From NCBI GenBank assembly GCA_009692705.1, contig SHYR01000001.1:1-33947 (forward strand): a stretch of DNA of 33,947 nt, written 5' to 3'. The notes under the pieces were generated by a model. The model was not told where the DNA came from and did not search any database. It saw only the letters and a program-made list of their open reading frames with translations. The position numbers were made by a program, and so were the translations under genes. Each line of letters begins with the position of its first letter. Position 1 is the stretch's first letter. The DNA is from Dehalococcoidia bacterium. Its GTDB lineage: Bacteria > Chloroflexota > Dehalococcoidia > UBA2979. This document shows positions 1 to 33,947 of the stretch, in pieces.

Positions 1-1
1 G

Positions 2-148
<147 letters not shown>

Positions 149-181
149 GCGCGCCGCACAGGCGACGGGGAGCAAGACGAC

Positions 182-490
182 GTGGCGCAGCAGGCGATCC
201 GGATCCGACTGAAGTCATACGATCACCGGGTGCTCGATCGCTCCGCGCAGCAGATCGTGGAGGTCGCCGAGCGCACCGGCGCCGTGGTGGCCGGGCCCGT
301 GCCGCTGCCGACGCGCATTCGCCGCTACACCGTCATCCGCTCGCCGTTCAAGTACAAGGACTCGCAGGAGCATTTCGAGTCCCGCACCCACAAGCGACTG
401 ATCGATATCCTGGAGCCCACCTCGCGCACCGTGGACACGCTGATGCGGCTGCAACTGCCCGCTGGCGTGGACATCGAAATCAAGCTGTAG
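182..490 (+). CDS. rpsJ: 30S ribosomal protein S10
   Basis: S10 is a 30S head protein and also the NusE partner in transcription antitermination. The product is 102 aa, the usual length, with [10 protein letters not shown] at the N-terminus, GPVPLPTRI in the middle loop, and HKRLIDI followed by [11 protein letters not shown] at the end. The GTG start at 182 gives the normal N-terminus ([15 protein letters not shown]). It is the first gene of the S10 operon order and lies 17 nt before rplC. Nothing unusual is seen. Confidence 0.97.
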
Positions 491-507
491 GGCGGGCGGG
501 AAGACGC

Positions 508-1239
508 GTGGCCGTGATGCTGATCGGGCGCAAGCTGGGCATGGTGCGCCTCTATGACGGAGGCGGGCGGGCGCGCGCCGTGACGGCGATCGAGCTCGGC
601 CCCAACCGCGTCACCCAGCTTCGCACCGCCGACCGTGACGGCTACGAGGCGGTGCAGGTGGGCTACAGCGGTAACCGCAAGCGGCTGACGCGCCCGGCGC
701 TCGGGCACCTGCGCGCGGCCGGCGTCGAGGAGACGCTGGCGCGGCTCGGAGAGTTCCGGGTGGACAGCACCGCGGGCTACCAGCTTGGCCAGCGGCTGGA
801 CGTGTCGCAGTTCCAACCCGGCGCGTACGTCGACGTGACCGCCGACTCCAAGGGGCGTGGCTTCTCCGGTGGCGTCCGCCGCTGGGGCTTCCACGGCGGG
901 CCCAAGACCCACGGACAGTCGGACCGTCATCGCGCCCCCGGCTCAATCGGCTCGGGCACCACGCCCGGCAGGGTGTGGAAGGGCCAGCACATGGCCGGCC
1001 ATATGGGCGCGGTGCGCATCACGGTGCGCAACCTGCTAGTGGTGGCGACCGACGATGCCCGCAACCTGATCTTCGTGCAGGGATCGGTGCCCGGCCCGCA
1101 ACGCGGGCTGGTGGCGGTGCGCAATGGGCGGCGCGCGGCGCTCGCGAACTTCGCGCCGGCTGTGCTGGCGGACGCGGGCGAGGTCGCCCCGGCGGCCAGC
1201 GTCGACGCCGAGGCGCCGGCGGACGGGGCGGGCGCATGA
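508..1239 (+). CDS. rplC: 50S ribosomal protein L3
   Basis: L3 is an early-assembling 50S protein whose loop reaches the peptidyl-transferase centre. The N-terminus ([16 protein letters not shown]) and the core stretch [19 protein letters not shown], holding the conserved Gln of the loop, are diagnostic. The product is 243 aa against about 205-215 usually; the excess is an Ala/acid-rich tail from about residue 215 (EVAPAAS, ADGAGA). The GTG at 508 was chosen; an ATG three codons later is the alternative. It overlaps rplD by an ATGA, indicating coupling. Confidence 0.96.
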
Positions 1240-1901
1240 AGCTCGAGGTGGTGGACCGCAGCGGCCAGGCGCAGGCCCCGATCGACGTGGACGACGCCGT
1301 GTTCGGCGTGCAGCCGAACGAGGCGGTGGTGCACCAGGCGCTGCTCGCGCAGCTCGCCGCGCGCCGCGCCGGCACCGCGCGTGTGAAGACGCGCGGCGAG
1401 GTGCGCGGCTCCACGAAGAAGCTCCGTCGCCAGAAGGGGCTGGGCATGGCGCGCGTGGGCTCCGCGCGCTCGCCGCTGCGCCGCGGTGGCGGCGTGGTGT
1501 TCGGGCCCCAGCCGCATCCCTACGTGCAGCGGCTGCCGAAGCGCATGCGTCGGCTGGCGATCCGTTCCGTGCTCGCCGCGCGCGTGCGCGACGAGCGGCT
1601 GCGGGTGGTGAGTGAGCTCGGCATCGAGCAACCCTCCACGAAGGCGGTGACAGCGATGCTGGGCGCGCTGGGCGCGGACCGCTCGGCCCTGATCGTGACG
1701 GGGACGCCCGACCGTGCGGCGTTCCTTTCCGCGCGCAATGTCGCGGGAGCGCACGTGCTCCCGGCGGACACGCTCAACGTCGCGGACCTGCTCTCGCACC
1801 AGACGCTCGTGCTCACCGTCGACGCGGTGCGGCGCATCGAGCAGCTGTGGGGCGGCGAGCGGGCGACATCGCGGCGCGCGGCGATCGCGGCCGGGGCGTA
1901 G
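1236..1901 (+). CDS. rplD: 50S ribosomal protein L4
   Basis: L4 lines the exit tunnel of the 50S subunit; in some bacteria it also represses the S10 operon. The 221 aa product has the long basic loop typical of L4 (KTRGEVRGSTKKLRRQKGLGMARVGS, broken here as KTRGEVRGSTKK and KGLGMARVGS) followed by GGVVFGPQPHPY. The ATG at 1236 overlaps the rplC stop (ATGA) and gives a normal N-terminus; the same frame stays open far upstream, but that part lies inside rplC. An 11-nt spacer separates it from rplW. Confidence 0.96.
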   Translation: MKLEVVDRSGQAQAPIDVDDAVFGVQPNEAVVHQALLAQLAARRAGTARVKTRGEVRGSTKKLRRQKGLGMARVGSARSPLRRGGGVVFGPQPHPYVQRLPKRMRRLAIRSVLAARVRDERLRVVSELGIEQPSTKAVTAMLGALGADRSALIVTGTPDRAAFLSARNVAGAHVLPADTLNVADLLSHQTLVLTVDAVRRIEQLWGGERATSRRAAIAAGA

Positions 1902-1912
1902 GAGAGCGCGCG

Positions 1913-2212
1913 ATGCCGAAAGCGATGCACGCGTACGAGGTGCTGCGGCGCCCGATCGTGACGGAGAAGAGCACGATGCTGGGCGCGCTCGGGAAGTACG
2001 TCTTCGAGGTGGCGTTGCACGCGAATAAGCAGCAGATCCGCGCGGCGGTGGAGCGCGCCTTCGAGGTGCACGTGACGGCGGTCAACACCGCGATCGTGCG
2101 CGGGAAGCCGCGGCGGCTGGGCAAGCGGCAGGCGATCTCCGGGTCGGACTGGAAGAAGGCCGTGGTCACGCTGCGCGCGGGCGAGCAGATCGAAATCTTC
2201 GGGGGGGTCTAG
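1913..2212 (+). CDS. rplW: 50S ribosomal protein L23
   Basis: L23 sits at the tunnel exit and is the docking site for trigger factor and SRP. The product is 99 aa, normal length. Key parts are YEVLRRPIVTEKS at the N-terminus, YVFEVALHANKQQIRAAVE in the middle and the Arg/Lys-rich extended loop GKPRRLGKRQ. The ATG at 1913 was chosen because it follows the rplD stop by 11 nt with a GGAGAG-type ribosome site; an ATG at 1925 is possible. rplB follows after 3 nt. Confidence 0.95.
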   Translation: MPKAMHAYEVLRRPIVTEKSTMLGALGKYVFEVALHANKQQIRAAVERAFEVHVTAVNTAIVRGKPRRLGKRQAISGSDWKKAVVTLRAGEQIEIFGGV

Positions 2213-2215
2213 GCG

Positions 2216-3052
2216 ATGCCGATCCGCACCTTCAAGCCAACCTCCCCCGGGCGCCGCGGCGCCACCGGCTTCACCTTCGAGGAGATCACGAAGCAGCGGC
2301 CGGAGAAGCGGCTGCTGGTGACGAAGAAGAAGCGCGCGGGCCGCGCCGACAACGGCAAGATCAGCATTCGCCACCGCGGCGGCGGCCATAAGCGGCGCAT
2401 CCGCATCGTGGACTTCCGGCGCGACAAGGAAGGGGTGCCGGGGCGCGTGGCCGCCATCGAGTACGACCCGGGGCGCAGCGCCCGCATCGCGCTGATCTTC
2501 TACGCCGACGGCGACAAGCGGTACATCGTGGCGCCGGACGGGCTGGTGGTGGACCGCCGCATCGTGGCGGCGGCCGACGCGCCGATCGAGCTTGGGAACA
2601 CGCTGCCGCTGTCGGCGATCCCGGCCGGCACGCAGGTGCACAACGTGGAGCTGCAGCCTGGGCGCGGCGGGCAGCTGGGGCGCTCCGCGGGGGCCTCGCT
2701 GCAGGTGATGGCGAAGGACAACGGCTACGTGCTGCTGCGCCTGCCTTCGGGGGAGATGCGCCAGGTGCTGGAGCGCTGCCGCGCCACCGTGGGCGCGGTC
2801 GGCAACCCGGAGCACCAGCAGGTGAAGCTCGGCAAGGCGGGCCGCACGCGGCACCGCCGCCGCCGTCCACAGGTGCGCGGCTCCGCGATGAACCCTGTCG
2901 ATCATCCGCACGGCGGCGGCGAGGGCAAGGCCCCGATCGGCATGCCCGGCCCGAAGACGCCTTGGGGGAAGCCCGCGCTGGGATACCGCACGCGCAACAA
3001 CAAGCGCACCGATCGGTACATCGTGCGCCGGCGCGGGAAGGGTCGGAGGTAG
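2216..3052 (+). CDS. rplB: 50S ribosomal protein L2
   Basis: L2 is a primary 23S rRNA binder needed for subunit joining and peptidyl transfer. The product is 278 aa, the family length. The order of conserved blocks is normal: [38 protein letters not shown], then [15 protein letters not shown], which contains the essential His, and the basic C-terminus. The ATG at 2216 lies 3 nt after rplW, and rpsS begins 3 nt after its stop. Nothing is missing or added. Confidence 0.98.
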
Positions 3053-3055
3053 CGC

Positions 3056-3340
3056 GTGTCGCGTTCTACGAAGAAGGGTCCGCACGTGGACCCGAAGCTG
3101 ATGAAGAAGGTGGAAGCCGTGCGGCAGTCCGGCCGCAAGGAAGTGATCCGTACCTGGGCGCGCGCCTCCACGATCATGCCGGAGATGGTGGGGCTGACGC
3201 TGGGCGTGCACGACGGTCGGCGGCACATCCCCGTCTTCTGCACGGAAAACATGGTGGGGCACAAGCTCGGCGAGTTCTCGTTCACGCGCACCTTCCGCGG
3301 GCACCGCTCGCGGACCGAGACGACGACGAGGACGGCATAG
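3056..3340 (+). CDS. rpsS: 30S ribosomal protein S19
   Basis: S19 forms a complex with S13 in the 30S head and contacts the A-site tRNA region. The product is 94 aa, normal. Signatures are [42 protein letters not shown] and the C-terminal [13 protein letters not shown]. It starts with GTG at 3056. The order rplB-rpsS-rplV is the standard S10-operon order, with 2 nt to rplV. Confidence 0.97.
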
Positions 3341-3342
3341 CG

Positions 3343-3684
3343 ATGGAAGTGCGAGCGCGGGCCGCGGATCAGCCGGTGTCGCCGCGCAAGGTGCGGCTGC
3401 TGCTGGGCATGATCGAGGGCAAGCCGGTGGCGGAGGCGCTGGCGATGCTGGAGTTCCTGCCGCAGCCGTCGGCGCGCATCGTACACAAGACCGTGAAGTC
3501 CGCGGCGGCGAATGCGGAGAACAACTACGACCTCGATCCGGACCGGCTGGTGATCAAGGCGGCGACGGCGGGCGACGCGCGCACGCTCAAGCGCTTCCGG
3601 CCGCGCTCGCGCGGGCGCGCCAGCCCACTGCTGGTGCGCTACAGCCACATTGAGATCGTGGTAGAGGGAGACGAGCGCAGCTAA
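3343..3684 (+). CDS. rplV: 50S ribosomal protein L22
   Basis: L22 binds several 23S domains and its hairpin lines the exit tunnel. The 113 aa product contains QPVSPRKVRLLLGMIEGK, AAANAENNY and the tunnel-loop/C-terminal part TLKRFRPRSRGRA...RYSHIEIVV. The ATG at 3343 gives the expected length; the open frame upstream of it lies inside rpsS. The stop TAA shares one base with the rpsC ATG (TAATG), so termination-reinitiation coupling is likely. Confidence 0.96.
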   Translation: MEVRARAADQPVSPRKVRLLLGMIEGKPVAEALAMLEFLPQPSARIVHKTVKSAAANAENNYDLDPDRLVIKAATAGDARTLKRFRPRSRGRASPLLVRYSHIEIVVEGDERS

Positions 3685-4355
3685 TGGGTCGCAAAGTCAA
3701 CCCCTACGGGTTCCGCGTCGGCATCATCCGCGACTGGCAGTCGAAGTGGTTCAGCGAGCGTGACTACGTGTCGCTGCTGCACGAGGACCTCAGGCTGCGG
3801 CACCTGATCATGTCCACGCTGCCCGACGCCGGGATTTCCGAGGTGACGATCGACCGCAATGCGAACCAGCTCACGCTCACCGTCAAGACCGCCAAGCCCG
3901 GCATCGTGATCGGGCGCGGCGGCCAGAACGCCGAAGTGCTGCGCGGCGTGCTGCAGAACGCCGCCAAGGACAAGCGCGTGCGCCTGAACATCGAGGAGAT
4001 CCGCGTGCCGGAGCTGGACGCCTACTTGGTGGCGCGCTCCGTGGCGGACCAGCTGGAGCGGCGTGTGGCGTTCCGGCGCGCGATCAAGCAGGCGGTGCAG
4101 CGCACTATGCAGCGCGGGGCGCTGGGCTGCCGCGTGCGCGTGGGCGGCCGGCTGGGCGGGAACGAGATGTCGCGCTCGGAGCAGGAGATGCAGGGGCGCG
4201 TGCCGCTGCACACGCTGCGCGCGGACATCGACTACGGGCTGTCGGAGGCGCACACCACCTTCGGCATGATCGGTGTGAAGTGCTGGATCTACCGCGGGGA
4301 CATCGTGCCCGGGCAGAGCCCGTTCGCGCTGGCCGCTGCCGAGGTGAAGGGATAG
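3684..4355 (+). CDS. rpsC: 30S ribosomal protein S3
   Basis: S3 lies at the mRNA entry channel of the 30S subunit and has helicase activity together with S4. The product is 223 aa. The N-terminus MGRKVNPYGFRVG, the KH domain GxxG loop in PGIVIGRGGQNAEVLR (about residues 72-87) and the C-terminal GRLGGNEMSRSEQ...GRVPLHTLRADIDYG are all present. It overlaps rplV by one base and is followed by rplP after 6 nt. Confidence 0.97.
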   Translation: MGRKVNPYGFRVGIIRDWQSKWFSERDYVSLLHEDLRLRHLIMSTLPDAGISEVTIDRNANQLTLTVKTAKPGIVIGRGGQNAEVLRGVLQNAAKDKRVRLNIEEIRVPELDAYLVARSVADQLERRVAFRRAIKQAVQRTMQRGALGCRVRVGGRLGGNEMSRSEQEMQGRVPLHTLRADIDYGLSEAHTTFGMIGVKCWIYRGDIVPGQSPFALAAAEVKG

Positions 4356-4361
4356 CGCGCC

Positions 4362-4781
4362 GTGTTGTCACCAAGGCGCACCAAGTTCCGCAAGCAGCAC
4401 CGCGGCCGTCGCCGTGGCACGGCGCAGGCCGGCACCACCGTGGCGTTCGGCGAGTTCGGGCTGCAGGCGCAGACCAACGCGTGGGTGGATGCGCGCCAGA
4501 TCGAGGCCGCGCGGCGTGCGATCACCGGCACGCTGCGGCGCGGCGGCAAGGTCTGGATCCGCATCTTCCCGGACAAGCCGGTGACCGCCAAGCCGGTGGA
4601 GACACGCATGGGCAAGGGCAAGGGCGCCGTGGAGAGATGGGTCGCCGTGGTGCGGCGCGGGCGGGTGCTGTTCGAGATTGGCGGCGTCTCGGAAGAGGCG
4701 GCGCGGCTGGCGTTCGAGCACGCGCACCACAAGCTCTCCGTGCAGACGCGCGTGGTCACGCGCGAGGAGCGTTACCAGTGA
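4362..4781 (+). CDS. rplP: 50S ribosomal protein L16
   Basis: L16 is a late-assembling 50S protein near the A site. The product is 139 aa, normal. It begins [19 protein letters not shown] and contains the conserved [24 protein letters not shown] with its Arg finger region. The GTG start at 4362 (Met-Leu-Ser) matches the invariant family N-terminus exactly. The stop overlaps the rpmC start as GTGA. Confidence 0.97.
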
Positions 4782-5041
4782 GCGCGCGCGAAACGGCCGA
4801 GCTGCGCGCCAGCCCCACGGAGGATCTGGCGCGGGAGTTGGAGCAGACGCACCAGCGCGTCTTTAACCTGCGCTTCCAGGCGGCGACGCGGCAGCTGGCC
4901 GACGTCTCGCAGGTGAGGAAAGCGAAGCGGCGGCTCGCGCTCATCCGCACGCTGCTGCGCGAGCGGGAGATCATCGCGGAAGCGGACCGTGCGGCGGCCG
5001 GCGCCGGCGCGGAGACCGCGGAGACGGGGAGCGGCGGATGA
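4778..5041 (+). CDS. rpmC: 50S ribosomal protein L29
   Basis: L29 is a small helical-hairpin protein next to L23 at the tunnel exit. The core ([35 protein letters not shown], here seen as its parts RELEQ, FNLRFQ and RQLAD, then [16 protein letters not shown]) is typical. At 87 aa it is longer than the usual 65-70; the last ~20 residues form an Ala/Glu/Gly tail. The GTG at 4778 overlaps the L16 stop by GTGA and gives the normal N-terminus. It overlaps rpsQ by ATGA. Confidence 0.94.
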
Positions 5042-5436
5042 CCGGGGAGCCTCGGAAGGTCAACCGCAAGGAGCGGGTCGGCACGGTTGTCTCGGACAAG
5101 GGCGAGCAGACGATCGTGGTGGCGATCGAGCGTGCGGCGCGTCACCGGCTGTACCGCAAGGTGATCCGGCAGACCAAGAAGTACCACGTGCACGACCCCG
5201 AGAACGCGGCGACGGCGGGCGACATTGTGCGCATCGAGGAGTGCCGCCCGATCAGCAAGACCAAGCACTGGCGGCTGGTCGCCGTGCTCTCCGAACACGC
5301 CGTCGCGGAGGTCGCGCCGGAGGAGCTCGACGTGGCACTGGTGGATGAGGTGCAGCGCAGCGCGGCGCGGGCTGCGGACGCGGCAGCGGTGGCATCCGGG
5401 GAAGCCGCGGTCGCCGCGGCGCGACCGGCAGAGTAG
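5038..5436 (+). CDS. rpsQ: 30S ribosomal protein S17 with C-terminal extension
   Basis: S17 is a primary 16S rRNA binder in the 30S body. Residues 1-84 are a complete S17 OB-fold: [54 protein letters not shown]. The product is 132 aa against about 85 normally. Residues 85-132 are an Ala/Glu-rich tail ([20 protein letters not shown]) with no recognised domain, probably disordered or helical on the ribosome surface. ATGA overlap with rpmC fixes the start. A second TAG follows the stop in frame after 9 nt. Confidence 0.95.
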
Positions 5437-5447
5437 GCGCGATAGCG

Positions 5448-5819
5448 ATGATCCAGCAGGAGACCCGGGTGCGGGTCGCGGACAACTCCGGCGCGCGCGA
5501 GCTGCTCTGCATTCGCGTGCTGGGCGGGTCGCGGCGCCGCTATGCGCACGTCGGCGACGTGATCGTCGCCGCCGTGCAGGATGTGCAGCCGAACAGCGGC
5601 GTGAAGAAGGGCGATGTGGTGCGCGCGGTGATCGTGCGCACCGCGCACCCCTACCAGCGCCGGGACGGCTCCTCGATCCGCTTCGACGAGAACGCGGCGG
5701 TGCTGATCCAGGACGCGGAAGGCAACCCGCGCGGCACCCGCATCTTCGGCCCGGTGGCGCGCGAGCTGCGCGACCGCCGCTACATGCGCATCGTGTCGCT
5801 GGCGCCGGAGGTGCTGTGA
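5448..5819 (+). CDS. rplN: 50S ribosomal protein L14
   Basis: L14 forms an intersubunit bridge with 16S rRNA and is the binding site of the silencing factor RsfS. The 123 aa product is standard length: [48 protein letters not shown], and the C-terminus [28 protein letters not shown]. It is the first gene of the spc-type block and starts 11 nt after rpsQ. Its TGA stop overlaps the rplX ATG (TGATG). Confidence 0.97.
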
Positions 5820-6136
5820 TGGCGGCGAAGGTGCGTCGTAACGACACCGTGGAGGTGATGAGCGGCAAGGACCGCGGGCGGCGCGGCGACGTGCGCAGCG
5901 TGGTCACCAGCAGCAACCGTCTGCTGGTGGGCGGCGTGAACATGGTGAAGAAGCACCGCCGCGCCCGCAGCGCCAACGAACCCTCCCAGATCATTGAGAT
6001 CGAGTCCCCGATCCACGCCTCGAACGTGCGCGTCGTCTGCCGCTCATGCGACCAAGCTGCGCGCGTGGGGTTCCGCGTGCTGGAGGACGGACGCAAGGTG
6101 CGCTACTGCAAGCGCTGCGACGAGGCGATTGACTGA
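5819..6136 (+). CDS. rplX: 50S ribosomal protein L24 (zinc-ribbon form)
   Basis: L24 initiates 50S assembly and sits near the tunnel exit. The 105 aa product opens with the KOW motif ([21 protein letters not shown]), then NMVKKHRR and [13 protein letters not shown]. The C-terminal part has two Cys pairs, C74-x2-C77 and C97-x2-C100, around [15 protein letters not shown], so it should bind zinc; this is the Cys-containing version of L24 found in many bacteria. The ATG at 5819 overlaps the L14 stop by one base. Confidence 0.96.
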
Positions 6137-6696
6137 TGACCACCGCTACCGCAGGGCCGAGGCTGAAGCAGCGCTACCGCGACGAGATCGCGCCCGCGCT
6201 GGTGCGCGAGTTCGGCTACACGAACGTGATGCGCGTGCCATCGCTGGTGAAGGTCAACATCAACATCGGGCTCGGCGAGGCGCTGACGGAGGCGAAGGCG
6301 ATCGAGTCCGCGGTGCAGGACCTGACCACGATCACGGGCCAGCGCCCGGTGGTGACGCGTGCGAAGAAGGCGATCTCCAACTTCAAGCTGCGGGAGGGCA
6401 ACCCGATCGGCGTGGCGCTGACGTTGCGCGGCGACCGCATGTGGGAGTTCTACGATCGGTTGGTGAGCGCCGCGCTGCCGCGGGTGCGGGACTTCCGCGG
6501 CGTGTCGGCGGAGGCGTTCGACGGGCGTGGCAACTACGCGCTGGGTCTCACGGAGCAGCTGATCTTCCCGGAGATCGCGTTCGACAGCATAGACCGTGTG
6601 CGCGGCATGCAGGTGAACATCATCACGTCGGCGCGCACCGACGAAGAGGGTAAGCGGCTGCTCGAGTTGCTCGGCATGCCGTTCGCGCGGAGGTAG
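6136..6696 (+). CDS. rplE: 50S ribosomal protein L5
   Basis: L5 binds 5S rRNA and contacts the P-site tRNA. The product is 186 aa, normal. Seen are [40 protein letters not shown], cut here as [13 protein letters not shown] and [10 protein letters not shown], then [21 protein letters not shown] and [23 protein letters not shown]. The ATG at 6136 overlaps the rplX stop by one base (TGATG). rpsN follows 7 nt downstream. Confidence 0.97.
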
Positions 6697-6703
6697 GGAC
6701 GCG

Positions 6704-6904
6704 GTGGCGAAGAAATCCCTGATCGCGAAGACGAACCGGTCGCGGTACCAGACGCGGCACCGCAACCGCTGCCCGGTGGTGTGGGTGGACCGGCCGTGTG
6801 GCCGCGCGCGCGCCTTCATGCGGCAGTTCGGGATGTGCCGCATCTGCTTCCGGCAACTGGCGAGCGAGGGCAAGCTGCCGGGCATCAGGAAGGCGTCGTG
6901 GTAA
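6704..6904 (+). CDS. rpsN: 30S ribosomal protein S14, zinc type, with altered first knuckle
   Basis: S14 is a late 30S head protein. The short zinc type normally has 61 aa and two C-x2-C pairs. This product has 66 aa: the start [13 protein letters not shown], the second pair (MCRICF, C45 and C48) and the end GIRKASW are canonical. The first pair is not. Cys23 and Cys32 are separated by eight residues ([10 protein letters not shown]) where the family has two. The extra stretch is in frame and both cysteines survive, so zinc binding may persist with a bulged loop. Starts with GTG, 7 nt after rplE. Confidence 0.95.
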
Positions 6905-6944
6905 GGGGCCCGCGGTAGCATCCGGGGGAAGGCAGGCGACACCG

Positions 6945-7343
6945 ATGACGATGACCGATCCGCTGGCGGACATGTTCACGCGCATCCGCAACGCGACAGC
7001 GTCGCGGCATGACAGCGTGCGCGTGCCCGAGTCGAAGGTGAAGCAGGCGATCGCTGAGGTGCTGCAGCAGGAGGGCTTCATCCGCGGCTTCGCGCCGGTC
7101 GTCGAAGGGCCGCGCCGCTATCTCAACCTGCAGATCATGTACGACGCCGAGCGCAAAGCGGTGCTGAGCGGCATCCGGCGCGTCTCGCGGCCGGGGCTGC
7201 GCGTCTACGTGGGGAAGCGCGAGATCCCGCGCGTCTACGGCGGGCTGGGGGTCGCGATCATGAGCACGTCGCAGGGCGTGATGTCGGGTCGCGAGGCCTG
7301 GCGCCGCAAGCTCGGCGGCGAGGTGCTCTGCTATGTCTGGTAG
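6945..7343 (+). CDS. rpsH: 30S ribosomal protein S8
   Basis: S8 binds the central domain of 16S rRNA and in many bacteria represses the spc operon. The 132 aa product begins TDPLADMFTRIRNA and ends in the conserved IMSTSQGVMSGREAWRRKLGGEVLCYVW. Two ATGs (6945 and 6951) could start it; 6945 was taken. The gene end is duplicated: the last 11 nt including the TAG stop recur 15 nt downstream (7348-7358), in frame, so readthrough would add five residues before a second TAG. Confidence 0.96.
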   Translation: MTMTDPLADMFTRIRNATASRHDSVRVPESKVKQAIAEVLQQEGFIRGFAPVVEGPRRYLNLQIMYDAERKAVLSGIRRVSRPGLRVYVGKREIPRVYGGLGVAIMSTSQGVMSGREAWRRKLGGEVLCYVW

Positions 7344-7358
7344 GGCGATGTCTGGTAG
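7333..7358 (+). repeat. Tandem duplication of the rpsH stop region
   Basis: The 11-mer ATGTCTGGTAG occurs at 7333-7343, where it holds the final Val-Trp codons and the rpsH stop, and again at 7348-7358. The period is 15 nt, so the second TAG is in frame with the first. It occupies part of the 48-nt rpsH-rplF gap, which otherwise shows nothing but a purine-rich stretch before rplF. Confidence 0.85.
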
Positions 7359-7391
7359 CGGAACGCCGGGGAACGAGACGGGAAACGCGCC

Positions 7392-7937
7392 ATGTCGCGC
7401 ATAGGCAGGCTGCCGGTGACGGTCCCGGCCGGGGTCACGGTGACGCTGGATGGACCGCGCTGCACCGTGAAGGGCCCGCGGGGCGAGCTGTCGCACGCGG
7501 TGCACCCCGACGTGCGCGTCTCGCAGGCGGACGGCGCGCTGGTGGTCACGCGCCCGTCGAACGCGCCGGAGCACCGCGCGCTGCACGGGCTGACGCGGGC
7601 GCTGCTGGCGAACATGGTGATGGGCGTGACGGACGGCTTCCGGCGCTCGCTGGAGATCCAGGGCACGGGGTACCGCGCCCAGCTGCAGGGCGAGAAACTG
7701 GTGCTGAGCGTGGGGTTCTCGCACCCAGTGGAGATGCAGCCGCTGGCGGGCGCGAAGTTCGAGTTGGAGTCGCCCACGCGGCTGCACATCACTGGCATCG
7801 ACAAGCAGGTCGTGGGACAGCAGGCGGCGCTGGTGCGCCAGGTGCGGCCGCCCGAGCCCTACAAGGGCAAGGGCATCCGCTACCAGGGCGAGGCCGTGCG
7901 CCGCAAGGCCGGCAAGGCGAAGGCCCGGTCGGGCTAG
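7392..7937 (+). CDS. rplF: 50S ribosomal protein L6
   Basis: L6 lies at the base of the L7/L12 stalk near the sarcin-ricin loop. The product is 181 aa, normal. Conserved parts are [17 protein letters not shown] at the start, [23 protein letters not shown] in the second domain, and the C-terminal signature [25 protein letters not shown]. rplR begins 13 nt after its stop. Confidence 0.97.
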
Positions 7938-7950
7938 GAGCGGGCGAACG

Positions 7951-8316
7951 ATGGCGACGACAAAGACCGCACGCGCGGCGCGCTTGCGCCGGCACGAGCG
8001 CCTGCGCAAGCGGCTGCGCGGCAGCGCCGAGCGCCCGCGGCTGGCGGTGTTCCGCTCGATCCAGCATATCTACGCGCAGCTGATCGACGACGACAGCGGG
8101 CGCACGCTGCTTGCCGCCTCCGACGTCGAGACGGAGCTGCGCGGTGGCGCCGGTGGCACGAAGACGGATGTGGCGCGGCGCGTGGGCGCACTGGTGGCGC
8201 AACGCGCGGTGCAGTCCGGGCATCGCAAGGTGGTGTTCGACCGCGGGGGATTCTCCTTCGCCGGGCGGGTGAAGGCGCTGGCGGAGGCCGCGCGCGAGGA
8301 AGGGCTGGTGTTTTGA
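7951..8316 (+). CDS. rplR: 50S ribosomal protein L18
   Basis: L18 binds 5S rRNA and attaches it to the 50S subunit together with L5. The 121 aa product has the basic N-terminus, the block [26 protein letters not shown], and the C-terminal [28 protein letters not shown]. It overlaps rpsE by one base (TGATG). Confidence 0.96.
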
Positions 8317-8888
8317 TGGTGCAGCCACAGCCGCGCGGCGGCCGCGGGCGCGGTCCGCGCCGTGAGCGCCGCCGCGGCGAAGAGCAGGAAGCGCCGGAGT
8401 TCATCGAGAAGGTGGTGTTCATCAACCGCGTCGCGAAGGTAGTGAAGGGCGGGCGGCGCTTCTCCTTCACCGCGATCGTGGTGGTGGGCGACGGCCACGG
8501 CCGCGTGGGGTTCGGCATGGGCCGCGCGAACGAGGTGCCGGAGGCGATCCGCAAGGGCGGAGTGATCGCTCGGCGCTCGATGATCCGGGTGCCGATGCGC
8601 GAGGGCACCGTGGTGCACGAGACGGTCGCGACCTTCAAGGCGTCGAAGGTGGTGATCCGCCCGGCCTCCGCCGGCACCGGCATCATCGCCGGCGGCGCGG
8701 TGCGCGCCGTGATGGAGGCGGCGGGCGTGCGCGACGTGCTGACGAAGTCGCTGGGCGCCAACGCGCCGATCAACGTCGTGCGCGCCGTGATCGACGGGCT
8801 GGCTGCGCTACGCCCTCCGCAGGAGGTGGTGGAGCGCCGCATGGAGTTGAAGCGGCAGGCTGAGGCCGCCGCCGCAGGGGCGGCGTAG
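8316..8888 (+). CDS. rpsE: 30S ribosomal protein S5
   Basis: S5 is a 30S body protein needed for accuracy and helicase function at the mRNA entry. The 190 aa product has a basic N-terminal tail, then the S5 RNA-binding domain [32 protein letters not shown] and [17 protein letters not shown], and the C-terminal domain with [23 protein letters not shown]. The ATG at 8316, overlapping the rplR stop, was chosen over the TTG one codon earlier. rpmD begins 3 nt after the stop. Confidence 0.97.
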
Positions 8889-8891
8889 GCG

Positions 8892-9074
8892 ATGGCGAAG
8901 CTGCGCATCACCTGGACGAAGTCCGCGATCGGCTACGCCGCGAAGCAGAAGGCGACGATCCGCGCGCTCGGCCTGCACCGCCTGCACGAGAGCGTAGAGC
9001 ACGACGATACCCCGAGCGTGCGCGGGATGGCCGACCGCGTGCGGCACCTCGTGACCATGCAGGAGGTCGACTAG
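8892..9074 (+). CDS. rpmD: 50S ribosomal protein L30
   Basis: L30 is a small 50S protein of about 60 aa; this product is exactly 60. It has the family pattern LRITWTKSAIGYAAKQKATIRALGLHRL, cut here as LRITWTKSAIGY and IRALGLHRL, followed by SVRGMADRVRHLVTMQEVD. Its place between rpsE and rplO is standard. It follows rpsE by 3 nt and precedes rplO by 1 nt. Confidence 0.95.
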   Translation: MAKLRITWTKSAIGYAAKQKATIRALGLHRLHESVEHDDTPSVRGMADRVRHLVTMQEVD

Positions 9075-9075
9075 C

Positions 9076-9621
9076 GTGGAGCAGCACACCCTCCGCCAGG
9101 CGCAGGGCGCGAAGCGCCCGAAGAAGCGCATCGGCCGCGGCGTCGGCTCAGGCCAGGGCACGTACGCCGGCAAGGGCTTCAAGGGCCAGCGCAAGCGCGG
9201 CGCGAACAAGATCTCGCCGACCTTCGAGGGCGGCCAGATGCCGCTGATGCGGCGCATCAGCCACCGCCCCGGGTTCCGCAACCCGTTCCGCGTGGAGTTC
9301 CACGCGGTGAGCCTCGGCGTGCTGGCGGAGCGCTTCCCCGCAGGCGCCGTGGTGGACGCGCAGGCGCTGGCGGCGGTGCGGCTGATCAGCGGCTTGCTGC
9401 AGCCCTTTAAGGTGCTCGGCAACGGCCCGCTCGCGCACGCGCTCACGGTGCGTGCGCCGCGGCTCTCGGCGGCGGCGAAGGAGGCGATCACCGCCGCCGG
9501 CGGCAGCTTCGAGGAGTTTGCGCCGGCGGTGCGGCAGGTGCGGGACCGCATCCACCGCCGCCGCGCGCGCGAAGCGGCGGCCGGGGATGGCGGACAGCCG
9601 TCCGGCGGTGGCGAAGGGTAG
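9076..9621 (+). CDS. rplO: 50S ribosomal protein L15
   Basis: L15 organises 23S rRNA late in 50S assembly. The Gly/Arg-rich N-terminus KRIGRGVGSGQGTYAGKGFKGQ and FEGGQMPLMRRISHRPGFRN are diagnostic. The product is 181 aa against 145-150 usually; the extra is a C-terminal tail from about residue 150 that is first basic (IHRRRAREAA) and then Gly-rich. The start is GTG at 9076, one base after the rpmD stop. Confidence 0.95.
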   Translation: MEQHTLRQAQGAKRPKKRIGRGVGSGQGTYAGKGFKGQRKRGANKISPTFEGGQMPLMRRISHRPGFRNPFRVEFHAVSLGVLAERFPAGAVVDAQALAAVRLISGLLQPFKVLGNGPLAHALTVRAPRLSAAAKEAITAAGGSFEEFAPAVRQVRDRIHRRRAREAAAGDGGQPSGGGEG

Positions 9622-9630
9622 CGAGCAGGC

Positions 9631-10968
9631 GTGACGAACCGCGGCCAGGTCTCGACCCGTCCACGTCTGCTGCAGGCCGGCATCGACGCGTTCTCGCAGC
9701 CAGATGTGCGTGCGAAGATCCTCTTCACGCTCGCGCTGCTGCTGGTATTCCGCTTCGTCGCGCACGTGCCGGTGCCCGGGGTGGACCGCGAGACGCTGCA
9801 GCGCACCTTCGACAACAACGCGATTCTCGGCTTTCTCAACATCTTCTCCGGCGGCGCGCTGCAGAACCTCTCGGTGGCGGCGCTGGGCGTCTATCCATAC
9901 ATCACGGCCACGATCGTGATGCAGCTGGCAACGCCGCTGATCCCACGCCTCGCCGCGCTGCAGAAGGAGGGCGAGGCCGGGCGCCAGCGCCTGCAGATGT
10001 ACCAGCACTGGATGACCGTGCCGCTGGCGGCGCTGCAGGGCTACGCGCAGTTGCTGTTGATCCAGCAGCTCGGCGGTGTCACCAACATCGGCTTCAGCGG
10101 CGGCCACGCGCTCCCGACGGTGGCGACGATCATGTCGATGGTCGCCGGCACGATGTTCCTGGTCTGGATCGGTGAGCTCATCACCGAGCGCGGCGTCGGC
10201 AACGGGGTCTCGCTGATCATCTTCGGCGGCATCGTCGCCGGGATGCCGCAGTTGCTCGGGCGCGGCGCGCTGAGCGGTGCTGGCGCGGCGATCGGCGGGT
10301 TGTTGCTGCTGTTGCTGATCGCGATCGCGGTGGTGGCGCTGGTCGTCTACTTTCAGGAGGCGGAGCGCCGCGTGCCCGTGCAGTACGCGCGCTCGACGGT
10401 GCGCGGTGGGCGCATGTACCGCCAGCAGGGGCAGTCGCACATTCCGTTGCGGGTGAACAGCGCGGGCATGATCCCGCTGATCTTCGCGTTCTCGATCATG
10501 ATCTTCCCGCCCGCGTTTGCGCAGTTCGTGGCGGAGACCGCCGACGTCGGCTGGATCCGCAACGTCGCGGACTTCTGGCGCACGGCGCTGACGCCCACCG
10601 GACTGGTGTACTGGATCGCTGTCTTCCTGCTGGTGGTGGCGTTCACGTTCTTCTACACCATGGTCGTGTTCCAGCAGCAGAACCTGGCGGAGAACCTCCA
10701 GCGGCAGGGCGGGTTCATCCCCGGCATCCGGCCGGGGCGGCCGACGCAGGAGTACATCACGCGCGTGCTGATCCGCATCACGTGGGGCGGCGCGATCTTC
10801 CTCGGCCTCGTTGCCGTGCTGCCGTTCTTAGCCACGCGGCTGACTAACGTGCAGGCGCTGCAGATCTCGGCATCCGGGCTGCTGATCGTGGTGGGCGTGG
10901 TGCTCGACACTATGCGGCAGTTGGAGGCGCAGATGATGATGCGCAACTACGAGGGGTTCATCTCGTGA
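9631..10968 (+). CDS. secY: Preprotein translocase subunit SecY
   Basis: SecY is the channel of the Sec translocon in the cytoplasmic membrane. The product is 445 aa, with about ten hydrophobic segments spread along it. Signatures are the N-terminal RAKILFTLALLLVFR, GVYPYITATIVMQL, the cytoplasmic loop with RRVPVQYARSTVRG, LRVNSAGMIPLIFAFSI, and GGFIPGIRPGRPTQEYI. The GTG at 9631 gives the normal N-terminus. The TGA stop overlaps the adk ATG, the usual spc-operon arrangement. Confidence 0.97.
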   Translation: MTNRGQVSTRPRLLQAGIDAFSQPDVRAKILFTLALLLVFRFVAHVPVPGVDRETLQRTFDNNAILGFLNIFSGGALQNLSVAALGVYPYITATIVMQLATPLIPRLAALQKEGEAGRQRLQMYQHWMTVPLAALQGYAQLLLIQQLGGVTNIGFSGGHALPTVATIMSMVAGTMFLVWIGELITERGVGNGVSLIIFGGIVAGMPQLLGRGALSGAGAAIGGLLLLLLIAIAVVALVVYFQEAERRVPVQYARSTVRGGRMYRQQGQSHIPLRVNSAGMIPLIFAFSIMIFPPAFAQFVAETADVGWIRNVADFWRTALTPTGLVYWIAVFLLVVAFTFFYTMVVFQQQNLAENLQRQGGFIPGIRPGRPTQEYITRVLIRITWGGAIFLGLVAVLPFLATRLTNVQALQISASGLLIVVGVVLDTMRQLEAQMMMRNYEGFIS

Positions 10969-11636
10969 TGAAGCTGATCCTGCTGGGCCTGCCGGGCGCC
11001 GGCAAGGGCACGCAGGCGAAGATGATCGCCGGGCGGCTGGCGCTGGTGCACGTCTCCACCGGCGACATGTTCCGCGAGGCCGCCGCCGAGGGTACGGCAC
11101 TGGGCAAGCGCGCGCAGCAGTTCATGTCGCGCGGCGAGCTTGTGCCGGACGAGGTCACGATCGAGATGCTGCTCGAGCGCATCGCCCGGCCGGATGCGCA
11201 GGCCGGGTTCATGCTGGACGGCTTCCCGCGCACGCTCGCGCAGGCGCAGGCGCTGGACGCGGCGCTCGCGCGGCGGGGCGCCGCCATCGACGCCGTGCTC
11301 TATATCCAGGTGCCGGAGGCGGAGCTGCTCGGCCGCCTGGCCGGGCGCTTGGGCTGTCCGCAGTGCGGCGCGATCTACCATCTCCAGAACCGCCCCCCGC
11401 GGCGGGCTGGGCGGTGCGACGAGTGCGGGTCGGAGCTGACCAAGCGCGCCGACGACCGCGCGGAGACCGTCGCCGAGCGTCTGCGCGTGAACCGCGAGCA
11501 GACCGAGGCGCTGGTGGGTTACTACGCGCCCGCGGGGAAGCTGCACCGCGTGGACGGCACGGGCGAGCCCGCGCAGGTCACCGGGCGGCTGCTGCTGGTG
11601 CCGGATGCGTTGTCGGCCGAGGTGCAGAAGGCGTAG
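10968..11636 (+). CDS. adk: Adenylate kinase with zinc-binding LID
   Basis: Adk interconverts ATP + AMP and 2 ADP in the cytoplasm. The 222 aa product has the P-loop GLPGAGKGT (residues 7-15), the AMP-binding region with STGDMFR and LDGFPRT, and a LID with four cysteines (C130, C133, C150, C153), the metal-stabilised LID type. The ATG at 10968 is taken because it overlaps the secY stop; a GTG one codon earlier is possible. A second in-frame TAG lies 9 nt after the stop. Confidence 0.96.
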   Translation: MKLILLGLPGAGKGTQAKMIAGRLALVHVSTGDMFREAAAEGTALGKRAQQFMSRGELVPDEVTIEMLLERIARPDAQAGFMLDGFPRTLAQAQALDAALARRGAAIDAVLYIQVPEAELLGRLAGRLGCPQCGAIYHLQNRPPRRAGRCDECGSELTKRADDRAETVAERLRVNREQTEALVGYYAPAGKLHRVDGTGEPAQVTGRLLLVPDALSAEVQKA

Positions 11637-11645
11637 TATGTTTAG

Positions 11646-12431
11646 ATGTCTGTCGTGATCAAGTCCAGTCAGGAAATCGCCGCCATGCGGGAGGCGGGCC
11701 GGCTGAACGCCGAGGTGCGCGCGATCCTGCAGGATGCGATCGAGCCTGGGATCACCGGGCGAGCGCTAGACGAGCTGGCGCGGCGCGAGATCGCGCGCCG
11801 CGGCGGGGAGCCCACGTTCGTCGGCTATGCGCCGGGCGGACGCCCCCCGTACCCGGGGGCGATCTGCTTCTCGGTCAACGAGGAACTGGTGCACGGCATC
11901 CCGGGCGAGCGGGTGCTGCAGGAAGGCGACATCGTCAGCATCGACCTCGGCTTGACGTACCGCGGCTGGGTCTCCGACGCCGCCTTCACGGCGGGCGTCG
12001 GCGTGATCACGGCGGAGGCGCAACGGCTGCTGGATGTGACTGAGGCGGCGCTCTGGAAGGGCATCGCGGCGGCGCGTGGCGGGGCTGCCCTGGGCGACGT
12101 CTCGTTCGCCATCGGGTCGACCGCGGAGGGCTACGGGATCGTCGATGAGTACGGCGGGCACGGTGTCGGTCGCCGCATGCACGAGGAGCCGCACATCGTG
12201 AACAAGGGCCGCCCGGGCAGCGGGCTGCGACTGAAGGCCGGCATGGTGCTGGCGCTGGAGCCGATGTTCGCGCTCGGTCACCAGGCGACGGTGGAAGGGC
12301 CGGACGGCTGGACGGTGCGCATGCGCGATGGCAGCCTCTGCGCTCACTTCGAGGAGACGATCGCGGTCACCGACGGCGCCGCGGAGGTGCTCACCCGCAT
12401 CGAGGCGCCCGCAGCGCAGCGTGCGGGCTAG
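11646..12431 (+). CDS. map: Methionine aminopeptidase, type I
   Basis: MetAP removes the N-terminal methionine from nascent proteins and uses two metal ions. The 261 aa product has the expected ligands: D100 in VSIDLGL, D111 in WVSDAAF, the His in [13 protein letters not shown], the Glu in LALEPM and the last Glu in HFEETIAV. The length matches type I without an N-terminal extension. It lies 9 nt after adk and 8 nt before infA, the usual spc-operon order. Confidence 0.95.
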
Positions 12432-12439
12432 GGGGCGGC

Positions 12440-12685
12440 GTGGCGCAGCAGCAGGCGAGGCCGCAGAAGAAGCAGAAAGAGGTCATCGAGGTCGAGGGCA
12501 CCGTGAAGGACGCCATGCCGAACCGCACGTTCAGCGTGGAGCTCGCGAACGGCCACAGCGTGCTCGCGCACGTCTCCGGGAAGATGCAGAAGCACTACAT
12601 CCGCATCCTGCTGGGCGACCGCGTGCTGGTGGAGCTGAGCCCGTACGACCTCACGCGCGGGCGCGTCACCTACCGCTTCCGCTAG
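12440..12685 (+). CDS. infA: Translation initiation factor IF-1
   Basis: IF-1 binds the 30S A site during initiation. The 81 aa product is a single OB fold: [21 protein letters not shown], seen as [12 protein letters not shown], then [21 protein letters not shown] and [18 protein letters not shown]. It is about nine residues longer than the usual 72 because of a Gln/Lys-rich N-terminal lead ([12 protein letters not shown]). It starts with GTG at 12440. The stop sits in the palindrome CCGCTAGCGG. Confidence 0.96.
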
Positions 12686-12747
12686 CGGCGGGAGCGGGGC
12701 GCAGCGATTGGGAGCATGATCGGGAGCGGAACGGCGGGGGTTGGGCG

Positions 12748-12861
12748 ATGAAGGTATCGGCGTCGGTGAAGAAGCGCTGCGACAAGTGCCAGATCATCCG
12801 GCGGCACGGCCGAGTGCGCGTGATTTGCCCCAATGGGCGTCACAAGCAGCGGCAGGGCTAG
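12748..12861 (+). CDS. rpmJ: 50S ribosomal protein L36 (zinc form)
   Basis: L36 is the smallest 50S protein and binds zinc. The 37 aa product is exactly the family length, with the ligands C11, C14, C27 and H32: [29 protein letters not shown]. The ATG at 12748 gives the invariant MKV start; the longer open frame upstream is rejected because it overlaps infA. The 62-nt gap before it holds only GGGAGC-type purine repeats. Confidence 0.96.
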
Positions 12862-12888
12862 GCCGGGTCGAGGGTCGGGGAGGTTCAC

Positions 12889-13272
12889 ATGGCACGGATC
12901 GCGGGCGTCGACATCCCGTCGGAGAAGCAGGTGCTGTTCTCCTTGCCGTACATCTACGGCGTAGGGCGCGCCACCGCGCAGAAGGTGCTGGAGCAGACGA
13001 ACATCCGGCCGGACCGCAAGGTGCGCGACCTCACCGACGACGAGGTGACGCGCCTGCGGGCGGTGATCGAGGGCGACTACGTGGTGGAGGGTGACCTGCG
13101 CCGCGAGGTGCGGCAGAACATCCAGCGCCTGATCGAGATTAACTGCTACCGCGGCGTGCGGCATCGCCGCGGGCTGCCGGTGCGCGGCCAGCGCACGAAG
13201 ACCAACGCCCGCACGCGCCGCGGCACGCGCCGCACGGTGGCCGGCAAGCGCCGGGTCTCCGCGAAGAAGTAG
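12889..13272 (+). CDS. rpsM: 30S ribosomal protein S13
   Basis: S13 sits at the top of the 30S head and contacts the 50S subunit and P-site tRNA. The product is 127 aa: [32 protein letters not shown], the helix-two-turn-helix core, and the basic C-terminus [20 protein letters not shown] strong ribosome site (GGGGAGG) lies 6 nt before the ATG. The gene end (CGAAGAAGTAG, 13262-13272) is echoed directly downstream by CGAAGCAGTAG (13273-13283). Confidence 0.97.
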
Positions 13273-13283
13273 CGAAGCAGTAG
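13262..13283 (+). repeat. 11-nt tandem echo of the rpsM stop
   Basis: CGAAGAAGTAG (13262-13272, ending in the rpsM stop) is followed without a gap by CGAAGCAGTAG (13273-13283), 10 of 11 bases identical. The second TAG lies 11 nt after the first, in another frame. The same 11-nt spacing between two TAGs recurs at the ends of rpsK (13699 and 13710) and rpsD. Confidence 0.7.
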
Positions 13284-13302
13284 AGGGGAACGGGCACCGC
13301 CG

Positions 13303-13701
13303 ATGGGTCGCACACGCACCGCCGCACGACCGCGCGCGCGCCGTGAACGGAAGTCCGTTCCGCGCGGGCGCGCCTACGTGCGCTCCACGTTCAACAACAC
13401 CATCATCACGCTCACCGACCCGAACGGGAACGTGCTGTCCTGGGGCAGCGGCGGGGCGGCCGGGTTCACCGGCTCCCGCAAGAGCACGCCCTACGCCGCG
13501 CAGGTGGCGGCCGAGGGTGCCGCACAGCGCGCGATGGAGCACGGCCTGCGCGAGGTGGAGGTGATGGTGCGCGGCCCCGGCTCCGGCCGCGAGGCCGCGG
13601 TGCGGGCGCTGCAGACCTCCGGACTGCGCATCCTCTCGCTCCGCGATACCACGCCGATCCCGCACAACGGTTGCCGGGCGCGCCGGCGCCCGCGCAAGTA
13701 G
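13303..13701 (+). CDS. rpsK: 30S ribosomal protein S11
   Basis: S11 is a platform protein of the 30S subunit near the E site. The product is 132 aa: a basic N-terminus, then [44 protein letters not shown], cut here as [12 protein letters not shown] and [14 protein letters not shown], and the C-terminal [16 protein letters not shown]. The stop is a double TAGTAG, with another TAG 11 nt from the first. It follows rpsM by 30 nt and precedes rpsD by 26 nt. Confidence 0.97.
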
Positions 13702-13727
13702 TAGCCCAGTAGGAGAGTTCGTCACCG

Positions 13728-14336
13728 ATGGCTCGCTATACCGGTCCCAGGTGCCGCAAATGCCGCCGCTACGGCGTCTCGCTGTGCGGCAAGACACGCT
13801 GCGCGTTCACCCGGCGGCAGGCCCCGCCCGGGCCGCGTTCGATGCGCCGCCGCAAGGTCTCCGACCGCGGCCTGCAGCTGATCGAGAAGCAGAAGGTGCG
13901 CTTCGCTTACGGGTTGATGGAGCGGCAGTTCCGCCACTACTACGATCGCGCGTCGCGCGGCTCCGGCGTCACGGGCGAAGAGATGATGAAGCTGCTGGAG
14001 CGGCGGCTGGACAACGTCGTTTACCGCCTCGGCTTCGGCAGCTCGCGCCAGCAGGCGCGCCAGCTGGTGTGCCACGGCCACATCGCCGTCAACGGTACGA
14101 AGCTGGACATCCCGAGCGCGGCGGTGAAGGTGGGCGTGGAGATCGGGTTCACGGAGCGTGGCAAGCGCTCCACGTACCACGACATCCTGCGCGAGGAGAT
14201 CAAGTCGCGGGCGGCCCCGGGCTGGCTGGAGCTCAACCCAGAGGCGCTGGTCGGGCGGGTCGTCGGCGACCCCGGGCCCGGCGACTACGAGCCGTACTTC
14301 AATCCGAACGCAATCGTGGAGTACTACTCGCGTTAG
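13728..14336 (+). CDS. rpsD: 30S ribosomal protein S4 (zinc-type N-terminus)
   Basis: S4 nucleates 30S assembly and in some bacteria represses the alpha operon. The 202 aa product starts MARYTGPRCRKCRRYG with four cysteines (C9, C12, C20, C25), the zinc-binding form of the N-terminal domain. The S4 RNA-binding domain is clear in LERRLDNVVYRLGFGSSRQQARQLV and HGHIAVNGTKLDIPS. The gene ends ACTCGCGTTAG (14326-14336), directly followed by the near-copy ATTCGCGCTAG. Confidence 0.97.
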   Translation: MARYTGPRCRKCRRYGVSLCGKTRCAFTRRQAPPGPRSMRRRKVSDRGLQLIEKQKVRFAYGLMERQFRHYYDRASRGSGVTGEEMMKLLERRLDNVVYRLGFGSSRQQARQLVCHGHIAVNGTKLDIPSAAVKVGVEIGFTERGKRSTYHDILREEIKSRAAPGWLELNPEALVGRVVGDPGPGDYEPYFNPNAIVEYYSR

Positions 14337-14347
14337 ATTCGCGCTAG
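14326..14347 (+). repeat. 11-nt tandem echo of the rpsD stop
   Basis: ACTCGCGTTAG (14326-14336, ending in the rpsD stop) is followed directly by ATTCGCGCTAG (14337-14347), 9 of 11 identical, with the two TAGs 11 nt apart. It lies at the left end of the 94-nt rpsD-rpoA gap. Confidence 0.55.
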
Positions 14348-14359
14348 AGAGCGCGGCGG

Positions 14360-14380
14360 GCGAGCGGCAGAGCCGCTCGC
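14360..14380 (+). promoter_or_regulatory. Perfect hairpin between rpsD and rpoA
   Basis: GCGAGCGGC (14360-14368) and GCCGCTCGC (14372-14380) form a 9-bp perfect stem with an AGA triloop. No T tract follows, so it is not a classical terminator. It lies in the only long gap of the alpha part, about 50 nt before the rpoA start, and could be an attenuator, an RNA-processing site or an S4-binding element. The structure is seen; the role is inference. Confidence 0.4.
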
Positions 14381-14430
14381 GTCAGGGAGCGATTCGTCAT
14401 TTCGCGCAGGCAATCGCGGAGAGGGTGCTC

Positions 14431-15531
14431 TTGACTGCTGACTTGCTCGTCCCGGAGTTGAAGGTTGAGATCGAGGAGGGCGACTACGCCCGCATCGTCG
14501 CGGAGCCGCTGGAAGCGGGCTTCGGTACCACGCTGGGCAACTCGCTGCGTCGTGTGCTGCTGTCGTCGCTGCCAGGCGGCGCGATCACCTCGGTGCGGAT
14601 CGAGGGGGTCGAGCACGAGTTCTCGACGCTGGAGCATATGCAGGAAGATGTCACCGAGCTCCTGCTCAATCTCAAGGAGGTGCGGCTGCGCGCCTTCTCT
14701 GATCGCCCCGCGCGCCTCTACCTGGAGGCCAGCGGCGTGGGCGAGGTGACGGCGGGCCAGATCCAGGCCACCGCCGACTACGAGGTTATGAACCCGCAGT
14801 TGCACCTCGCGACGCTAGACCATCGTGACGCGTCGCTGGTGGTGGACATCAACGTGGAGTGTGGCCGCGGCTACCTCCCGGCGAGCGTGGGCGAAGGGCT
14901 TCCGATCGGCGTGATCCCGGTGGACGCCGTCTTCACGCCGGTGCGGCGCGTGAACTACCGCGTCTCCCACACCCGCGTCGGCCAGGACACCAACTACGAC
15001 CGCCTAGAGCTCGAGGTGTGGACCGACGGCACCACCGACGGCAAGACCGCGGTCTCCATGGCGGCGGAGATCCTGCGCGAGCAGACGATGCCGTTCGTGC
15101 ACCTCGTGCGTCCGGGGGCCGTCGAGTCGGCCGCCACGGAGTCCTTCTCCGCGCCGCCGCTGACCGGCGCGGACACGCCGATCGAGGCGCTGGGGCTCTC
15201 CGTGCGGGCCTATAACTGCCTCAAGCGCTCCGGCCTCACCACCGTGGGGCTGGTGCTGGAGAAGTCGGAGGAGGAGCTGCTGGCGCTCCGCAACTTCGGG
15301 GAGAAGTCCTACGAGGAGCTGCGCCAGAAGTTGATCGGCGATGGCTTCCCGGCCCCGCGCCACGACAGCCGCCGCGCCGTCGCGCGCGCGGAGCCGGTGT
15401 CCGCCGCCATCCCCACCAGTCTGCGTGAGGATGACGGCGTGGGCGCGCTCGGGCAGGCGCTGATCGAGGCGCTGCGCGAGGCCGGTGAAGATGCCTCCGA
15501 GCTGGTGGAGGACGATGGAGATGATGAGTAG
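14431..15531 (+). CDS. rpoA: DNA-directed RNA polymerase alpha subunit
   Basis: Alpha dimerises to start RNA polymerase assembly, and its C-terminal domain touches UP elements and activators. The alpha-NTD shows EPLEAGFGTTLGNSLRRVLLSSLPG and VEHEFSTLEHMQEDVTELLLNLK, seen as TLGNSLRRVLLSS and EHEFSTLEHMQEDV. The alpha-CTD is PIEALGLSVRAYNCLKRSGL to NFGEKSYEELRQKL. TTG at 14431 was chosen because GGAGAGG (14418-14424) lies 6 nt before it; the GTG at 14425 would abut that site. This gives 366 aa; after the CTD there is an unusual ~55-residue tail ending in acid (VEDDGDDE). Confidence 0.95.
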   Translation: MTADLLVPELKVEIEEGDYARIVAEPLEAGFGTTLGNSLRRVLLSSLPGGAITSVRIEGVEHEFSTLEHMQEDVTELLLNLKEVRLRAFSDRPARLYLEASGVGEVTAGQIQATADYEVMNPQLHLATLDHRDASLVVDINVECGRGYLPASVGEGLPIGVIPVDAVFTPVRRVNYRVSHTRVGQDTNYDRLELEVWTDGTTDGKTAVSMAAEILREQTMPFVHLVRPGAVESAATESFSAPPLTGADTPIEALGLSVRAYNCLKRSGLTTVGLVLEKSEEELLALRNFGEKSYEELRQKLIGDGFPAPRHDSRRAVARAEPVSAAIPTSLREDDGVGALGQALIEALREAGEDASELVEDDGDDE

Positions 15532-15882
15532 ATGAGGCATCGCCAGAGCGGCCGCCGCTTCGATATGCCGACCGCGCAGCGGATGGCGATGTTCCGCAAC
15601 ATCACTACCGCGGTGCTCGAGCACGGCGGCGTGCTCACCACCGAAGCGCGCGCAAAGGAGAGCCGAGGCTTCGTCGAGCGCATGGTCACGCTGGGCAAGC
15701 GTGGCTCGCTGCACGCGCGGCGGCAGGCGCTGGCCTTCGTGTACGACCCGAAGGTAGTGGCGGCGCTGTTCGACGAGATCGCGCCGCGCTACGCGGAGCG
15801 GCCGGGCGGTTACACCCGCGTGGTGAAACTGGCGCGCCGCGCGGGCGACGGGGCGAAGCTGGCGCGGCTGGAGCTGGTCTGA
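15532..15882 (+). CDS. rplQ: 50S ribosomal protein L17
   Basis: L17 is a 50S protein near the tunnel exit. The 116 aa product begins MRHRQSGRRFDMPTAQRMAMFRNITTAVLEHG, seen as MRHRQSGRRFDMPTAQR and NITTAVLEHG, and contains TTEARAKESRGFVERMVTLGKRG. It starts directly after the rpoA stop with no spacer, the standard alpha-operon arrangement. truA follows after 30 nt with no ECF transporter genes in between. Confidence 0.96.
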   Translation: MRHRQSGRRFDMPTAQRMAMFRNITTAVLEHGGVLTTEARAKESRGFVERMVTLGKRGSLHARRQALAFVYDPKVVAALFDEIAPRYAERPGGYTRVVKLARRAGDGAKLARLELV

Positions 15883-15912
15883 GCGCACGGGGGCAGCAAT
15901 GATGCCGCAGCG

Positions 15913-16707
15913 ATGATGCATCGTCGCCTGGCGCTGCTGCTGGAGTACGATGGCGCCGACTTCGCCGGCTCGCAATCGCAGAGCGGGCAGCGGACGGTGC
16001 AGGACGTGGTGGAGGACGCGTGGTGCGAGTTCACCGGGGAGCGGCTGCGGGTGGCCTTCGCCGGCCGCACCGACGCCGGCGTGCACGCTCGCGGGCAGGT
16101 GGTGGCGTTCAACACCGCCGCCCTGCATGGGCCCGCGACCTGCCGGCGCGCGCTCAACCACTTCCTGCCGCCCGACGTGGCGGTGTGGGCGGTCGCGCAG
16201 GCGGCCGCTGGCTTCGACCCACGGCGAGATGCGCGCTCGCGCGTGTACCGCTACGAGTTGCGCGACGGGGGCGAGCGTTCGCCGCTGGCGCGCCGGCACG
16301 CCTGGCTCGTGGAGCGCCCACTGGACGAGCGCGCGATGGCCGCGGCGGCGGCGCTGCTGCCGCTGGACGAGGAGCGGGACTGGGCCGCCTTCGGCGGGGC
16401 GGTCCCGGAGGGCTATCCGACGGTGCGCCGGCTCTCGCGCTGCGCGGTGCGGCGCTGCGGGCCGCAGCGGCTGGCGGTTACGCTGGAGGCCAGCGGGTTC
16501 CTGCCGCAGCAGGTGCGTCGCATGGTGGGGGCACTGGAGCGCGCCGGCGCGGGCCGCATCACGCCCGCACAGTTCGCGCGGTTGATCGACGGCCCGCCGG
16601 GCTCGGTCGGGCCGGTGGCGCCGCCGCAAGGGTTGACGTTGCTGGAGGTGCGCTACGCACCCGGGACGGTGATGTGGGATGACGACCAAGACCTACCGGC
16701 TCAGTAG
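15913..16707 (+). CDS. truA: tRNA pseudouridine synthase A
   Basis: TruA converts uridines 38-40 of the tRNA anticodon stem-loop to pseudouridine. The 264 aa product has the catalytic aspartate D54 in AGRTDAGVHARGQVVAF, the N-terminal LLLEYDGADFAGSQSQ and the C-terminal block SGFLPQQVRRMVGAL. ATG 15913 was taken; ATG 15916 is equally possible. The 3' end overlaps rplM by 29 nt, which suggests coupling. The rplQ-truA-rplM-rpsI order is common in Gram-positives and Chloroflexota. Confidence 0.95.
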   Translation: MMHRRLALLLEYDGADFAGSQSQSGQRTVQDVVEDAWCEFTGERLRVAFAGRTDAGVHARGQVVAFNTAALHGPATCRRALNHFLPPDVAVWAVAQAAAGFDPRRDARSRVYRYELRDGGERSPLARRHAWLVERPLDERAMAAAAALLPLDEERDWAAFGGAVPEGYPTVRRLSRCAVRRCGPQRLAVTLEASGFLPQQVRRMVGALERAGAGRITPAQFARLIDGPPGSVGPVAPPQGLTLLEVRYAPGTVMWDDDQDLPAQ

Positions 16708-17392
16708 CCGCCATACTGATCGTCGCTGGCACGTCCTGGATGCCAACGGGCTGTCCCTGGGCCGCGTCGCCTCGGAGGCCGCGAAGCTCCTGCTCGGCAA
16801 GCACAAGCCGACGTATGAGCCGCACATGGCGATGGGCGACTTCGTGGTGGTGGTGAACGCGCAGCAGGTGCGCTTCACCGCTGACAAGCTCACCACGAAG
16901 ATCTACTACCGCCACTCCGGCTACCCCGGCGGGCTGCGCTCCCGCACGCTGGCGGAGGAGCACGCGCGCGACCCCCGGCGCGTGATCGAGCGCGCCGTGC
17001 GCGGCATGCTGCCGCGCAACTCGCTCGGGCGTGAACTGTTCCGGCACCTCAACGTCTACCCCGGCCCCGACCATCCGCACACCGCGCAGGTGATGGCCGG
17101 CACCGGCGCACGTGCGCGGGCGCGCGCTGCGCAGGCGCAGTCGGCGGCCGCCGGCACCGCGGCACGCCGTGCCGCGAGCGCGCAGCCCGCCCGTGTGGAG
17201 CGCGAAGCGGCGGCTGTTACCACGGCCGCGCCGCGCCCGCAGAAGCCGCTGGCGCGCTGGTTGCGCACGGAGCTGGACGCAGAGGCAACGCGGCTGGGCA
17301 TCGCGCTCGAGCCGAAGTGGAAAAAGACGGATGTGATCGCCGCGATCGAGGCGCATGACCGCGCGGCGGCCGGGACGGGGCGAACGCGATGA
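16679..17392 (+). CDS. rplM: 50S ribosomal protein L13 fused to a SAP-like domain
   Basis: L13 is an early 50S assembly protein, normally about 145 aa. Residues 1-140 are a full L13: RRWHVLDANGLSLGRVASEAAKLLLGKHK, seen as WHVLDANGLSLGRVAS, then GDFVVVVNA, KIYYRHSGYPGG and GMLPRNSLGRELFRHLNVY. The product continues to 237 aa. Residues 142-187 are an Ala/Arg linker, and residues 188-228 (LARWLRTELDAEATRLGI, KKTDVIAAIEAHD) look like a SAP or Rho-N-type helix-extension-helix fold that binds nucleic acid. The domain call is by eye. ATGA overlap with rpsI shows the fusion is not a frame error. Confidence 0.93.
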   Translation: MTTKTYRLSSRHTDRRWHVLDANGLSLGRVASEAAKLLLGKHKPTYEPHMAMGDFVVVVNAQQVRFTADKLTTKIYYRHSGYPGGLRSRTLAEEHARDPRRVIERAVRGMLPRNSLGRELFRHLNVYPGPDHPHTAQVMAGTGARARARAAQAQSAAAGTAARRAASAQPARVEREAAAVTTAAPRPQKPLARWLRTELDAEATRLGIALEPKWKKTDVIAAIEAHDRAAAGTGRTR

Positions 17393-17784
17393 CCTCCGAG
17401 CACTACTACTATGGCCTCGGGCGTCGCAAGACCTCGGTCGCGCGCGTGCGGCTCTACCCCGGCGCCGGCACGGTGATCGTGAACGGCAAGCCGCTGGACG
17501 AGGTGATCACGCGCGCCTCCTCGCGCCAGGACCTGCTGCGACCGCTGGCGGTCACGGAGACGCAGGGGCGCTTCAACGTGCGGGTGAAGGTGCTCGGCGG
17601 CGGCGTGGAGGGCTGGGCCGGTGCGATCCGCTTCGGCATCGCCCGCGCGCTGGTGGTCGCCGACGAGGCCTATCGGCGGCCGCTGCGCCAGCATGGCCTG
17701 CTGACGCGCGACTCGCGCGTCAAGGAACGCAAGAAGCCCGGCCTCAAGCGCGCCCGCAAGGCTCCGCAGTACACCAAGCGCTAG
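17389..17784 (+). CDS. rpsI: 30S ribosomal protein S9
   Basis: S9 reaches the P-site tRNA with its C-terminal tail. The 131 aa product has YGLGRRKTSVARVRLYPGAG, the S9 fold, and the tail RKKPGLKRARKAPQYTKR, ending in the conserved Lys-Arg. It overlaps rplM by ATGA. It is the last gene of the cluster; a hairpin between it and the convergent isomerase gene probably ends transcription. A second TAG follows 14 nt after the stop. Confidence 0.97.
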   Translation: MTSEHYYYGLGRRKTSVARVRLYPGAGTVIVNGKPLDEVITRASSRQDLLRPLAVTETQGRFNVRVKVLGGGVEGWAGAIRFGIARALVVADEAYRRPLRQHGLLTRDSRVKERKKPGLKRARKAPQYTKR

Positions 17785-17807
17785 GCGCGAGCCGGTAGAC
17801 GGCGCGG

Positions 17808-17829
17808 CAGCGCGAGGCTACTCGCGCTG
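17808..17829. terminator. Hairpin at the convergent rpsI / isomerase ends
   Basis: CAGCGCGAG (17808-17816) and CTCGCGCTG (17821-17829) form a perfect 9-bp stem with loop GCTA; the loop holds the stop codon of the minus-strand isomerase. It sits where the ribosomal cluster and the minus-strand genes meet and works symmetrically, so a bidirectional terminator is likely. There is no T run on either side, which lowers confidence. Confidence 0.45.
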
Positions 17830-18888
17830 TGAGAGCGTGCGCTTCAGCCAATCGAGCGCCGGCGTAGGCGTAGGGTCGCTGCCGTTCAGCATCGCGATGT
17901 AGAGCGAGACCCAGTCGCCCAGGTAGCACGCGCTCAACAGCGACTCCAGCACCGTGGCGCCGGGCACCAGTTGCACGTGGTGCTGGATGCCGGCCTCCGC
18001 CAGCAGCTCGGCGGTCAGGCCGACGCGCAGCCGCACGCGATGGTGCGCCGCGAGCGAGTCCAGTACGAGCACACAGAGCAGCGACGGCGCGGCTGGCGGG
18101 AACCCGAAGCCGGCGACCAGGTTGTGGTTCATCTCCGGCAGCGCGCCGTGGAACGCCCATTGCTTGGCGTTCTCGTTCAGCTGCGCGGACCAGCGCCGTG
18201 CCGCCACGTCGAGGTGGTCGGCGCCGACCACGAGCGGGATGCGGCCGTACAGGCGCCGCGCGAGCTGCTTCGCGAGGTTCGACGCCTCCGGGACCGCCGG
18301 TCCCCAGCGCGCCGCGCCGTCCACCAGCGCCTGGAAGCCGCGCTCGAGTTGCGCGTGGTCGACGGCGATCGCGCCCAGGCGCTCGAGGATCGCGAGCAGG
18401 GGGAAGACCCCGTAGCCGAACGCGGTGCGCGGCGGGCCGTCCCAGCGGTACTCGAAAAGTGGCGCGCCGCGCGCGCGCGCGAGCGCCGCCAGCCGGCCGC
18501 CGGTGGTGATCGCCAGGCACATGCCGGGGCCGCCGGCGGCCTCCTGGAACGCGGCCAGCGTTTCCTCGGTGTTGCCGGAGAAGGACGATGCCACCAGCAG
18601 CGTATCTGGATCGGCGGCGGGCGCGTCGTAGCCGCGCAGCATTTGCACCGGGGTGGCGGTGGCCGTGGCGGCTAGCGTCGCCACTAGGTCGCCGCCGATC
18701 GCCGATCCGCCGACGCCCGCTACCACCACGCGGCGCGGGGTGTGGAACGAACGCGGGAGCTCCCAGCGCTGCCCGTCGGCCCACGCGCTGCGCGCCTGCT
18801 TCGGCAGCGAGGCGAAGCGCCCGCGCATCGACTGCGGGTCGTGGCGTTCGTAGGTGGCGGCGTCGTCGAGCACGCTGGCGGGGCTCAC
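17818..18888 (-). CDS. Bifunctional phosphoglucose/phosphomannose isomerase
   Basis: This SIS-fold enzyme family interconverts fructose-6-P with glucose-6-P and mannose-6-P. The 356 aa product has AGVGGSAIGGDL (57-68), the phosphate-binding SSFSGNTEETL (101-111), the catalytic Glu E239 in LNENAKQ and H255 in EMNHNLVAGF. The GTG start at 18888 gives a family-like N-terminus. It lies 31 nt downstream of the phosphomannomutase and is last in a three-gene GDP-mannose set. Whether both substrates are used here is inference from the family. Confidence 0.88.
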   Translation of the reverse strand: MSPASVLDDAATYERHDPQSMRGRFASLPKQARSAWADGQRWELPRSFHTPRRVVVAGVGGSAIGGDLVATLAATATATPVQMLRGYDAPAADPDTLLVASSFSGNTEETLAAFQEAAGGPGMCLAITTGGRLAALARARGAPLFEYRWDGPPRTAFGYGVFPLLAILERLGAIAVDHAQLERGFQALVDGAARWGPAVPEASNLAKQLARRLYGRIPLVVGADHLDVAARRWSAQLNENAKQWAFHGALPEMNHNLVAGFGFPPAAPSLLCVLVLDSLAAHHRVRLRVGLTAELLAEAGIQHHVQLVPGATVLESLLSACYLGDWVSLYIAMLNGSDPTPTPALDWLKRTLSQRE

Positions 18889-18899
18889 GGCACACTCGC

Positions 18900-18922
18900 A
18901 GACAAGCTCATAGACAAGCTCA
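18900..18922 (-). repeat. 12-nt tandem repeat at the phosphomannomutase stop
   Basis: On the minus strand TGAGCTTGTCT occurs twice with a 12-nt period (18912-18922 and 18900-18910). The first copy begins with the TGA stop of the phosphomannomutase gene. The repeat fills most of the 31-nt gap to the isomerase gene. Confidence 0.8.
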
Positions 18923-20350
18923 CAGCGAGACTCCCGCCAGTGCCTGGCCCGCGCTCAGCGCCGCCTGCACCTGCTCCGCCGCCGGCATCTCTGCGTAGAT
19001 GCGCAGTAGGGGTTCAGTGCCGCTGAAGCGTAGCAGCAGCCACCAGCCGCCCGCGAGCGTGAAGCGAAACCCGTCCAGCGTGTCCGTCGACTGCACCGCT
19101 AGTCCGGCGATGTGCTGCGGCCTTGCGGCCGCGACGCGTGCGCGCACCGCCTCGCGCTCGTCCTCGCGCAGCGTGATGTCCAGGCGGTCGTAGTGGTGCT
19201 CGCCGACGAGCGCGTAAAGCTCCGCCAGCAGCTCCGAGACCGGGCGCCTGGTGCGCGCGAGGTAGTCGAGCATGAACAGGCCGGAGAGCACGCCGTCGCG
19301 CTCGGGGATATGGCTGCGAAAGCCGAAGCCGCCGGATTCCTCACCGGCGAGCAGCGCATCGGTCGCGATCATCTGCTCGCCCAGGTACTTGAAGCCCACG
19401 CGCACCTCGTGCACCGGGCAGCCGTAGCGCTCGCCCAGGCGGTCGATCATGCGCGTGGTGGTGATCGAGCGCACGATCGGGCCGCGGTCGCCGCGCACCT
19501 CCAGGAAGTAGTACGCGAGCAGCGCGAACGTCTGCAGTTGCGTGATGAAGCGGCCGCGCTCGTCCGCGAGCCCGAAGCGGTCGCCGTCCCCGTCCGTCGC
19601 GAGGCCGACATCGTGGTCGCCGTGCGCGAGCACGCTGAGGAACTCGCCGAGGTTGGAGGCGATCGGCTCCGGCGCGCGCAGGCCGGGGAACGCCGGGTTG
19701 CGGTCGCGGTGCAGCTCGCGCACGCGCGTCTCGCCCTTGCCGATCGCCTCGTCGATCAGCCCGCCGGCCGCGCCGTACATGGAGTCCACCAGCACGTGCA
19801 GCCCGGCGGCGCGGATGGCGTCGATGTCGACGAACTCGCGCAGCGCGGCGAGGTACTCCGGCCGCTGGTCGATGCGTTCGATCGCGCCGGTGCGCTCGCC
19901 TTCGGCGGGCGGGAGGCGCCGCACGCGCCGCTCGGCGGCGATCGCCGCCGCCAGGCGTTCGACCTCCGCGGTCACGGCTTCCGTGGCCGCGCCGCCGCCC
20001 GCCACCTTGATCTTGACGCCGTTCCAGCGCGCCGGGTTGTGGCTGGCCGTGATCATCACGCCCGCGGCGGCGCCGCGCCGGCGCACCGCGAACGACAGCA
20101 GGGGCGTGGGCACCACGCCCGCGGTCAGCGCCACCGGCAACTCGTTCGCCGCCAGCACCTCCGCCGCGGTGCGCGCGAACTCGGCGGAGAGGAAGCGCGT
20201 GTCGTACCCGACCACCACCCCGGCCGCGGCCAGTCCGTGGCGCAGCAGGTACTCAGCGATCGCCTGCGCGACGATGCGCACGTTCTCGAACGTGTAGTCG
20301 TCTGCGATCACGCCGCGCCAGCCGTCGGTGCCGAAGCGGATCGCGGTCAC
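18920..20350 (-). CDS. Phosphomannomutase / phosphoglucomutase family
   Basis: Alpha-D-phosphohexomutases move phosphate between C6 and C1 of hexoses. The 476 aa product has the active-site serine S103 in ITASHNP, the Mg loop ATDGDGDRFG, the sugar loop GEESGGFGF and the phosphate-binding end RFSGTEPLLRIYAE. The N-terminus IRFGTDGWRGVIADD is typical. It starts with GTG at 20350 and overlaps the upstream nucleotidyltransferase by GTGA. Between a mannose-type isomerase and a sugar-nucleotide transferase, mannose-6-P to mannose-1-P is the best guess; glucose use is possible. Confidence 0.9.
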   Translation of the reverse strand: MTAIRFGTDGWRGVIADDYTFENVRIVAQAIAEYLLRHGLAAAGVVVGYDTRFLSAEFARTAAEVLAANELPVALTAGVVPTPLLSFAVRRRGAAAGVMITASHNPARWNGVKIKVAGGGAATEAVTAEVERLAAAIAAERRVRRLPPAEGERTGAIERIDQRPEYLAALREFVDIDAIRAAGLHVLVDSMYGAAGGLIDEAIGKGETRVRELHRDRNPAFPGLRAPEPIASNLGEFLSVLAHGDHDVGLATDGDGDRFGLADERGRFITQLQTFALLAYYFLEVRGDRGPIVRSITTTRMIDRLGERYGCPVHEVRVGFKYLGEQMIATDALLAGEESGGFGFRSHIPERDGVLSGLFMLDYLARTRRPVSELLAELYALVGEHHYDRLDITLREDEREAVRARVAAARPQHIAGLAVQSTDTLDGFRFTLAGGWWLLLRFSGTEPLLRIYAEMPAAEQVQAALSAGQALAGVSL

Positions 20351-21447
20351 GCGCTGCCCGTGGACGCCGCCAGCGCGCCCGGCGCCACGCGCGCACCCGC
20401 CGGGACGCGGGCGTCATGCCCGAGCACCACGTCCTCCACGGTCGCGTCCGCGCCGATCACGACGCCGCTGGCGAGCACGCAGTCGCGCACGACCGCGCCG
20501 CGGCCCACGGTCACGCCGTCCCACAGCACGCTCGTGGTGACGCTGGCCTGCGCCTCGATCGTGCAGCGCTCGCCCAGCACCACCGGGCCGCCGAGCGTGG
20601 CGCCCGCGCGCACTACGCTGCCCGCGCCGATCAGCGCAGGCGCGCTCACGTGCGTGCCGGCTTCGACGTGCGCGCCGGCGGTCATGACGCCGCTTCGTGG
20701 CCAGCCGGCCGGCAGGCAGGCGGGGATGGAGCCGCCGAGCAGCTCCAGGTTCACCGCGCGGTAGGCCTCGGGGGTGCCGACGTCGGTCCAGACCCCGTAG
20801 TGGGTGAAGCCGTAGATGCCGCGGCCGCTGCCGGCGAGCACGGGGAAGAGGCCCTCCTCGACGCGCTGGTAGCGCCCGGGCGGCAATTCGCGTAGCAGGC
20901 CGGGCTCGAAGAGCCAGGTGCCGGCATTGATCAGGTTGGAGGGTTCGGTGCCCGCGGGCGGCTTCTCCACGAAGCGCGTGATGCGTCCCGTGGCGTCCAG
21001 CCGCACGACGCCGAAGCGCGAGGGGTCCGGGACCTTGTAGAGCGAGATCGTGAGTTCGGCCCCCCGCGCGCGGTGGCTCGCCACCAGCGCGGTCACGTCG
21101 AGGTCAGTGACGAGGTCGCCGTTGCAGACGAGGAAGGGCTCGCGCGGCTCGCCCCAGTCGGCGGCGGCGTTGGCGATCGCGCCGCCGGAGCCCAGCGGCG
21201 TCTGCTCGTAGGCGTAGTCCAGCGCCAGGCCCAGCGCCGCGCCGTCGCCGAAGGCGTCGCGCACCGCGTCGCTGCTGCGGCCGGTGGTGAGCGCCAGGGT
21301 GATCGAGCGGATGCCGTGGAGGCCGAGGTGCCGCAGCAGGTGCTCCAGCAGCGGGCGGTTCAGCATCGGCGCGAGCGGCTTTGGCGTGCGCAGGGTGAGC
21401 GGCCGGAGCCGCGTCCCCTCACCGCCCACGAGCACGATCGCGCGCAC
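20347..21447 (-). CDS. Mannose-1-phosphate guanylyltransferase-like nucleotidyltransferase
   Basis: The enzyme couples NTP and a sugar-1-phosphate to make a nucleotide sugar. The signature RAIVLVGGEGTRLRPLTLRTPKPLAP is at the N-terminus, seen as GGEGTRLRPLT and PKPLAPM, then VCNGDLVTDLD (metal site) and FVEKP. From about residue 250 a left-handed beta-helix follows (GAGSVVRAGATLGGPVVLGE). GTG 21447 was chosen because it gives the exact family start; a TTG at 21483 would add 12 residues. The product is 366 aa. Neighbours favour GDP-mannose, though glucose-1-P transferases look similar. Confidence 0.87.
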   Translation of the reverse strand: MRAIVLVGGEGTRLRPLTLRTPKPLAPMLNRPLLEHLLRHLGLHGIRSITLALTTGRSSDAVRDAFGDGAALGLALDYAYEQTPLGSGGAIANAAADWGEPREPFLVCNGDLVTDLDVTALVASHRARGAELTISLYKVPDPSRFGVVRLDATGRITRFVEKPPAGTEPSNLINAGTWLFEPGLLRELPPGRYQRVEEGLFPVLAGSGRGIYGFTHYGVWTDVGTPEAYRAVNLELLGGSIPACLPAGWPRSGVMTAGAHVEAGTHVSAPALIGAGSVVRAGATLGGPVVLGERCTIEAQASVTTSVLWDGVTVGRGAVVRDCVLASGVVIGADATVEDVVLGHDARVPAGARVAPGALAASTGSA

Positions 21448-21517
21448 CTCGGGATGGTACGGGCCGGGCGCGGTCCCGAACAACCGCGGCGGCTGCGCGC
21501 GAATCTACCGGCGCGGT

Positions 21518-21669
21518 GCGGGGACGCTGGCAGGCGCTAGGATGCGCCGTCGCCGCTCGCGGGTGGGAGGCCCACCTTGCGCCGCAGCATGGCGCGGGGA
21601 CGCTGGCAGGCGCTAGGATGCGCCGTCGCCGCCCGCGGGCGGGAGGCCCGCCTCGCGCCGCAGCACGGC
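21518..21669 (-). repeat. Two 76-bp direct repeats: duplicated 3' end of metK
   Basis: Unit A (21518-21593) and unit B (21594-21669) are contiguous and differ at only five positions (21557/21633, 21564/21640, 21574/21650, 21578/21654, 21590/21666). Unit B holds the last 18 codons and the TAG of metK; unit A is an extra, noncoding copy downstream of the stop. Each contains a 7-bp hairpin with an AGG loop (21561-21577 and 21637-21653). The hairpin base pair 21564-21574 is T-A in unit A and C-G in unit B, so pairing is preserved. Confidence 0.92.
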
Positions 21670-22857
21670 CGCGACGTCCAGGCGCTCCCACGGCAGGTCG
21701 AGGTCCGGGCGTCCGAAGTGGCCGTAGCACGCCGTCTGGCGGTAGATCGGGCGGCGCAGCTGGAAGCGGTCGATGATCGCCGCCGGGCGCAGGTCGAAGT
21801 GACGGTCGATCAGGCGCCGGAGCTCGTCCTCGTCGATGCGCGCGGTGCCGAAGCTCTCGATCGAGATCGAGGTTGGGTGAGCGACGCCGATGGCGTAGGA
21901 GAGCTGCACCTCCAGCCGCTCCGCGAGGCCGGCGGCGACCACGTTCTTCGCGACGTGGCGTGCGGCGTAGGCGCCGGAGCGGTCCACTTTTGAGGGGTCC
22001 TTGCCGCTGAACGCGCCGCCGCCGTGCCGGGCCATCCCGCCGTAGGTGTCGACGATGATCTTGCGGCCGGTGAGCCCGGCGTCGCTGGCCGGGCCGCCCT
22101 GCACGAAGCGGCCGGTGGGGTTGATGTAGATGTGCTCCGGGTTGATGCCCTCGAGCAGCTGCGGCGGGCAGACGTGGCGGATCACGAGCCGCTCGATGTC
22201 GCGATGCAGCACCTCCTCCGACACCTCCGGGTTGTGCTGCGTGGAGACTACGACGGCGTCGATGCGCCGCGGCGCGCCGTAGGCGTACTCCACGGTCACC
22301 TGCGATTTCCCGTCCGGGCGCAGGTAGGGCAGCTCGCCGCTCTTGCGCAGCTCGGCCAGTCGCCGCGTGAGCCCGTGCGCGAGCGAGATCGGCAGCGGCA
22401 TGTATTCGTCGGTCTCGGTGCAGGCGAACCCGATCATCATCCCTTGGTCGCCCGCGCCCACGCGGTCGTACGGCTCCACTTCGCCGTGGTGTCGCCGCGC
22501 CTCGAGCGCGAGGTTGACGCCCTGCGCGATGTCGGAGGCCTGCTCCTTGATCGAGGAGAGCACGCCGCAGGTCTCCCAGTCGAAGCCGATGCGCGAGTCG
22601 TTGTAGCCGATCTCACGCACGGTGCGGCGCACGATCTCGTGGAGGTCGACGTAGGCCCTGGTGGTGATCTCGCCGAAGATCAGCACGAAGCCGGTCGTGA
22701 CCGCCGCCTCGCAGGCCACCCGCGACAGTGGGTCTTCGTGCAGCAGCGCGTCGAGCACGGCGTCCGAGACCTGGTCGCAGAGCTTGTCTGGGTGCCCCTC
22801 GGTCACCGATTCGCTGGTGAACAGCAGCGACGGCGCGCTCATGAAGGTGTTGCTCAT
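21613..22857 (-). CDS. metK: S-adenosylmethionine synthase
   Basis: MetK makes SAM from methionine and ATP. The 414 aa product has [25 protein letters not shown] (seen as [13 protein letters not shown], His22), [41 protein letters not shown] (seen as [16 protein letters not shown]). The ATG at 22857 is preceded by AAAGGA at good spacing; an internal ATG at 22842 is less likely. It lies 46 nt downstream of ahcY, so SAM synthesis and SAH removal share a transcript. The last 18 codons lie in the duplicated 76-bp repeat. Confidence 0.97.
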
Positions 22858-22903
22858 CGGCGGTCCTTTCGTGCGGGCGCGTGTGCTGCGGCGCGGGCGC
22901 CGC

Positions 22904-26062
<3,159 letters not shown>

Positions 26063-26066
<4 letters not shown>

Positions 26067-26596
26067 GCGATGGCGTTGCTCTTCAGGCGGTTGCAGTCCC
26101 CGCACAGTACTTGGATGTTGTCCGCGGCGTTGCCGCCGCCCTTCGCGACCGGGATCAGGTGGTCGAACTGCAGATCATCCTCTGCTCCGCAGCGCACGCA
26201 ACGGCCGCCGTCCCGTTCCCAGGCGAGTATCCGCACATCATCAGGGATGCGCTCGCGCTTCGCCTCGCCGGCCGGCTCGTCGCGTGCCCGGATCTTGCGC
26301 AGCCGGTCCAGCCGCGCCTATTGGCGACGCCGGCGGTCCCAGGCGAGCAGCCCCACCGCCTCGCCGTCGAGGGCCTCCTCGGCCCAGAAGAAGCCTTCGG
26401 CGGTCCACCACAGCGCACGGTCGCCGTCGCGGCCGACAGTGGCGGCGCCTTCCCGGTCGCGGCGCGACCGTGCCGCGTCGAACTCGCGCTTCGTGAGCGT
26501 GAAGTGCCGGGTGCGGGTGAAGAAGACGCGGTAGCTCGTGAACAGCCAGAAGCCGCTGCGCTCGATGCGCGCGCCGCCTACGCGGTTGAGGCTCAT
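26063..26596 (-). pseudogene. HNH endonuclease gene split by an in-frame TAG
   Basis: Codons 1-92 (26596 to 26318) encode an aromatic N-terminal domain (FWLFTSYRVFFTRTRHFTL, DRALWWTAEGFFWAEEAL) ending in DRRRRQ and TAG (26318-26320). The same frame continues without a gap as ARLDRLRKIRARDE and then a complete HNH domain: RIPDDVRILAWERDGGRCVRCG, FDHLIPVAKGGGN and LCGDCNRLKSN, stop 26063-26065. The two halves match the layout I know for small HNH proteins, so one gene with a nonsense codon is likely. Both outer junctions are intact (ATGA with mtnA, GTGA with mtnP). Readthrough, restart at an internal GTG, or a base error are alternatives. Confidence 0.85.
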
Positions 26597-27675
26597 CGCG
26601 CCGCGGGCGCGGGCGCGGGCGCCTCCGCGATCGATGCGGCGTACGGCGGGCGCAGCACGCCGCGCTCGGTGACGATCGCCGTGATCAGCGCGACCGGTGT
26701 GATGTCGAAGGCCGGGTTGAGGGCGCGTGCCCCCGGCGGCGTGAGCGTGATGCCGGCCAGTACCAGCAGCTCCGTCGCGTCGCGCTGCTCGATCGGGATC
26801 GCCGCGCCGCTCGGCGTGCCAGCGTCGATGGTGCTGAGCGGCGCCACCACGTACAGCGGCAGGGCGTGGAAGCGCGCGAGCGCGGCGAGCGCGTAGGTGT
26901 CGATCTTGTTCGCGGTGTCGCCGTTGACGGCGATGCGGTCTGCGCCCACCACCACCGCCGAGACCAGTCCCGCCGCCATTAGCGAGGCGGCCGCGGAGTC
27001 GGCGATCACGCGGTAGGGGGCGCCGTGCCACCCCAGCTCCCACGCGGTCAGCCGCGCACCCTGCAGCCGCGGACGCGTCTCGTTCACCAGCACCTCGATC
27101 ACGCGCCTGGCGCGGTGCGCGGGGATCACCGCGCCCAACGCGGTGCCCGCGCTGGTAGTGGCGAGCGGCCCCGCGTTGCAGTGCGTGAGCAGCGTCGAGC
27201 CGGGTGCGATCAGCGCCGCCCCCGCCTGCGCCATGCGGGCGTCGGCCGCGATCTGCTCCGCCTGGATCGCGCGCGCCTCCGCCAGCGCCGCGCTGCGCGC
27301 GGCCTCGACGCCGTCTGTGTGTGCCGCGCGCTCCGCGCAGGCGAGCACGCGGTCGAGCGCCCAGCGCAGGTTCACGGCCGTTGGCCGCGTCGCGGCGAGC
27401 GTGCGCGAGGCCGTGTGTAGCGCGTCGATCAGCGCAGCCGGGTTGTTGGAGCGATCGTGCTGTGCAACGAGCGCGAGCGCGTAGGCGGCGGCGATGCCGA
27501 TGGCGGGCGCGCCGCACACCCGCATCGACGTGATCGCCTCGGTGGCGGCCGCGAGCGTGTTGATCTCGAGGTAGACGAGGGCGCCTGGGAGCCGGGTCTG
27601 ATCGAGCAGCCGCAGGCGGCCGTCGTGCCATGCGACCGCCTGGTACGGTTCGGTGGACCGTGGGCGGGACGCCAT
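26593..27675 (-). CDS. mtnA: Methylthioribose-1-phosphate isomerase
   Basis: MtnA isomerises methylthioribose-1-P to methylthioribulose-1-P in methionine salvage. The 360 aa product shows RVCGAPAIGIAAAYA (52-66), the catalytic Cys C166 in THCNAG, the catalytic Asp D246 in GADRIAVNGDTANKIDTY, and AFDITP. The family usually reads NKIGTY; here Gly is replaced by Asp (NKIDTY). The ATG at 27675 gives the normal length; ATG 27717 is possible. It is related to eIF2B subunits, but the Cys and Asp identify the isomerase. ATGA overlap with the HNH gene. Confidence 0.94.
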   Translation of the reverse strand: MASRPRSTEPYQAVAWHDGRLRLLDQTRLPGALVYLEINTLAAATEAITSMRVCGAPAIGIAAAYALALVAQHDRSNNPAALIDALHTASRTLAATRPTAVNLRWALDRVLACAERAAHTDGVEAARSAALAEARAIQAEQIAADARMAQAGAALIAPGSTLLTHCNAGPLATTSAGTALGAVIPAHRARRVIEVLVNETRPRLQGARLTAWELGWHGAPYRVIADSAAASLMAAGLVSAVVVGADRIAVNGDTANKIDTYALAALARFHALPLYVVAPLSTIDAGTPSGAAIPIEQRDATELLVLAGITLTPPGARALNPAFDITPVALITAIVTERGVLRPPYAASIAEAPAPAPAAR

Positions 27676-27740
27676 CGCGTGTCCGTCAGCCGCTGGCGCT
27701 GCGCATCGTGCCACCATCGTAGGCCGCCGCCGCGGCGCGG

Positions 27741-27773
27741 GGCCAGCGCGCGCGTGGGTGGGGCGCGCTGGCC
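27741..27773. promoter_or_regulatory. 11-bp inverted repeat between apt and mtnA
   Basis: GGCCAGCGCGC (27741-27751) pairs with GCGCGCTGGCC (27763-27773), a perfect 11-bp stem with an 11-nt loop. It lies in the 136-nt apt-mtnA gap, just after the tandem decamers in the direction of transcription. No T run follows. It could slow or partly end transcription after apt, or shape a leader upstream of mtnA. Role inferred. Confidence 0.4.
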
Positions 27774-27777
27774 GGCG

Positions 27778-27817
27778 GCCACTGGATGCCACCAGACGCC
27801 ACTGGCTGCCACTAGAT
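27778..27817 (-). repeat. Four tandem 10-bp units over the apt stop codon
   Basis: On the minus strand four consecutive decamers read ATCTAGTGGC, AGCCAGTGGC, GTCTGGTGGC and ATCCAGTGGC. The first contains the last codon and TAG stop of apt; the last differs from it at one base. The unit length is close to one DNA helical turn. Confidence 0.85.
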
Positions 27818-28381
27818 GCGCAGCAGCGCCTCCACGGCGTACTCCGCGAGCTGCGCCCGGCCGTCGAGCGCGGCCAGCTCCGCGAGGAAGGCGAACCCCG
27901 CCACGGTGGCGCCGAGCTCGCGCAGCAGGCGCGCGGTCGCCTCCGCGCTGCCGCCGGTGGCCACCACGTCGTCGATCACGACCGCGCGCTGCCCGCGCAC
28001 CGAGGGGTCGAGGTGCAGCTCGAGGCTGCTCGCGCCGTACTCCAGGGCGTAGGCCGCGGAGGCGGCCTTGCCGGGCAGCTTGCCGGGCTTGCGCACCGGT
28101 ACGAACGGCAGGCCCAGCCGCTCCGCCACCGCAACGGCGAAGATGAAGCCGCGCGCCTCGATGCCGGCGATCAGCGTCGGCTGCATCGCGCGCGCGGCGG
28201 CGGCGAGCGCGTCGTTCACCTCGCGCAGCGCCCGCGGGTCGTACAGCAGCGGCGTGATGTCGCGGAACAGCACGCCGCTGCGCGGGAAATCCGGGACGTC
28301 TCGGATCAGGGCCCGCCAGCTCTCGATCTGCGCCACGGTCGGGCGGTGTGACGCGGGCAGCGCGGGCGGCTCAGGCGGCAT
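27812..28381 (-). CDS. apt: Adenine phosphoribosyltransferase
   Basis: Apt joins adenine and PRPP to give AMP, reclaiming the adenine released by MtnP. The 189 aa product has LIRDVPDFPRSGVLFRDITPLL, IEARGFIFAVAVAERLGLPFVPVRKPGKLPG (seen as IEARGFIFA and FVPVRKPGKLPG) and the PRPP motif VVIDDVVATGGSAEA. It is the first gene of the salvage operon and has its own promoter, with the start codon at the predicted transcription start. Normal length except for a ~12-residue Pro-rich lead. Confidence 0.95.
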   Translation of the reverse strand: MPPEPPALPASHRPTVAQIESWRALIRDVPDFPRSGVLFRDITPLLYDPRALREVNDALAAAARAMQPTLIAGIEARGFIFAVAVAERLGLPFVPVRKPGKLPGKAASAAYALEYGASSLELHLDPSVRGQRAVVIDDVVATGGSAEATARLLRELGATVAGFAFLAELAALDGRAQLAEYAVEALLRI

Positions 28382-28387
28382 GAGGGG

Positions 28388-28416
28388 ATGCTCGGGCGGC
28401 GCGCGGGGCGAGTCAA
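28388..28416 (-). promoter_or_regulatory. apt promoter, leaderless geometry
   Basis: On the minus strand TTGACT (28416-28411), a 17-nt spacer and GAGCAT (28393-28388) form a sigma70-like promoter. Six bases separate the -10 box from the apt ATG (28381), so the transcript should start at or next to the ATG. No ribosome site fits in that space. Confidence 0.55.
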
Positions 28417-28425
28417 GCGGGCACG

Positions 28426-28454
28426 TTGACCGCTTGCGAGCGCCTCCATAGCAT
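28426..28454 (+). promoter_or_regulatory. Methyltransferase promoter, leaderless geometry
   Basis: TTGACC (28426-28431), 17 nt and TAGCAT (28449-28454) form a good promoter. Six bases separate the -10 from the ATG at 28461. The -35 boxes of this and the apt promoter face away from each other with 9 nt between, forming GTCAA-N9-TTGAC. Confidence 0.65.
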
Positions 28455-28460
28455 CGCCCA

Positions 28461-29219
28461 ATGCCGCCCGCGTCCCCGGACCCCTTCGCCGTCGTCTCGC
28501 GCTTCTACGACCTTGACATGGAGGGCTACGAGGACGATATCGCGATGTACCGTGAGCTGGTGACCAGCCGCGGCGCCGTGTTGGAGCTCGGCTGCGGCAC
28601 CGGGCGCGTCGCCGCGCCGCTGGCCGCGGCGGGCCTCACCGTGGTGGGCGTTGACCGCAGCGCCGCGATGCTGCGGCGCGCGCGCGAGCGCACGCGCGGC
28701 CTGCCGGTGACGCTGGTGGAGGACGATATGCGCACGCTGCGGCTCGACCGCCGGTTTGGCAGTGTGCTGATCCCGCTGGGCGGCCTGCAGCACATGGAGC
28801 GCGCGAGCGATGTCGCCGCCGCGCTCCAGACGGCTGCCGCACACTTGGAGCGCGGCGGGCTCGCGCTGGTGGACGTGGAGGCCGCGCACCCGGACGACCT
28901 GGTGCCCGGTCCGCAGCCGCTGCTCGAGCACTGGACGCGGCCGTGGCGGGGCGGGACGGTGACGAAGCAGGTGGCAGTGGAGGGGCAGCCGTCGCTCGGG
29001 CTGCGGCGCGTGACGTGGCACTTCGACGAGCAGCCCGCCGATGGCTCGCTGCGGCGTCACTCTACGAGCTTCCCGTTGCGCACCATCGGCGCCGGCGAGC
29101 TGGAGCTGGCGGCGCGTCTCGCCGGGCTGCGCGTGCGCGAGTGGTGCGGGGACTACGATCGCTCTCCGGTCTCGGACGGCGACGACCGCCTGATCGCGCT
29201 GCTGGAGCATAAGCCGTGA
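28461..29219 (+). CDS. SAM-dependent class I methyltransferase
   Basis: The 252 aa product has a Rossmann-type SAM site: motif I LELGCGTGRVA (41-51), the acidic residue D65 in VVGVDRSAAML, EDDMRTL and LIPLGGLQHM. The first residues (FAVVSRFYDLDM) are typical of small-molecule methyltransferases near the UbiE/Methyltransf_25 group. The substrate cannot be told. It is divergent from the SAM-salvage operon and overlaps plsX by GTGA, so a link to lipid or envelope metabolism is possible. The start is fixed by the promoter and by the motif spacing. Confidence 0.85.
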   Translation: MPPASPDPFAVVSRFYDLDMEGYEDDIAMYRELVTSRGAVLELGCGTGRVAAPLAAAGLTVVGVDRSAAMLRRARERTRGLPVTLVEDDMRTLRLDRRFGSVLIPLGGLQHMERASDVAAALQTAAAHLERGGLALVDVEAAHPDDLVPGPQPLLEHWTRPWRGGTVTKQVAVEGQPSLGLRRVTWHFDEQPADGSLRRHSTSFPLRTIGAGELELAARLAGLRVREWCGDYDRSPVSDGDDRLIALLEHKP

Positions 29220-30244
29220 GCCTCGTCGCGCTGGACGGCATGGGCGGCGACCTCGCCCCGGCGGTGACCGCCGAGGGCGCGGTGATCGCCGCTGCCCGCG
29301 GCGTGGAGGTGGCGCTGGTCGGCGACGCCGCCGCGCTGGAGCGGGAGTGCGCGCGCCTCGGCGGGCGGCCGGCGGGCGTGCGCATCGTGCACGCCGCGGA
29401 CGCGATCGCGATGCAGGAGCATGCGGCGCTGGAGCTGCGACGGCGGCGCGAGTCCTCGATCGCCGTCGGGCTGGAGCTGGTGAAGCGCGGCGAGGTGGAG
29501 GCGTTCGTCTCGTTGGGCAACACCGGCGCGGTGCTCGCGCTGGCGCTCGTCGTGCTCGGCCGCCTGGCGGGTGTGGAGCGCCCCGCGCTCGCGGCGCTGC
29601 TTCCGAGCCCCGCCGGCCCACGGCTGCTGCTCGATGCCGGGGCGAACGCCGAGGCACGGCCCTCGCACCTGGTGCAGTTCGCACGGCTGGGTGCGGCGTA
29701 CATGCGCGCGGTGGCCGGCGTGGCGGACCCCGGCGTGCGGCTGCTGAACATCGGCGAGGAGCCGTCCAAGGGCTCTTCGCTCACGCTCGAGGTGCACGCA
29801 GCGCTCGCCGCCTCCTCGCTGCGCTTCCTCGGCAACGTGGAGGGCCGTGAGCTCGCGACGACGGATGCCGACGTGATCGTGACCGACGGGTTCACCGGCA
29901 ACGTCGCGCTGAAGACGATCGAGGGCATAGTGTCGCTGCTGAGCGGCGAGGTGCGTCGCGCCGCGATGGCCTCGCTGCGCGGCCGCGCTGGCGGGCTGCT
30001 ACTGCGGCCCAGCCTGCGCCGGTTGCAGCGGCAGCTCGATTACCGGCAGGTCGGCGGCGTGCCGCTGCTGGGCGTGGACGGCATCGTGATCGTGGGGCAC
30101 GGCCGCAGCGACGGCGAGGCGGTGGCGAACGCGGTGGAGGCGGCGGCGCGCGCGGCACAGCAGCGCATGGTGGCGGCGCTCACCGCGGCGGTGGAGGCGG
30201 CGGACGCGCCGCCCAGCCGAGAGCGGGCGCGGGGCGGGGGCTAA
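29216..30244 (+). CDS. plsX: Phosphate acyltransferase PlsX
   Basis: PlsX converts acyl-ACP and phosphate to acyl-phosphate, the donor for PlsY in phosphatidic acid synthesis. The 342 aa product has VALDGMGGDLAPA, MQEHAALELRRRRESSIAVG, FVSLGNTGAVLALA, LNIGEEPSKGSSL and TDGFTGNVALKTIEG, ending with the VDGIVIVGHGRSDGEAVANAV block. GTG start at 29216, GTGA overlap with the methyltransferase. No fabD, fabH or acpP follows, unlike many genomes. The 3' end overlaps the end of csoR by 4 nt, tail to tail. Confidence 0.95.
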   Translation: MSLVALDGMGGDLAPAVTAEGAVIAAARGVEVALVGDAAALERECARLGGRPAGVRIVHAADAIAMQEHAALELRRRRESSIAVGLELVKRGEVEAFVSLGNTGAVLALALVVLGRLAGVERPALAALLPSPAGPRLLLDAGANAEARPSHLVQFARLGAAYMRAVAGVADPGVRLLNIGEEPSKGSSLTLEVHAALAASSLRFLGNVEGRELATTDADVIVTDGFTGNVALKTIEGIVSLLSGEVRRAAMASLRGRAGGLLLRPSLRRLQRQLDYRQVGGVPLLGVDGIVIVGHGRSDGEAVANAVEAAARAAQQRMVAALTAAVEAADAPPSRERARGGG

Positions 30245-30570
30245 GTGGTGGAGGAGGTGGTCGAGGCGGTCGGGCTGCCGCCGCGCTGGTCGCCACCGGC
30301 GGAGGCGGGGGTGAAGCGCCACCACAGGCGCATCGACTCCCGCAGCGCATCGACCTGCGGTCCGAGGTTGCCGGCGTCGATGCAGCGGCCCATGTGCGTA
30401 TCGAGCAGCAGCGCGCCCACCGTGTCGATGCCAGAGCGAACCGCCATCAACTGCGTCACCACGTCCTCACAGGAGCGTTCACTCTCCAGCATGCGGGCGA
30501 TGCCGCGGACCTGGCCCTCGATGCGGCTCAGGCGTGCGCGCAGTTGGTCGACGCTGCTGTCTTCGCTCAT
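30241..30570 (-). CDS. csoR: CsoR-family copper-sensing repressor
   Basis: CsoR proteins are all-helical tetramers that leave DNA when Cu(I) binds. The 109 aa product has QLRARLSRIEGQVRGIARMLE at the start (seen as SRIEGQVRGIARM) and the C-H-C ligand set C34, H59, C63, with the same 25- and 4-residue spacing as M. tuberculosis C36-H61-C65. That His separates it from the sulfide-sensing CstR type. The last ~20 residues are Ser/Thr/Gly-rich. The ATG at 30570 has an AGGGAT ribosome site. It has its own promoter and overlaps an operator; the nearest target is trxA. Confidence 0.92.
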   Translation of the reverse strand: MSEDSSVDQLRARLSRIEGQVRGIARMLESERSCEDVVTQLMAVRSGIDTVGALLLDTHMGRCIDAGNLGPQVDALRESMRLWWRFTPASAGGDQRGGSPTASTTSSTT

Positions 30571-30652
30571 CGCTATCCCTGGTTCTCCGTGGTGCAGCGG
30601 GGGTGGTGCGGTGGGGCTCGGCCCGTAGCGGCCACCCGGTCGGGCGCGCGCT

Positions 30653-30677
30653 TGACATACCCTATGGGGGTATGTCA
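30653..30677. promoter_or_regulatory. CsoR operator palindrome
   Basis: TGACATACCC (30653-30662) and GGGTATGTCA (30668-30677) form a perfect 10-bp inverted repeat around TATGG. The core ATACCC-N5-GGGTAT follows the known CsoR operator pattern (TACCC...GGGTA). It covers a plus-strand TTGACA (30652-30657) facing trxA and the predicted start point of the csoR transcript (about 30673), so CsoR probably represses itself and trxA. Confidence 0.85.
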
Positions 30678-30679
30678 CC

Positions 30680-30708
30680 ATGCTAAGAGCCATCGCAGTC
30701 GCTGTCAA
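30680..30708 (-). promoter_or_regulatory. csoR promoter
   Basis: On the minus strand TTGACA (30708-30703), 17 nt and TAGCAT (30685-30680) form a strong promoter with the same -10 hexamer as the methyltransferase promoter. The start would fall near 30673, inside the CsoR palindrome, leaving a ~100-nt leader. For trxA the opposite-strand TTGACA at 30652 has only a weak -10 (CACCAT, 18 nt on). The rest of the 240-nt csoR-trxA gap shows nothing else I can support. Confidence 0.65.
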
Positions 30709-30810
30709 TCTGGCGGCGATGGATTCTCAATGGACTCAAACGAACCCGTGCACGGTCGAGCCCGTATGTGCTCACCGGCGCGGTGAAGGACCCAGGAAAG
30801 GACCGGCGCA

Positions 30811-31134
30811 ATGGCGCACCCGACCGATACCACCGACGCGACGTTCGAGGTGGACGTGCTCAAGAACGACCGACCGGTGCTGGTCGACTTCTGGGCGCCG
30901 TGGTGCGGTCCGTGCCGCATGGTCGCCCCGATCGTCGAGGAGCTGGCGGATGAGTACGACGGCAAGGTCAAGTTCGTGAAGTTGAATACGGATGAGAACC
31001 CGCAGGTGGCCGGGAAATACGGCATCCGCTCGATCCCGACGCTGCTCGTCTTCAAGGACGGCAAGCTGGTCACGCAGATCGTCGGCTTCCGGCCGAAGAG
31101 CGACCTCGCGAAGCGCCTCGAGGAGGCGCTGTAG
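30811..31134 (+). CDS. trxA: Thioredoxin
   Basis: Thioredoxin is the cytoplasmic dithiol reductant. The 107 aa product has the active site WCGPC (31-35) in [18 protein letters not shown] and the cis-proline in [10 protein letters not shown] (P76). The ATG is preceded by AAAGGA with 8-nt spacing. It is divergent from csoR with a CsoR operator between, and trxB lies downstream, so a copper-responsive thiol-reducing set is likely. Family certain; regulation inferred. Confidence 0.97.
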
Positions 31135-31151
31135 CCCGCCTCCAGCCGGTC

Positions 31152-31206
31152 CGAGCAGACAAGAACGGGCGGGCTGTGGAACAGCCCGCCCGTTCTTGTC
31201 TGCTCG
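31152..31206. terminator. 26-bp perfect-stem hairpin after trxA
   Basis: The arms 31152-31177 and 31181-31206 are fully complementary over 26 bp with loop GGA; the inner part is GC-rich (ACGGGCGGGCTGT) and the outer part mixed. It starts 17 nt after the trxA stop. It probably stops transcription, but it is much longer than a normal terminator stem and lacks a T tract. A small inserted palindrome or an RNase III-type processing site are alternatives. Confidence 0.6.
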
Positions 31207-31240
31207 TCCGCTCGCCTGACGCGCATGATCAGAGGTGGCG

Positions 31241-31263
31241 ATGCGGATCGACATGCGGATCGA
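31241..31263. repeat. 11-mer tandem repeat upstream of trxB
   Basis: ATGCGGATCGA occurs at 31241-31251 and 31253-31263, a 12-nt period. It lies in the 205-nt gap between the trxA hairpin and trxB. The same gap has a TTGACG (31290-31295) and TAGCTA (31316-31321), but their 20-nt spacing is too wide for a convincing promoter. Confidence 0.7.
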
Positions 31264-31411
31264 GTTGCCGTGGTTGGAAACGTGGATCATTGACGCAGTA
31301 CGCGCGATGCGAGGCTAGCTACAACCGTTTGCCGGCGCTCGCGCCTGGCGCCGCTCACGACCGGCCGGCGCCGTGACCGCGCGGGCGTACCGCGCGGAGG
31401 GTGAGGAACGC

Positions 31412-32344
31412 GTGCAGGACGTCGACGTCGCGATCATCGGCGGCGGCCCGGCAGGGCTGGCGGCCGGCCTCTACGCCGCGCGCGCCCGCCGCCGCAGCGT
31501 GCTCTGGGAGGGCGCGTTGCTGGGCGGCCAGATCGCCGCCACCGGCACGATCGAGAACTACCCTGGCCTCCCCGACGGCATCGAGGGGCCGGCGCTCGTT
31601 GCCGCGATGCACGGGCAGGCGGAGCGCTTCGGCCTCGAGACGCACTACGAGGCGATTACCGCGCTGCAGCGCGAGCCGCCGTACTACGTGCTCGACACCG
31701 CTGCCGGTCGCTACCGCGCGAAGGCGGTGATCGTGACCGCCGGCGCGACGCCGAACAAACTCGACGTGCCCGGCGAAGCGGAGCTGACCGGCAAGGGCGT
31801 CTCCTACTGCGCCACCTGCGACGCCGCCTTCTTCAAGGGCGATGAGGTCGCGGTGATCGGCGGTGGCGACACCGCCCTCGACGAGGGCCTGTTCGCCGCC
31901 CGCTTCGCGAGGCGTGTGCACATCATCCACCGCCGCAGCGCGCTGCGCGCCAGCGCGCTGTTGCAGGAGCGCGCCCGCGCGCAACCGAAGATCGACTTCA
32001 CGTGGAACACGATCGTGACGCGGGTCAACGGCCGGGACGCCGTCACATCGCTTAGCCTGCAAAACGTCGAATCGGCCGTTGCCAGCGAGCTGGCCGTGAG
32101 CGGCGTGTTCGTCTTCATCGGCCAGACGCCGAACTCCAGCTTGCTCGATGGCCTGGTGCCGCTCGACCGTGGCGGGCACGCCTACGTCAATCTGTGGATG
32201 GAGACGGACCGGCCGGGGCTGTTCGTCGCCGGCGACGTGCGCGTCGCTGCCGCGCGCCAGCTGGTCTCCGCTGCCGGTGACGGCGCGACCGCCGCGATCC
32301 GCGCCGATCATTACATCGCCGAGCGCTTCGACCGCGGGCGCTAG
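31412..32344 (+). CDS. trxB: Thioredoxin reductase
   Basis: TrxB passes electrons from NADPH via FAD to thioredoxin. The 310 aa product shows the FAD motif VAIIGGGPAGLAAGLYAARA, the redox pair C133-x2-C136 in SYCATCDAAFF, the NADPH motif AVIGGGDTALDEG with HIIHRRSALRA, and the FAD end motif LFVAGDVR with QLVSAAGDGA. GTG 31412 was chosen because GAGG lies 5 nt before it and the protein then starts QDVDVAIIGGG; GTG 31373 would add 13 residues. The substrate is presumably the adjacent TrxA. Confidence 0.95.
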   Translation: MQDVDVAIIGGGPAGLAAGLYAARARRRSVLWEGALLGGQIAATGTIENYPGLPDGIEGPALVAAMHGQAERFGLETHYEAITALQREPPYYVLDTAAGRYRAKAVIVTAGATPNKLDVPGEAELTGKGVSYCATCDAAFFKGDEVAVIGGGDTALDEGLFAARFARRVHIIHRRSALRASALLQERARAQPKIDFTWNTIVTRVNGRDAVTSLSLQNVESAVASELAVSGVFVFIGQTPNSSLLDGLVPLDRGGHAYVNLWMETDRPGLFVAGDVRVAAARQLVSAAGDGATAAIRADHYIAERFDRGR

Positions 32345-32399
32345 CGCACCGCGCTCCCGTCAGCGCGCGTCACACCAACGCGCCGGCGCAGACGGTCGC

Positions 32400-32405
32400 T
32401 ATCAT
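32400..32405 (+). promoter_or_regulatory. selC: Candidate -10 box of selC
   Basis: TATCAT ends six bases before the first nucleotide of the tRNA (32412), so transcription could begin at the mature 5' end. No acceptable -35 is seen at 16-18 nt, so the call is weak. Confidence 0.3.
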
Positions 32406-32411
32406 CGCCGT

Positions 32412-32508
32412 GGGAGTGGATGGTGCCCGGTGGTGCCTGCGGTCTTCAAAACTGTTGCGGGGCTACGTAGTAGTCCCGGGTGGGTTCGACTCCCACGCAC
32501 TCCCGCCA
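32412..32508 (+). tRNA. selC: tRNA-Sec (anticodon UCA)
   Basis: The 97-nt sequence folds as a selenocysteine tRNA. It has a 6-bp D stem (32422-32427 with 32432-32437) and a 4-nt loop CGGT. The anticodon stem is 32439-32443 with 32451-32455, and the loop CTTCAAA carries TCA. An 8-bp variable arm (32459-32466 with 32470-32477) has loop GTA; the 5-bp T stem has loop TTCGACT. The acceptor is closed by G32505 and an encoded CCA (32506-32508). The 7 acceptor pairs are perfect; the eighth position is G-G where bacterial tRNA-Sec has a pair. TCA reads UGA, so SelA, SelB and SelD should exist elsewhere. Confidence 0.93.
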
Positions 32509-32590
32509 CGGTGGCGCATCGAAACGGCGCGCGGGGGCCGTAGAGCCAATACGCCGGCGCGGCGACGCCGCCCGGCGCTGGCGCCGCCGG

Positions 32591-33370
32591 CTAGGACACG
32601 CGCCTCGCCAACACCACGTCGCGATCCAGGTACTCGCCGAAGCCGGTCCCGAGCGGTACGAGGCGGCCGCCGCACGTGATGAGCGTGATCCACTCCTCGC
32701 CGGCGGGGCGGGGGGAGGGCCAGATCACCTCTGCCATCGGTATCTCGCGCTCGTCATAGCGAATGTTGCTGAAGACCACGTAGCGGAAGCGGCGACCGTC
32801 CTGCATCTGGACCACGATCTCGTCGCCCGCGCGCGCGCTGTACAGGCTGTAGAAGGGGCCGTGTTGCTTGTTCCACGTCTCGTGTGCGGAGAACACCGCG
32901 TTCGAGCCCGTGCCCGGAGCGGCGTAGGGGTAGTACCAGCCGACGGCGGAGACCCCGTCCAGCGGAGACTGCAGCTGCTGATCGACCACACCCAGGCCCT
33001 CGATGTGGTGATCGATGCCGAGGCGCGGAGCGATCATGCGTGCGATGCCGCCGGTGGGCGCGGCGCTCGCGGCGGGACGCGGGGCCGCGACGGCCGCCGC
33101 CGGAGGCGCCGAGGGAGGGTCCACCGGCAGCGGGGCCGCTTCGATCAGCGGCTCGCTCGCGTAGAAGTGCGCGCCGCCGCCGGCGGTGAGAGCAACGACC
33201 GTGACGTCACCGGTGGCGCCGCGCGCGAAGACGCGGGTGCGCCCGAGCTGCGGCAGCGCGTAGAGCAGGCTGAGCAGCAGCACCGCCACCGCGAGCATGG
33301 CCGCCGCCAGCACCGCCTGTGCGGGCACAGCGGACGGGAGGCGGCGCCAGCGCCCGAGGGACGATCTCAT
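32591..33370 (-). CDS. Sortase family transpeptidase
   Basis: Sortases cut a C-terminal sorting signal on secreted proteins and attach them to the cell surface or to each other. The 259 aa product has a single N-terminal membrane segment (about residues 14-40), a Pro/Ala-rich linker (78-106), then the sortase beta-barrel with H163 in FSAHETW, C233 in TLITCGG and R250 in YLDRDVV. The ATG at 33370 puts the membrane anchor 15 residues from the start. The class cannot be settled (D/E/F-like). No sorting-signal substrate lies in the window. A GC-rich palindromic tract (32573-32586) follows the stop. Confidence 0.88.
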   Translation of the reverse strand: MRSSLGRWRRLPSAVPAQAVLAAAMLAVAVLLLSLLYALPQLGRTRVFARGATGDVTVVALTAGGGAHFYASEPLIEAAPLPVDPPSAPPAAAVAAPRPAASAAPTGGIARMIAPRLGIDHHIEGLGVVDQQLQSPLDGVSAVGWYYPYAAPGTGSNAVFSAHETWNKQHGPFYSLYSARAGDEIVVQMQDGRRFRYVVFSNIRYDEREIPMAEVIWPSPRPAGEEWITLITCGGRLVPLGTGFGEYLDRDVVLARRVS

Positions 33371-33474
33371 ACCTGGCGCCACGTGGCTGCTCCGTCGGAA
33401 CCGTGCCGCACCACCCAGACAATTACGCCATGCCCGCCGGCAAGCGTCAACGCGGGCGTCGCTGCCGCCGGAGG

Positions 33475-33947
33475 CTAGTGCTGCTGGAGGAAGGCGCCGA
33501 TGCGCCTCACCGCCGCTTGCGCCTCCGGCGCCTCCGCGGCCGCGAGCTGGTAGACATGCGGGGCCTCTGGCTCCACCTCCACCGTCACGCGCACCCCGGC
33601 CGTGCGGGCGCGCTCGGCGACGCGCAGCGTGTCGTCGAGCAGCACCTCTGCGTCGCCCACCTGCAGCAGCAGCGGCGGCAGCTCGCGGAAGTCGCCGTAG
33701 AGCGGCGAGGCGAGCGGATCGCGGGCGTCCGCGCTCCCGAGGTAGGCCAGCGCCGTCGCCCCCAGCGCCCGGCCGTTCACCATCGGGTCCGCCTGCGCGC
33801 GCGTGTGGAGCGATGCGCCCGTGCCCGCGAGGTCCGTCCACGCGGAGAGCGTGACGGCGGCGCGCGGCATCGGCAGCCCCCGGTCGCGCGCCTGGAACAG
33901 CACCGCGAGCGCCAGCCCGCCGCCGGCGGAGTCGCCGGCGAGGAAGG
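33475..33947 (-). CDS. Alpha/beta hydrolase, HSL-type esterase (partial)
   Basis: Only the C-terminal ~157 residues are present; the 5' end lies beyond the window. The nucleophile motif GDSAGGG is at the very edge (about 33923-33943), followed by LALAVLFQARDRGLP, LSAWTDL, DPLASPLYGDFRELPPLLLQVGDAEVLLDD with the catalytic Asp, and EAPHVYQ with the catalytic His. This order fits the hormone-sensitive-lipase family of carboxylesterases. Substrate unknown. It is on the same strand as the sortase gene with a 104-nt gap that holds no feature I can support. Confidence 0.9.
   Translation of the reverse strand, partial: FLAGDSAGGGLALAVLFQARDRGLPMPRAAVTLSAWTDLAGTGASLHTRAQADPMVNGRALGATALAYLGSADARDPLASPLYGDFRELPPLLLQVGDAEVLLDDTLRVAERARTAGVRVTVEVEPEAPHVYQLAAAEAPEAQAAVRRIGAFLQQH

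What the first reader, a model, noticed from the sequence alone, without database searches (positions are those of the whole stretch)
32412..32508. Selenocysteine tRNA gene beside trxB
The fold and UCA anticodon are those of tRNA-Sec, so this genome reads some UGA codons as selenocysteine. No gene in the window shows an in-frame UGA, so selenoproteins must lie elsewhere. The position after trxA-trxB is suggestive, since thioredoxin can reduce selenium compounds. Selenocysteine use is patchy in the suspected phylum.
Basis: partly seen in the sequence, partly recalled or inferred. Interest (0 to 1): 0.6.

Follow-up and report, generated by a model that had tools for sequence, protein, structure and literature searches.

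The report
Selenocysteine tRNA beside thioredoxin genes
This is a real selenocysteine tRNA gene from a Chloroflexota bacterium that has the rest of the machinery for putting selenium into proteins and at least one gene that needs it; its place beside the thioredoxin genes is shared by about half of the relatives examined, several of which keep a selenium-containing thioredoxin-reducing enzyme there.

Summary
Confirmed. Window 32412-32508 (+) is a tRNA-Sec gene (ARAGORN, UCA anticodon; Rfam RF01852 74.5 bits, cut-off 47). The 1.18-Mb, 77%-complete genome also holds selA, selB and selD over their curated cut-offs, on other contigs, and one selenoprotein gene found here: a ResA-like WASW-UGA-GC protein (NF041054, 322 bits, cut-off 300) with a SECIS-like hairpin 20 nt after the UGA. 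Relatives keep the UGA; the one stop-free homologue reads Cys and lies in a genome without tRNA-Sec.

The thioredoxin neighbourhood is not accidental. Of 54 tRNA-Sec loci from the same class, 28 have trxA, trxB or ftrB within 1.5 kb upstream, none downstream. In several relatives, the genus-mate included, ftrB (ferredoxin:thioredoxin reductase) lies between trxA and trxB with an in-frame UGA at the last active-site Cys (CHC to CHU), followed by an invariant, covarying hairpin GGAA[GGUC]UUCC. The window lacks ftrB in that slot; no copy was found in the assembly.

The tRNA has a G.G mismatch at acceptor pair 8; 40 of 54 class tRNAs have a purine-purine mismatch there. In E. coli this pair is an EF-Tu antideterminant.

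The gene is a new member of a known kind; the single-Sec FtrB group, trx linkage and mismatch are modestly new.

The parts
32412..32508 (+). tRNA-Sec gene (selC), UCA anticodon, CCA encoded
   Evidence: ARAGORN; RF01852 74.5 bits, cut-off 47; fold
32446..32448 (+). anticodon TCA
   Evidence: ARAGORN, anticodon at position 35
32419..32419 (+). G of acceptor pair 8, opposite G at 32497 (G.G mismatch)
   Evidence: Unpaired in the fold; purine-purine in 40 of 54 class tRNA-Sec
32497..32497 (+). G on the 3' side of acceptor pair 8
31373..32344 (+). trxB, NADPH-type thioredoxin reductase
   Evidence: PF07992 154 bits; TIGR01292 335.7 bits, just under its cut-off of 343.45
31135..31372 (.). trxA-trxB gap where relatives carry ftrB with an in-frame Sec UGA; empty here
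   Evidence: Order in relatives; no convincing remnant; no ftrB in the assembly
30811..31134 (+). trxA, thioredoxin with WCGPC
   Evidence: TIGR01068 137.9 bits, cut-off 96.8
30241..30570 (-). CsoR-type metal-sensitive repressor gene, part of the conserved cluster
   Evidence: PF02583 79.3 bits, cut-off 22.8; same place in relatives

Best explanation
The feature is a functional tRNA-Sec gene that works in a bacterial selenocysteine system. Inferred from homology: SerRS charges it with serine, SelA and selenophosphate from SelD convert this to Sec-tRNA, and SelB delivers it to UGA codons followed by a SECIS hairpin. Shown here: selA, selB and selD are in the same genome, and a selenoprotein gene (ResA-like WAxxUGC) has the UGA, coding sequence on both sides and a SECIS-like hairpin. 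Also shown: the tRNA gene sits at the end of a thioredoxin cluster (csoR, trxA, ftrB, trxB, tRNA-Sec) whose parts recur beside tRNA-Sec in many families of the class; in several relatives the ftrB of that cluster itself carries a Sec UGA, and in this genome ftrB is missing from the slot. Inferred: the tRNA stayed linked to the thioredoxin system because FtrB was, or is, a main user of Sec in the lineage, and the G.G mismatch at acceptor pair 8 is compatible with SelB and may help to exclude EF-Tu.
For: tRNA model and fold. selA, selB, selD over cut-off. WAxxUGC protein over its family cut-off with UGA and a hairpin of SECIS type; 16 of 17 genomes with a homologue keep the TGA, and the stop-free one reads Cys and lacks tRNA-Sec. 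trx or ftr genes upstream in 28 of 54 class loci, none downstream. FtrB CHU in 21 class-sample genomes, 20 of them with tRNA-Sec, against 7 of 16 with stop-free FtrB. Conserved covarying hairpin after the FtrB UGA made of codons that are rare in window genes.
Against: No expression or protein data. Only one selenoprotein gene was found in this assembly, its hairpin competes with another fold and its stem shows too little variation for a covariation test. ftrB is absent from the assembly. The acceptor stem lacks the eighth pair. About half of the class loci do not have the trx neighbours.
Confidence: 0.93

Rival explanations
1. The gene is a relic in a lineage that is losing Sec use: the window lacks ftrB, the acceptor stem has a mismatch, and the tRNA no longer works.
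For: ftrB missing from its slot; G.G mismatch; few selenoprotein genes found.
Against: Full-length selA, selB and selD without stops, an intact WAxxUGC gene, and the same mismatch in most tRNA-Sec of the class, including genomes with several Sec-UGA genes.
Confidence: 0.04
2. It is a tRNA-Sec look-alike (selC-like tRNA-Cys or allo-tRNA) that inserts another amino acid.
For: Such tRNAs share the long extra arm (PMC7609411).
Against: UCA anticodon, G73, 6-bp D-stem, 74.5 bits to the Sec model and a complete sel gene set.
Confidence: 0.01
3. The tRNA is functional but its place beside trxA-trxB has no functional meaning; it is one old arrangement passed on.
For: Half of the class loci lack the neighbours; no shared promoter was detected; synteny can persist by inheritance.
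Against: The linkage recurs in many families of the class, always with trx upstream on the same strand, and in several genomes the gene between trx and tRNA is itself a Sec-UGA gene of the thioredoxin pathway.
Confidence: 0.35

Closest known systems
Bacterial tRNA-Sec (RF01852, selC)
   Same: UCA anticodon, 6-bp D-stem with 4-nt loop, long extra arm, G73, score well over the curated cut-off
   Different: Acceptor pair 8 is a G.G mismatch where E. coli has C7-G66; the gene is beside trxA-trxB and not in a selAB operon
NF041054 WAxxUGC_long (ResA-like, UGC-containing TlpA/Prx-like selenoproteins)
   Same: Own-genome protein scores 322 bits (cut-off 300) and has WASW-U-GC
   Different: Nothing notable
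NF041072 FtrB_double_U (ferredoxin:thioredoxin reductase double selenoprotein)
   Same: FTR catalytic chain with Sec in the last CxU motif (relatives only)
   Different: The relatives' protein has one Sec (CPC, CPC/CAC, CHU) instead of two, scores 27-48 bits against a cut-off of 160, and in many genomes lies in the trx cluster
12-bp and bulged tRNA-Sec forms (PMC5330540)
   Same: Reduced pairing in the acceptor/T helix in a bacterial tRNA-Sec
   Different: Here the helix keeps 13 levels and has a purine-purine mismatch at level 8, not a shorter stem

Membership tests
tRNA-Sec (RF01852) | Covariance model score over the gathering score | tested here: met
   74.5 bits, cut-off 47
tRNA-Sec (RF01852) | UCA anticodon | tested here: met
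tRNA-Sec (RF01852) | 6-bp D-stem with 4-nt loop, long extra arm, G73 | tested here: met
tRNA-Sec (RF01852) | 13-bp acceptor plus T helix (8/5 in bacteria) | tested here: inconclusive
   13 levels, but level 8 is G.G, so 12 standard pairs. The same state is common in the class, and 12-bp forms are accepted as functional (PMC5330540)
Bacterial Sec decoding trait | selA, selB and selD in the genome | tested here: met
Bacterial Sec decoding trait | A gene with a Sec UGA and a SECIS hairpin | tested here: met
   WAxxUGC gene on C56, loop 20 nt after the UGA; hairpin by sequence and constraints only
Bacterial Sec decoding trait | Sec shown in the protein | not testable with these tools
   Needs mass spectrometry or 75Se labelling
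NF041054 WAxxUGC_long (own-genome selenoprotein) | Score over the curated cut-off and WAxxUGC motif | tested here: met
   322 bits, cut-off 300; WASWUGC
NF041072 FtrB_double_U (relatives' FtrB) | Score over the curated cut-off and two Sec | tested here: not met
   27-48 bits, cut-off 160; one Sec. Works like it, not filed as a member
PF02943 FeThRed_B (relatives' FtrB) | Score over the gathering score | tested here: met
   84.8 bits, cut-off 22

The most novel reading that the evidence does not exclude
In a large part of this Chloroflexota class the thioredoxin system is served by a single-Sec ferredoxin:thioredoxin reductase whose redox-active Cys is replaced by Sec. Its gene was clustered early with trxA, trxB and the Sec tRNA, making a thioredoxin-selenocysteine island, and the tRNA uses a purine-purine mismatch at acceptor pair 8 in place of the E. 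coli C7-G66 pair as its SelB/EF-Tu discrimination signal.
Probability: 0.3. Interest if true: 0.55.

Novelty: new member of a known kind. Interest (0 to 1): 0.35.

Why it matters
It settles that this uncultured Chloroflexota lineage very probably decodes UGA as selenocysteine and names one gene that depends on it. The neighbourhood leads to a single-Sec ferredoxin:thioredoxin reductase group for which the NCBIfam search showed no model except the double-Sec form, so annotation would probably cut these proteins short at the UGA. The mismatch at a known SelB/EF-Tu recognition pair gives a direct test of how tRNA-Sec is told apart from other tRNAs outside E. coli.

Tried and rejected
Formate dehydrogenase as the Sec user: only a sub-cut-off hit without a stop. 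SelD as a selenoprotein: no in-frame stop. ftrB in the own genome: none with two profiles and no convincing remnant in the trxA-trxB gap. UGSC family: absent here, present in relatives. A scan for UGA codons with coding signal on both sides, over about 714 kb of own-genome stretches and the window, gave adjacent genes in one frame and two non-redox read-throughs (a DUF4760-like and a sigma-70-like protein), which I take for sequence errors or broken genes; the scan did not cover the WAxxUGC contig C56. A promoter/terminator scan gave nothing for the tRNA. One search of the paper library for selC with trxA found no report of this linkage; the library misses most subscription journals.

Full report
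The observation. ARAGORN and Rfam RF01852 (74.5 bits, cut-off 47) agree on a tRNA-Sec gene at 32412-32508 (+), and it is the only true tRNA-Sec in the genome. Its minimum-energy fold is the expected cloverleaf with a 6-bp D-stem, a 4-nt D-loop and a 9-bp extra arm; G73 and CCA are encoded. Upstream lie a CsoR-type repressor gene on the reverse strand, trxA and trxB; downstream is a sortase gene on the other strand.

The machinery. The genome (G000: 58 contigs, 1,176,117 bases, 77% complete) has selB (C22; 299 bits for the matched stretch, 316 for the full 636-aa protein, cut-off 242), selA (C20, 508 bits, cut-off 268) and selD (C42, 379 bits, cut-off 125). None is on the tRNA's contig. SelB has winged-helix domains, including the last one, which binds SECIS in known SelBs (established knowledge).

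A selenoprotein gene in this genome. A PF00578 search gave one match with an in-frame TGA, on C56. The frame encodes a 358-aa protein with WASW-U-GCR and a TPR-like C-terminal part. It passes the cut-off of NF041054, the WAxxUGC family (322 bits, cut-off 300); UGC-containing Prx/TlpA-like proteins are a listed selenoprotein group (reviews PMC13188914 and PMC9312934). Twenty nt after the UGA begins the loop of CCUGCC[GGUCU]GGCAGG (-10 kcal/mol), which fits the published bacterial SECIS constraints on stem, loop, spacing and energy. A longer competing fold exists, and the stem varies too little for a covariation test. Of 60 genomes searched, 17 (this one included) have a homologue; 16 of them have a TGA in it, and the one stop-free form (G003, 96% complete) is in a genome without detected tRNA-Sec and reads WASWCSCR.

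The lineage. I infer Chloroflexota, probably Dehalococcoidia. In a class sample 103 of 157 genomes have a tRNA-Sec, so the trait is common but patchy.

The neighbourhood. In 54 tRNA-Sec loci of the class (28 best-scoring ones) trxA is upstream on the same strand in 24, trxB in 15, and ftrB on the opposite strand in 7; 28 loci have at least one of these, and none has any downstream. The order csoR(-) trxA(+) ftrB(-) trxB(+) is seen in G007, G013, G014, G015, G021 and the same-genus genome G001, with the tRNA-Sec in the same stretch for G013; in L060, a contig of the same length as G015:C239, it also follows trxB (in G021 the csoR match ends in the same order). Others have trxA-ftrB-tRNA without trxB in the stretch (G008, G010, G016, G019, G022). 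The window has trxA-trxB-tRNA without ftrB. The gap holds no convincing ftrB remnant, and no ftrB is found in the assembly, so it is lost or unassembled.

FtrB with one Sec. The relatives' ftrB reads CPC..C(P/A)C..CH-UGA and goes on for several tens of codons that align with Cys-form homologues. The UGA takes the place of the second Cys of the CHC motif of solved FTR chains, one of the two active-site disulfide Cys of plant and cyanobacterial FTR (established knowledge). The protein is PF02943 (84.8 bits) but far under the cut-off of NF041072, the double-Sec form (27-48 vs 160 bits). The hairpin after the UGA is GGAA[GGUC]UUCC in every single-Sec form looked at and in none of the Cys forms looked at. 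An outer pair changes from U-A to C-G on both sides together in 4 of 13 and 3 of 12 sequences in two structural subtypes. The fixed codons GAA, GGT and CTT are rare in window genes (10%, 5.5% and 2% of their amino acid's codons). Of 21 class-sample genomes with CHU, 20 have a detected tRNA-Sec; in the exception, G020, the ftrB contig ends about 235 bases beyond the gene. Among 16 genomes with FtrB free of TGA only 7 have it (Fisher p = 0.0007, ancestry ignored, and not every one of the 16 was read residue by residue). Sec-containing FTR was first reported from two ocean sequences, one with two Sec (PMC2398784), so a Sec form as such is not new.

The mismatch. Acceptor pair 8 is G.G in this tRNA. 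In the class sample it is purine-purine in 40 of 54 (35 G.G, 4 G.A, 1 A.G) and paired in 14. In E. coli the corresponding pair C7-G66 is one of three that serve SelB recognition and reject EF-Tu (PMC9976931). Functional-looking 12-bp and bulged tRNA-Sec forms are known (PMC5330540). That the mismatch itself serves discrimination is my inference.

Verdict. The gene is an ordinary member of a known family; the synteny with a Sec-containing FTR in relatives and the conserved mismatch are the points a specialist would want to follow.

Noticed in passing
L016:5240 (+), own contig C22: A DUF4760-like frame continues through an in-frame UGA (YWRG-U-LKRD) with coding signal on both sides; not a redox context, probably a sequence error or broken gene.
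   Followed up: partly
L217:4592 (+), own contig C42: A sigma-70-like frame has an in-frame UGA inside region 2 (FWRQP-U-SYDA); probably a sequence error or broken gene.
   Followed up: partly
relatives such as G001, G006, G007, G008, G010, G012, G013, G026, G027, G031: UGSC-family genes with one TGA, often several per genome; none in the window's own genome.
   Followed up: partly
G009, G023, G041, G082, G147: Two high-scoring tRNA-Sec matches in one assembly; duplicate genes or assembly overlap.
   Followed up: no
L152 (G027) and L211 (G047): Double-Sec FtrB (CPU..CIU) in relatives; no tRNA-Sec was found in the 80%-complete G027.
   Followed up: no
FtrB of relatives, four residues after the Sec: Most single-Sec FtrBs read CHU-LLFC while the Cys forms read CHC-LLFV: an extra Cys goes with the Sec, with exceptions (L177, L180).
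   Followed up: no
L075 (CAMDBZ010000005.1) and L079 (CAMDAY010000203.1): MAG records titled Thermoflexus hugenholtzii and Dehalococcoides mccartyi have contig lengths equal to contigs of family f1 genomes (G018:C5, G023:C203), so the titles look wrong.
   Followed up: no
L088:2765 (-), JAJRSX010000005.1: A frame FFNRS-U-SGCRPAREFL near a tRNA-Sec looks like a glutaredoxin-like Sec-UGA gene.
   Followed up: no
Gemmatimonadota and Sporomusa loci (for example L056, L061, L064, L100): Their tRNA-Sec genes have a G.A mismatch at acceptor pair 8; the search pattern imposed the G but not its partner.
   Followed up: partly
window 32591-33370 (-): A sortase-domain protein (PF04203 58 bits; class F and class E sortase models match below their cut-offs) follows the tRNA on the other strand.
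   Followed up: no
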